Positions 1 through 64,000 of a DNA stretch of 64,000 bases are shown here, in pieces. A program made the position numbers and the translations under genes. This DNA comes from Flavobacteriales bacterium UBA4466 (GTDB lineage Bacteria > Bacteroidota > Bacteroidia > Flavobacteriales_D > Sanyastnellaceae). The stretch is from contig CAJJDD010000012.1 of the NCBI GenBank assembly GCA_905182895.1, positions 1-64,000 on the forward strand, given 5' to 3'. Below the pieces are notes generated by a model. That model was not told the origin of the DNA and ran no database searches. It saw only the letters and a program-made list of their open reading frames with translations. Position 1 is the first letter of the stretch. Every line of letters begins with the position of its first letter.

Positions 1-1
1 T

Positions 2-1753
2 TTAGATGAGTTAAGAAAGGAGTTGTTACAGAAAGAAGAAATGAACTGGCAAGATGAAAAGAAGCTAGAAGAAATATTGCAACGCCAGAAAGAATTACAA
101 AATAAAGTAGATAATATTCAAAAAAAGAACGAACAGAAAAATCAGCAAGAAAACGAGTTCAAGCCGCCAAACGAGAGCCTTCTAGAAAAACAAGAACAGC
201 TAGAAAAAATGTTTGATGAAATTATGACTGATGAGATGAAGGAACTCTATGAGGAGATCCAGAAGATGATGGAGCAGCTGGACAAGGAAGAAATTCAAGA
301 GCAGTTGGAAGAGATGAGCCTGTCCAATGAGGACATGGAAAAAACGCTCGACCAAGCCATAGAACAGTTCAAGCAGTTAGAGTGGGAGCTTAAAATGGAA
401 GATACCATTGAAAAGATTGAAGAACTGGCTGAAAAACAAAAAGAACTCTCCGAAGAAACTGAAAAAGATGAAAAATCTTCTGAAGAATTAAAGGAAGAGC
501 AAGACAAGCTAAACGAAGAATTCGATGAACTAAAAGAGGATTTAGATGAGCTTGAAAAAATGAATGAAGAGCTTGAAAACCCTAACTCTATGCTCGACAC
601 AGAAGAAGAAGAACAGTCTATAGAAGAGCAAATGGAAGAAAGCTCTGAAGAATTAGAAAAAGATAATAAAAAGAAAGCAGGAGAATCTCAAGAAGGAGCA
701 GCTGAAAAAATGAAAGCCATGGCTCAGCAAATGGAACAAATGATGGCAGAAGACGAAGAAGAGTCTGCAGAAGAAGATATGGCTGCTCTTAGAGTACTTC
801 TGGAAAACATAATCCAATTAAGTTTCGACCAAGAAGACTTGATGCGTGATATAAAGACTACATCTAAAGACGACCCAAAATATGTGACTCATGGTCAAAC
901 GCAGCGTAAATTCAAAGATGATGCGCGCATAATAGAAGACTCTCTTTTTGCGCTTAGCAAAAGAATTATTCAGCTAGAGGCTATCGTAAACAGAGAGATT
1001 AATCTAGTAAATGAGAATATGTTAAAGTCTATAGATTTTATAGCTGACAGACAAACAGACAAAGTAACCACGAGACAACAATACACCGTTACCTCTCTAA
1101 ATAACTTAGCACTGCTACTAGAGGAGGTGCTAAAGCAAATGCAAGAGGAGCAAGCTGAATCTATGCCTGGAACAGGAAACTGTGAAAAACCCGGAGGAAT
1201 GGGGAAAAAACCAAGTTCATCTCAAATGAAAAAAATGCAAGAGGGCATGAAAGGCCAGATGGAGAAAATGAAAAAGCAGCTGGAAAAACAGGGTAACCTA
1301 TCAAAGCCAGGAAAAATGCCTGGAGAAATGAGTAAATCACTCGCTCAGTCTGCAGCCAAGCAAGCCGCTATTAGAAGAGAAATAGAAAAAATGGAAAATA
1401 AACTCAATGAAGACGGCTCTGGAAATGGCAATGAACTAAAGAAAATAGCTAAAGAGATGGAGCAGCTAGAACGGGATATCGTCAACAGAAAAATAGACCA
1501 AAACACATTAAAACGTCAACAAGACATTGTTACTAGATTATTAAAACACGAAAATGCAGAGCGTCAACGCGAACAGGATAACAAACGGAAATCAACCGAG
1601 TCCACCAACCCGCCTGTATCTGCGCCTGCCGATTATAAAAAATATTTAGAAGAAAGAGAGCGAGAGATAGAGATGCTAAAAACAACACCTCCTTCACTGA
1701 AACCTTACTACAAAGAAAAAGTAAACGAATATTTTAATAACTTGGAGCTCTGA
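2..1753 (+). CDS. C-terminal part of a large DUF4175-like coiled-coil protein (5' truncated by window edge)
   Basis: Frame is open to the window edge; very E/K/Q/M-rich coiled-coil protein; location just upstream of an ATP-binding protein, ybeY and mnmG is typical of Bacteroidota. Confidence 0.6.
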   Translation, partial: LDELRKELLQKEEMNWQDEKKLEEILQRQKELQNKVDNIQKKNEQKNQQENEFKPPNESLLEKQEQLEKMFDEIMTDEMKELYEEIQKMMEQLDKEEIQEQLEEMSLSNEDMEKTLDQAIEQFKQLEWELKMEDTIEKIEELAEKQKELSEETEKDEKSSEELKEEQDKLNEEFDELKEDLDELEKMNEELENPNSMLDTEEEEQSIEEQMEESSEELEKDNKKKAGESQEGAAEKMKAMAQQMEQMMAEDEEESAEEDMAALRVLLENIIQLSFDQEDLMRDIKTTSKDDPKYVTHGQTQRKFKDDARIIEDSLFALSKRIIQLEAIVNREINLVNENMLKSIDFIADRQTDKVTTRQQYTVTSLNNLALLLEEVLKQMQEEQAESMPGTGNCEKPGGMGKKPSSSQMKKMQEGMKGQMEKMKKQLEKQGNLSKPGKMPGEMSKSLAQSAAKQAAIRREIEKMENKLNEDGSGNGNELKKIAKEMEQLERDIVNRKIDQNTLKRQQDIVTRLLKHENAERQREQDNKRKSTESTNPPVSAPADYKKYLEEREREIEMLKTTPPSLKPYYKEKVNEYFNNLEL

Positions 1754-1776
1754 AGAAAAACATAATTAAATAACCA

Positions 1777-2190
1777 GTGACGAGCGTGGAACATAGAGAA
1801 ATAAGCTTCGAATCAGTAGCAGAGAATATCCACATAGTGGAGAACCTCATTGACGAAATCTGTGAAACTCTTGACGTTAACGAAGAGTATTATGGAAACA
1901 TCCTTATCTCTATGACAGAGGCTGTAAATAACGCCATGGTTCACGGAAATAAATTGGACTCTCAAAAAAAGGTCCTTGTTACCGTAAAAACTGACGATAC
2001 TTCTATTCATTTTACTATTTCAGATGAAGGGCCAGGATTCGATTATGACAATCTTCCAGACCCGACAGCTCCAGAAAACATAGAGAAACCTAACGGTAGA
2101 GGTGTTTTCTTAATGAAAAACCTAGCAGACGGTTGTAACTTCGAAGAAAACGGTAGAGTAGTAGAGCTAGAGTTTAAGGCGCTGAACTAA
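1777..2190 (+). CDS. ATP-binding protein, HATPase_c anti-sigma-factor kinase (RsbW/SpoIIAB-like)
   Basis: NAMVHGNK (N box), ISDEGPGFD (G1) and PNGRGVFLMKNLAD (G2) motifs of GHKL ATPases. Confidence 0.85.
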   Translation: MTSVEHREISFESVAENIHIVENLIDEICETLDVNEEYYGNILISMTEAVNNAMVHGNKLDSQKKVLVTVKTDDTSIHFTISDEGPGFDYDNLPDPTAPENIEKPNGRGVFLMKNLADGCNFEENGRVVELEFKALN

Positions 2191-2216
2191 CCTTTTTTCG
2201 AATTAATTCTGTTGAG

Positions 2217-2852
2217 ATGAATAGAATAAAAACATGTTTTAAATCCGCACCACTACTTCTTTTTTGGTCATTTATTTATATAGGTACATCTACTTGTCAA
2301 GCTCAGTCAACAGATGATAATGCTTCTCCAAGTAGCAGGAACACCAAATCAGAGCTTGAAAATAGTATGCGCAGCCTTAAGGTTTTAGCATATATTGAGC
2401 TTTTTACAAAGGAAATTTCAAAACACAACATTCGACTGAATAAAAGCGGTGGAAACGATTATATAACTATCGAGTTTATTTTCTCAGATTTAGGTGTTAA
2501 GTATGGAGATCTTTTTAAAAACACTATTGCTATTGCTCTCGGATCTAATATTGATTCTATAGTTAAATTAGAAATCAATGAACGATTATGGGATGATCTA
2601 TCTGATGTTGATAAGGCATCTACCATCTTTCACGAGGTTTGTCACGATCTTTTAAACGTTAAACATATACATGGAGATCGACTTAATTTAATGCACCCAA
2701 GTGCGCAGCCAAGAAATATGGCTGAACTGCAAATTATGACAGACAAGTTTTTTCGTGACTACAAACTAGGAAGGGTAAAGTTCTTCCATGAAGGATTCTA
2801 CGTGCATGACTACACGAAAACAAATCAACCTTTTATAACTAAATTGAAATGA
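2217..2852 (+). CDS. Predicted secreted zincin-like metallopeptidase
   Basis: N-terminal hydrophobic signal; HEVCHDLLNVKH (HExxH plus downstream His) followed by a possible Met-turn NLMHPS. Confidence 0.55.
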   Translation: MNRIKTCFKSAPLLLFWSFIYIGTSTCQAQSTDDNASPSSRNTKSELENSMRSLKVLAYIELFTKEISKHNIRLNKSGGNDYITIEFIFSDLGVKYGDLFKNTIAIALGSNIDSIVKLEINERLWDDLSDVDKASTIFHEVCHDLLNVKHIHGDRLNLMHPSAQPRNMAELQIMTDKFFRDYKLGRVKFFHEGFYVHDYTKTNQPFITKLK

Positions 2853-3274
2853 GTAGAGTAAAAGTTGTCTTATTTATTATTTGTTTTTCATCGATTCCAA
2901 CTTTGGTAAATTGTCAAATTATAGGTGACAATATTCTTACAGTTCGTGAATTGGAGGAGGCTCCCCCTTGCGAGAGAAATGAAAGTGTGTTACTATACTG
3001 CCATACAGTTGCAGCTAAAACGTCTTACATATTTAATCGTGAAGGCTATGTGCACTCAATTAATAAGTTTACTAGTTATAATACTTTCGACCAGGCTCAA
3101 TATGCCTTAGATGCGAGGCTATCAGAGTTTGATGCAGAGCCCTATGTCACAAATGGCTACTACCATTTTTTTTATAGCGATGATCATCAGTTGGTTTTTA
3201 CTATCCAACATAATCAGGAATCTCGTGTTTTTGTTTTGTCTGAGACTGAGGGTAATACAGCACTTATGGATTAA
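2849..3274 (+). CDS. Small secreted hypothetical protein, translationally coupled to the upstream ORF
   Basis: ATGA 4-nt overlap with the upstream gene; signal peptide MSRVKVVLFIICFSSIPTLVNCQ. Confidence 0.5.
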   Translation: MSRVKVVLFIICFSSIPTLVNCQIIGDNILTVRELEEAPPCERNESVLLYCHTVAAKTSYIFNREGYVHSINKFTSYNTFDQAQYALDARLSEFDAEPYVTNGYYHFFYSDDHQLVFTIQHNQESRVFVLSETEGNTALMD

Positions 3275-3393
3275 GCTCCTATCAATAACTCACTAACAAA
3301 ATTCGTTAGAACTTCTAAATCACAAGTTTCTTTCAACCACCATTAATATTTAGGTTCTTACTGATTTAGTTTTAACCCCTAATTTTTAGTCTT

Positions 3394-3827
3394 ATGTCTA
3401 AAACCATCCTTTTCCATAACGCGGACACTTCCTATCATCCTTAAAAAATAAGCGTCATCATTTCCTCTTGGATTACTCGACGCCATTATAGGAAGAAGAA
3501 AAACGGCTAGAGGAAATTTCCTATGTCTTCTGTACAGATGATTACCTCTTAAAGATCAACCAAGAACACCTCAGACCACGACACTTATACAGACATCATC
3601 ACGTTCGACTACACTGAGGACGGAATCATCTCCTCAGAAATTTACATCAGTGTCGATAGGGTCAGGGAGAACGCTAAGAACCTAGGCGTGGGAACGCACT
3701 AGATGAAACCCACAGGGTAATCATTCATGGCGTGCTGCACTTGTGCGGGTATAATGATAAATCTGACCTACAGGCTCAAGAAATGAGGGGTAAGGAAAAT
3801 TACTATTTAGGGAAGAGGGATTTCTGA
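3394..3827 (+). CDS. ybeY: Endoribonuclease YbeY, multiple frameshifts
   Basis: Reading across frames gives MSKTILFHNADTSYHP...IISSEIYISVDRVRENAKNLGV...ETHRVIIHGVLHLCGYNDKSDLQAQEMRGKENYYL; the HGVLHLCGYND segment is the YbeY metal-binding motif. Confidence 0.75.
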
Positions 3828-3901
3828 TTCCTGATCAGTTTTTTACTCAAGAAATCTACTTCGGGAATCCCTTACGCCATAAATCGCCCGCGCTTTATAA
3901 T

Positions 3902-3909
3902 TATCTTTG
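3902..3909 (+). promoter_or_regulatory. Bacteroidota -7 element TATCTTTG upstream of mnmG
   Basis: TAnnTTTG consensus (TATCTTTGCACCGC) about 65 bp upstream of the mnmG ATG. Confidence 0.5.
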
Positions 3910-3974
3910 CACCGCAAAAGAGAAGGGATTTAGAGAACCATAGGCTCCAAATCCTCACCTCCAAACTCATTAAG

Positions 3975-5868
3975 TATGCTTCCAGAATATGACGTCATAG
4001 TGGTAGGTGCCGGCCACGCGGGGAATGAAGCCGCTGCTGCCGCTGCTAATCTAGGCTCTAAAGTTCTACTCATTACCATCGAATATGAACACGATCGCTC
4101 AAATGAGCTGCAACCCTGCTATGGGGGGAATTGCTAAAGGACAAATCGTAAGAGAGATAGATGCTCTTAGGCGGATATTCTGGGATAGTGTACTGATAAA
4201 ACAGCTATTCAGTTCAAGAATGCTGAATAAATCTAAAGGGCCCGCCATGTGGAGTCCTAGAACGCACAATGTCCGATTGAAAAATGTTTGATGACCGAGT
4301 GGAGACTCATGCTAGAACGAACACCTAATGTAGATTTCTGGCAAGATATGGCCACAGACTTCATTATTGGTAGAATAATGGAAAATTGAAGGAGTAATGA
4401 CGGCGTTGGGAGTAGCAATTATATTCTCATTACGGTTGTTCTAACAGCGGAACTTTTTTAAACGGACTTATTCATTTAGGAGAAAAACAATTTGGTGGAG
4501 GTAGAGCGGAGAAAGGGCTTCTACGGAATTACGGAATGCTTGTATGATTTAGGGTTTGAGTCCGGAAGGATGAAAACAGGAACTCCGCCTAGAGTTGATG
4601 GACGCTCTCGTTAGATTACTCTCAATGTTATGATCCCTCAGCCTGGAGACGTTGACCCTGGCAAGTTTTCGTATTCTAGCATAACTAAACCTTTCACAAA
4701 ACAAAGAAGTTGCCACATGACATACACCAATCCAGCTGTACATGATGTTCTAAGAACAGGTTTTGAACGATCTCCTCTGTTTCAATGGGAGAATTCATTG
4801 GCTCTAGGGCCAAGATACTGCCCAGCTATTGAAGATAAAATTGTTAGCGCTTGCTCAGAGCGTCCTAGGCACCAAATTTTTGTAGAGCCAGAAGGATGGG
4901 CTACAGTGGAAATTTATGTAAACGGATTCTCTACATCTCTCCCAGAAGATCTGCAAATGAAAGCCATGAGAGATTAATTCCTGGTTTTGAGCAGCTAAAA
5001 TGTTCAGGCCTGGTTATGCAATAGAATACGACTACTTCCAGCCCTACACAGCTGAAGCTATACTTTAGAGACAAAACACATGAAGGGCTTATTTTTTGCC
5101 GGCCAAATAAATGGCACCACAGGTTACGAAGAGGCGGCTTGCCAAGGCTTAATGGCAGGAATCAATGCACACCTTAACCACACACGAGAAAGAGCCCTTT
5201 ATATTAAACCGCTCTGAGGCGTATATTGGAGTTCTTATTGATGATTTAATCACCAAAGGAACAGACGAGCCCTATAGAATGTTTACTTCTAGAGCTGAGT
5301 ATAGACATTCTTTTAAGCGCAAGACAATGCTGACCAGAGGTTAACTGCTAGAGCTCACAAGCTAGGTTTGGCTAATGACGAGCGTTTCAAGCTTTCAGAG
5401 GAAAAACGAGAAAGAACGGAAAAAGCGATCAAGTTTATAAAAACTAAAAGCGTTTCTCCAGAAGAAATAAATCATCAGTTAGAGTTATTGAACACTCCTC
5501 CTATAAAACAAAAAGTGAAAATGGTCTCGGTATTAACCCGTCCACAAATTCACATGGAGCACCTTGTAAATAACATTCCTTCCCTAAAAGAACACTTATC
5601 CGACATCACCAACCAAGAGATAATCGAGCAAGCAGAGCTACGCAACGAAGGATATATTTCTAAGGAGCAATTAATGGCTTCTAAACTTACCAAGTTAGAA
5701 CATGTATGGATTCCAGAAGATCTTGATTTTTCAAAGCTTGGCGGACTTAGCGCAGAAGCTAAAGGAAAACTTTCAGACATAAGACCAGCATCTATAGGAC
5801 AAGCTTCGCGTATTTCTGGAGTAAGCCCAAACGATGTTTCTATCTTATTGGTGTACCTAGGAAGATAA
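3975..5868 (+). CDS. mnmG: tRNA uridine-5-carboxymethylaminomethyl(34) synthesis enzyme MnmG, multiple frameshifts
   Basis: [64 protein letters not shown], and C-terminal [29 protein letters not shown]. Confidence 0.9.
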
Positions 5869-5902
5869 TAAAAACAACAGCTTCAGCACTTCCTAGATAA
5901 AC

Positions 5903-5918
5903 TGTTCCACGTGGAACG
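5903..5918. promoter_or_regulatory. parS: parS-like ParB binding site (TGTTCCACGTGGAACG)
   Basis: 15/16 match to the palindromic parS consensus TGTTNCACGTGNAACA; lies just downstream of mnmG. Confidence 0.75.
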
Positions 5919-6281
5919 CTGTGGTTTGCGGTTGTGCTTTTTCGAACTTAGAGGCTAATGAAGACTTCTATCAACCCCTCCAGCGCACCACATCTCCTTC
6001 TGCCTTTGTTGCTCCTCACACACCGAAAAGCAAACACACCTGTTTTACCGAACCTAAAACACCTCCTCAACCCATGCTTAAAAGGCACACGCAACTCTTT
6101 TAATTAAATAAATAACTATTATAAACCCATCTACAATAACCTTAACCCAACTCCCACTAACCGAAAGTGGTTTTTCTCAATAAAACACGCCCTTAAAGCC
6201 AGATGAAAGAAACAAGAATAAAATAAAAGCAAAACCATCAAACACCCAACCTTGAAATAAAACCAAGAAATTCATAATTAT

Positions 6282-6297
6282 TGTTCCACGTGAAACA
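6282..6297. promoter_or_regulatory. parS: parS-like ParB binding site (TGTTCCACGTGAAACA)
   Basis: 16/16 match to TGTTNCACGTGNAACA. Confidence 0.85.
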
Positions 6298-6460
6298 TTG
6301 AAACAGGGTAAAACCCGTTTTTCTCTCTAAAACCGTCTAAAAACCTCGCTTCACCCACCAAACCACACTACACCCTTAAAAATTAATCAACACCCAATTT
6401 TCACTAGTTTCTGAAGGTTGTTTTTAGGCTAATTTTCACAATTAGGTCATCATTGGTTAT

Positions 6461-6468
6461 TACCTTTG
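6461..6468 (+). promoter_or_regulatory. Bacteroidota -7 element TACCTTTG upstream of the aldehyde dehydrogenase
   Basis: TAnnTTTG followed by CACCGC, about 20 bp before ATG 6490. Confidence 0.55.
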
Positions 6469-6489
6469 CACCGCATAAAAATTTTAGCA

Positions 6490-8042
6490 ATGTCAACATT
6501 AACTTCATCAGTGAATATTTCTGAGGTTCTTTCTGAACTCGGAATAAAAAAACATAATGCGGGAACTTCTACAGGTTTACAAAACCATGACAGTAGTGAA
6601 CACATCAAATCTTATTCTCCTGTAGATGGAGAATTAATAGGAAGCGTTTCAGCTACTACACCTGAACAATATGAAGCTACTATTAAAGCATCTCAAGCTG
6701 CCTTTCTAGAATGGAGAACAACTCCTGCTCCTTTAAGAGGAGAAATAGTTCGTCAGTTTGGTGAAAAACTACGGAAATACAAAGAGCCGTTAGGTAAGCT
6801 TGTTTCTTATGAAATGGGTAAAAGTCTTCAAGAAGGGTATGGTGAGGTTCAGGAGATGATTGATATCTGTGATTTCGCTACTGGATTAAGTAGACAGTTA
6901 AACGGTATTACTATGCATTCTGAACGTCCTCTTCACAGACTATATGAACAATGGCATCCTTTAGGAGTCGTAGGTATTATTTCAGCCTTTAATTTTCCGG
7001 TAGCTGTTTGGGCCTGGAACAGCATGCTGGCCTGGGTTTGTGGAGATGTTTGCGTTTGGAAACCTTCAGAAAAAGCACCGATTTGTGGTGTTGCTTGTCA
7101 GAACATAATGGCTGAAGTACTGAAAGAGAATGATTTAGACGAGGGTCTCTGTTGTTTAGTAAATGGAGATTATAAAGTAGGTGAAATGATGACTACAGAT
7201 ACCAGAGTTCCTCTTAATTTCTGCTACCGGTTCTACTAGAATGGGAAGAATTGTAGGTTCTACAGTAGCCCAGAGATTCGGTAAAACGATTTTAGAGTTA
7301 GGGAGGAAATAACGCTATTATAGTTACTCCAGACGCTGATCTTAAAATGACTATTATCGGCGCTGCATTTGGTGCAGTAGGAACTTGCGGTCAGAGATGC
7401 ACATCTACTAGAAGATTAATTATACATGAATCTCAGTACGCAGCAGTAACAGAGAAACTAGTAGCGGCTTATGGTCAGATAGCTATTGGAAACCCATTAG
7501 ATGAGTCTAATCATGTAGGGCCTCTAATCGACAAGGATGCAGTAGACACATACCTAAAAGCGATAGAGTCTGCTAAAGAGCAGGGCGGTAAAGTACTCGT
7601 AGAGGGTGGTGTTTTAGAAGGAGCTGGATACGAAAGTGGGTGTTACGTGAAACCTTGTATAATCGAGGCTAATAACGATATGGCTATCGTCCAGTCTGAA
7701 ACATTCGCTCCTATTCTTTACGTTATGAAGTACAACGAACTTGATGAAGCTATAGCTATGCAAAACGATGTGGCGCAAGGGTTGTCTTCTGCTATCATGA
7801 CGACCAACTTACGAGAAGCTGAATTATTCTTAAGCTACGCAGGAAGTGATTGTGGTATAGCTAATGTGAATATCGGAACTAGTGGCGCTGAGATCGGTGG
7901 TGCATTTGGTGGAGAAAAAGAAACTGGAGGTGGAAGAGAAAGTGGTTCTGATGCATGGAAAGCATACATGAGAAGACAAACCAATACGATTAATTACAGT
8001 ACGGAGCTTCCTTTAGCTCAAGGTATTAAGTTTAACTTATAA
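6490..8042 (+). CDS. Aldehyde dehydrogenase family 7 (L-piperidine-6-carboxylate dehydrogenase-like), frameshift around 7220-7310
   Basis: [59 protein letters not shown] (catalytic Cys) and C-terminal [24 protein letters not shown]. Confidence 0.9.
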
Positions 8043-8083
8043 AGCTAGTCATTAAATCTTTATTATACATATTATGCGTTGCA

Positions 8084-9256
8084 ATGGTTCTTTTGAGCGG
8101 TTGCAACGCTTCTATGACTGACCAGTCTTCTGTGACCAGAGAAGGTCTCTATGAAATTGTCTTTGATTTAGGGGAAGTTCAATGCCCTACCCGATGGGAA
8201 ATCTCAGAGGATGGAATTACCATTATAAATGCTGACGAAAGAATACAAGTTTCTGAATACCATTTGTTTGGAGATTCTGCTTCTTTCGTGCTTCCCGTTT
8301 TTGGGACTACTGTAGATTTTCACTTTACCGCTCAAGATTCTTTACGCGGGTTCTTTAGAAATCAATTCAGAAAGGGAGATTATAAAGTGGCGTTTGCGGG
8401 GCACAAATCTAAAAAACTCACTGATTTTCAAAAAGAACCAAATATTCAATCTACGTATGATGTCACTATAGACAAAAACGAAGATGCCTATAAAGCTATT
8501 GGAATATTAAATTCTAGAAACAATCGTGTTACCGGAACCTTTCTAACAGAAACTGGAGATTATCGTTTCTTGGAAGGTAAAAAGACTTCTGAAGACGAGT
8601 ACTACCTGAGTTGTTTCGATGGTTCTCATTTGTTCTATTTTTCTGCTGCTATGGAAGGTGATTCCATTAGTGGAAAATTCTACTCAGGAAACCACTGGAA
8701 TACTACTTGGAATGCAGTAAAAGACGAAAGTATTTCTCTAATAGATCCCGACTCTCTGACTTATCTAAACCGAGGAGAAACTTCCATTCAATTTATGGGA
8801 GTAGACTTAAATAAAGACACTACCGAATTCAATTCAATGGACTTCAACCAAGTCTCCATTATACAAGTTTTAGGAACCTGGTGTCCGAACTGTATGGATG
8901 AAACTCGTTATTACAGTCAATTGGTTACTAAATATGGAGATCAGTTAAATATTATAGGACTAGCCTTCGAAAGACCATCTGATTTAGCTACACAACTTGA
9001 AAACATAGCGCTTTATCAAAAAGAACTAAATGTAGATTACCCTATATATTTATCTGGTAGTGCTAGTAAATCTGAAGCTAGTGACATGTTCAGTGAACTA
9101 AACGGAATAAGCTCCTTCCCTACTACACTATATATAGATAAAAAAGGAATGGTAAGAAAAATCCACACTGGGTTTTACGGTCCTAGCACTGGTGATTACT
9201 ATACAGATTATGTTAAAGAAACTGAGGCGTTTTTGGATGGGTTGATTAGCGAGTGA
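8084..9256 (+). CDS. Lipoprotein with C-terminal TlpA/ResA-like thioredoxin domain
   Basis: Lipobox LLSGC; LGTWCPNCMDETRYYSQL CxxC motif. True start may be slightly upstream of 8084. Confidence 0.8.
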   Translation: MVLLSGCNASMTDQSSVTREGLYEIVFDLGEVQCPTRWEISEDGITIINADERIQVSEYHLFGDSASFVLPVFGTTVDFHFTAQDSLRGFFRNQFRKGDYKVAFAGHKSKKLTDFQKEPNIQSTYDVTIDKNEDAYKAIGILNSRNNRVTGTFLTETGDYRFLEGKKTSEDEYYLSCFDGSHLFYFSAAMEGDSISGKFYSGNHWNTTWNAVKDESISLIDPDSLTYLNRGETSIQFMGVDLNKDTTEFNSMDFNQVSIIQVLGTWCPNCMDETRYYSQLVTKYGDQLNIIGLAFERPSDLATQLENIALYQKELNVDYPIYLSGSASKSEASDMFSELNGISSFPTTLYIDKKGMVRKIHTGFYGPSTGDYYTDYVKETEAFLDGLISE

Positions 9257-9395
9257 TTTTATTCACTTTTCACCCTGAAATAATTAGTCATTCTAAAAAA
9301 AACCTTCAACTAAAAAGGGTTAAAGGGTTTAAAGTATCTATACTTAAATTGGTTAATGGCATTATACGGTAACAGCCAAAGATCACCATTCATAA

Positions 9396-11006
9396 TTAGT
9401 TATCAAACTCATTCTCTTTATCCACCACAGGAGCATCATCTCTATTGGCTAGTTCCCATGCAGTATGAAAAACCAACCGTGCTACTTTCTCTAATTTATC
9501 GTAAAGAATTTTATCTGGAGTATCTGTAGGTCGGTGATAATCTTCATGCACACCAGAAAAATAAAATATCACTGGAATACCGTGCTTAGCAAAATTATAA
9601 TGATCTGAACGGTAGTAGAACTTATTCGGATCATCAGGGTCATTGTAAGTATAATCCAATGCTAGATTTATATACTCTGAATTAGCTATTTCACTTATTT
9701 CATGCAAGTCAGTACTCAACTTATCACTTCCTATGAGGTAGATATAGTCCGCGCTATCTTTATGCGCTTCATCCATTCTTCCTATCATGTCTATATTTAA
9801 ATTCGCCACGGTATTCTCTAAAGGATAAATAGGATGGTCTGAATAATATCGAGAACCTAACAAACCCTTTTCTTCTCCACTTACAGTCATTACTAGTACG
9901 CTTCTTCTAGGGCCGTGTCCTTGTAGTTTAGCCATTTGGAAGGCCTCTGCTATCTCGAGAGCCGAAACAGTCCCAGAACCATCATCATCTGCTCCGTTAT
10001 TTATCTCATCTCCTTTCTTTCCTATATGATCATAGTGCGCAGTAACTACCACGACTTCTTCTTTTAAGTCTGTTCCTTCAATAAAAGCTAACACATTTTC
10101 TCCAGTGAAGTTTTCTATTTTATTCTCTCTATCTAAATCTATATTTAAACCGATAGTTCTCTCTTTTATAGACTTCCTATTATTTAACCTTTTCTTTAAT
10201 TTTTTAATATTCTTATTCTTAGAATTATTTAAAATAACATTTGCCATGTCAGGAGAAATAAAAACAGTTTGAAAGGATTCAGCCTCATTCGTTTCCTCAT
10301 CTTCCAGTAATGACATACCTGGGTTCTCTAGGTAGTATTTTACTCTGCTCATATAAGACTCATACTCCTCATTTATGATAAAAGCTCCCTTCGCTCCTCT
10401 GGATTTTAGATCTTCAGTTTTTAATCTCCAGTCCGCAGCCCACATTTCCAACTCGGTACTTTCCACTAAAAAATTACCTTTTTTGTCTGTAGGCGCACCG
10501 CTTAAAATCAAAACGAACTTATTCGTTACATCTAAATTCGTGTAATCATTCCAATCTTCTGATCCTATACCATAACCTGCTATGGTAATTTCACTAATAT
10601 TTAAATCTCTACTTACCCCAGAACCGAAAAAGTAAAAATCTTTTATAAACTTAAACTCCTCACTTCCTACTTTACAAGTAGTACTAGTAAACATTTCTCT
10701 TTTTAGCGGGTATTCCTGGAAATAAGTCATTCCATTATAAGGTGCTATCTGAAGTCCTTCAAAGTAATTGGCTATATATTCAGCGGCTTTCTTTTGCCCT
10801 GGCATACCCGTTTCTCTTCCTTCAAATTCATCGGATGCTATAATCATTAAATGATCCCTTAATTCACTAGCATTTATGGTAGCAGCATATTCTATAGAAT
10901 AATCCTCCATTTCCACAATCCCATCATCCTCTTCAATTCCTTGACTATAAATAGCCGTAGATAATAGCAACGTTGAAACGCCTAATAAACCCCTAATTCT
11001 TAACAT
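9396..11006 (-). CDS. M28 family metallopeptidase
   Basis: VVVTAHYDHIGKKGDEINNGADDDGSGTV, SGEEKGLLGSRYY and YYRSDHYNFAKHGIPVIF motifs; signal peptide. Confidence 0.9.
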   Translation of the reverse strand: MLRIRGLLGVSTLLLSTAIYSQGIEEDDGIVEMEDYSIEYAATINASELRDHLMIIASDEFEGRETGMPGQKKAAEYIANYFEGLQIAPYNGMTYFQEYPLKREMFTSTTCKVGSEEFKFIKDFYFFGSGVSRDLNISEITIAGYGIGSEDWNDYTNLDVTNKFVLILSGAPTDKKGNFLVESTELEMWAADWRLKTEDLKSRGAKGAFIINEEYESYMSRVKYYLENPGMSLLEDEETNEAESFQTVFISPDMANVILNNSKNKNIKKLKKRLNNRKSIKERTIGLNIDLDRENKIENFTGENVLAFIEGTDLKEEVVVVTAHYDHIGKKGDEINNGADDDGSGTVSALEIAEAFQMAKLQGHGPRRSVLVMTVSGEEKGLLGSRYYSDHPIYPLENTVANLNIDMIGRMDEAHKDSADYIYLIGSDKLSTDLHEISEIANSEYINLALDYTYNDPDDPNKFYYRSDHYNFAKHGIPVIFYFSGVHEDYHRPTDTPDKILYDKLEKVARLVFHTAWELANRDDAPVVDKENEFDN

Positions 11007-11437
11007 ATTCCTACTACAATTTTATTAACTCTTCTCTCATGTCTACCTCCTTCAAAAGAAGTTTCTATAAATGTCTTTACTACATTTTTAGCTTCTAAAA
11101 CCTCAATGAATCTAGCTGGTAAACAAACCACATTGGCATTGTTATGTTCTCTGCTTAAACCAGCTATTTCAGCAGTCCAAGCTAATGCAGCTCTCACACC
11201 CTGGTATTTATTAGCGGTCATACATACACCCTGTCCACTACCACATACTAAAATCCCCTTTTCTATAGTTCCATTATTTACATCGTTTGCTACTTTATGT
11301 GCAAAGTCTGGATAATCCACACTATCTAAAGAATAGGTACCATGATCCACAACCTCGTGTCCTTCTAAAACCAAAAATTCTCTTAGGTTTTCTTTTAATT
11401 CGAAACCTGCATGGTCAGAACCTATTACTATTTTCAT
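11000..11437 (-). CDS. rpiB: Ribose 5-phosphate isomerase B
   Basis: MKIVIGSDHAGFELKENL...GILVCGSGQGVCMTANK; the listed ORF start (11530) is too early, ATG at 11437 gives the canonical N-terminus. Confidence 0.92.
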   Translation of the reverse strand: MKIVIGSDHAGFELKENLREFLVLEGHEVVDHGTYSLDSVDYPDFAHKVANDVNNGTIEKGILVCGSGQGVCMTANKYQGVRAALAWTAEIAGLSREHNNANVVCLPARFIEVLEAKNVVKTFIETSFEGGRHERRVNKIVVGIC

Positions 11438-11938
11438 TTCTTTACATTTTAAGACAAAGTTAACCATATGAAAGTTATGCTCTGTATCTCTGTAGAAATA
11501 ACATAAACCATTGGTCTTAAATAAATTCACACTAAAACGGTGGATAACGTAAAAAAATATGTATAACTAAATAACATAAAAACTTGACTTAGTGGCATGA
11601 AAAGTGCAAGCACATCTAAAATTAAAAAGTCAAGGAAAAAAACATAAAATTACTGACGAACAATACCAGCTTTATAAACGAAATAACTTAATACAAATAT
11701 TCTAATTTTACCACAAATCGGAGTTATTAAACCAATGTTAATGAAACAGATTTAAGCTTGATACTTAGTACTTTTATATGTTGATAGCAAGTGCATAAGT
11801 ACTACTTTCATTGAATAACTATTTATTTAGTTCATAGCACTAATAAATTACCAACAGAGTGAACAGGCTCCTATATATACTACTAAAAGACTTTTAAAAA
11901 TTAATTTATAGTTAAATAGAGAAGTTGAAAACAAAATA

Positions 11939-13459
11939 ATGCGATTAAGAATAGACTCAATACTCTTCATTTTATCTTTGCTGTATGCACAGCAAACCTT
12001 TTCTCAATCAGACACGCTCGATACTGAATATAAAAAATTCTATTATGACAATGGTAGTTTAAGCAGTGAGGGTAGCATGATTGATGGATTTCCAGACGGT
12101 TTATGGAAAACATATTTCAAGTCTGCACAACTCAAAACGCTGGGAGAAAGAAAACAAAACAAACTCGAAGGTGAGTGGTTTTTCTATAGAGAAAATGGAA
12201 ACCTTGAGAGAACTATTACCTATGAAAATAATGTAAAAAGTGGATTAGAAGAAGTATATAATAGTGAAGGTATACTAACTGCTGGTTACTCTCTATGAAC
12301 AAGGAATAAAAAATGGCCCCGCAATATTTTACTATTCAGATGGTTCTGTTTCTATGGTGAGATATTTTTAGATGGAAAAGATATTGGAAAAGGTGCAGAG
12401 TACGCAGACTGTATCGGAATGAATAATAACCTTTGTTTCATTATACTGAAATAGGTTATTTACGTTCTCAGGAAAAGGTAAATAGATTTAGTTCTAAAGG
12501 CGAAAAAATAGCTAAATGGTTAGAATATTGGACAGGTTCTTCTCAAGCTAAAAGAAGAAGGAAATTATTCCAATGGAAAGAGAAATGGACTTTTTAAAAT
12601 CTATAATCGGAAAGGTCAATTAGCTAGAATAGAAACATACAAAAATGGAATTCTTCAGGAAGAATCTGCTGACCAAATTTTGGATGTTCAGAAAAAAATA
12701 GATAAAGATGGAAAAATCAAATCTATAGGTTCTTTCTCTAATGGTAAAAAGCAAGGAATTTTTAGGGAATACGGGAAACAAGGGGAGATACTATCATCAG
12801 CTGTATATGAAAATGATGTAAAAGTAGGAGAAGGTATTATAAACGGAATTGGAAAGTATCAAGGGAGTTGGAAATTGTATTATTCTACTGGAGAATTAAA
12901 AGCTGAAGGTGAATATTTGGAGGGATATAAAAATGGAAAATGGAAGTATTATTTTCTTACAGGTGAACTAGAACAGGAAGGCAGTTATAAGAAAAATATG
13001 GTCTCTGGTGCATGGACTTGGTATTTTAAGAATGGTGCGGTAAAACGTGAGGAATACTATAGAAAAGGTAGAGAAGAGGGAAAGTCTATAGAATATTCAG
13101 AAGAAGGTGTGATAATTAATAACGGAAATTATGTGGATGGATTGAGAACCGGAGACTGGTTTCTGACTATAGGAGACCACGAAGAAAAAGGTGAATATAT
13201 AGATGATGATAAAAATGGGAAGTGGAAGAGTTTTTATTTAAAAACGAATAGCATTTATTTTGAAGGAGAGTACTCGCAAGGAATTGCACTTAAAAAGCAT
13301 ATATATTATTATCCAAATGGGATGAAAAAATCAGAAGGAAAATATGTAGGAGGCGAACGACATGGAGACTGGAAATTTTACAATAAAGATGGAACTATTA
13401 GGTTGGTCATAAGGTATACTAATGGAATTGAAACAAGATTAGACGGAGAAAAAATATAA
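11939..13459 (+). CDS. Secreted YwqK/MORN_2-type repeat protein, frameshifted around 12300-12680
   Basis: Signal peptide, then repeats such as YYSTGELKAEGEYLEGYKNGKWKYYFLTGELEQEGSYKKNMVSGAWTWYFKNG; two ORFs of the same repeat family. Confidence 0.75.
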
Positions 13460-13541
13460 CGATTGGATTATAAAATTTTAAATCACTACTTCACTTACTA
13501 CTTTATTTAATAACTCAAAGCAACAGCTATTCACTGTTTCT

Positions 13542-15978
13542 ATGGATTCTTTTTGTATTCATAGCTGTAATTCTATATCACTAAATTATTTAGCTAAATC
13601 ATTAGATGAAATTAAAGGTTTACCAATAGATGAATTTTTTACTATTAACTTAAATAAGAAAGACATAATTATAAATGAATTAGAAACTTTAGGAATATAT
13701 AACACTATAGATAAAGCTACTAATAGAAGTATTTCGGCTACACTAATTAATTATGATGGAATTAGAGAAATTTTAATTAGGGTAGAAGTAGATTCAGAGA
13801 CAGAAACAGATAAAAGTAGAGAAGTAATACTGGATGAAAATGTAGCTGGATACTGCAGAATAGATACGGAATTAAAATTATTAGACTGTAATAATACCCT
13901 GGCTGTTCAATTGGGTTATAAATATAAAGAAGACTTAATTAATAAATCTATAAACTTTATTCTATCAGAAAAAGAGGATATAGGTTATCTGATAAAGACC
14001 ATAGCCAAACAGAAAAAAATAAAGAACATAGAATTACGGTTAAAAGATATATCAGGTAAAGATCAAATTTGTTTAGCAAATATTATTCTAGAAAAAGAAT
14101 GATGCTGGAAATAATATAGCTATTAGTTTCACAATAATAGATATTAGTGAGAGAGTCGAATTTGAAAATAGAATTAAACAAAGTGAAGAAAGATTTAGAC
14201 TATTATCAAATGTGGCTATAGAGGGGATAGTCTTTTTGGATAAAAGAGAAATAATAGACTCTAATGAACAGTTTATAGAGTTAATAGGATACTCTAACCA
14301 CCAAGATATAATAGGAAGAAATATTATAGAATTTATAGACAATTCAGAATTATTAAAAATAAACACTCCTAAAAACACATTCCCACAAAAGAAAAATGAG
14401 GTAGTAGCAAAAAAAAGGGATGGAACCATTATGCTTTTAGAAGCATCCTCAGGAAAAATTCATCAACAAGGTAAAGATATAGATGTTCTTTTATTCTATG
14501 AAATAACGCAGAGAAAAAAAACGGAAATAGCTCTAGAACAGAGTACAGAAAGGTATAAAAGCTTAGTAGAAAACTCACCGAACGGAATTTTTATTTTAGT
14601 GAATAATCAAATAAAATTTGTAAATAATGCCGGAGTAGAATTATTAGAGTATGAAGTAGAAGATGATTTGTATGATATCGAGTTTCAAAGATTTTGTAGA
14701 TGAAGAATTTAGAGAGTCGGTTGAGCGAGATTTATTAGAAACTAGAGAAGGAGGTGATTTAGAATACAAAGAGATTCAAATGAACACCTCTAAGAAAAGA
14801 CATATAAATATAGGAATTCAGGCCTCTTTGACCGTTTTCAATAACAAACCCGCAGTTCAAGTAACCATAGTGGATTTAACGACTCAATTAGAACTGAGAG
14901 AAGAAAGAATTAGAAATAAAATTGCAGAAGAAATTAATAGAACCTCATAACGGAAGAAATAGAGCACCACAAACAAACCCAAGAAAAACTACAATGTGGC
15001 TCAAAAGTTTACACGAAACATCATTGAATCTTCCATAGACATGATAATCGCTGTTGACAAGGATAATAAAATAACGGAGTTTAATAAAGCAGCAATAGAC
15101 CAGTTTGGGTATCTATTGGAAGATATTTTGGGTAAAGACGTTAGTGTGCTATATATAGATAAAAAAGAATATCAGAGAGTATCGACTAGTGTAAATGAAA
15201 AAGGAATATTTACAGGTGAAATAACAAACAAAAGAAAAAATGGAGATACTTTCGTTTCTCTACTATCCTCCTCTATAATTAAAGACCCTAAAGGTTTAAT
15301 TCAGGGGTCTATGGGTGTATCTAGAGATATTACCGAAAGAAAAATTATAGAACAACAAGTAAAGGACTCCTTGAAAGAAAAGGAGGTATTATTACAGGAA
15401 GTGCACCATCGAGTAAAAAACAATTTACAAGTAATCAGTAGTATTTTATCTCTTCAAAGTAATTATGTAAAAGATAAAAAAACACTAGAAATATTAGCTG
15501 AAAGCCAGAATAGAATTAAGTCGATGTCATACATACACGAAACACTGTATCAAACAACAGACTTTTCTTCTATAGAGTTTTCTAATTACCTGAACACCTT
15601 AGCAAGTAATTTAATACACTCATATAGTTATCAACAACACCATCTCTTAGTTCAGTAAAAGATTTTGATGAGATTTACTTAACTATAGATCAAGCGATTC
15701 CATGTGGCCTAATCGTAAATGAAATAGTTTCTAATGCGATGAAACATGCATTCGAAGGTAAAGATGGAGATGTCTATTTATCAATAAAGGAATCCCAAGG
15801 AAAAATTCATCTACGAGTGGCGGATAACGGGAAAGGGCTACCTAAAGATTTTAAATATGAAGAGTCTGATTCTTTAGGCATGCAATTGGTTTATTCTTTA
15901 ATAGATCAGTTAGATGCTTCTTTAGAATTGAAAGCAGATAAAGGCACAGACTTTTTAATTACTTTTGATAAGAGTTAA
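13542..15978 (+). CDS. Multi-PAS sensor histidine kinase (HisKA_2/HATPase), broken into about five frames
   Basis: PAS repeats, HHRVKNNLQVISSILSLQSNYVKD (HisKA_2), ADNGKGLPKDFK and SLGMQLVYSLIDQLDAS ATPase motifs. Confidence 0.85.
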
Positions 15979-15998
15979 TATACCACACCACCCAAAAC

Positions 15999-16748
15999 AT
16001 GTCAATAAACATTTTAGTTACCGAAGACGAAAGCATAGTTAGAAAAGACATAGAAATGAGACTTAAAAAGCTGGGCTATAATATAGCAGGAACGGCAGAT
16101 ACAGGTCTTAAAGCGATAGAACTAGCGAAGTCAGAAAAACCAGATTTAGCGCTGATGGATATCATGCTTAAAGGAGAAATGACAGGAATAGAAGCCGCAG
16201 CAGAAATTAAGAAATTTCTTGATATACCTATTATCTTTCTTACTGCATACTCCGATGATAAAACCTTAGAAAAAGCAAAAGGTTCTGAACCGCATGGATA
16301 CCTTTTAAAACCATTCAAAGAATCAGATGTAAGAACATCTATAGAAATGGCAATCCATAAACATCAAACCGAGAAAAAAGTAAAGCAAGAGAATGAATTC
16401 TTAAAGTCTCTCACTAAAGTGAGTTCAACAGCTAAATTCATTTTTGTAAAAAATAAAAAACAGCTAATTAAAGTTCCTGTGGATGAATTTTTAATGGTAG
16501 AAGCGTTAAAGGATTATGTAATTATACACACCACCAAAGACAGCTATACCATTCATTCTACTATGAAAGACATAGAAAAAAAGTTACCTAAAAGCCATTT
16601 TACTAGGGCGCACAGAAGTTTTATAGTAAATGTTTCTAAGGTTGTAGCTATTAAAAGTGGCAACTTGATTTTGGAAGGAGTGAAAAAACCAATACCAGTA
16701 GGAGGAAATTATAAAAATGATATATCCGCTCAGATAAACGCATTATAA
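15999..16748 (+). CDS. LytTR-family response regulator
   Basis: REC domain (ILVTEDESIVRKDIEMRL, ALMDIMLKGEMTGIEAA, IIFLTAYSD) plus C-terminal LytTR domain (VEALKDYVIIHTTKDSYTIHSTMKDIEKKLP...FTRAHRSFIVNVSKV). Confidence 0.9.
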   Translation: MSINILVTEDESIVRKDIEMRLKKLGYNIAGTADTGLKAIELAKSEKPDLALMDIMLKGEMTGIEAAAEIKKFLDIPIIFLTAYSDDKTLEKAKGSEPHGYLLKPFKESDVRTSIEMAIHKHQTEKKVKQENEFLKSLTKVSSTAKFIFVKNKKQLIKVPVDEFLMVEALKDYVIIHTTKDSYTIHSTMKDIEKKLPKSHFTRAHRSFIVNVSKVVAIKSGNLILEGVKKPIPVGGNYKNDISAQINAL

Positions 16749-16943
16749 AAATATTCTACAGCAGAATAAAGGGAGAGGTTTAGCGTGCTAACGATATAAT
16801 ACAAATAGCCTTCAAAGGTTATCCTAAAAGTGAAGAACTAAAACTAAGGAATATGGGCTGTAAATTACTCCTTGAAAAAGGTATAAAAGAGAAAGTAAAT
16901 ATTATTGATTGTAATTTAAACAAAAAAGATCAAGCAATTTTTT

Positions 16944-18750
16944 TTAAAGTACTATTTTCTCTACACTTTGGTAATTTTCATTACCGAACCGAACCATGTA
17001 CGACCCTACAGCTAAACCAGAGACGTTCAAAGCAGCTGTTAAACTAGTTCCGTTAGGAACCAATAGTTCACTGCTAATTTGAGCCCCTTTAAAGTCGAAT
17101 AACTCTACATAAATAGACTCAGAGCTTAGAGAGTTTTTTAGAGAAACCATTAAGTCAGAACCATTCTGATAAACAACAGACTCTACTTCGGAGGCCGCTT
17201 CATTTTCTACAGTTAAGGGATCATTAATAGTGAAAGAAACGATACGCGTTCTTCTCCCCCCGTTTAAAAGATATTCTCCAGTAAACCAGAAAGTTTCTCC
17301 ATCCGGATCCAATGTCATTTGACTGTAATCACCAAACCTATTACCTCCTTCTTGAGCTCCCGACCCTTCAGCAAAAATGGTTTCATCAACAGTCATTTCA
17401 CCCAATGGATCCCATCTTAACCTTCCAGTACAAGCTAAACTAGCACTCATATCAGTTCCTCCTATGCTATACGCCATAGCTATATTTCCATAATCATCCA
17501 TCGAAGCGCTAGCCAGCCATCTATTTGTGTTATCAGGAGAATAAGTACCAGACTGATAAACATACCAATCACCTACATTTCCGCCAGTATCATTTTGGCG
17601 TAGTTCATACCATCTAATTCCCGCGGTATCAAAACCGTCTACATCCACTACCTGGGTAAGAATAACAGTATTATACCCAATCCACCTTCTGTACTGAGCT
17701 CGGTAGGTAAAAATACCAGCTACAGCATCGAGTTTTTGAGAAGATTCAGGTTGTTCAATATCATTCCAGCTATTAGAAAAATTAGCATTAAAGTTTTCCA
17801 CCCCTAACTGCTGAGCCAACTGAATTCCAGAACTATTAGGATTATTCCAGTTGATATTCATTTCATAAATTCGAATCTGGTCGAAACTATTGCCATTCCA
17901 CGCCTGATCACCCGGGTGAAACATATAATTTGGAGTTCCTGAGGGAGGAAGCGCACCATCAGCATCAGCAGGAAGCATACTGTAGAAATTACCAGTAGGC
18001 ACAGAAGGAGCGTTTAACGCTATCATAGAAGCAGTGGCATCACCAGCCACCATTTTATCCCTCTCAAACGCCACAGCATCATTACCATAACTATTAGCTG
18101 TCATGTAATAAGCATCTCCCCATACAGAAAACTTTGGGTAATCAGGAAAACCGCTTAATTGGAATTCGTAAGCATAATACTCTTCCTCTGGATCCGGAGT
18201 TTTAGAAATAGCTATTAAAATACTATTATTTGCAGTTTGAAACTGCGAAATAAACCAGCGATCATAAAACTGATCATACATCACTATCGGATCACCGTCA
18301 TTACTACTCCCAGTCCATAGTGTGCTTAAACTAACAGGAAAAGAAGATGCGTCACCCTCATCATCATAAATTCTCCAAGTAGTATTCACAGCCTGCACAT
18401 AATGATTAGGACCTATAGCACCAGAAGGGTCGGGCGGAAAACCACCATTCACACCAAATATATTTACGTCTATATTAGCCTCACCGGCAGCTCCTTTTTT
18501 AAACTGTCTCAGCTTATCGGCCTCTTCACCTTTAAAGTCAGGGTTAATGTTAAACGCTCTTCTCACTCTATCCTTGCCCATTTTCATAGGTGGATTTTCT
18601 ACATCTTCTACAGCTAATTGCGATAACTGCTTGTTCTAGTACCGTTTTTCTAACCTTAACTATTTCTTCAGAAATTGCATCCTTTTCTACCCCTTGGCTA
18701 TAAGCATTGATAGAAACAGCCAACATAGCTACAATAATTATTTTTTTCAT
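16944..18750 (-). CDS. Secreted protein with T9SS type A sorting domain, frameshift near 18590
   Basis: Signal peptide in the frame starting at 18750; C-terminal FDFKGAQISSELL...LAVGSYMVRFGNENYQSVEKIVL typical of T9SS type A CTDs. Confidence 0.8.
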
Positions 18751-19062
18751 CTTAATTTCTTTGGTAGGTACAATAATACTCCAACTAGTTCTTCTAATTG
18801 TGTACGAATAGTTACAATCATTGGAGGTTTAAACCTATCAAACATTCATAAATAGATATATTTTGTTTTTAACACGATTAGGCAATGGTTAATAAACAGA
18901 AAAGGCAAGCACGCCTGGACCGCACAACTCCGATTACTTTAAATCACTTTGGAGTTGTTTTAAGACACAGGCTATAGAACAACGGTTTACCCATGAGAAT
19001 TAGCAACCTTAGTTCATTAGATTTGATAACTAATTAAACTCAATGTGGTTTAAATTAATTCT

Positions 19063-19533
19063 TTATGGCTGTCTATAAATGGAATCTTCTTTCGTTTCAG
19101 TGGAAGTTATATTTCCTTCTTTATCGTATTTAATAACCTTATCAAGTGTATTTACACTGTTTTCTTCCTTACTTAAAATTTCTTGAATAACCCTTTGCTG
19201 CTTGATAGGACCACTCTCATAAAAGCTCTCATAAGTCACCTCACCCACCTCACTAAGATTTTCATATGATATTTCCTGCATTACATTAATATTACTATCA
19301 CTATTATTAGAAACACCCTGCTCTCTTTTTTTGTAAATTCCTTCTTCATAATAGTATAGTCTAACACGTGCATTTCTTTTTATTTCAAATCCTATTCCGG
19401 TAAATGGCTCATCCAAATGCGTATACCTTTGAGATGTCTTATTAAATTTTATCAAGGATTTGGATACTTTCTCATAGCTTTCTCCGCAAGCAACAAGGAA
19501 TAGAAATAAAAACAGATAGATAAGTTTTTTCAT
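19063..19533 (-). CDS. Small predicted lipoprotein
   Basis: MKKLIYLFLFLFLVACGES lipobox. Confidence 0.6.
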   Translation of the reverse strand: MKKLIYLFLFLFLVACGESYEKVSKSLIKFNKTSQRYTHLDEPFTGIGFEIKRNARVRLYYYEEGIYKKREQGVSNNSDSNINVMQEISYENLSEVGEVTYESFYESGPIKQQRVIQEILSKEENSVNTLDKVIKYDKEGNITSTETKEDSIYRQP

Positions 19534-19848
19534 TTTGATTTATTTTAAATAGAAAATGTAAAATTAAAAAAAGGCTAAAAACAAAAAACCTTAATCCAGA
19601 TCCATTTTACAAACTTATAAGAAAGCCAAAGAGCTAAAACTGAACCAAGCCCAGTAATTCCACCCACCCCTCTTCCATAAACAGCGAGGTTGATTCCTAT
19701 AAAGCAGCCGGTCAGTAAAAACCAAATAAAAATATAAATACCCGCACTTAAATAAATAACAGTACTTTTTTCATAGCCGCAGTTGTTTATTGAAAACGAT
19801 ATACCTTAAAGAAGCATCCTAAATCATTTACTGATTCCTGGCGCAATA

Positions 19849-21913
19849 GTGTTAAATATAAAAAGCCCAACAGCCGCACTACTTATTGGGTCTTCAGCGG
19901 CCTGGAAATCCATTGTCGAAATCTGATATCGCACTGCCCATATCGACCTCAGTAGAACTCCAATAGTAGTATAGCAAAACCACCAACATTTCCTAATCCT
20001 AAAGCATTTCCTTGACCAATATTTAAATACATTTCATTTAATTCATCTTTTGAAGGTAAGAACCAATCACTGTATCCACCAAGAGTTAGATTAGCACAAA
20101 TATCTGCAGCTGTTCCAGGTGTTGTACATCCTAGCTTCAATATCAATAGTGTTTTGATCTCCTGTACCTATTAGCTATTCCATCTGCTCCTGAAATAAAG
20201 TTCCATAACAACCCCATTGGCTCCAGAAGATTGGTCTGTAGGTGCTGCAATTAAGCCCCCACCATTTCCATCTAACCAAAAGATAATTCCTCCTGATAGT
20301 AGCCCATATGCAGTAACACAAGAACCTCATCAGTATTGCTAATGGGTATAGTTGTGCGTTGAATCGTACACCATAATGATCAAGCCCCATATATATTTCG
20401 ACTAAAGGTCTATACCCCGTTCCGTAAACTGTCCAGCCATTTACAATAAGAGTAGCACAAGTTCCATCATCTGTATTAGCTAATGGATCATATTCAGTAT
20501 ATAAAGAGTCAGTTACAACCATTTACAATAAGAGTAATACAAGTACCATCATCTGTATTTGCTAATGGATCATATTCTGTATATAGTGGGTCTGTACAAC
20601 CATTTACAACTGCAATACAAGAACCATCTTCATTATTGGCATTAGCATTATAGTTAAATGCAGTAGAGTCTGTACAACCATTTACAACTGCAATACAAGA
20701 ACCATCATCTGTATTAGCTGAAGCATTATAGTTAAATGCTGTAGAATCCGTACAACCTAACAAAGCTGATGTTGAACATTCAGTGCCAAACGCGCCAAGG
20801 AATCCTCCTAAATCAGACACATTTACATTACCGTCACCAGAAAAATCACCAGGACACACAGAAGCTGCTCCCTCATCATAAGCCTCTTGATTGTCTGAGG
20901 TGATGTCTACAGATGCTACTCCATCATCATAAGCTCCATCATAAATGGCTTGGTTATCCGATGTGATGTCCACAGAAGCTGCTCCATCATCATAAGCCTC
21001 TTGATTGTCTGAGGTGATGTCCTAGCTGCATATACGCAAGACCCATCGTCAATGGTCGCTGTCGAATCGTAGTTCGTAGCAGCAGCATACGTACATCCAT
21101 AACAAGAAGTGTCATCGTTGCAAGCGCCACACACACCATCCGTCACATGTTGTTCCGTCTCCGTTTGGCACCCCACAACAGTCAGCACAACTTAAGCTTT
21201 CACAAGAACCGTCATCTGAAGTAGCTGCAGCATCATAGTTACATGCAGAGGTATCTGTACAACCTGACCCAGACACATGGTGTGTAGGGGTTAAATGCTG
21301 GATCGCCTCCACCCCAGAAGCCGCATTGGTTGATGGTCCCGCCGTTGTTCGATGGTCCCGTAGTTGGATGTCCCGAGTTGTGTGTCCCGTCGTTCGATGT
21401 CCCGCGTTGTGATGGTCCCGTCGTTGTTGATGGTCCCGTCGTTGTTGATGGTCCCGTCGTTGTGATGGTCCCGTTGTTGTCGATGTACCCGTAGTTGTCG
21501 ATGTCCCGTAGTTGTCGATGGTCCCGTCGTTGTTGATGGTCCCGTCGTTGTTGATGGTCCCGTAGTTGTTCGATGGTCCCGTTGTTGTTGATGGTCCCGT
21601 AGTTGTCGATGGTCCCTGTTGTCGATGGTCCCGTCGTCGTGTCGATGGTCCCGTAGTTGTTGATGGTCCCGTAGTTTCGATGGTCCCGTAGTTGAAGAAA
21701 TGAACCTAAAAGTCATTAAGCAACAGTCAGTCCAGCGGGAATAGTGGCGTCATTGCCCATGGCAGGAAGCCCATTGTCCCAGTTTCCAGCCTCAGCCCAA
21801 TCGTTACTAATGGCTCCTGTAAAGGAGGTTTGAGAGAATACAATAGAGGTGCTTAGGCATAATACAACCAAGGAGAGACTAACGATTAAATTTTTCATAA
21901 CGCAAATATACAA
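19849..21913 (-). CDS. Multidomain secreted protein: signal peptide, INNDGT repeats, TSP3-like GCTDxxAxNYNxxAxxDDGSC repeats, dockerin-like segment, DUF1566-like C-terminus; many frameshifts
   Basis: [100 protein letters not shown] and [15 protein letters not shown] in another frame. The 3' boundary is approximate. Confidence 0.7.
21330..21692 (-). repeat. Tandem repeat, 18-bp unit (minus-strand consensus ATCAACAACGACGGGACC), about 21 degenerate copies
   Basis: Repeated GGTCCCGTCGTTGTTGAT on the plus strand; one frame encodes I-N-N-D-G-T units. Some units are 14-19 bp and break frame. Confidence 0.9.
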
Positions 21914-22164
21914 TCAGTAGAATAAGCTACCAAAAACCCCCGTTTGCCTTCTTAAGAGGATTAGAGGTAGCTGAATTAACAGAGGAGGATATGCCTATGG
22001 TATAAAACCATCACAACTCTCCTTTAAATGCTTTACTAAGTATAGAGGACTTTAACTGTTTTAAATAAGCCAACTGCTCCTCTAATTTGGATTGAGTGTA
22101 TTCTGTGTGCAAGGCTTATATGGGAAGTAGAATAATTTAATGAAATTGATTGGTATAAAACCCA

Positions 22165-22524
22165 CTACCCCTTGGTCTGTAATATTTCATAAAAGACATC
22201 GTCTCTTAAATCCTTAACATCTAAATCTATAAAGTAATCTTCGTAGTAATAATCTCTAAATTCCTCTATCACTTCGTTATCTAAATCCCAAGAAAGTTCG
22301 TTCTCATCTAATTCAAATATAAAATCTACACTATCATACAAACAACTCGTTCCACCACTAAACCAAACAGATAAAGAGATTTCTAAATCATCCTTAATTT
22401 CGGAAGTACAGAATTCAACCGTTGGTGTTAACTCAGAACTATGTATTTGGCTAAACACTACCCTTACCTCATCTTTGGTGGAACAGTAGTATTTAAGTAA
22501 GTCGTAGGTATTGTTAAATTTCAT
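22165..22524 (-). CDS. Hypothetical acidic protein
   Basis: Intact 119-aa ORF in an otherwise unoccupied interval. Confidence 0.5.
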   Translation of the reverse strand: MKFNNTYDLLKYYCSTKDEVRVVFSQIHSSELTPTVEFCTSEIKDDLEISLSVWFSGGTSCLYDSVDFIFELDENELSWDLDNEVIEEFRDYYYEDYFIDLDVKDLRDDVFYEILQTKG

Positions 22525-22558
22525 TTTTATTAAATCAATTTACATTCAAAGTTTTTTC

Positions 22559-23386
22559 TTAATGTTTCCAAAAACCGCCTTCCATCTCTTTTTTATATTC
22601 TATGTAAAACATATTATTGTCTTTAAATATATAATATTCCAGATCTGTGTACGAACTTTTTTGTCCGCAATATTCAGTAATGTCATAATGTAAAAATCTA
22701 CCAGCACCAGAAAAAAATTCATTTTCTACTAATTCTGAGCTACCGTCAATATTATATGTAATTCTGTTGCTAAACACAATTGGACTCTCTTCGGTAGTAT
22801 ATGTTTTTGTCTTTATTTCTTTTGTTCTTGGATATCTAAATAAATCACAATTCCTTATTAAAGTGTTATTTATAGAATATTCAGAAATTCTTTTGGTCGT
22901 TTTTGGAGGAATACAAATTATCGAATCCTCTATTATTGAGATAGCATAACCAACAGACGAACCAAGAATACCAGAACTTGAACTCTTAACTTGACTTGTC
23001 TGAATGTTATTGTAATTATTTACCCCTGTAACAGCAACACCGTCAGACGATTGGTTTGAAATTGAGGTGGATTTATTTTTAGTTGTAGTAAAAGTCCTGT
23101 TCTTGAAATAGTCATATGCAAAACCATTTAAAATGAAATTACTTTCGTTCAGGTTTACATAAATTTTTCTGTCCGTTTTATTATAGAAATCGAAACCAAT
23201 ATCACCTCCGTTAGCCCATAAATCATAAGCTATTTTGCAATTATCATCCTCAAAAAACAACTCAGCAGTTTTATTCTTGGGCTCGTCGACAGGTCTAACT
23301 TCATAAACCTGATAAAACACATATGTTTGACATGATGACATTATTAGAGATGCACCAATAATGTAAAATAAAGTTCTAATTTTCAT
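22559..23386 (-). CDS. Hypothetical lipoprotein
   Basis: MKIRTLFYIIGASLIMSSCQ lipobox; intact 275-aa ORF. Confidence 0.6.
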   Translation of the reverse strand: MKIRTLFYIIGASLIMSSCQTYVFYQVYEVRPVDEPKNKTAELFFEDDNCKIAYDLWANGGDIGFDFYNKTDRKIYVNLNESNFILNGFAYDYFKNRTFTTTKNKSTSISNQSSDGVAVTGVNNYNNIQTSQVKSSSSGILGSSVGYAISIIEDSIICIPPKTTKRISEYSINNTLIRNCDLFRYPRTKEIKTKTYTTEESPIVFSNRITYNIDGSSELVENEFFSGAGRFLHYDITEYCGQKSSYTDLEYYIFKDNNMFYIEYKKEMEGGFWKH

Positions 23387-23511
23387 TTATATATTTTTAG
23401 TAGTGTTCTGTTCAATTTTCAACTTTTTATTACATTCATTTACAGTAAAATGCGAACTGGTCGACAGCTAAATTAAGCTTAATTTTGAAACGTTAATAAG
23501 ACAGTAAATTG

Positions 23512-23612
23512 ATGACAAAAAAACAGACGCTACCTTTGAACAACAACTGTTCAAAGCAGCAGATAAACTTCGTAAAAACATAGATGCTGCTGAATACAAG
23601 TTGAATATATAA
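23512..23612 (+). pseudogene. Remnant of a type I restriction-modification DNA methyltransferase subunit (HsdM N-terminus)
   Basis: From 23526: DATFEQQLFKAADKLRKNIDAAEYK followed by LNI-stop; strongly resembles the conserved HsdM N-terminus ([36 protein letters not shown]). An ATG at 23512 is one frame off. Confidence 0.7.
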
Positions 23613-23823
23613 TGAAGATTATTTGAAATAGTTAGATGTATTGAGGTGTTGGGTTATCACCTATTCTGCAATGATTACCCCTAAAAAGGAAATAGATCTA
23701 TTAAGAAAGGGAGCTTAGCTTTACATTTTTTTTGGAGATTTTTTTGGCTTTTTACTGTCAATTTACTGCCAGTTATGAGCTATTTACGCCATTAATAGTA
23801 TATTGCAGTGTCTAACTGCAATC

Positions 23824-23860
23824 CAAAAAAAAAGCCCTAAACTATGAATAGAGTAGGGCT
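23824..23860 (-). terminator. Rho-independent terminator downstream of tRNA-Asn
   Basis: AGCCCTA...TAGGGCT stem; minus-strand T-run (plus-strand A-run at 23824-23833). Confidence 0.75.
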
Positions 23861-23869
23861 TTGTATGTG

Positions 23870-23943
23870 CTCTCCAAGTAGGACTTGAACCTACGACCCT
23901 CTGATTAACAGTCAGATGCTCTAACCAACTGAGCTATTGGAGA
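23870..23943 (-). tRNA. tRNA-Asn (GTT)
   Basis: Cloverleaf by eye: TCTCCAA/TTGGAGA acceptor, TCTGA CTGTTAA TCAGA anticodon arm, GTAGG TTCAAGT CCTAC T-arm. Confidence 0.95.
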
Positions 23944-24038
23944 AGATTTTATCCCATTTTTTCAAACGGACGGCAAATTTACGCCAATCTTTGTTTTCAA
24001 ACAATACCTTTGGCCAAAAATATTTAATCATTTCAAAA

Positions 24039-24945
24039 ATGAAATTAGTAGAAGTAGGTACAGTAGCATTTGACGCTATAGAAACTCCGTTTGGAAAAAC
24101 AGATAAAATCATCGGTGGAGCAGCCACTTACATAGGATTAGCAGCATCTTTCTTTATAGAAAAATCTGGATTAATCTCTGTTATCGGAGAAGATTTTCCG
24201 AGTGAATATATTGACTCACTCAAGAAAAAAGGAATAGATACGACAGGATTAGAGGTTATTCCTGGAGGAAAATCATTCTTTTGGTCAGGGAAATATCATG
24301 ACAACATGAATTCTAGAGACACTTTAATCACAGAATTGAATGTACTAGAGCACTTCGATCCAAAAGTACCAGAGGTTTACCAAGGATGCGAGTTTTTAAT
24401 GTTAGGTAACCTATCTCCTCAGGTTCAAGGAAAAGTATTAGACCAGTTAACTACCAGACCTAAATTAGTAGCTTTAGATACTATGAATTTCTGGATGGAC
24501 ATAGCTATGGAAGATTTAAAAGCAGTGATTAAAAGAATAGATCTGCTCATTATTAATGATGAAGAAGCTCGCCAGTTAAGTGGAGAATACTCCTTAAACC
24601 AAGCAGCACAAAAAATAATGGAGTTAGGCCCTAAAAACCTAATCATTAAAAAAGGGGAACACGGAGCACTTGTTTATCATGAAGATGGACTATTTTCAGC
24701 TCCAGCGGTGGTTTTAGATACAGTGAAAGACCCTACAGGAGCAGGAGACACATTTGCAGGTGGGTTTGGGTTACTTAGCGAGTAAGGGAGATGTAAACTT
24801 CAGCACATTAAAACAAGCCGTTTTAGCTGGCTCCGCTTTAGCTTCATTTACTTGTGAAGCATTCGGAACAGATAGATTATTCGAAATCACGAGAGAAGAC
24901 ATTGATATTAGAATAAGCGAAATTAAAGAGCTAATTAAAATTTAA
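24039..24945 (+). CDS. PfkB-family carbohydrate kinase, frameshift near 24765
   Basis: GGAATYIGLAASFF N-terminus and DPTGAGDTFAGGF...GYLASKGDVNFSTLKQAVLAGSALASFTCEAFGTDRL across two frames. Confidence 0.88.
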
Positions 24946-25817
24946 AAGGAGAAATAATCCTCTGGATTTAGAGGAGTCCCTTTTTGCCACATTTCGAAAT
25001 GAAGGTGAGTACCATCACTGTGCTCACCTGAATTTCCTACTATAGCCACACTTTCTCCAGAAATTATTTTATCTCCAGCACTTTTTAGAACAGCGCTATT
25101 GTGCTTGTAAATACTAATTAGATTATAATCATGCTGAATGTGAATTTCGTTCCCTCCGCTAGCGGTAAACCCAGAAAAAACAACAGTACCAGTGAGGATA
25201 GACTTTACTCGAGTCCCTTCAGCAGCAGAAACATCCACACCGTAGTGTCCGCTTTTAAAATCGATACCATCACTTAACACACCCTCTAGAGGTTTGTGAA
25301 GAAGCACCTCTTCTAAGAATTTTTTGGATTCAGAAAGATTAGACTCGCTAATATCTAATTCATTTTCTTGTTCTATTTGATTTCGAGCTAAAGAATCGAC
25401 ACCTGAAATAGTAAAGGTTAAATCGTCTTTTTGAGACTTTAATGAATCTTTTCCTTCCGAGATATCTTCTATTTTTTCACCTTTGAGTACAGCCTTCAGA
25501 TTCTTAAAATAGAGCTCATTTAGTGTAGATATCTGTTTTATTGAGTCAGCGGTGAGTTTGTTTTGAATATCAGCGGTGATTATTTCTTCATGTGGATACC
25601 CAGGGACATAGTATTTAATAGGCGTGTGAGCATATAAAAACCAAAAAAACAACCCAAAACCAAAAAACACCAGAGTGCTTATAAATAGTGTTTTAATAGG
25701 CGTTAAATTACCACTAAACTTCTCCTCAAAAGAAGTCTCTTTCAGTATAGTAACTCTATAGTTACTAGAAAGTTTATTTATAAAGTCTTTTTTCTTTTTT
25801 TTCTTTGGGAAAAGCAT
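24942..25817 (-). CDS. M23 family metallopeptidase (LytM-like)
   Basis: KSGHYGVDVSAAEGTRVKSILTGTVVFSG and GNSGEHSDGTHLHFEMWQKGTPLNPEDYF. Confidence 0.92.
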   Translation of the reverse strand: MLFPKKKKKKDFINKLSSNYRVTILKETSFEEKFSGNLTPIKTLFISTLVFFGFGLFFWFLYAHTPIKYYVPGYPHEEIITADIQNKLTADSIKQISTLNELYFKNLKAVLKGEKIEDISEGKDSLKSQKDDLTFTISGVDSLARNQIEQENELDISESNLSESKKFLEEVLLHKPLEGVLSDGIDFKSGHYGVDVSAAEGTRVKSILTGTVVFSGFTASGGNEIHIQHDYNLISIYKHNSAVLKSAGDKIISGESVAIVGNSGEHSDGTHLHFEMWQKGTPLNPEDYFSF

Positions 25818-25944
25818 GCTGTAAAAATGCTAATTATTAATGGAATCTAGAGAATTTTAGTCGCCCATTTAATAGTAACCTTAAAATGAAATAAATTTGT
25901 GTGTTTTCTGTTTATCAGTTAACCACAGACAATAATATTTCGAT

Positions 25945-28560
25945 TTGAGTAAAAAAACGTTCATAGCCATAAAACTAATTTGCCTTTCAGTTTTTTTAGT
26001 ACTGGGTCTTTCTCAGTGCTCTACCAAAAAAGATGGACTCACTAAAAGAATTTTTCATAATACAACCGCGAGATATAATGGGTTTTTCAATGCCAAAGAA
26101 GCTAAGAAAGAAGCTTTAGTATCCCTAGAAGAAAACCAAGAAGATGACTACGATAGCCTGCTTACTATATTCTTTTATCCCACAGAAGAAAATGTAAGTA
26201 TCATATTAGAGAATATGGAGAGAGTCGTGGAGAAAACGGAGTTTGTTATTGATAAACACGAAATGAAGGTTTCAAAAAGAGACAAGCGCTCTATAAAGAA
26301 ACCTGAGATGAATAGGTGGATAGATGATAACTGGCTCCTTATGGGACAGGCCTATTTTTACGAAAGAAATTACTTAAAGGCAGAGGAGATATTTCTATAC
26401 GTTAAAAGAAAATATGAAAAGGACGAGACTCGAGCGCTAGCTAACCTTTGGTTAGTGAGGACATATATAGCTCTAGGAGAAAAAAGCGAGGTTAAAGAAT
26501 ACATGGAGCAGTTATCTTCCATGAGAACATTTCCTGAAGAATACAGAGCAGAATACAACCTAGTGTTAGCAGATTTTGCCGTTCAACAAAATAAATTTAA
26601 AGATGCAGCACTGTATTTAGAGAACGCTATTTTATTTACAGACAAAAAAAAGGATAAAGCCAGACCAACATTCATTTTAGCTCAAGTTTACCAAAAGCTT
26701 GGGAAATCGAATGAGAGCATAGAAGCGTATAAACGAGTTTTAAAACTTAAACCATCTTACGAAATGTCCTTCTATTCTCAGATTAACCAAGCGATAGCTT
26801 TTAAGAGGAGGAACGGTAATAGCCAAGTAATAAAGGATAAGCTTAATAAAATGCTGCGTGACGAGAAGAACCTTGAGTATTTTGATCAAATATACTATGC
26901 GTTAGCGGAATTAGAAATTGAAGAGAGAAACCTTCCAAGAGGAATAGTGCTTCTAGATAAAAGTTTAGAAGTTAATGACGGAAACACTAAACAAAGAGCC
27001 AAAACATTTTTAAAACTAGCAGACATTAATTTCGACGAAAGAAATTATGAGAATGCGCAGCAGTACTATGACAGTACTACGTCTTTCATCCAAGAAACCC
27101 ACCCAAGGTTTAAGGATATAACCAACAAAGCAGCCAGCCTTACGGAATTAGTTACTAATCTAAGAATTATTGAAAGAGAGGACAGCCTTCTTCAGTTAGC
27201 CTCTTTATCCGAGGAAGATTTAACAAAGAGGATTGAAGAAATTATGAAGGAAGACGCTCGAAAAAGGGAAGAGGAGCGACAGAGAATTTTGGATGCTTTA
27301 GAAAGTGGTGATGAAATTACAAGCGTAGGTGATTTCTGGCCCTGGAACCCCACCTTAAGAACATCAGGAAAAACAAATTTCGCGGATGTTTGGGGCGAGA
27401 GAGAATTAGAAGACGATTGGAGAAGAAAAAACAAACAAAGCTTTGGAACCACAACGGAAGAAATTGTAGAAGAAGAAGTGATAAGGGAAGAAATAGAGGA
27501 AGGAAGGCCCTTTGAAGAATATTTAGCAGACATACCCAGCTCCCCAGAGCTTGTCTCAGTAAGCGTAGAAAAAAGAGCCGAAGCCAGGTATAATGCAGGA
27601 TTAATCTATAAAGAAAAACTAGATGATTTCGAGAATGCTGTGGAATCATTCGAGGTGTTAGTGACAGAAGGGGAAGAAAGCACTTTTCACCCAGTGACCT
27701 ATTATCAACTATATAGAACATACTTATCTAAAGAACAAGGAGGGTATTCTAATCCGTTTTGTGAAACCTGTAATTCTGCTCATTGGGCAGCACAAACTAA
27801 ATCGAGATACCCAGACTCTGAGTATACAATTCTAATAGACAACCCAGAATTCCAATCTATAAAAGAAATTAGAGAAGCAGAGGAAGTGGCGGCTTATGAA
27901 ATACTTTTCGATAAATATAGAAGAGAGCGGTTTAATGATGTTATTCAAGACGCCACAGCCGTAATTAATAACGAAGAAGAAAACCATCTTTTACCTAAAT
28001 ATTATTTGATAAAAGCATTAGCTATAGGTGAAATGTCTAGCATGTTTGGAGGAGCCCCAGAGGCATATAAATCAGCCCTTGAAACCACAGTTAGTGAGTA
28101 TAAAGAAACCGAAGAAGGAAAAACAGCCCAGAGATACTTAGATATTTTAAGTGGGAAAATCACCAAAGAAGAACCCAAGAGCAGACCGAACCTCTACTCC
28201 TTTAGAAGTGGAATGGGGCACTATGTAATAACATTAGTTCCATTAGAGGGAGGGAAAGTAAATAAAGCTCAATCAGACATTGCGAACTTTAATGCTACAT
28301 TCTTTAAGTCGTCCAGCCTAAATGTGAAAACTAGAGTATTGGGTAAAGAATACCAAATGATTTATGTGCGGGACTTCGAAAACGAAGACTCAGCAATGAT
28401 CTATTATAACGCTTTTAAAGTAAACCAGAACATACTAGGGGACTTAAATCAGTTGAATTATTATACTTTTGCTATCAGTAAGTCTAACTTTTCAGCACTT
28501 ACTAAAGATAGAGACCCCGAGAAGTATAATGAGTTTTTCCAAGAAAAGTATTTAAAATAG
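25945..28560 (+). CDS. Type IX secretion system lipoprotein PorW/SprE-like (TPR protein)
   Basis: Lipoprotein signal LGLSQCSTKKDGLTKRIFHNTTARYNGFFNAKEAKKEAL, TPR architecture, ~870 aa, next to a bactofilin and the atp operon. Confidence 0.85.
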   Translation: MSKKTFIAIKLICLSVFLVLGLSQCSTKKDGLTKRIFHNTTARYNGFFNAKEAKKEALVSLEENQEDDYDSLLTIFFYPTEENVSIILENMERVVEKTEFVIDKHEMKVSKRDKRSIKKPEMNRWIDDNWLLMGQAYFYERNYLKAEEIFLYVKRKYEKDETRALANLWLVRTYIALGEKSEVKEYMEQLSSMRTFPEEYRAEYNLVLADFAVQQNKFKDAALYLENAILFTDKKKDKARPTFILAQVYQKLGKSNESIEAYKRVLKLKPSYEMSFYSQINQAIAFKRRNGNSQVIKDKLNKMLRDEKNLEYFDQIYYALAELEIEERNLPRGIVLLDKSLEVNDGNTKQRAKTFLKLADINFDERNYENAQQYYDSTTSFIQETHPRFKDITNKAASLTELVTNLRIIEREDSLLQLASLSEEDLTKRIEEIMKEDARKREEERQRILDALESGDEITSVGDFWPWNPTLRTSGKTNFADVWGERELEDDWRRKNKQSFGTTTEEIVEEEVIREEIEEGRPFEEYLADIPSSPELVSVSVEKRAEARYNAGLIYKEKLDDFENAVESFEVLVTEGEESTFHPVTYYQLYRTYLSKEQGGYSNPFCETCNSAHWAAQTKSRYPDSEYTILIDNPEFQSIKEIREAEEVAAYEILFDKYRRERFNDVIQDATAVINNEEENHLLPKYYLIKALAIGEMSSMFGGAPEAYKSALETTVSEYKETEEGKTAQRYLDILSGKITKEEPKSRPNLYSFRSGMGHYVITLVPLEGGKVNKAQSDIANFNATFFKSSSLNVKTRVLGKEYQMIYVRDFENEDSAMIYYNAFKVNQNILGDLNQLNYYTFAISKSNFSALTKDRDPEKYNEFFQEKYLK

Positions 28561-28575
28561 AAATCACACAAGACC

Positions 28576-28977
28576 ATGGCCAGGAATAGTCAAAGCACAG
28601 CAGAAGGAGTACTAAATAGAATCGTAGAGGATTCTAGGATTACAGGTGAATTTAAGAGCACAAGCGATATTAGAATAGATGGAAGCTTGAATGGAAACTT
28701 GATGACTACCGGTAAACTTGTGTTGGGTGCTTCAGGAAGAATAGAAGGAGATGTTACCTGCGAGAATGCAGAAATCGAAGGGATAGTCTCGGGAAAAATT
28801 ATTGTAAGACAGTTATTAAGTTTAAAGGCCTCCTCTAGAGTAGAAGGAGACATTTATACAGATAAAATCTCTATTGAACCAGGAGCTGTTTTCACAGGAA
28901 CATGTAACATGGGAAAAGTGAAGGAGATGAACCAACCTAAAGCAAGTGAAAAAACCCAACAAGAGCAAGCGGTCTAA
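28576..28977 (+). CDS. Bactofilin (polymer-forming cytoskeletal protein)
   Basis: DIRIDGSLNGNLMTTGKLVLGASGRIEGDVTCENAEIEGIVSGKI repeat pattern. Confidence 0.93.
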   Translation: MARNSQSTAEGVLNRIVEDSRITGEFKSTSDIRIDGSLNGNLMTTGKLVLGASGRIEGDVTCENAEIEGIVSGKIIVRQLLSLKASSRVEGDIYTDKISIEPGAVFTGTCNMGKVKEMNQPKASEKTQQEQAV

Positions 28978-29173
28978 TCGCTACTTAGTTCTTTCAAGCG
29001 CAGGCTTACAAATGGGAGTAACTATTTATTTGGGAGCTTACTTAGGAAAATGGCTTGACGAAAAAAGCCCCTTAGATAAAAATTGGTATACCATCATTTG
29101 TACGCTTTCAGCAGTGGTTCTCGCGTTATGGCAATTATTAAGACAGGTAAATAAATTAAATGAAGAGAACTGA
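28946..29173 (+). CDS. AtpZ/AtpI-family membrane protein
   Basis: LSSAGLQMGVTIYLGAYLGKWLDEK; directly precedes the ATP synthase genes. Start codon uncertain because it overlaps the bactofilin. Confidence 0.8.
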   Translation: MKKPNKSKRSNRYLVLSSAGLQMGVTIYLGAYLGKWLDEKSPLDKNWYTIICTLSAVVLALWQLLRQVNKLNEEN

Positions 29174-29561
29174 TTTACAGGTAATTATTAAATTTTTTTC
29201 CTTCTTAGTGGTTATACTTTCCATCGTTTCTTACGGTCAAATCTTTATTTTAAAGAATAATGAGTTGTGGGACGCCATAACACGCCAAGGTTTGTTTTGG
29301 ACTTACCTATTTAATGGAATTATTACGCTAACTATTTTTAGTACACTCATGTTTCTCAAACAGAAACATATGGCGTCTTTAGGCTTTTTCTTTTTAGCTG
29401 GGAGTCTGGTGAAAATAATTTTATTCTTCATTCTTTTTAGACCAGGATACTCAGCAGACGGGTTAATCTCAAGCCTTGAGTTTGCAGAGTTTTTTGTTCC
29501 GTATGGAGTGTGTTTGTTTTTCGAGGTCTTTTATATGGTGAGAGTACTTATGAAAGATTAA
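29160..29561 (+). CDS. Small multi-TM protein of the atp cluster (AtpI-like position)
   Basis: Four hydrophobic segments; overlaps upstream gene and precedes atpB. Confidence 0.6.
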   Translation: MKRTDLQVIIKFFSFLVVILSIVSYGQIFILKNNELWDAITRQGLFWTYLFNGIITLTIFSTLMFLKQKHMASLGFFFLAGSLVKIILFFILFRPGYSADGLISSLEFAEFFVPYGVCLFFEVFYMVRVLMKD

Positions 29562-29663
29562 AGATTCGCGTTGCAAAACCAAGCAACATCTATGAAGCTC
29601 AACAAAGGAAGCTTTGTCTTATAATTTCTCTTTGAGAATGTGGTTTAAACATAAAATAATTCG

Positions 29664-29671
29664 TACGTTTG
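29664..29671 (+). promoter_or_regulatory. Bacteroidota -7 element TACGTTTG upstream of atpB
   Basis: TAnnTTTG followed by CACCG about 37 bp before ATG 29708. Confidence 0.5.
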
Positions 29672-29707
29672 CACCGATTTTTGAAAGACGTCAATCTGTA
29701 GCTCTAA

Positions 29708-30820
29708 ATGAGATTAAAAAACTTCGCGAAAGCACTGATTTTAACTGCCTTAACCACTCCGGTTTTCGCATCTTCCCAAGATTCTGATCACTCAGATTCT
29801 GACCACAATGAGCACACCACAAGCCACCAAAATGATGCCGTAGATACGAAAGAAGAAATTAAGTCGTATATAATGCATCACTTGGAAGATACCTACCACT
29901 TCGGTATTTGGGATAAGGCGGGTATTTCATTTCCTCTTCCAGTTATTTTGTTCGATGAAGGGTTACATGTGTTTTCATCAAACAAATTTGCAGATGACCA
30001 CGGTCATCACGAAGGAATAGCAGAAAGCAGCGGGAAATATTACAAAATAGACCACGCCAAGATTTACAGAACAGAAATGAAAAATGGAATACTTCCATTA
30101 GATTTTTCAATCACTAAAAATGTAGCTTGCATGCTAATTGCATTTTTTTTACTGTTGCTATTTTTTTTTAGAAGTCTAGGAAAGTCATATGCGGCTAATG
30201 GAGGAATTTCAAAAGGAGTGGGGAGATTTATGGAGCCTATTGTTCTCTACGTAAGAGACGATATCGCTAGACCTAATATTGGAGAGAAGAAGTATAAAAA
30301 ATATTTACCCTTTCTCTTAACAATCTTCTTTTTTGTTTGGTTCTTAAATATTTTCGGACTTACGCCGCTTGGAGTTAATGTAACAGGAAACATTGCTGTC
30401 ACATTTGCTCTAGCTCTGCTGGTTTTCTTGTTCACTAATTTCACTGGAACTAAAGATTATTGGATGCACTTGTTTAATCCATTAGGAAACGCGATGCCTT
30501 GGTATGGAAAAGCTGTGTTATATATCATCCTTATACCAATTGAGATATTAGGAATTTTTATAAAACCTTTCTCATTAATGATTAGACTTTATGCCAACAT
30601 GCAAGCAGGTCACATTGTATTAATGAGTTTAGTTGGGTTGATATACATATTTGGAAACATGATGGGAGGAAGTCTTTCCTTTTTATTAGCGTTTGCCATC
30701 TCATTAATTGAAGTTTTAGTAGCGTTACTACAAGCGTACATTTTTACTATGCTAGCTGCACTTTATTTTGGATTCGCTGCTGAAGAGCACGAGCACCATG
30801 ACGAGGCGCACGCTCACTAG
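29708..30820 (+). CDS. atpB: F0F1 ATP synthase subunit a
   Basis: IKPFSLMIRLYANMQAGHIVLMSL and VALLQAYIFTMLAALYFG. Confidence 0.96.
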   Translation: MRLKNFAKALILTALTTPVFASSQDSDHSDSDHNEHTTSHQNDAVDTKEEIKSYIMHHLEDTYHFGIWDKAGISFPLPVILFDEGLHVFSSNKFADDHGHHEGIAESSGKYYKIDHAKIYRTEMKNGILPLDFSITKNVACMLIAFFLLLLFFFRSLGKSYAANGGISKGVGRFMEPIVLYVRDDIARPNIGEKKYKKYLPFLLTIFFFVWFLNIFGLTPLGVNVTGNIAVTFALALLVFLFTNFTGTKDYWMHLFNPLGNAMPWYGKAVLYIILIPIEILGIFIKPFSLMIRLYANMQAGHIVLMSLVGLIYIFGNMMGGSLSFLLAFAISLIEVLVALLQAYIFTMLAALYFGFAAEEHEHHDEAHAH

Positions 30821-30864
30821 TGAAATTAAGAATTGAATTTATTAACAAGTAAATATATATAGAC

Positions 30865-31059
30865 ATGGAAATTCCAGTAATGGTAGGAGCCGGATTGGTT
30901 GTAATTGGAGTAGGTATTGGTATTGGTAGAATCGGTGGTTCTGCAATGGATGCAATTGCTCGTCAGCCAGAGGCAACAAACAAAATTCAAACTGCAATGC
31001 TTATCGCAGCTGCACTTATTGAAGGAATTGGTTTCGCAGCGTTATTCGCTGTATCATAA
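30865..31059 (+). CDS. atpE: ATP synthase F0 subunit c
   Basis: GIGIGRIGGSAMDAIARQPEATNKIQTAMLIAAALIEGIGFAALFAV. Confidence 0.97.
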   Translation: MEIPVMVGAGLVVIGVGIGIGRIGGSAMDAIARQPEATNKIQTAMLIAAALIEGIGFAALFAVS

Positions 31060-31077
31060 ACCAAACGTTTTTTAGAT

Positions 31078-31111
31078 TCATCTGCAGCGGTTGGCTGCAG
31101 ATGAGTTTTTA
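31078..31111 (+). terminator. Terminator-like hairpin between atpE and atpF
   Basis: Perfect 10-bp stem CATCTGCAGC-GGTTG-GCTGCAGATG followed by AGTTTTTAAATT. Confidence 0.65.
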
Positions 31112-31124
31112 AATTATATAGAAA

Positions 31125-31626
31125 ATGGATAAATTACTTAATGACTTTTCACTTGGTTTGTTTGTATGGCAAACCTTGTTATTTCTTCTTTTATTATTTC
31201 TTCTAAAGAAATTTGCTTGGAAGCCTATCCTAGATGCGGTAGACGAAAGAGAGAAATCTATAGAAGCTGCCCTAAAGGGAGCTGAAGAAGCAGAAAGAAG
31301 AATGCAAGCCCTTCAGGCAGATAATGAGGCGGCTAAAAAGGAAGCGATGATAGAGAGAGACGCTATCATGAAAGAAGCTAGAGACACTAGAGATGACATC
31401 ATCTCTGATGCCAAAACGGCTGCTTCGGAAGAAGGAGTTAAAATGATAGCTTCCGCTAGAGAAGAAATAGAAATTCAGAAGAAAGCTGCTATTGCTGATA
31501 TAAAAACACAAGGTAGCTTCTCTTTCTTTAGATATAGCTGAAAAAGTAGTTAGACAGAAGCTTTCTGAAGACGGAAGTCAAAAGGAGCTTATAGATACGC
31601 TTTTAAACGAATCAAAGCTGAATTAA
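31125..31626 (+). CDS. atpF: F0F1 ATP synthase subunit b, 1-nt frameshift near 31512
   Basis: N-terminal TM plus coiled coil; removing one G in ACACAAGGTAGC restores IKTQVASLSLDIAEKVVRQKLSEDGSQKELIDTLLNESKLN. Confidence 0.93.
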
Positions 31627-31627
31627 G

Positions 31628-32185
31628 ATGAAAATCACTAAAGCGGCTAATAGATATGCGAAGTCACTTCTTGATCTTTCTATAGAACAGAATAAGGTTG
31701 AAGAGGTGTTTGAAGACATGTCTAATCTGGCTAAAACTATTGAAGGAAGCAGAGATCTTCGTGTTATGCTGAACAGTCCTGTTATTAAACCAGATGCTAA
31801 AGCTAAGGTTTTAACTCAGATTTTTTCAGGAAACGTAGGAGAGATGACAGCTAAGTTTATCGCTCTTATTACCAACAAAGGAAGAGAGGCATTGCTAGGA
31901 GGAATAGCTCATGCGTTTTTATTTCAGTATAAAGCGTTTAAAAACATTTCTCAGGCTGAGGTAATTTCTTCTGCGCCATTAGACGCTGAGACTAAAGCAA
32001 AAGTAGAGGAGGTTCTTCAGAAATTAGCTCCAGGGTTATCAGACTTAAAAGAGACAATAAACCCAGACTTGATAGGCGGGTATATACTCAAAGTGGGTGA
32101 CCAGATGATAGACGCATCAGTAAGCACACAATTAAGAGAATTAAGAAGAGAATTTACAGAGAATCTATACGTACCTGGATTCTAA
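31628..32185 (+). CDS. atpH: ATP synthase F1 subunit delta
   Basis: ANRYAKSLLDLSIEQNKVEEVFEDM...LIGGYILKVGDQMIDASVSTQLREL. Confidence 0.95.
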   Translation: MKITKAANRYAKSLLDLSIEQNKVEEVFEDMSNLAKTIEGSRDLRVMLNSPVIKPDAKAKVLTQIFSGNVGEMTAKFIALITNKGREALLGGIAHAFLFQYKAFKNISQAEVISSAPLDAETKAKVEEVLQKLAPGLSDLKETINPDLIGGYILKVGDQMIDASVSTQLRELRREFTENLYVPGF

Positions 32186-32215
32186 GAAATTAATAATAGG
32201 TAAAACCAAGAAAAA

Positions 32216-33790
32216 ATGGCTGAAGTAAAACCAGCAGAAGTTTCTGCAATTTTAAGAGAGCAACTTGCCGGAGTAAAAACTGAAGTGGAACTACAAGAAG
32301 TAGGTACCATTCTTCAAGTTGGAGATGGTATTGCTAGAATCTACGGATTATCTAACGTACAAGCTGGAGAGCTTGTTGAATTCGAAAACGGGGTAAAAGG
32401 CATCGTACTTAACCTAGAAGAGGATAATGTAGGAGCTGTACTTCTAGGACCTTCAGGAAACCTAAGAGAAGGATCTTCTGTTAAAAGAACAGGAACTATC
32501 GCCTCTATTAATGTAGGTGAAGGAATGTTAGGTAGAGTTGTCAATACTCTTGGAGAACCAATAGACGGTAAAGGACCCATAGAAGGAAAACTATACGAAA
32601 TGCCTATCGAAAGAAAGGCGCCAGGTGTAATTTACCGTCAGCCGGTAGAAGAGCCTATGCAAACAGGTATAAAGGCTATCGATGCCATGATTCCAATAGG
32701 AAGAGGTCAAAGAGAGCTTATTATTGGTGATAGACAGACAGGAAAGTCTACTGTAGCTATTGATACTATTATCAATCAAAAAGAATTTTACGATGCTGGT
32801 GAGCCAGTATTCTGTATATATGTAGCTATTGGTCAGAAAGGATCTACAGTAGCACAAACAGTAAAAACATTAGAAGAAAACGGAGCTATGCCTTACACGG
32901 TAGTAGTAGCCGCCACAGCTTCTGAGCCAACTCCTCTCCAGTATTACTCTGCATTCTCTGGAGCTGCTATCGGTGAATTCTTTAGAGACACAGGGAGACC
33001 AGCACTTATTGTTTATGATGATTTATCGAAGCAAGCAGTAGCATATAGAGAAGTATCTCTTCTTCTAAGAAGACCTCCAGGCAGAGAGGCCTACCCAGGA
33101 GATGTGTTTTACTTACACTCTAGACTTTTAGAAAGAGCAGCTAAGATTAATTCATCAGACGCTATAGCAGCTGACATGAATGACCTTCCAGACTCTCTTA
33201 AAGGAATAGTTAAAGGAGGTGGTTCACTAACAGCTCTGCCAATTATCGAAACTCAAGCAGGAGATGTATCTGCATATATCCCTACGAATGTAATTTCTAT
33301 TACAGACGGTCAGATATTCTTAGAGTCCAATTTATTCTTAGCAGGTGTTAGGCCAGCTATTAATGTTGGTATCTCAGTATCTAGAGTAGGAGGGAACGCA
33401 CAGATAAAATCTATGAAGAAGGTATCTGGAACATTGAAGTTAGATCAAGCTCAATATAGAGAATTAGAAGCATTTGCTAAGTTCGGTTCGGATTTAGATG
33501 AAGCGACTTTATCTGTAATTGAAAAAGGAAAAAGAAACGTAGAAATCCTTAAGCAAGCTCAGAACTCGCCTATGAAAGTAGAAGAGCAAACAGCTATTAT
33601 TTATGCTGGAACTAAAGGGCTACTTAGATCAGTTCCTGTAAAGAAGATTAAAGAATTCGAGGTGAAGTTTATCGACTTTATGAGGGCTAATCACCAAAAT
33701 ACTTTAGACGCTCTAAAAACAGGTAAACTTACTAGTGAGATAAGCGCAACTTTAGAAAAAGTAGTAGCAGATTTATCGGCTACTTACTAA
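32216..33790 (+). CDS. atpA: F0F1 ATP synthase subunit alpha
   Basis: [15 protein letters not shown] Walker [30 protein letters not shown]. Confidence 0.98.
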
Positions 33791-33812
33791 ACCTAACTCA
33801 GAATAAGGGGAT

Positions 33813-34685
33813 ATGGCTAACTTAAAAGAAATACGAAATAGAATCTCGTCTGTAAACAGTACTATGCAGATAACCTCTGCTATGAAGATGGTTTCTGCGG
33901 CTAAATTAAAAAGAGCCCAAGACGCTATTACTCAAATGAGACCATATGCTGAAAAACTTCAGGAGATATTATCTAATGTAGCTTCTAATGTAGAAAGCAC
34001 AGAAGGTGTTTATTCTGAGGAAAGAGGCTCTAATAATATGTTAATCGTAGCTATAAACTCTAACAGAGGATTATGTGGAGGATTTAACAGTTCTATTATT
34101 AAGGAAATAACTAAGATTAAAAGTAGGTATTCAGACGCTAATATTAAGGTTCTTCCCATCGGTAAAAAAGCACACGAGCACTACACCAAAACGAAGGAAA
34201 TTCATTTGGATGGATTTGGTGAGCGTCCTTATGAAGTTTATGGTGAATTGACATTTGACAATGTAGCTAAAATAGCAGACGAGGTCATGAATCAGTTCAA
34301 GGATGGAACTTGGGATAAAGTAATAGTGGTATATAATAAGTTTAAGAATGCGGCGGTGCAAATTGTGATGACGGAACAGTTTTTACCAGTTCTTCCGCCA
34401 GAGGGAGCCGCTGCCAACCAAAGCACTGATTACATTTATGAGCCTTCGGAAGAAGAAATTATTACTGAGTTAATTCCGAGATCCTTAAAAGTCCAGTTGT
34501 ACAAAGGAATTTTAGACTCCAATGCCGGTGAGCACGGAGCTAGAATGACGGCCATGCATAAAGCGACAGATAACGCTAAGGACATTAAAGATGAACTAAA
34601 GTTATTCTATAATAAAGCTAGACAAGCAGCTATTACGAACGAAATACTAGAGATAGTAGGAGGTGCAGAAGCACTGAATGGTTAA
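33813..34685 (+). CDS. atpG: ATP synthase F1 subunit gamma
   Basis: LKEIRNRISSVNSTMQITSAMKMVSAAKL; C-terminal RQAAITNEILEIVGGAEAL. Confidence 0.97.
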   Translation: MANLKEIRNRISSVNSTMQITSAMKMVSAAKLKRAQDAITQMRPYAEKLQEILSNVASNVESTEGVYSEERGSNNMLIVAINSNRGLCGGFNSSIIKEITKIKSRYSDANIKVLPIGKKAHEHYTKTKEIHLDGFGERPYEVYGELTFDNVAKIADEVMNQFKDGTWDKVIVVYNKFKNAAVQIVMTEQFLPVLPPEGAAANQSTDYIYEPSEEEIITELIPRSLKVQLYKGILDSNAGEHGARMTAMHKATDNAKDIKDELKLFYNKARQAAITNEILEIVGGAEALNG

Positions 34686-34703
34686 GCGGCTTTTATAATA
34701 TTT

Positions 34704-34740
34704 AAAACCCCGTTAGAGCTTCTAACGGGGTTTTTTGTTT
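34704..34740 (+). terminator. Rho-independent terminator after atpG
   Basis: CCCCGTTAGA-GCT-TCTAACGGGG followed by T6. Confidence 0.92.
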
Positions 34741-34791
34741 AAAGGCTTTTGGTTATTCAGAAAGGCGTAATTTTTGCGTTGCAATATTTCC

Positions 34792-36237
34792 ATGAAACGA
34801 CTCAATTTAAAAACAAGAATATACCTTTCGATTATAGCCATGATACTGGTTTCTTTTTTTGCTACAGGAATATTCGCCTATACTAACTTTAAGAGTCGTA
34901 ATGAGGCATACCACTCTTCAAGACTAGAGAGAAAAGAAAAAGCGATACAAGCCAGTATGGACTACTTTCTAAAACAACAAGGAGAAGTCAACACAGACTC
35001 TATTCCTATTATTTTTAGTGATAAAATATGTGAACTAGCCGATGTACATAATTTGGATTTAAACCTGTACGATTTAAGCGGGAAGCTCTTGATATCTAGC
35101 AACCCTAATATTTTTACTGAGAAAGGTATTCCTCAAAAAGTCTCGACCTCTATTCTTCAAAAGCTTACAGATGGAGATGTGAGAATTGTACTCGAAAAAG
35201 GGAAAGACAATGACGAGTTTTACTTGGCTTATTGGCATTTCAGTGATTTGGAAGGAAGGCCATTAGCCGTAACCAATATTCCTTATTTTGATATTCAAAA
35301 CGAGAACAGACAAGAAATAGAAAACTTCCTAATAGACCTTATTTTAATTTACGTAGGCTTATTTATAGCCGCCAGTATTCTCGCGCTGCTGCTGTCGAAT
35401 TATATCACTCAGTCATTGCAACGCATAGGGGATAAAATGAAAGGAGTTGATTTAGGAAAAACAAACACACCCTTAGAGTGGGAAACCAATGATGAAATAG
35501 GATCCTTGGTGACAGAGTACAATAGGATGCTTAAAGAAGCAGAAAAGAGTGCTATAGCAACTGCTCGGTCAGAAAGAGAAAGCGCTTGGCGAGAGATGGC
35601 TAAACAAGTAGCGCATGAAATAAAAAACCCATTGACTCCTATGAAGCTGAGAATACAGTATTTGCAGCGGGCCATGGATGACAAGGACCCAGATTGGGAA
35701 GATAAATTCAAGAACACAGCGGTGTCGTTAATCAACCAAATAGACACCTTGACTAATATCGCAAATGAGTTCTCAAATTTTGCGCAGATGCCAAAGGCTA
35801 AAGAACAAAATATCGAATTGAGCGCTGTCATAGAAGATGCTATTCAAATATTTAGTTTGGAGTCAGATGTCGAGATGACATTTACCACACAAACCGAGCA
35901 CACAAACATCACAGCCGATAAAGACCAAATACTGCGGGTGTTTAACAACTTACTAAAGAATGCTATACAGGCTATACCAGTCGATAGAAAAGGTGAAATA
36001 AGCATCTATTTAAAGGAGTACAATGGCATGGTGAAGGTTGAGATTCAAGACAATGGATCAGGTGTTCCAGAAGAGATTCAAGAAAATATTTTCATCCCTA
36101 ATTTTACTACTAAATCCAAAGGTATGGGGCTAGGCTTGGCTATGGTAAAAAACATAATTGAAAACCATGGAGGTGAAATCTGGTTTAAAACTAAAAAGGA
36201 TGAGGGCACCACATTTTACTTAACCTTTAAGGTATAA
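34792..36237 (+). CDS. Sensor histidine kinase (HAMP, HisKA, HATPase_c; NtrY-like)
   Basis: Two TM segments, MAKQVAHEIKNPLTPMKLRIQYLQRA, DNGSGVPEEIQENIF, GMGLGLAMVKNIIENHGG. Confidence 0.92.
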   Translation: MKRLNLKTRIYLSIIAMILVSFFATGIFAYTNFKSRNEAYHSSRLERKEKAIQASMDYFLKQQGEVNTDSIPIIFSDKICELADVHNLDLNLYDLSGKLLISSNPNIFTEKGIPQKVSTSILQKLTDGDVRIVLEKGKDNDEFYLAYWHFSDLEGRPLAVTNIPYFDIQNENRQEIENFLIDLILIYVGLFIAASILALLLSNYITQSLQRIGDKMKGVDLGKTNTPLEWETNDEIGSLVTEYNRMLKEAEKSAIATARSERESAWREMAKQVAHEIKNPLTPMKLRIQYLQRAMDDKDPDWEDKFKNTAVSLINQIDTLTNIANEFSNFAQMPKAKEQNIELSAVIEDAIQIFSLESDVEMTFTTQTEHTNITADKDQILRVFNNLLKNAIQAIPVDRKGEISIYLKEYNGMVKVEIQDNGSGVPEEIQENIFIPNFTTKSKGMGLGLAMVKNIIENHGGEIWFKTKKDEGTTFYLTFKV

Positions 36238-36995
36238 ATAACCGGTCGTGATGGTGAGGCATCGTTATTAAACGAAGCCACCTGAAGCTCTAATAGATAT
36301 GTTCCATCAGGAATGTTATTACCTACAAAGATCATTTCTGTGATCGTTCTTTCGAGGTTCATGTTTGCAGGGTAATTCCAGAATATTCGATGTGCGATTA
36401 GCTTCCCTTCATCACTTTCACGATCTACAGAAGGTAAATCTAAAAGTAAATGTTTGACTCCAGTAGAAGCTATGTATTCCATAGCGTCAGGATGAATATA
36501 TGGCGGGTTGGTATCACTGTAGTTTTTTTCCTTTTTTTCTTTAGTGTTAGGTGAGGTTCTAATGATTAATGACTCAGAGCTCCCATCCCATTGAGATTCT
36601 AGTTGGTCTCTCGTAATAACCAAATCTCCTTTTTCCATCCACCTATCATTTTCTTTCAGAGTATCCGGATTTATAGTTATTAATGAAGCATCAGAAAAGA
36701 AGGTTTTTAGAGAGTCATTCACAGAATGAACCTCTTTACTGATGTGGCCCACACACTCTGTATGTGTTCCATGGCCATGAGGATTAAAGAAAATGTTTCT
36801 AAAATTAACAGCCCCGCCTAAAGCCACACTTCCTGTAAAGTGGTCTGTCATAACAGGAGTAATTTTAGGTAGATCTACGTACCATGCTTGAGGGTTTTTT
36901 TCAGAAGACAGTTCTATAGAAATATCTAGAGGTTCTTGAAGGTTAGCCTCGAACTCAACTCCATTAATTAGGATGCTAGCTTTTATATTAGTCAT
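36216..36995 (-). CDS. Cyclase family protein (kynurenine formamidase-like)
   Basis: HGHGTHTECVGHIS metal-binding motif, HLLLDLPSVDRESDEGKLIAHRIFW. Confidence 0.85.
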   Translation of the reverse strand: MTNIKASILINGVEFEANLQEPLDISIELSSEKNPQAWYVDLPKITPVMTDHFTGSVALGGAVNFRNIFFNPHGHGTHTECVGHISKEVHSVNDSLKTFFSDASLITINPDTLKENDRWMEKGDLVITRDQLESQWDGSSESLIIRTSPNTKEKKEKNYSDTNPPYIHPDAMEYIASTGVKHLLLDLPSVDRESDEGKLIAHRIFWNYPANMNLERTITEMIFVGNNIPDGTYLLELQVASFNNDASPSRPVIYTLKVK

Positions 36996-38121
36996 GGGTT
37001 AAAAATAAATCACTTGCGATTCTATCTGCCAAAAGAAACCCGTTTTGTGTTAATTTTATAGAGTTCTCTGAGATTAAAAGGTCTTTAGAATCCTCGTATC
37101 TAGTAAGGATATCCTGAAAATTTAGAGAAATAGTTACTCCATAATTATTAGCAATCCACTTAGGGTCTATCCCTTCTCTTCTTCGAAGGTTAGTCATAAC
37201 ATACTCATTGTAACTATCTATATTCGAAAGAGTTTCCGATTGGGAAACAAGCGCGCCTGTTTTCACTCCCTTAGCATACAGGGCATTATTAGAAACATTC
37301 CAGCTTCTGGTTCCATCGAGAAAACTGTGCGCCCCAGGGCCTAAGCCTAAATAATCCACCCGGTTCCAGTAATTGCTATTATGCTTCGATTCAAATCCAA
37401 GCTTGGAAAAGTTTGACACCTCATAGAAATGAATGCCCGCATCTTTTAAATTATCTACCAGAGTAATAAACTCTGCTGAGCTTGCCGAGTTAGGCGAAGC
37501 CAAAACCTCCCCTTTAGCAGCTTTTTTACCAAATACCGTTTCTGGCTCTATTGTCAAGCAGTAAGAGGAAATGTGAGGCGTATTTAGGCTTATAGCAGAC
37601 TTAAGTTCGCTCATCCAATCTTTAGGAGTTCTATGAGGAACACCATAAATCAAATCGATAGATATATTAGATATTCCAGCATCCTGAGCAATTTTAACTG
37701 ATAAGGCTGCCTGAGTGGAATTATGTGACCTATTCATCCAGGAGAGGATGTCTTCATTGAACGATTGAACCCCTATGGATAAACGATTTATCCCCAGTTT
37801 AATCCAGTTTTTCACAACAGCATCCGTGATATCTTCAGGGTTGGCTTCTAACGTAATTTCCGGAGTGGAAGAAACCGAGTAATGGGTATAAATTGCCTTG
37901 AGGATATTTTCCAGTTCACTAGAGTTTAAAAGACTAGGGGTTCCTCCACCTAAGTATATCGTCTTAATTTCTTGGTGAGCTAAAGACTTTTTACGTTGCA
38001 ACGCCTCCAGATGTATACCATTTAAAACACCAGCCTTCGTTTTTAAGGAAGTACTGAAATGAAAATCACAATAATGACAGGCCTTCCTACAAAAAGGAAT
38101 ATGAACATATATTCCTGCCAT
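36988..38121 (-). CDS. hemW: Radical SAM family heme chaperone HemW
   Basis: IYVHIPFCRKACHYCDFHFS, TIYLGGGTPSLL, NRLSIGVQSF, GLGPGAHSF. Confidence 0.95.
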   Translation of the reverse strand: MAGIYVHIPFCRKACHYCDFHFSTSLKTKAGVLNGIHLEALQRKKSLAHQEIKTIYLGGGTPSLLNSSELENILKAIYTHYSVSSTPEITLEANPEDITDAVVKNWIKLGINRLSIGVQSFNEDILSWMNRSHNSTQAALSVKIAQDAGISNISIDLIYGVPHRTPKDWMSELKSAISLNTPHISSYCLTIEPETVFGKKAAKGEVLASPNSASSAEFITLVDNLKDAGIHFYEVSNFSKLGFESKHNSNYWNRVDYLGLGPGAHSFLDGTRSWNVSNNALYAKGVKTGALVSQSETLSNIDSYNEYVMTNLRRREGIDPKWIANNYGVTISLNFQDILTRYEDSKDLLISENSIKLTQNGFLLADRIASDLFLTHD

Positions 38122-40560
38122 TTACGGGGTTATTATAGATTTTATTTGTTCGTTCTCTTCTGTTTCTAGCAGGGTTTTTATGGTTTCTTTGATAGAGCTT
38201 GAAACCTCCATTGCTTCGACATCTTCAAGGCCTCGGCTATCTAGTTCTTGCTGGACAGCCTTTAAACCATTATAACCAGCTAAACGAACCCACCAAGTTC
38301 CGGGAGTTACCGCTATCTTTTCTAGTTCTCCTGAATTCTGAGCTATGAATGAAGAGCTTTGGTTCTTTAGATAGTTAGCATAAGTTCCAGTTAAACCGAA
38401 TTTCCCAAAACCTGATGCACTTTGAAGGGTTTCTACCATAAACTTATTCATAGATTCGTCTCCATGCTTTGCATAAATATTCGCTATAGAACCTTTGACT
38501 TTTTGACTTTTTTCATTTTCTAATTCTTTAGCTTTAACCAACCCTAAAGCTGTATTGGTGTTCACTATAGACTTTAGGGCTTGTGCCATCACAGCGTAAC
38601 TTCTATCCTGAAGAGCTTCGGCATATACTTGAGAAAAATCTTCTTCGTTATAGGTCTTAGACAATGTTTTTATAGCCTTAGCCCTAACGAGTGATTTCGG
38701 GTCTTTCTTAACCATGCTGAGCAGCTCCTTTCTAAACTCTAAAGGAGAAATCTCCTTTAGTTTTTTAGCTCCTTTAAGAGCCGTCTGTCGAATTTTCCAA
38801 AACGAATCAGATAACGCATCTTCCAAGCAAGCTATACACTCAGGGTCACTTGAGCTTAAACAATAATCTAAAGCCTCACTCTTATCTAGGTAGACTTTAG
38901 CATTATTATAAGCTAGAGGCCACCAAGCATCAGGCCGATTGTCTTTTTTGGTTCCTAATAATACTTTTTCGGCATCTAGATTAGCAAAAGAAAACACCCC
39001 CTCATAAGGTAAAATAAATTCTTGTTGTCTTTGTCTAATGTCTATTCGTTGTCTCTTAACGCCAGAATCTGTGTAAACATCGACTTCTAACGGGAGCCTG
39101 AATAGGCCTTCCTGTGTTTGCTCTATTAGAACTGTCAGTGTGTTTAGGGAGTCATTCACATCATAGTCAATCGTAAGCTCAGGGTGACCGCTTCCTAAAA
39201 ACCATTGGTTAAAAAACCAGTTTAAATCCTTTCCGCTTACCTCTTCCATGGCTAGCCTTAACTGATGAATTTCTACAGATTCGAATTGATTATCATCTAA
39301 ATAAAGTTTTAAACCAGAGAAAAACGCAGCATCACCTAGAAAATAACGCAGCATATGAAGCACTCTACCACCCTTGTTATAGCTGTGCCCGTCAAACATA
39401 TCTTCTTTATCTTCATAATAGAACCGAATCAAGTTTTCTTGCTTTGTTTGGGATTCAGCTAAATATCCTGCCATAGAATTCATTCCATGCAAATCAGCAG
39501 CATATCTACCATATTTATGCTCTTCCCACAGGTACTCGCCATAAGTGGCAAATGACTCATTTAAAGGAAGATTAGACCAGCTTTCACAAGTAACTAAGTC
39601 ACCAAACCAGTGATGAAATAGCTCATGAGCGATCACAGCTTCATTATCACCATCTAATAACTCTCTATCTGTGGCATTCAAGAAATCACCATGGATAACA
39701 GCAGAAGTATTTTCCATTGCTCCGCTCACAAAATCACGGACGATTACCTGACTGTATTTATCCCATGGATAAGGAAAACCTAACACCTCAGAGTAAAAAG
39801 TAAGCATCTCAGGGGTATTCCCGAAGATATCTTTTGCGTAAGGAGCATATTCAGCTTCTAAGTAGTAATCTACTGCTATGTCTTCGTTATTTGCGTTTTC
39901 CCAAGAATCGCTAACCACAGAGTAATCACCTATAGCCATCATTACTAAATATGGAGCATGGGGTAGCTCTTGTCTCCAGTAATCTGTGCGTGTTCCGTCA
40001 CCATTATAATTAGAGAAGATTAAAGCTCCGTTTGATAGTGTTTTATATTTCTCTTGAACGGTTATTTTTAATTCTTGAGTAAGCCTTTCGTTTGGACTAT
40101 CGATAGTCGGAAACCACACACTGTTGGCTTCTGTTTCTCCTTGAGTCCATATTTGCGTAAGTTTATTAACCTCAGTAGAGTCTGGATTAATAAAATATAT
40201 CCCTTGGGCTAAGGAAATAGCACTACTTCCTTTTGAAGTTACCTTTTCTGGAAAAGCGGTATAGTTTATCTCTGAGCCGATATACTTCTGAGCGAGTGTA
40301 TTCCTTGTCTAACTGTACATTAAGAAACTCACTGTCGTAGGTATATTCTAGCGGGACAAAACCATTCTCCTCAACCAAACTTACTTCGGATATTTCCATT
40401 CCTTTGGCATCCAGTATGAGCTCTTTGGTAGCATAGAAGTATGGCTTTACATCAAGCAGTATAGAACCTATAACAGACCTTTCCTTCCAAATCTTCCGAA
40501 ACGCTTAAATCGCATAGGAAGGATAGCTCCAGTTACATTACGAGTTTCTGTCGCTCTAGA
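38122..40560 (-). CDS. M1 family metallopeptidase, frameshifted 5' region (5' boundary approximate)
   Basis: VSGAMENTSAVIHGDFL (GAMEN), VIAHELFHHWFGDLVTCESWSNLPLNESFATYGEYLW (HExxH-18-E); N-terminal M1-like segment DAKGMEISEVSLVEENGFVPLEYTYDSEFLNVQLDKEYTRSE in another frame. Confidence 0.93.
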
Positions 40561-40843
40561 AGCACTCGTGTCCTACAACAACAACCTCCTCTAGTGTGCT
40601 AGTTCCTTTGTGTTCATTACGGCTCCCAAAGCACTTGATTTCGGGTATGTTTTTTTCTTGTAGCACTAGAGAATAGATTTTTCGAGAAGACAGTAACCCA
40701 CGAAAAGCTGAAACATTCATAATTTCAGTTCCTCTCCAAAGGGATCGTCTTTCTTAGGTTAGTGTTGCAACGCTTTACTTTAATTCAAGAACAGTTAATT
40801 TTAATATTCAATCTTTCGCATCTTTGCCTGAAATTACACTGAA

Positions 40844-41356
40844 ATGATAAAAGCACTCTTTAACGATAAAACAGCTCTAGAGCTGAGAAAAACCAGTGAT
40901 GACGGATTAACTGGAGAAGTTAATGGGGAGGTTTATAAATGGGATGTTTCAGAAATATCACCGAATAGCTGGAGTGTAATAGATGAAAACGGAAATTCTT
41001 TTAGCATCGTGTTGGATGATTACTCTGCCGACAGTAAAAAAAACACCTTTATAATAGCGGGTCAAGTTATAGAGGTAATAGAGCAAAGTGAGTTTGACCT
41101 TCTTCTTAAGGAACTAGGAATCTCTAATGGAGGGATTAAAAAGTTAAAAGAAATTAAAGCTCCGATGCCTGGGCTAGTTCTAAAGGTTTTGGTGTCGGAA
41201 GGGCAAGAGGTCGCAGAAGGTGACGTAATCGTGATTTTGGAGGCTATGAAAATGGAGAATGTAATAAAATCGCCTACCGGAGCTAGGGTAAAATCAATCA
41301 GAGTAAATAAAGGAGACACCATAGACAAAGGGGAAGTTATGGTTACGTTTGACTAG
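40844..41356 (+). CDS. Biotin carboxyl carrier-type protein (biotin/lipoyl attachment domain)
   Basis: [41 protein letters not shown]. Confidence 0.93.
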
Positions 41357-41453
41357 GCTATCCCTGTTTCTCCTTGTACACAGAAACCTGTGTATAATAA
41401 TACCATTACAGCTAGCCTTCCGTTTATTATACGTTACCTTTAATAATCCCGTC

Positions 41454-42455
41454 ATGAGGTGTGTTTTTATTTATATACTATTTATTGTTTGGTCTTCTGC
41501 GATGAGCGGTCAAGACTGTTCCTCTCCCATTACAGCCTGTTCTGGAGTGACTGAAATTATAGACTCTACTAGTTTCTCTGGGGGGTTTAATGGCCCGTGT
41601 TTTACTGCTGTTCAAAGTATATTTTATGAGTTTACCACGAACAATAGTGCTGACAATCCAACTGGATTTCTTCCTTATGAAATAGAGGCAGACATTTTTA
41701 TTGAGAGTTGTATTGATGAAGGGTTGAACTTAGCCGTAAATGCGGGAATATTCCAGCCTACTAGCGGAACTGATCCATGTGCTGGTCTCACAGTGATAAG
41801 CGCGTGTGTGTCTAATTCTAATTCTTTTATCTTTAGCTCAGGAGCTTTAGAGCCAAACACTACGTATATTTTAGTTTTAGGTATAGATCCAACTTCAATT
41901 GATTTTGGGTGTAATATAGAATTAACGCTTACTGGTGCGCCTTTAGAAATTAATGCTTGCTGCGATGATAGCATTTCACTAGGCCTAAGTTCAGAGCTAG
42001 AGGTTTATGGAGCTACAGTAACATTTGGCCAGCAGAATTATGTATGGTCTCCTCAGAGCACCTTAGATGATTTTCAATCCCAATTTCCAATAGCGACACC
42101 TTCCAGTACAACGGTATATGAGGCGGTTGCGCAGGTAGGAGACTGCCCTGTTTCTGATGTAATCACTGTTACAGTAGAACAGGCTATTACGGTTCTTAAT
42201 ACGTTTTCACCGAATGGCGACAGTTATAATGATTTTTGGAAAATCCTTAGAATTGAAGGTTTTGAGAGAGCGTTGATCAATGTTTACAGCAGGTGGGGCC
42301 AGGTGGTATATAAAAGCATTGGTTACTCTGTTCCCTGGGATGGGACTAATGAGGGAAAAAAATTGGCTGCTGGCACCTACTACTATGTAATAGAATTAAA
42401 TTCCTTAGAGGTAACCTCAGAACCGATAGTAGGATTTGTGGTCATACTAAATTAG
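41454..42455 (+). CDS. Secreted protein with T9SS type B (CHU_C, gliding-motility-associated) C-terminal domain
   Basis: C-terminal NTFSPNGDSYNDFWKILRIEGFERALINVYSRWGQVVYKSIGYSVPWDGTNEGKKLAAGTYYYVIEL; signal-like N-terminus at ATG 41454. Confidence 0.88.
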   Translation: MRCVFIYILFIVWSSAMSGQDCSSPITACSGVTEIIDSTSFSGGFNGPCFTAVQSIFYEFTTNNSADNPTGFLPYEIEADIFIESCIDEGLNLAVNAGIFQPTSGTDPCAGLTVISACVSNSNSFIFSSGALEPNTTYILVLGIDPTSIDFGCNIELTLTGAPLEINACCDDSISLGLSSELEVYGATVTFGQQNYVWSPQSTLDDFQSQFPIATPSSTTVYEAVAQVGDCPVSDVITVTVEQAITVLNTFSPNGDSYNDFWKILRIEGFERALINVYSRWGQVVYKSIGYSVPWDGTNEGKKLAAGTYYYVIELNSLEVTSEPIVGFVVILN

Positions 42456-42457
42456 AA

Positions 42458-43379
42458 ATGAAAATATTAGCGCTAATTATAACCTTGGTTTCATTTATTG
42501 CTGCTGAGGGGCAACAGTTACCAATTTACACAAACTATAATTTTAACTTATTTGGCATTAACCCTGCCGCAGCAGGTTCTCAATCATGCCTCGATTTAAG
42601 AATGGGTTACCGAAGGCAATGGCTAGGCTTTCCAGGAGAACCCAAGTCAACTTTTATTGGAGTTAACGGAAGTTTTGGAAAAAAGAGATTTAACTTTCAT
42701 GGTGTAGGAATAAAAGTAGAAACAGACGAGTCAGGGCCTATGGGATTTACATCACTTTCGGGGTCATATTCCTATCACATTAAAGTGAACAAGAAAAACA
42801 TGCTCTCGCTAGGCTCTTCATTAGGATTTAGTCAGCACAGATTGGATGTTGGACAAGTTACAGCAGAAGACTTTTCTGACCCAGCCATTTCAGCGTCTCA
42901 AAGTCAAGTGCTATTTCCTCAAATAGGTATGGGGATTTGGTACCAAAGTCAGGATAGGTATATCGGGTTTTCGGCTAGAAACATAATAGAGAATAAGTTC
43001 ACCAGTTTTGGAACGGGCAGCCGTTTTAGACGGCACTCCTATTTAATTCTTGGTAAATCTATTCCAGTAAATGACAACCTTTTTTTCAAACCCTCCGTAA
43101 ATATTAGACATGTAAGCAGGTCACCTTTAGCGGCAGATGTAAACCTGTTGTTTGATTTGAATGATTTGTTTGAGTTTCGGGATGTCTTTCAGAGGAGGGC
43201 ACGGAGTCTCTGGAATGGTGAAGGTCGCTGTTCTGAAGTATTTAACTATAGGTTATGCCTATGATAGAACAATAAACAAACTCAGAGTGGGAGGAGCCAA
43301 CTCTCATGAGATTATGCTGGGAATTCAAGCCTGCCCAAGGGGAGAGAAAAAAGGAATTAAATGCAGTGCATACGATTAG
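42458..43379 (+). CDS. PorP/SprF family type IX secretion membrane protein, frameshift near 43190
   Basis: QLPIYTNYNFNLFGINPAAAGSQSCLDLRMGYRRQWLGFPGEPKSTFIGVNGSF; C-terminus TIGYAYDRTINKLRVGGANSHEIMLGIQACP in the second frame. Confidence 0.92.
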
Positions 43380-43417
43380 AAAACAATTTTTATTATTTAT
43401 AAACTAACTGAATCCAA

Positions 43418-46400
43418 GTGACTAATTATACCACCCTATCTTTAACTGCTTCAGTAAAGTCCCTCGTTTTTATTCTGAGTATACTCGGAACGAGCACTTT
43501 CGGCTATAATCAGCAGATTCAATTGAACCTCTCTGCAGGAGAGACTCAAACGCTAGAACTTAGCCAAGTAAACGGCATGAAGATTACCGGTCACGGCACT
43601 CTTCAATTGGTCTGTGGCTCTCAAGGAATTCAAATAACAGAATCCTTAGTTTTAGGAAACCAAGTAAAATTAGTTTGCGATGAAACAATCCATCTAGTTG
43701 GGTCAGGAATTCTTCAAGCCTCTCGTCTTAATTCGAACATCTCTATTCAAGGAGAATGGGAACTAAGATCAGACTTAACCTTGAAACCAGAGAAAGAAGC
43801 TCATTTCCACAATGCTATGATTAATTTGGGCAGCTCCAGTATTGTATCAGACAATTTAATCTTTTCTGGAGTGAATTTGATACACACTAATGGAGGTGTT
43901 ATAGTGGCTAATAAGTCTTTTTTATCGAATGAACAATTAGAGGTTGAGTCATCTCAGGCTGATGTGATATTTATTCCTGAGTTAGCTGAATTTACTGGTT
44001 CTACAGATCTTCCGGTACATTTCTTTTCGTCAGCGGGGAACCCTTGTGGTGATCCTGAATTTGAAATTACTGTAGAGGTTATTTCCGATTACAATGGAGC
44101 AGATATAAGCTGCAATGGCGCTGATGATGCAGAGGTTCAGTGTGTCGTAACAGGAGGTGTTGGGCCATTTGTCTGTGAGTGGTTTGGAGGGACTGGTGAC
44201 AATACAGGAGAGACTTACTCTGGACTGGGAGCTGGAACTTACACAGTATTAGTTACCGACGAAGGACAAAATGTCATTTGTGTAGAAAATGTTCAAATAG
44301 CAGAACCGCCACCCTTGGCTGTTTTCACATTAAACCTAACGATGCCTTCATGTGATGCTCTTTGCAACGGAAGCACAAATCCTATTGTGCTCGGAGGAAC
44401 AGGGTTGTATACGTTTGACTACTCTAACGGGGGAATGAATCAGGAAAACCTTAATCTCTGTGCGGGAGTGAACACGATTATGATTTCTGATGTAAATAGA
44501 CTGTCAATTAGACACCACTTTTGTTATAAACGAGGACTCCATAGACATGAACCGCTATCCGATTCTTATGTTTTGGTGATAATTTTGGAACTCCACTTGT
44601 TACTTCTGGCGGCGGCGGCGGGCCTTACGATATAGATTGGTCGACCAATGAAGCCACGAACGCGATCTCTAATTTGTCTAGTGGAACTTATTCAGTGGAA
44701 ATTCTTTATGCAGAAGACTGTTCAATAGACAGTACGTTTACTATTGTTGGTTTAGGTGAGTTAATAGTAACTATTGATGAATCTGAAAGCCCAGTATGCG
44801 TTAGTGACACTACCGGAATTATAAGCGTTTCTATTTCTGGAGGAACTCCAGAGTACACTCTAGCATGGACTAAAGAAGGGGTTCCATTTTCTATAGAAGA
44901 GGATTTGAGTGATTTAGGAATAGGAGTATATGAGCTTTCAGTTACAGACGCTTTTGGGTGCATTGGTTCACTTTCGTTGAACTTAGAGGCTCAAGAAGAA
45001 GTTATAGTGGAGACAACTCTAGTAGAAATAGATTGTTTCGAAAATTGTAATGCCAGTATAACTTCGACTATTATTCAAGCCCAGGAGCCAATCACATTCA
45101 CTTGGAGTGATGTAAATGGCATCATTTCGAATGCTGAATTTATTGAAAACATTTGTGCAGGGACTTATGAACTTGTAGTGATGGATGGAGCTGGGTGTGA
45201 GTATATCGAGACATTTATTATAGATGAGCCTGAAGAAATGGAGGTTCTGGAAGATATTACTAACATCTCTTGCAACGGCTTAGCCGAAGGGGCTATTCTT
45301 CTGACGGTGAGTGGAGGAAGCGCTCCTTACTCTACGAGTCTTCCAAGCATAGAATCCAATCCTGGAGAGTTTGTTTTAGATAACCTTATCGCTGGAAGTT
45401 ATGTGGTAGACGTAACAGATGATGAAGGGTGTGTGGTTTCTGTGCCTTTTGAGTTAACTGAGCCTGAAGCCTTATTAGTAGACCTAAGTTTCGAAGACCC
45501 GATTTGTTTTGGTGAATCATCAGGAAGTATTACGCTTGTTGTTTCTGGAGGGTCTGAGCCTTACTCAATCGAATGGGTGGAGTTGGGAGTTTTTGATGAG
45601 TTAATCCAATCAGACTTACCTTCTGGAGATTACAATATTCTAATTACAGATGCTCAAGGCTGCGAAGAGTCGTTAACCGTTACTTTAGAAGACCCTTTAG
45701 AAATAACTGTGGTAGAAACAACCAACCCTGTTCTTTGTAATGGCGATAGCACAGGCTCTATAGAGTTAGAGGTGTCTAACCCAATAGGAAACCTGAATGT
45801 TTTATGGGTTGGTAATGTGATAAACAATACTGAATTAAATCAATTTGATTTACAAGCAGGAGTATATGAAGTGACTCTTACAGATGATAATGGGTGTGAG
45901 GAAAATAGTGCTTATGAGATTCTGGAATCTCCAGAACTGGAAGTTACTGAAACTATAATCAACCCGCTATGTTTTGGTGAGCAAGGAGAGATTTCGATAG
46001 AAATTAACGGAGGACAGGAGCCTTATGATGTGTCATGGGCTGAAATAGAAGCGCCTAACCAGCAAAGTATTACGGACTTACCTACAGGAATATACACGGT
46101 AGCAGTGACAGATGCTAACCTTTGTGAAGTTACAGCGTCTTATCAAATCACTCTGCCAGATGAAATCATAATCACAGCGGAAGTGACTCAGCCTGATTGT
46201 GTATTACAGTCGGGAACTATAGAAGTAGTTAATATTACAGGTGGAGCAGGGTCATATAGTTTTATATGGTTGGAAATAGACGCTCCGGATCAAAATCTGG
46301 TTGAGAACTTAGCATCAGGGGACTATACAATTCAAGTCACAGATGCCTCTAACTGCATCACAGAAGAAGTTTATACGATAACAGAACCAGGAGTTTTAGC

Positions 46401-49400
46401 TGTATCTAGCGAGGTGACAAATGTTCTTTGTAATGGAGAAAACACGGGTAGCATCTTATTAGAAGCATCAGGTGGATTAGAGCCGTACACAGCCGTTTGG
46501 ACACCCGTTTTAGACGCTTCGTTAGCCCAAGAGAATTTAACGGCAGGAGTATATGAGGTGACTCTTACAGATGATAATGGATGTGAGTTTAACAATACCT
46601 TTGAAATAACCGCACCAGACGAGATTATAATTACAGAAGATGTTTCTGTTTTAAACTGTTCCGAAGATTTAGGTGCGATAGAAATTTCTATTGAAGGAGG
46701 AATAGAGCCTTACGGTATAGCATGGGGAGGTATAGAAGCTCCAGGAGAGACACTTTTAACAGAGTTATCTGCAGGAGATTATAGCGTAACTGTTATAGAC
46801 GATAGCGAATGCGAAGTCACGGAAGCCTATTTCATAACCGCACCAGAGGCCATAGAGATAGTAGAGGTAATAACTCAACCAAATTGCTTTGGGGAGTTAG
46901 GTGTTATTTCTTTGGAGATTACTGGAGGCACAGGACTTTACACTATAGAGTGGACAGGGATCGAAGCTGATGGAGACACAGAAATTCTAGACCTAATAGC
47001 AGGTACATATACTGTCACGGTGACCGATGAAAATGGGTGTGAGGAAGAAGAGTCCTATGAAATTATTTTAATAAACGAGCTAGCAGCTAATGTTAATATG
47101 ACACAGCCAGAGTGTTTCACTTCGACACGCCGTGCAAGCTGGGCTTCTACGACGGTGTGGGCCATATAGTATTATATGGCCGTACGGTAGTGATGAACTA
47201 TCCGCATCAGAGATAGCACCAGGATCTTACACGGTGAGTATTACTGATGCTAATTTATGCGCCATAGAAGTAGAGTTTGAAATTACAGAGCCATATGAAC
47301 TCTCATCAGAGACAATCTTTAACGGTGTGCTTTGCAATGGTGAAAACACAGGCTCAATAGACATTACCCTAGTAAACGCTACTGGAGTTATCGATTACAG
47401 TTGGGTAAATGAAGAGTTAGGGTTTACAAGCCCAACCCAAGACATAGAAAACTTGTTTGCAGGCGTTTATGAACTAACCGCTACAGATGAAATCGGATGT
47501 GTGTTTAATGAAACCTTTGAAATACTAGAAACAGAAGAATTAGTTATAACTCTAGAGAGCATCCAGAGTGAAACCTGCGAAGGGCTGGAAAATGGAAGCA
47601 TCGAGGTGTCTATTTCTGGGGGAACTTTAGACTACCAAATTGACTGGAGTGGAACAGGCTTCTCTTCTAATGATGAGGACATTTTAGAGTTAGCATCAGG
47701 AGATTATACATTAAATGTTTCAGATTTAAACGGATGTGTTGCAACTGAAACTTTCATAGTAAATTCTGGGACATTAATAACACCGAACAGTTCTAGTATA
47801 GACTCTGAGTGTTCGGTAAGCACAGGAAGTATGTCTGTCAACATAGATTCTGATAATCCTATCGAAGAAATCTCGTGGTTTGATGATGGAGTTCTTCTAA
47901 CAGATGGTTTAATTACTACCATAGAAAACCTTTCTTCAGGAACATACTCAGTAGAAATCACTGATGACCAAGGGTGTAGTGTTTCTGAAACTATTCTTAT
48001 CTCAGATACAGGGGCCGTTTCAATAAATGCTGAGGTAAGTGGAGTAAACTGCCAGGGAGACTCTAACGGCTCGATATTAATTGTTGTAACCAGTGGGACA
48101 GAGCCATACATCTTAACTTGGTCTGGACCAGTCGAGATAGCAGATGACCAATACAACCCTACCAATCTTATAACGGGAGATTATATAGCTTCCATTAATG
48201 ATTCTGAAGGATGTAATACACTCCAAGAATTTTCAGTTCTTTCCCCAGACTCATTTAGCATAAATGAAACGATTATCAATGTGAGTTGTTTCGGAAATGG
48301 AGATGGAGTAATAGCATTAGAACTCATAGGAGGAACAGAACCTTTCACTATAGATTGGATGGATTCTGATGAGGATTTAGACACACTTACAGACCTAACT
48401 CCTGGTGAATATAGCGTACTTATTACAGATGCCAATGACTGCATTACTGAAGGAATTTATCAGATAACAGAGGAAGACTTATTAACGCTGGATATTTCTT
48501 TTACAGAACTATTCTGTGTTAACCAAACCTCGACAGATATAGATATTACTGTCACTGGAGGGTTAGAGCCATACACGTTCTCCTGGACAGGTGAAGTTAC
48601 TAGCACAAATGAAGATTTAGCAGATGCAGGTATAGGGACTTATACTGTCCTCGTTACAGATGCGGTTAATTGTACAATAGAAGAAACGATTACAATAGCC
48701 CAAGGCAATGAAATTCTCATAGAAGTAATAGAAACACAACCGACATGTTTAACCAATAATGGTTCATTAACAGCAAGTGCTGTAGGTGGATCAGGGCTTG
48801 ATTATACATTCTTCTGGTATTCTATTGGAGACACTCCAACCCTTATAGGACAAGAGCCAACGCTAGACAACTTGGAATCAGGCTCATATTACTTAGAGGT
48901 TCATGATTCTGGAGGTTGTTTTAACACTGCAGAGGTAAATCTATCCAACAATCAAGGAGAAGTCACCGCTAATATCACGGATGTTTTATGTGCTCAAGAT
49001 GATTCTGGGGCCATTGAAATAGAGGCGTTAGATTTAGCGGGAACACTTTCTGTTGAGTGGGTTGGCCCTAACAGCTTCATTAGTGTAGACGAAGATATTT
49101 ATGGTTTAACCGAAGGTGAATACACCGTGACAGTTACAGACGGTAATGGCTGTCAATTAATAGAAACTTATGAAGTGGCATCTACAAATGAATTAGTTGA
49201 AGGAATAGAGGTCACTAATATCTGTTTTGGAGAAACAGGAACAGGAGCTGCAAACATTCTGCTTACGGGCGGGACAGCTCCATATATTATCAACTGGTCA
49301 GGAAATGGGCTGGTCTCTAACCAAGCGTCAATAACTGATTTAAACGAAGGCTGCTATATTTTAGAAATTTCAGATGCTAATAGTTGTTCATACACTGAAG

Positions 49401-51136
49401 AGGTTTGCCTTCATAATCTTTAGATGAAATTATTTTAAAAACATTTTAAGTGAAATCTTTGCTTTTGTCCTCATGAAGTAAGGTCAAATAGAACTTGAAA
49501 TTTCAGGAGGGAATCCGGGATATAGCATAGAATGGCTGAATAGCGATGCTGAATTTGTATCGGACCAACTATTGGTTACCGAGTTAGCTACTGGAGTTTA
49601 TACTGCCAGCATTATTGACAATAGTGGTTGTATGGCTAACATTACTGCGTCTATAACCTCTAGTCCAGAATTAACCTCGGAAGTTTTCTGAAACGCCTAT
49701 CATTTGTTTTGGAGATGAAAACGGAGCCCTAGATGTTGTGTATTCTGGTGGGGTCGGAGCATTAACTCTAACCTGGACAGGACCTAATGGCTTTACTTCA
49801 GAAGATCCTGAAAAAGTAAATGAGTATTGGTGCTTACTGTTATGAGGTCGTGGACTTTATTGGCTGTGTTATATCAGATTGCTACGCACTGAATGATCCT
49901 GGACCGTTAAACCTTGGTCAAACCGTAAATAGCACAAACTGTTTCGGAACCAATGATGGAGAGGTTTCATTAGAGGTTTCAGGCGGATATGCGCCTTATA
50001 CTACTGTTTGGACCTTAAACGGGACTCTATTTAGCACGGAAGAAGACATTGCAGGCTTGGCTATAGGAGTTTATGCTGTTAATCTTTCAGATACGATGGG
50101 ATGTACAATAGAAGACACATTTACTATTTCAGAGCTTCCGCTGTTGACGGTTGTTTTTGATAATATAATAGGTGCTACATGTGCTACTAGTTCAGATGGA
50201 GCATTTGAAACAACCGTTTCAGGCGGGATGTTAAATTATAGTTATTCATGGGTTTTAAATGGAACTGAAGAGTCAACAGAAGAAGACCCTTCAGAATTAG
50301 GCGCTGGAGATTATCAGCTCACCGTAACAGACGCTAACGATTGTAACACAGAAATAGCTTCTGTTATAATTCCAGTATTAGGAACACTGGAAGTTATAGT
50401 TCCACAGAACATCTCTTGGTGCTTTACAGAAGACTTACAACTAATAGAAACTATATCTGTAGAAGCACAAAGCATTGAATGGACAAACCCTCCAAGTACA
50501 GATGTTTTATCGACGACTAACTCTGTTTTTTTCCAAGAAGAACCAGGTGTTTATGAGTTAGTTATCACAGGAATAGATGGGCCATGTGTAGTTACAGATA
50601 CAGTAGAAGTAACCATTCATGAGCTTCCTCAATCAGACGCAGGAGAAGACCAAGATGCTGAATTAGAAGATGAGGTTATATTGGGAGGAAACCCTACCAC
50701 AGACGACTTGAACACAGTGGTTTGGGCCCCTTTTGAATTATTAAATGAAAGTAGTTTATTTAACCCGTCATATTTGGTAGTAAATAGCATTCAAAGTTTC
50801 GTGTTAACTGTTACCAGCCCAGAGGGTTGTGTTAGTGAAGACTCTACCCAAGTGACTCTTTCCCCAGAGGTTGATATCCACTCAGGATTTACTCCAAATT
50901 CAGACAATATTAATGACGTTTGGGTAATAGGAAATCTCCAAAACTATCCTTCTATTGAGGTTTGGGTTTATAATAGATGGGGAGAGGAAATGTTCTATTC
51001 TCAAGGATATAACCAACCGTGGGACGGAACGTATAATGGTGACAGCCTACCTATAGGAACATACTATTACGTAATAGACTTTAATAAACCAGGCTTTCAA
51101 TTAACTACTGACGGACCTGTAACAATACTAAGATAA
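43418..51136 (+). CDS. Giant SprB-repeat adhesin with T9SS type B C-terminal domain, several frameshifts
   Basis: Many (roughly 25-30) repeats of the type CNGENTGSILLEASGGLEPYTAVWTP...LTAGVYEVTLTDDNGCEF; ends HSGFTPNSDNINDVWVIGNLQNYPSIEVWVYNRWGEEMFYSQGYNQPWDGTYNGDSLPIGTYYYVIDF. Confidence 0.9.
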
Positions 51137-52026
51137 TGAAGAAATTAACCTTTATAATAGGCTTTGTAGCTGTTTTTATTTTCGAGTCGTTCGGTCAGCA
51201 ATTACCTCAAATTACTCAGTTTATGCTGAATAATTACGCCATTAATACGGCGTTTGCGGGAAAAGAATCAGCTATTGAAGCTAGGATATTAAACCGCGAC
51301 CAATGGACAGGAATTACAGATGCACCCAGAACATTTAATCTGTCTGTGCAGGGAATGACTCAGAACCCGAAAGTAGGTATTGGGGGGATTGTTTTTTCTG
51401 ATAATGCTGGGCCTACGCGGAGAATGGGATTAAACCTTAGTTATGCCTACCATTTAAACCTAACAGATAAATGGAAGCTAGGACTTTCTGTAGCAGGGGG
51501 AGCGTTGCAATTTTCCATAGACGGTACCAGAATTGATTTAGATCAAGCAGATGACCCAGCGTTGTTTTCGGAAAAAAGAACACAACTCGTTTTTGACGCG
51601 AGTTTTTCAGCACTTGTATATCGAGAAGACTTTTATTTTGGAGTAACTCTGCCGCAGCTAATGCAGAACAATCTAGATCTGTATGAAAGCATAGCTGAGG
51701 AAGGAAATAAATTAGAAGATCACTATTATGTTACCGCAGGGTATAAGCATGAGCTTTCAGATAAATGGGCTGTAGAACCAGCCATTTTAACTAAGTATGT
51801 CAGTCCGGCACCTTTAAAAACAGACCTTAGCCTTAGAGTGATTTATGAATCTAAAGTATGGTTAGGAGGAACGTATAGAACGAATGATGCTATAGCGATG
51901 TTCGCAGGGTATAACTATAACGATCAAATATCTATAGGCTATGCGTATGACATTACCACTTCTAGCATAAAATCTTTCAGTGACAGTACTCATGAGTTAA
52001 CACTAGCATTTAAGGTATCTAAATAA
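51136..52026 (+). CDS. PorP/SprF family type IX secretion membrane protein
   Basis: QLPQITQFMLNNYAINTAFAGKESAIEARILNRDQWTGITDAPRTFNLSVQG; TAATG overlap with the SprB-like gene. Confidence 0.93.
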   Translation: MKKLTFIIGFVAVFIFESFGQQLPQITQFMLNNYAINTAFAGKESAIEARILNRDQWTGITDAPRTFNLSVQGMTQNPKVGIGGIVFSDNAGPTRRMGLNLSYAYHLNLTDKWKLGLSVAGGALQFSIDGTRIDLDQADDPALFSEKRTQLVFDASFSALVYREDFYFGVTLPQLMQNNLDLYESIAEEGNKLEDHYYVTAGYKHELSDKWAVEPAILTKYVSPAPLKTDLSLRVIYESKVWLGGTYRTNDAIAMFAGYNYNDQISIGYAYDITTSSIKSFSDSTHELTLAFKVSK

Positions 52027-52033
52027 ACTTTTT

Positions 52034-52387
52034 TTGAATATTGAAGTTTATAGAGATTTCTGCCTGTCATTAAAGGGAGCTACAGAAGAATTTCCTTTTG
52101 ATAATAGAACCTTAGTGTTCAAGGTTCAGAATAAAATCTTCGCTTTATTAGATATAGAATCCTTCAAATAGATAAATTTAAAGTGTGACCCAGAAAAAGC
52201 CATCGAATTAAGAGAACAATTTAAAGGAATTATTCCAGGATACCACATGAATAAAAAGCACTGGAACTCCTTGAAAACAGCCTCAGACGTTAGCGACAGT
52301 CTAGTTAAAGAACTCACCAACCATTCTTATGAGCTGGTCGTTTCGGGATTAACTAAAAAACTAAGAGAAGGACTGAATAGTTTATAG
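52034..52387 (+). CDS. MmcQ/YjbR family DNA-binding protein with an in-frame TAG
   Basis: LNIEVYRDFCLSLKGATEEFPFDNRTLVFKVQNKIFALLDIESFK-stop-INLKCDPEKAIELREQFKGIIPGYHMNKKHWNS...LVKELTNHSYELVVSGLTKK; same frame throughout, TAG at 52169-52171. Confidence 0.85.
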
Positions 52388-52419
52388 TCGGTATAACTCC
52401 AGCTAATCTAGTAAGATGC

Positions 52420-52427
52420 TATCTTTG
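52420..52427 (+). promoter_or_regulatory. Bacteroidota -7 element TATCTTTG
   Basis: TAnnTTTG about 18 bp before ATG 52446, implying the listed ORF start at 52416 is too early. Confidence 0.5.
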
Positions 52428-52445
52428 TCCTTTTCGGAACAAATG

Positions 52446-53130
52446 GACTATTTACCCTTAGAAAAGGTAGCAGCAGAACTGCTAAAAAAGATTCAATCCC
52501 TTAAATCGGGAGAGATGGCTTCTACAGAATTATCTGGTTTAGTAGGCTCTTCTAGAGATGTTTATGAGCGATTGGTTATTCTAGAATTCCAGGCTTTAGA
52601 GAAGAAAACCGCTCCAGTTAAAGAACTAAAACCATTTAAAATAGACACCGAAGCCACAGAAAAACCTGCAGTATCGAAGGAGATTAATATTCAGGAAGAG
52701 GTAGAAGAAAAAAAAGTACTCGAGAAAAAAAAGCCAGTTAAGATAGTAATAGAAGAGCCAGTCGGAGACAGAAACAATTGTTGATGAGCCAGTTAAAAAA
52801 AAGAAAAAAGAAACTCCAAAAGTAAAACCCGTTGAGAGTGAAGAACAGAAACCTGAAGTAGAATCTAAGAAAACTATAGCAGAGAAATTTGAGAATGCTC
52901 CTATTGAGAGCATAGCTAAGTCTATAACCTTAAATGAAAAATTTCAGTTCATAAGAGTGCTCTGCGGAAACAACGCTCAAAATTTTGAGATTCTTTTAGA
53001 TAAAATAAGAGAGTCGACAGATGAGAAAAGTGCGTTAAACACATTCAGCACTCTTATTACTAAGCCTTCTATAGAGGAAGAAATAGAAGTGTATGAGAAA
53101 TTCGAAGAACTCATAAAAAGAAGATTTTAA
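52446..53130 (+). CDS. Conserved hypothetical protein, frameshift near 52780
   Basis: MDYLPLEKVAAELLKKIQSLKSGEMASTELSGLVGSSRDVYERLVILEFQALEK; C-terminal half in another frame (SITLNEKFQFIRVLCGNNAQNFEILLDKIRES). Confidence 0.65.
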
Positions 53131-53131
53131 T

Positions 53132-53806
53132 ATGGCTAAACTTACAGTGGTTCCTACCCCTATAGGAAATTTAAGAGACATGACCTATAGAGCTGTAGAG
53201 ATTCTTTCTTCAGTTGATTTGGTTTTGGCTGAAGACACTCGAACTACTTTTAAGTTATTATCCCATTATCAGATAGATGCTAAGCTGCAGAGCTTTCACA
53301 TGAATAATGAGCATAAAGTAGTAGATAAATATATAAAAGCTCTTCTAGCTGGAACAGAAATAGCCTTAGTAAGTGATGCGGGAACACCCGGAATCTCAGA
53401 TCCGGGTTATATGCTAATCAGAGCCGCGGTTCAAAACAACATTACCGTAGAATGTTTACCGGGAGCTACAGCGATGATCCCTGCCGTAGTAGCCTCAGGC
53501 TTTCCGTGTGATAGATTTTATTTCGAGGGTTTTCTACCGCATAAAAAAGGGAGAGTAAAAAAAATAGAGAGCTTTAAATTATTGGATCAAACGGTAATCC
53601 TTTATGAGTCACCACATAGGATTGTGAAATTACTTGTGCAATTAATAGACGGAGGTTTTGCAACGCATAATGTGGTGGTCTGCAGAGAACTCTCAAAAAT
53701 CCACGAAGAGGTTAGCGTTGTGGTTGAGGTTCATGAAGAACTGACTGCCGCCTGAGTGAGGGGAGAGATAGTGGTTATACTTGATCCTATCCAAAGAGAT
53801 GCTTAA
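53132..53806 (+). CDS. rsmI: 16S rRNA (cytidine(1402)-2'-O)-methyltransferase with an in-frame TGA near the 3' end
   Basis: LTVVPTPIGNLRDMTYRAVEILSSVDLVLAEDTRTTFKLLSHY; after TGA at 53753-53755 the frame continues VRGEIVVILDPIQRDA. Confidence 0.92.
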
Positions 53807-55151
53807 ATACTTCTTCTACACGCTTAAATGTGCTTACTTTAATATCTACTGATGGAAGTTTAGTCTCTTTCTTACCTTGGTAAGCCATGATAATTTCTTC
53901 AAACCCTAATTTTTCAGCTTCTTGTATTCTCTGTTCTGTTCTACTAACAGCTCGCAGTTCACCTGATAAACCTATTTCAGCACAGAACGCCACCTTCCCG
54001 GGCACTGCGATATCAAGATTACTTGACAAAATTGCCGCTATAACTGCTAAATCTATTCCTATATCATCTACTCGAACTCCGCCAGCGATGTTTAAGAAAA
54101 CATCTTTTTGCCCTAATCTAAAGCCGCACCTTTTTTCTAAGACCGCCAGCAGCATGTTTAATCTTCTAGAATCTAATCCAGTAGTCACCCGCTGAGGTGT
54201 TCCGTAAACTGCGGTACTCACGAGGGCTTGGATTTCTATAAGGATGGGTCTCATTCCTTCTACAGTGCAGGCTACAGCCGAGCCGCTTAAACCGGAGTCT
54301 GTTTGGTTAATAAGAAGTTCCGAGGGGTTTTCTACTTCTCTTAAGCCAGCTCCAGTCATTTCATAAATACCTAATTCGTTGGTACTACCGAATCTATTTT
54401 TTTGAGACCTCAACAGGCGGAACATGTAATTTCTATCACCTTCAAACTGCAGAACAGTATCTACCATGTGCTCGAGTAGTTTAGGCCCGGCTATAGCCCC
54501 GTCTTTAGTGATATGTCCTATAAGGAAAATAGAAGTATTGGTTTGCTTGGCGTATTGCATTAACTCAGAAGCAGTTTCTCTAATTTGTGAGAGACTTCCA
54601 GGAGATCCTTCTATAACAGGAGAGTATAAAGTTTGTACTGAATCTATAATGATTAAATCAGGCTCTATTTCTCTAGAAATGGACCGAATAATATTTGTAT
54701 TGGTCCCGGTAAAGATGTAGAAATCTGAGGTGTTGGAATCGAGTCTTTCAGCCCTCATTTTGAGCTGTTTTTCACTCTCTTCTCCAGAGACATAAATAAT
54801 TTTTAGGCCAGGGTTATTCAACGCCAGTTGGAGCATCAATGTTGACTTCCCTATCCCGGGGTCACCGCCTACTAAAACTAAACTTCCGGGAACTAAACCT
54901 CCACCCAAAACACGATTAAGCTCTTTATCGTTTAGAATTATTCTGCTATCATTTGTAGGGTCTATAGAAGAAAATTTTACGGGCGTTTTTTCGGTATTGG
55001 TAACTTCTCTTCTATCATGCGTAGCAATACTCTTTTCTAGTACTCTTTCTTTAAGTGTGTTCCATTCATTACATGAAGAACATTTCCCAGCCCACTGAGA
55101 AGATTCGTTTCCGCAATTTGTACAGTAAAATATTGTTCTTGCCTTAGCCAT
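53787..55151 (-). CDS. radA: DNA repair protein RadA
   Basis: CTNCGNESSQWAGKCSSCNEWNT zinc finger, GGDPGIGKSTLMLQ Walker A, KNRFGSTNELGIYEM. Confidence 0.97.
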   Translation of the reverse strand: MAKARTIFYCTNCGNESSQWAGKCSSCNEWNTLKERVLEKSIATHDRREVTNTEKTPVKFSSIDPTNDSRIILNDKELNRVLGGGLVPGSLVLVGGDPGIGKSTLMLQLALNNPGLKIIYVSGEESEKQLKMRAERLDSNTSDFYIFTGTNTNIIRSISREIEPDLIIIDSVQTLYSPVIEGSPGSLSQIRETASELMQYAKQTNTSIFLIGHITKDGAIAGPKLLEHMVDTVLQFEGDRNYMFRLLRSQKNRFGSTNELGIYEMTGAGLREVENPSELLINQTDSGLSGSAVACTVEGMRPILIEIQALVSTAVYGTPQRVTTGLDSRRLNMLLAVLEKRCGFRLGQKDVFLNIAGGVRVDDIGIDLAVIAAILSSNLDIAVPGKVAFCAEIGLSGELRAVSRTEQRIQEAEKLGFEEIIMAYQGKKETKLPSVDIKVSTFKRVEEVFKHLFG

Positions 55152-55198
55152 GTGTTTTAAACTTAAAGAGCCAATTTAGGATTTTGCGGGGAATATGT

Positions 55199-55230
55199 AA
55201 AAAAAAAGCAACTCTAAAAGAGCTGCTTTT
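55199..55230 (-). terminator. Terminator downstream of the NIDO/T9SS-B gene
   Basis: AAAGCAACTCT-AAA-AGAGCTGCTTT hairpin with minus-strand T-run. Confidence 0.7.
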
Positions 55231-55284
55231 ATAATGCGTTATATTCTTAAGTTCTATCTAAAAAAGGAAAGTGTTCCCTGTAAA

Positions 55285-56925
55285 TTATTTTCTAAATATA
55301 GTAATTGTTCCTTCTACAGGGTCAATATTTTCACTAGCAGTAATCGTATAAAAATACACACCATCTTCTAACTCGTCTCCTTTAGTGGTCTTCCCATACC
55401 ACGGGTTGTTATTTGAATAATTATCATTCTCATAAACTAGATTACCCCATCTATTGAAGATTCTAACTTGAACATTTTGTAGTCTCTCTATACCTTCAAT
55501 GAACCAAGCCTCATTTAACCCACCACTGAAATAACCAGCCGTTTCGCCATCTGAATCTGGTGTAATCACATTAGAGGCCTGTATAAAACAAGGAATTAGC
55601 TGTAAGACAACCTCTTCTTGTGCTGTTCCACAGTAATCATTGGCTGTGAATGTAAGTGTAGCTGCATCTGCAGGAGGAGGGATCTGATCAGACCCTACTT
55701 GAATACTTGTTTCTGAAGAAGAAAGTGTTTCTGTGAAAGGTGCTCCATCAGCATCCAAATATTCCAGCTCCCAGGTAATTGGGGCGGCGAAAGGCGTTCC
55801 GCCAGTCCAAGTTGGAGTTATTGTCTGTAAGTCTCCCGCACAGTAGAAAAGAGTATCGGTTAGATAGGTTACAGTAGGAGAGTTACTCGTATTTATAAAA
55901 GCAGAAGCTTGAGCAGTTCCACAATCATTACTAACGGTTACAGAATAATCATTAGCGGAAGAAACCTGAATAGAAGGGGTATCTTCACCAGTAGACCACT
56001 CAAAAACCCATGAAGGGTCTCCTTGTCCAGAAGGACTTAGTATAGAGGTTGCTCCGTCACAAAGAACATCGTTAAATAGGATGGCTGTGGGAGTAGGAAC
56101 TATAATTATCTGTCCTTGATCTTGGCTATTTCCACAAACATTTTCAATCTCTATAATATAATTAATGCTACTAGAGGCTTCTGCTGTTGGGTCGTTTCCA
56201 AGATTATTTGGAATCCACGTGTATGTGGCATCATCAATAACATCACTTGGGCCATAAATAGGCTCGATTAAGACGCTCGCATTATCACATGACTCATAGT
56301 CAAGTGCTTGTACTGTTGGAGTAACAGAGAACGTCAAAGAGACTTCTTCTACTCGGTCACAGACATCTGAAGTAAATGTTAAGTCATAAGTCCCTACAAA
56401 CCCTAGAGGAGCAGTAAATACATTATCGTCATTTACTGGGTTGAAAACATCGGTATATTCTAAGGTATATCCTTCTCCACCAGCAGGCACATCTACTTCC
56501 CACGTTCCCGGTAAAGCATTAAATCCACAGTTAGCTTGCTGCGTGAAAAAAGGCAGCCCATTATCTATAAGAAGGTCTCCTTCATCTGTATCGAAAACAA
56601 CGACACTATTGGTATTATAAATTTGAACTCTGATATCATCATCATCTAATCCAGAGGTAAAAAAGTACTCAATTAGCTGTCCATGAAAGACATTAAAGCC
56701 ATCTGGAGAAAAACCAGAAGTCCCGCCAATATTATAATTGAAAGGTCCTGTTCCGTCAACGTATACTTCAACGTTAGCGCCCTCCCAAGAATCTCCTTCC
56801 GAATCATATAGATATATAGGATAAACACATGTATTCGGGTCTGCCCATGCTCCGGTCCATTCTATAAGATCATCCTCGTCACACTGAGCGAGGAAATTAA
56901 CGTTAGGAACGTTTACTATTTCTTC
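55285..56925. repeat. Long direct repeat, copy 1 (partner 58566-60206)
   Basis: 1641 bp, constant offset of 3281 bp, no indels seen, only a handful of substitutions. Confidence 0.95.
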
Positions 56926-58545
56926 TTGAATTGGGATTACCACAGAGCCTTCACATCCGTCAGCATTTATTGCTGTCACTTGGAATGTTCCAGGTGTTAC
57001 GGTGATAGAGTCATTGTCTAAATCACTAGATAATATTTCACCATTGGCGTTGAACACCTCCCAGATGTATTCTGAATATATATTTTCGTCTTGAAGCACT
57101 AATTCGGTTTCTTCCCCATCACAGAGAAAATAATCTGAAGCCACCACTAGTGGATTAAAACTAGGGATTTGGTAAACACTAATAGGGCCATATTCAGTTT
57201 GACACCCTTCTAGAATTCCAATTAATGAGTATATACCGCCGGTTAGAGTGTTCGTTTGACCGTTGGTGTTATTACTCCAAACATAATCATCGAATCCGTC
57301 AGAGGCAGTTAAGTTTGCTCCAGGTTGACCTCCGCAATAAGGAATAACATCATCAATATAGCCTAATCCAGTTACCGTCAGTTCGGGGAGCGTTATATCT
57401 TGAACTACAATGTTATATATAACCACTGACTGTGCAGCCGGAGAGCCATTATCTGTCGCTGTAAAAACTAATGTGTGTTCTCCCACATTGCCAGCCCCAC
57501 CTTCAAAATAACCAGTCATAAAACCGTCTCCGTTAGAGGTCACAACCCATCCGTCTCCTTCAGAGTCGTCTACTGTTATGGTTACTGTCTGTCCAGGTTC
57601 TGGACCTATAAATGACAAATCGAATTCATAAGTATCGTTTTGACAAATAAAGAGAGTATCACAAGCATCACTGTTTCCCGCTATGGGAGGTAGGTTGTCT
57701 TCGGTAGAGCAGATGTTAAAAACAAAAGATTTATCATCTAACCAATCTATGCCATCAACAGCTCCAAAAGGCCCATCATAATCGTTTGAGTCATCTAAAA
57801 ATCTACCGAATTGAATAAAATTCACACCATCATTTCTGTTAGCGCCAACAGTTCCCGCAGCAGTTCCTCCAAAACCGTTAGTTCCACCGTTCCAATCTCC
57901 TGCGGCCCATTGCATATCTTGGTAAAACAGTCCTACATTATTTCCAAGTCCAACTGCTTCATCAGATTGGTCAGTAATTACTATTTGAAAAGTATTGTTT
58001 AAATTACCATGCTGGTTGTAATATCCAACATCCAAGTAGGTGATATATGCAGCAGTTGGCGTAGTCCAATAATAGACAGTTCCACATCCTGCACATTGTA
58101 AATCAATATCTGCCCAGTAACCAGCGATCATGGCAAAATCATCTGATGGAAAACCAGCAGGGACGAAGGACGTATTGAAATTATCGAATGTAATATTCCC
58201 CTTCATATTGATATAGAACTGATCATAGTTTATTCCGAAATGACAGAATTCAAAATCTAAATCAAAAGGTCCCCAAGCACCGTCTAATGAGTTTCCAGAA
58301 TCAGGAGTATTCTCATCTAATTCTATAGCGCTATCTGGAATAGGCACAAAAGAATAGCAGTCTGTCGAGGTTATTTCACCTCCCCCGCCACGAAGCATCT
58401 TTTTACTAATGTAAGGCTTAGCTTGAGCTTCTTTTTGAAGTTGCTCTGACTCTTTTTTAGGTAAATAACGCTCGTTAATATCTCTTTCTTGAGCGAACGA
58501 GCTTAAGCATACCGATAAGCAGATTAGTAATAATAGAGTTTTCAT
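55285..58545 (-). CDS. Secreted NIDO-like domain protein with T9SS type B (CHU_C) C-terminal domain, copy A
   Basis: Signal peptide; GNITFDNFNTSFVPAGFPSDDFAMIAGYWADIDL nidogen-like segment; C-terminal ASNVITPDSDGETAGYFSGGLNEAWFIEGIERLQNVQVRIFNRWGNLVYENDNYSNNNPWYGKTTKGDELEDGVYFYTI. Confidence 0.85.
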   Translation of the reverse strand: MKTLLLLICLSVCLSSFAQERDINERYLPKKESEQLQKEAQAKPYISKKMLRGGGGEITSTDCYSFVPIPDSAIELDENTPDSGNSLDGAWGPFDLDFEFCHFGINYDQFYINMKGNITFDNFNTSFVPAGFPSDDFAMIAGYWADIDLQCAGCGTVYYWTTPTAAYITYLDVGYYNQHGNLNNTFQIVITDQSDEAVGLGNNVGLFYQDMQWAAGDWNGGTNGFGGTAAGTVGANRNDGVNFIQFGRFLDDSNDYDGPFGAVDGIDWLDDKSFVFNICSTEDNLPPIAGNSDACDTLFICQNDTYEFDLSFIGPEPGQTVTITVDDSEGDGWVVTSNGDGFMTGYFEGGAGNVGEHTLVFTATDNGSPAAQSVVIYNIVVQDITLPELTVTGLGYIDDVIPYCGGQPGANLTASDGFDDYVWSNNTNGQTNTLTGGIYSLIGILEGCQTEYGPISVYQIPSFNPLVVASDYFLCDGEETELVLQDENIYSEYIWEVFNANGEILSSDLDNDSITVTPGTFQVTAINADGCEGSVVIPIQEEIVNVPNVNFLAQCDEDDLIEWTGAWADPNTCVYPIYLYDSEGDSWEGANVEVYVDGTGPFNYNIGGTSGFSPDGFNVFHGQLIEYFFTSGLDDDDIRVQIYNTNSVVVFDTDEGDLLIDNGLPFFTQQANCGFNALPGTWEVDVPAGGEGYTLEYTDVFNPVNDDNVFTAPLGFVGTYDLTFTSDVCDRVEEVSLTFSVTPTVQALDYESCDNASVLIEPIYGPSDVIDDATYTWIPNNLGNDPTAEASSSINYIIEIENVCGNSQDQGQIIIVPTPTAILFNDVLCDGATSILSPSGQGDPSWVFEWSTGEDTPSIQVSSANDYSVTVSNDCGTAQASAFINTSNSPTVTYLTDTLFYCAGDLQTITPTWTGGTPFAAPITWELEYLDADGAPFTETLSSSETSIQVGSDQIPPPADAATLTFTANDYCGTAQEEVVLQLIPCFIQASNVITPDSDGETAGYFSGGLNEAWFIEGIERLQNVQVRIFNRWGNLVYENDNYSNNNPWYGKTTKGDELEDGVYFYTITASENIDPVEGTITIFRK

Positions 58546-58565
58546 TTTATAAGGTGGTGTAAAGG

Positions 58566-60206
58566 TTATTTTCTAAATATAGTAACTGTTCCTTCTACAG
58601 GGTCAATATTTTCACTAGCAGTAATCGTATAAAAATACACACCATCTTCTAACTCGTCTCCTTTAGTGGTCTTCCCATACCACGGGTTGTTATTTGAATA
58701 ATTATCATTCTCATAAACTAGATTACCCCATCTATTAAAGATTCTAACTTGAACATTTTGTAGTCTCTCTATACCTTCAATGAACCAAGCCTCATTTAAC
58801 CCACCACTGAAATAACCAGCCGTTTCGCCATCTGAATCTGGTGTAATCACATTAGAGGCCTGTATAAAACAAGGAATTAGCTGTAAGACAACCTCTTCTT
58901 GTGCTGTTCCACAGTAATCATTGGCTGTGAATGTAAGTGTAGCTGCATCTGCAGGAGGAGGGATCTGATCAGACCCTACTTGAATACTTGTTTCTGAAGA
59001 AGAAAGTGTTTCTGTGAAAGGTGCTCCATCAGCATCCAAATATTCCAGCTCCCAGGTAATTGGGGCGGCGAAAGGCGTTCCGCCAGTCCAAGTTGGAGTT
59101 ATTGTCTGTAAGTCTCCCGCACAGTAGAAAAGAGTATCGGTTAGATAGGTTACAGTAGGAGAGTTACTCGTATTTATAAAAGCAGAAGCTTGAGCAGTTC
59201 CACAATCATTACTAACGGTTACAGAATAATCATTAGCGGAAGAAACCTGAATAGAAGGGGTATCTTCACCAGTAGACCACTCAAAAACCCATGAAGGGTC
59301 TCCTTGTCCAGAAGGACTTAGTATAGAGGTTGCTCCGTCACAAAGAACATCGTTAAACAGGATGGCTGTGGGAGTAGGAACTATAATTATCTCTCCTTGA
59401 TCTTGGCTATTTCCACAAACATTTTCAATCTCTATAATATAATTAATGCTACTAGAGGTTTCTGCTGTTGGGCCGCTTCCAAGATTATTTGGAATCCACG
59501 TGTATGTGGCATCATCAATAACATCACTTGGGCCATAAATAGGCTCGATTAAGACGCTCGCATTATCACATGACTCATAGTCAAGTGCTTGTACTGTTGG
59601 AGTAACAGAGAACGTCAAAGAGACTTCTTCTACTCGGTCACAGACATCTGAAGTAAATGTTAAGTCATAAGTCCCTACAAACCCTAGAGGAGCAGTAAAT
59701 ACATTATCGTCATTTACTGGGTTGAAAACATCGGTATATTCTAAGGTATATCCTTCTCCACCAGCAGGCACATCTACTTCCCACGTTCCCGGTAAAGCAT
59801 TAAATCCACAGTTAGCTTGCTGCGTGAAAAAAGGCAGCCCATTATCTATAAGAAGGTCTCCTTCATCTGTATCGAAAACAACGACACTATTGGTATTATA
59901 AATTTGAACTCTGATATCATCATCATCTAATCCAGAGGTAAAAAAGTACTCAATTAGCTGTCCATGAAAGACATTAAAGCCATCTGGAGAAAAACCAGAA
60001 GTCCCGCCAATATTATAATTGAAAGGTCCTGTTCCGTCAACGTATACTTCAACGTTAGCGCCCTCCCAAGAATCTCCTTCCGAATCATATAGATATATAG
60101 GATAAACACATGTATTCGGGTCTGCCCATGCTCCGGTCCATTCTATAAGATCATCCTCGTCACACTGAGCGAGGAAATTAACGTTAGGAACGTTTACTAT
60201 TTCTTC
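58566..60206. repeat. Long direct repeat, copy 2 (partner 55285-56925)
   Basis: See partner; identity begins at the stop codon and ends abruptly after TTTACTATTTCTTC. Confidence 0.95.
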
Positions 60207-61846
60207 ATTAATTTGTATTATTCTATTCCCAGGGCACTCTCCATCATCTGTGACCGTCACTTGGTATAACCCCGGCCCAACCTCTATAGTTGCTTGTTCA
60301 GTGTCTTCAGAAATAATGTTTCCATCACCGTCTACTACTGCCCAAGCTATACTTGTGTAATCGTCTGCATCATCTAGTGTAATTTCAGTAGTCTCCCCTT
60401 CACACAAGAATAAAGACTGAGCGGTTATACCTGGGTTAAACACAGGGATTTCAAATACGGTTACGGGACCAGCCTCTGTATCACAACCTTCGATAAAAGC
60501 GGTAAGTGTGTATATTCCTTGGTTAAAACTAGAAGTTTGTAGAGGCAAGTCATTACTCCATAAATAACTATCGAACCCATCAGTTCCTGAAAGCGTTACA
60601 CCGTCTTGACCTTGGCAGTATGACACAGCATTAACGATGTCTCCTTCGAAATATATATCTAAATCTGGAACTTCTATATCCAACACTTCTACTACATAAG
60701 TAACAGTCGTAGAAAGTGGAGGTGTTCCATTATCAGTAGCGGTGAATGAAATATCATAAAACCCTGGAGTAGTATCAGAATTCAGTATTGCGGTAACCGT
60801 AGCTGTAGAACCTCCCGTAGCATTTATACTAATATCTGGAAAACCACCATCCTCAAAAGTCACCTCCATAGTTTGATTATTTTCAGGAGCTAAGAACGTT
60901 AATTCTATTATTTCTGTGTCATTTGCACATAGAACTAAAGTGTCTCCACAACTTCCGCCAGCATCTCCTAATACTAGAGGAGGAAGGTTTTCATTGGCAG
61001 AGATATTTGCGTTAAATGTAATTGTCTGGTCATCTAACCAGCTAACGCCATCAGTAGTGGCAAAAGGGCCGTCATAATCATCTCCTTCCTGGTCGAACTC
61101 ACCAAAAGAAATAAAATCATTATTATTCCCAGCGCTTGCCCCGACATTAGCAGGCGAACCACCAAAACCGTTAGTTCCATTAGAAGCCGAACCAGTAGTC
61201 CATTGCATATCTAAATAACAGAATTGAGCAGTGTTACCAGAAGTCAGCACCTCTGAACCTTCTGGAGTGAAAATTACCTGAAAAGAGTTAACCTTATCGT
61301 TTTGCTCGTTAAAGTAGCCAACTTCAATCCAGTTGACATAAACAGCGTCATCTGTTACTTTATAGTATAAATCGCCACAAGCGCCACAACCGAAATCTAC
61401 ATCTGCCCAAAACGGTGCTAACATCACATCATTATTAGGAAAGCCTGATGGGGTACATGTCCCGTTGGCCCCATCAAAAGTAACATTCCATTGGTGTTGA
61501 TCCACATACTATGTAAGCAGTATCCAGAAGGTTCAAAATTAAAAGGAAAACCAATATTGGCAGTACTCCCATCATCAGTTCCTTGAGCACCGAAATTAGC
61601 TAGAGTATAAGTGTCATCTGGCTCTATCCAGCAGTCACACTCTCCTTCGCGCTCACCTGCCACTGAAGGCTGAACTGTTACGTGGTCAGAAACCCCTTCA
61701 TTAGGATTAGCGATAGTATAACTTCCATTTAAAAGTTCTCCGGAATTTTTAAGTGCTCTATACTCCTCAGAGTCTAATTGAACTTCTTGAGCTATACCTA
61801 AACTTAAGGCGAACAGAAGGGAAATGGTTATAAGTATTGATTTCAT
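58566..61846 (-). CDS. Secreted NIDO-like domain protein with T9SS type B C-terminal domain, copy B, frameshift near 61500
   Basis: Signal peptide in frame from 61846; NVTFDGANGTCTPSGFPNNDVMLAPFWADVDF; C-terminal half nearly identical to copy A. Confidence 0.85.
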
Positions 61847-61935
61847 GTTAGTTCTTCAAAGTGTTTAATTGCTTTTGCAATTTTTTGGTTATCAAATATA
61901 ATAAGGTTTAGCGTTGCAAAACCACTTTGCCACGC

Positions 61936-63002
61936 TCAGAATAAAATTTTACCTGATTCTGATTTATTTTTCACTACGTATATATAAGCTCCTTCCGGAG
62001 CTAGGTTTTGGTTGACGTCTAATCCATTCCAACTTTTAAGGTCATCATCAGACTTAAAAACTAAGGTCCCTTCTACATTAAATATAAAGATCTCATACCA
62101 GAGGATGTTCTCTGACTTTTCAGTATCTATGTCGAACACATCATTATATCCTGAAGAGGACTGTGGCGTAAATGTGTTAGGCATAAACAAGAGCGGTTCC
62201 AAGGTGATCATCTCATTGTGAAAAAGGGTGTTCACTAACACACTTTTTTCGTTATACATACGAGCCATAATGGTAAACTCTCCAGCAGCGGTAAACTCAT
62301 GATTAAATGAACTTTCCTCGGATGTGAGCACATCGTTTATATACCAATTCACCTGTTGAGAAGAGGAAGGTTGGTTTAGTTTATAAGAGAAAACACTCTT
62401 TTTAGCGTCTAGTTGAATACTCGAGATTTTAGTAGCCATTACTACCGAAAGAGCGACCGTATTAGCTTCAGCATCTATATAGGGATTTGGCTCTGAAGTC
62501 TCTTGAGAAGTTAGCTCATCATTTGATTGATTTGAATTAACCGATGAACTTTGCTCTAATGCTCCAAGAATTACTTCTTGTATCTCTTCACTAATTGCTT
62601 CAGGCTCTCTGGTGTTCGAATAGCTGGAGGAACAACTGTCCTCTTTTCTATGCTATTTTTTTCTTCTTTTACCTCACTAATATCTGTTTTGTTCTCTTCG
62701 GTATTAGCTGGCTCAGACAGGGTGCTTTCTTCAAAAGGAATAGAAGTTTCTTCCTTAGTAATCTCTGTGTTCTGAACCGTTTCTTTAGAAACATCACTAG
62801 ATAGTGTTAACACAGTTACTGCTACCACCGAGGTAAGTAAAACGACAGCAGCGACCTTACCTAGAATAGAAGTAAAGAGCCCGCTAGATGTGGCTGAGCT
62901 AGAGAGCTGAGTGGAAACTTCCGCCCACGCACCAGAGGGAATGCTAGAAGAAGCGTTATCAAACTTTTCTTTAATGATATGTTCGAAATCCTGATTACTC
63001 AT
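61936..63002 (-). CDS. Putative transmembrane anti-sigma factor with periplasmic PKD-like and CHU_C-like (T9SS type B-like) C-terminus, frameshift near 62600
   Basis: Follows the ECF sigma gene (8-nt overlap); cytosolic N-terminus, single TM KVAAVVLLTSVVAVTVLTL; C-terminal MPNTFTPQSSSGYNDVFDIDTEKSENILWYEIFIFNVEGTLVFKSDDDLKSWNGLDVNQNLAPEGAYIYVVKN. Confidence 0.75.
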
Positions 63003-63519
63003 TTTCTTGAATCAGTTTTTGAAGTCTGAGCTTGGCTTTTCTATACTGAGTTTTAGAAGTGCTTTCTGAAATTTCGAGTTTGTCTGCTATTTCTTTATGA
63101 GAATACCCTTCTACAGCATACATATTAAACACTGTTCTGTATCCAGTAGGAAGCGATGAGATTAATAGAGTAAGTTCTTGAAAACCCATTTGGCTTAAGG
63201 CATCAGCGCTAGACGTTTCCTCATCATGATCTTCGATGTTTTCATTAAAACTGAACTTTTTATCTTTTCTTAATATGGTGAGACAATTATTTACCATCAC
63301 TGTTCGAATCCAGCCACCTAATGACCCAGAGCCTGAGAACTTCTCTAAGTTAGAGAACACTTTAATAAAACCTTCCTGAAGCATGTCTATTGCTTGGTCG
63401 TCTCTATTAGCATATCTATTACATATCGTCATCATCTGAGGAGCATATAAGTCAAACAGTCTTTTCTGCGCTTTTTTATTTCCACGCAAACACTTTTTTA
63501 CAAGTTCCTGTTCTTCCAT
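62995..63519 (-). CDS. RNA polymerase sigma-70 family (ECF) factor
   Basis: LFDLYAPQMMTICNRYANRDDQAIDMLQEGFIKVFSNLEKF and YSHKEIADKLEISESTSKTQYRKAKLRLQKLI. Confidence 0.93.
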   Translation of the reverse strand: MEEQELVKKCLRGNKKAQKRLFDLYAPQMMTICNRYANRDDQAIDMLQEGFIKVFSNLEKFSGSGSLGGWIRTVMVNNCLTILRKDKKFSFNENIEDHDEETSSADALSQMGFQELTLLISSLPTGYRTVFNMYAVEGYSHKEIADKLEISESTSKTQYRKAKLRLQKLIQENE

Positions 63520-63642
63520 TCGTCACTGGGTACTAGATGAAGGTTTTTTCTAGAAAGTTGCCCAAGGTGCAATTTTTTTTTTGAAACTTTAAAAAGAATG
63601 CAGGATGTTATTTTTTATGGCGCGCTAGTGACAGACTTACAG

Positions 63643-63650
63643 TATCTTTG
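63643..63650 (+). promoter_or_regulatory. Bacteroidota -7 element TATCTTTG upstream of lepA
   Basis: TAnnTTTG 7 bp before ATG 63657. Confidence 0.5.
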
Positions 63651-63656
63651 CTACGC

Positions 63657-64000
63657 ATGAAAAACATTCGGAATTTTTGTATAATAGCTCACATTGACCA
63701 CGGGAAAAGCACCTTGGCCGATAGGTTATTACAGACTACAGGTACTATTTCAGACAGAGACCTTCAAGAGCAAACTCTAGATGATATGGATATAGAGAGA
63801 GAAAGAGGGATTACGATTAAAAGTCACGCTATTCAAATGCCTTATAAATTTGAAGGAGAGGACTATATATTAAACTTGATAGATACTCCGGGACATGTTG
63901 ATTTTTCTTATGAGGTTTCTCGTTCTATAGCAGCCTGTGAAGGGGCGTTATTAATAGTAGATGCTACTCAAGGAATAGAAGCCCAAACCATTTCTAATTT
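63657..64000 (+). CDS. lepA: Elongation factor 4 (LepA), 3' truncated by window edge
   Basis: [61 protein letters not shown]. Confidence 0.96.

Follow-up and report, generated by a model that had tools for sequence, protein, structure and literature searches.

Conflicting histories of the N and C halves in a tandem pair of NIDO–CHU_C genes from Flavobacteriales bacterium UBA4466

Two adjacent genes of Flavobacteriales bacterium UBA4466 are composed of N and C halves with conflicting histories: the N halves group by gene across species, the C halves group by genome, and the DNA encoding the C halves is homogenised, synonymous sites included. We consider it very probable that this is a tandem pair arising from an old duplication, in which the C halves were homogenised by recombination between the neighbours. 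Both genes are located in a stretch of 64,000 nucleotides (GCA_905182895.1, contig CAJJDD010000012.1, positions 1 to 64,000), referred to below as the window, and were compared above all with G001, a genome of the same genus.

The gene pair and its near-identical tract

The features under study are as follows, all on the minus strand except the spacer:
55285..58545, gene 1: ORF of 1086 aa; Pfam NIDO (7e-14) and CHU_C (1.3e-17), TIGR04131 (5.5e-9)
58566..61846, gene 2: tandem paralogue with the same domain order; ORFs 61424-61846 and 58566-61505; intact G001 orthologue
58546..58565, spacer (no strand): 20 bp from the gene 2 stop to the gene 1 start
56926..58545, N half of gene 1: NIDO and Ig-like; 76% aa identity to its G001 orthologue
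60207..61846, N half of gene 2: 74% aa identity to its G001 orthologue; ~92% DNA identity to the G002 copy (see below)
55285..56925, C-half tract, gene 1 copy: from the stop codon to the boundary with the Ig-like domain before it; 99.57% identical to 58566-60206
58566..60206, C-half tract, gene 2 copy: one of only two copies in the genome
56112..56195, difference patch: four of the seven differences, all non-synonymous; counterpart 59393-59476
55300..55581, CHU_C sorting domain of gene 1: profile match
58584..58862, CHU_C sorting domain of gene 2: profile match
53787..55151, radA: conserved downstream neighbour, syntenic in 15 other genera
62995..63519, sigma factor gene: conserved upstream neighbour, syntenic

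The two tract copies align at an offset of 3281 bp with 1634 of 1641 bases matching and no indels. An earlier note, made from the letters of this DNA, had described a fixed-offset alignment with few substitutions, and its three example differences are real; it had also reported identity from the stop codon to an abrupt stop, in agreement with the first mismatches outside the tract, which lie at 56926 and, directly beyond the stop codon, at 55284. On one side the tract takes in the stop codon up to its last base, and on the other it stops within both genes (56925/60206). Five of the seven mismatches (gene 1 coordinates 55305, 55456, 56077, 56112, 56178, 56192, and 56195) are non-synonymous, and four fall within 84 bp (P = 0.015 by simulation), in a patch that is possibly poor in conversion or a site of paralogue-specific change. 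This patch and its counterpart align with the columns where the G001 paralogues are least alike (36-53%).

Compared with the 7 of 1638 bases that differ between the C halves of the window paralogues, 603 of 1263 aligned bases differ between the N halves, and the protein identities are 99.1% and 41.5%, respectively; the N halves are homologous yet diverged, as had been noted. Uniform divergence along both genes, which the earlier note had held up as the contrary outcome, is rejected (hypergeometric log10 P ~ -249). GC content, considered as a sign of biased conversion, shows no difference between N and C halves. At the DNA level the source genome holds two tract copies only, in an assembly of 27 contigs that is ~63% complete, and outside the pair the closest full match to the tract protein in it is ~29% identical.

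Each protein comprises a signal peptide-like N terminus, a NIDO domain, Ig/PKD-like domains, and a C-terminal CHU_C/TIGR04131 domain (type B T9SS signal), whose scores exceed the curated cut-offs in both proteins, and a PorP/SprF gene is found nearby at 51136-52026. Judging from their sequences, both proteins are most likely secreted by the T9SS, and they most likely act as a pair of surface adhesins, or as components of a surface layer, that share a stalk and an anchor, an assignment based on domain content, the T9SS sorting domains, and a generic likeness to Ig-chain proteins such as GhpA. The pair lies in the lepA-sigma-radA locus, where the sigma factor gene and a gene for a CHU_C-bearing protein precede it and radA follows, and gene 1 and gene 2 are probably co-transcribed.

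Histories of the two halves and of the locus

Orthologous N halves of the window and G001 share 76% (gene 1) and 74% (gene 2) amino acid identity, compared with ~41% between paralogues. The C halves, on the other hand, are 99.1% identical within the window and 70.7% within G001, while all between-genome pairs reach 58-60%; in the G001 paralogues, the C halves are 71% and the N halves 42% identical. Trees including 15 outgroup proteins (G0, window genome; G1, G001; g1 and g2, genes) recovered (G0g1,G1g1) and (G0g2,G1g2), each with 100/100 support, for the N halves, with grouping by genome rejected (p-AU 3e-6 and 2e-4), and (G0g1,G0g2) with 100/99 and (G1g1,G1g2) with 96/93 for the C halves, with grouping by gene rejected (p-AU 7e-4 and 4e-5). 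In both genomes, similarity changes from gene-wise to genome-wise at one and the same alignment column (~563). Comparison of the two window copies gave a dS of 0.005 for the C halves and saturation for the N halves. Protein-level constraint is thereby ruled out as the cause of C-half identity, and the identity is attributed to copying at the DNA level. The sister-genome comparison and the synonymous divergence, both suggested in the earlier note as checks, therefore indicate together that the duplication predates the species split and that the C halves were homogenised later. Accordingly, the conflicting trees and the domain edge described below uphold the domain-limited homogenisation of the C half that had been put forward, whereas a diversifying display domain is not supported, as the divergence of the N halves is older than the species split and their rate of change between species (dN 0.18) is lower than that of the C half (0.33-0.35). 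The pair displays the features of segment-limited concerted evolution, namely likeness of paralogues within a genome in part of the gene, a remainder that follows the old duplication, and homogenised synonymous sites.

A single NIDO-CHU_C gene occupies the lepA-radA locus in the 15 other genera examined, and among 114 genomes of the family the full-length tandem pair appeared in this genus only, as read from the listed coordinates. G001 carries both genes on two contigs, one with lepA, the sigma factor gene, and gene 2, the other with gene 1 and radA. These contigs (L033, L034) end in transposase-adaptor-like sequence, e.g. CTGTCTCTTATACACATCT, which was not trimmed from the assembly and is read as false coding sequence. 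Cryomorphaceae bacterium ASP10-05a (G002) is a metagenome bin limited to contigs >10 kb (PMC4620155). One of its contigs stops 174 nt into the gene 2 tract, and another begins within the last gene before radA, 150 nt short of its stop codon. Contigs ending inside the tract in both genes are as expected if near-identical repeats stood there in a short-read assembly, and we infer that G002 has the same two-gene arrangement. The G003 contigs break off after ~220 nt of gene 2 and, on the radA side, ~100 nt upstream of that gene. A scan of the genome collection returned nothing beyond the G002 contigs. Elsewhere in the family, two short NIDO proteins (~450 aa each) are adjacent on one contig (G079, C88, 1880-4408).

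It is very probable that an ancestral single NIDO-Ig-CHU_C gene at the lepA-radA locus was duplicated in tandem in the ancestor of the genus, that the N halves then split into two stable types, and that the 3′ halves have been repeatedly overwritten through homologous recombination between the neighbours, presumably of the RecA type, giving concerted evolution of the C half. The mechanism may have been gene conversion or, alternatively, an unequal crossover with later contraction, the two being indistinguishable here.

Number, edge and direction of the events

The dS of radA to G002 is 0.26, and because the C-half dS is 0.005, the latest event in the window genome is far younger than the split from G002; by this measure, C-half homogenisation in the window genome is very recent. 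The recency proposed earlier consequently holds for the window genome, while G001 additionally requires a second, older homogenisation. A 1-aa deletion and a 9-aa insertion are common to the two G001 C halves but occur in neither the window copies nor the outgroups, and this speaks for a separate event later than the species split. Nevertheless, the AU test retains alternative rootings of the C-half tree in which the G001 paralogues are not sisters (p 0.37-0.42), the root being uncertain with a distant outgroup, and the older homogenisation may predate the species split.

In an AlphaFold model of middling quality (mean pLDDT 68, pTM 0.36), the last strand of the Ig-like domain spans residues 532-541 and the tract starts at residue 541, suggesting that it covers whole downstream domains and has its edge at a predicted domain edge. 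This match, together with the recurrence of the same edge in two lineages, could be taken to mean that selection recurrently keeps the C halves identical, for co-assembly or for a common export or anchoring partner, in addition to recombination between neighbours. It would also fit the confinement of homogenisation to the gene 1/gene 2 pair, although CHU_C domains above the cut-off occur in at least 24 places in the genome. However, a fixed edge is expected without selection, because heterology blocks further conversion and, after the halves have come to differ in similarity, recombination stays within the similar part; adjacency alone accounts for the conversion of this pair, and five of the seven recent changes are non-synonymous. 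We therefore regard active maintenance of an identical C half as rather unlikely; if true, it would mean two old receptor types on one rapidly changing common stalk evolving as a unit. Under recombination alone, the edge would persist as similarity collapses there and heteroduplex extension is blocked.

As for direction, G002 gene 2 carries 12 differences from window gene 2 within the tract's first 48 nt and 2 within the following 126 nt, and the upstream N half is ~8-10% different in a gapped DNA alignment. These few sites suggest that, at least where this edge is concerned, window gene 2 acted as recipient, and gene 1 would then be the donor in the latest event. In the compared stretch of G002 (L035 14090-14263), the 2 differences in 126 nt past the first 48 nt are fewer than the radA divergence would suggest, which possibly reflects exchange between species, or chance.

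Assembly quality, known systems and significance

Gene 2 is frame-broken near 61487, a feature missed by the earlier note. Its G001 orthologue is intact, and G002 gene 2 is unbroken at the equivalent position and interrupted further on by a run of N and a contig end. Compared with its G002 orthologues, the window shows about ten frame changes between positions 42458 and 63519, in these genes:
61937-63002, hypothetical protein
near 61487, gene 2
43577-51133, SprB/CHU_C gene
52443-53127, further gene
42458-43376, further gene
53132-53755, rsmI

Such changes suggest indel errors in the window assembly. Because they are spread over 42-63.5 kb and hit other genes as well, the break in gene 2 is a probable sequencing error rather than decay, and gene 2 is not accepted as a pseudogene. 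Around 61450-61550, identity of gene 2 to G002 drops to 73% over 100 columns that take in the frame break and the stretch immediately ahead of it, compared with ~92% on either side, for which error, strain mixing, or a small imported patch are candidate readings.

These frame breaks raise the question of whether one C half was copied or merged into both genes by the assembler. In a short-read graph, a near-identical repeat split by unique sequence can yield a wrong copy number or merged differences; the longest exact runs common to both copies, 730 and 620 bp as derived from the mismatch positions, exceed short reads, and contigs of relatives break at this locus. The two copies, however, retain seven distinct substitutions and each has its own unique flanks; G001, a separate assembly, has the same genes with C halves more alike than N halves, yet clearly distinct; and in G002 the contigs break off within the tract of either gene, the behaviour expected of near-identical repeats. 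An artefact is hence improbable, whereas copy number and the exact substitution count are subject to spanning reads, all genomes compared being draft assemblies. The cassette replacement raised in the earlier note, a recent whole-gene tandem duplication after which one N half was swapped for a diverged cassette, would give the same picture in this genome alone, but it has next to no standing, as both N halves have clear orthologues in G001 (74-76%, 100/100 support) and that of gene 2 is ~92% identical in G002, so that neither is a recent import.

Homogenisation of C halves in an old tandem pair, our preferred reading, has exact precedents in homA/homB and babA/babB of Helicobacter pylori, where the 5′ segment follows the gene and the 3′ segment the strain, as attributed to intragenomic gene conversion (PMC2795765, on homA/homB and citing babA/babB). 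Like these, the present pair shows segment-limited concerted evolution. Unlike these, which are not T9SS proteins and have other domains, its members are immediate tandem neighbours with N halves far more diverged (41% aa). The near-identical adhesin repeats of Porphyromonas gingivalis rgpA/kgp/hagA are known to break short-read assemblies (PMC5266723). Their products resemble the present ones in being T9SS-exported surface proteins with different N-terminal domains and near-identical common parts, and differ in being protease-adhesins with internal repeats and without a NIDO domain. They carry type A sorting signals and are encoded at separate loci. Aureispira GhpA (PDB 9flp and others) likewise contains a chain of Ig-like domains, and positions 704-1162 gave a profile match to GhpA 5397-5898. 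A GhpA-type grappling hook was rejected, as GhpA has 5898 aa compared with 1086 aa for the gene 1 product, and a single-sequence search with gene 1 gave no match to GhpA; the domain type is shared, not the membership. Foldseek matches with the AlphaFold model as query had low TM-scores and reflect generic Ig-chain similarity only.

In the literature library that we searched, there was no report of gene conversion in T9SS paralogues or in CHU_C proteins of Flavobacteriales, which does not prove its absence. The gene pair is a clear case of a known process, and it offers a clean, phylogenetically tested instance, from uncultured marine-type flavobacteria, of T9SS surface proteins in which half of the gene undergoes concerted evolution. 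It also serves as a warning that draft assemblies and gene trees are fragmented or misled by pairs of this kind, and that a half which looks "conserved" inside a genome can evolve faster between species.
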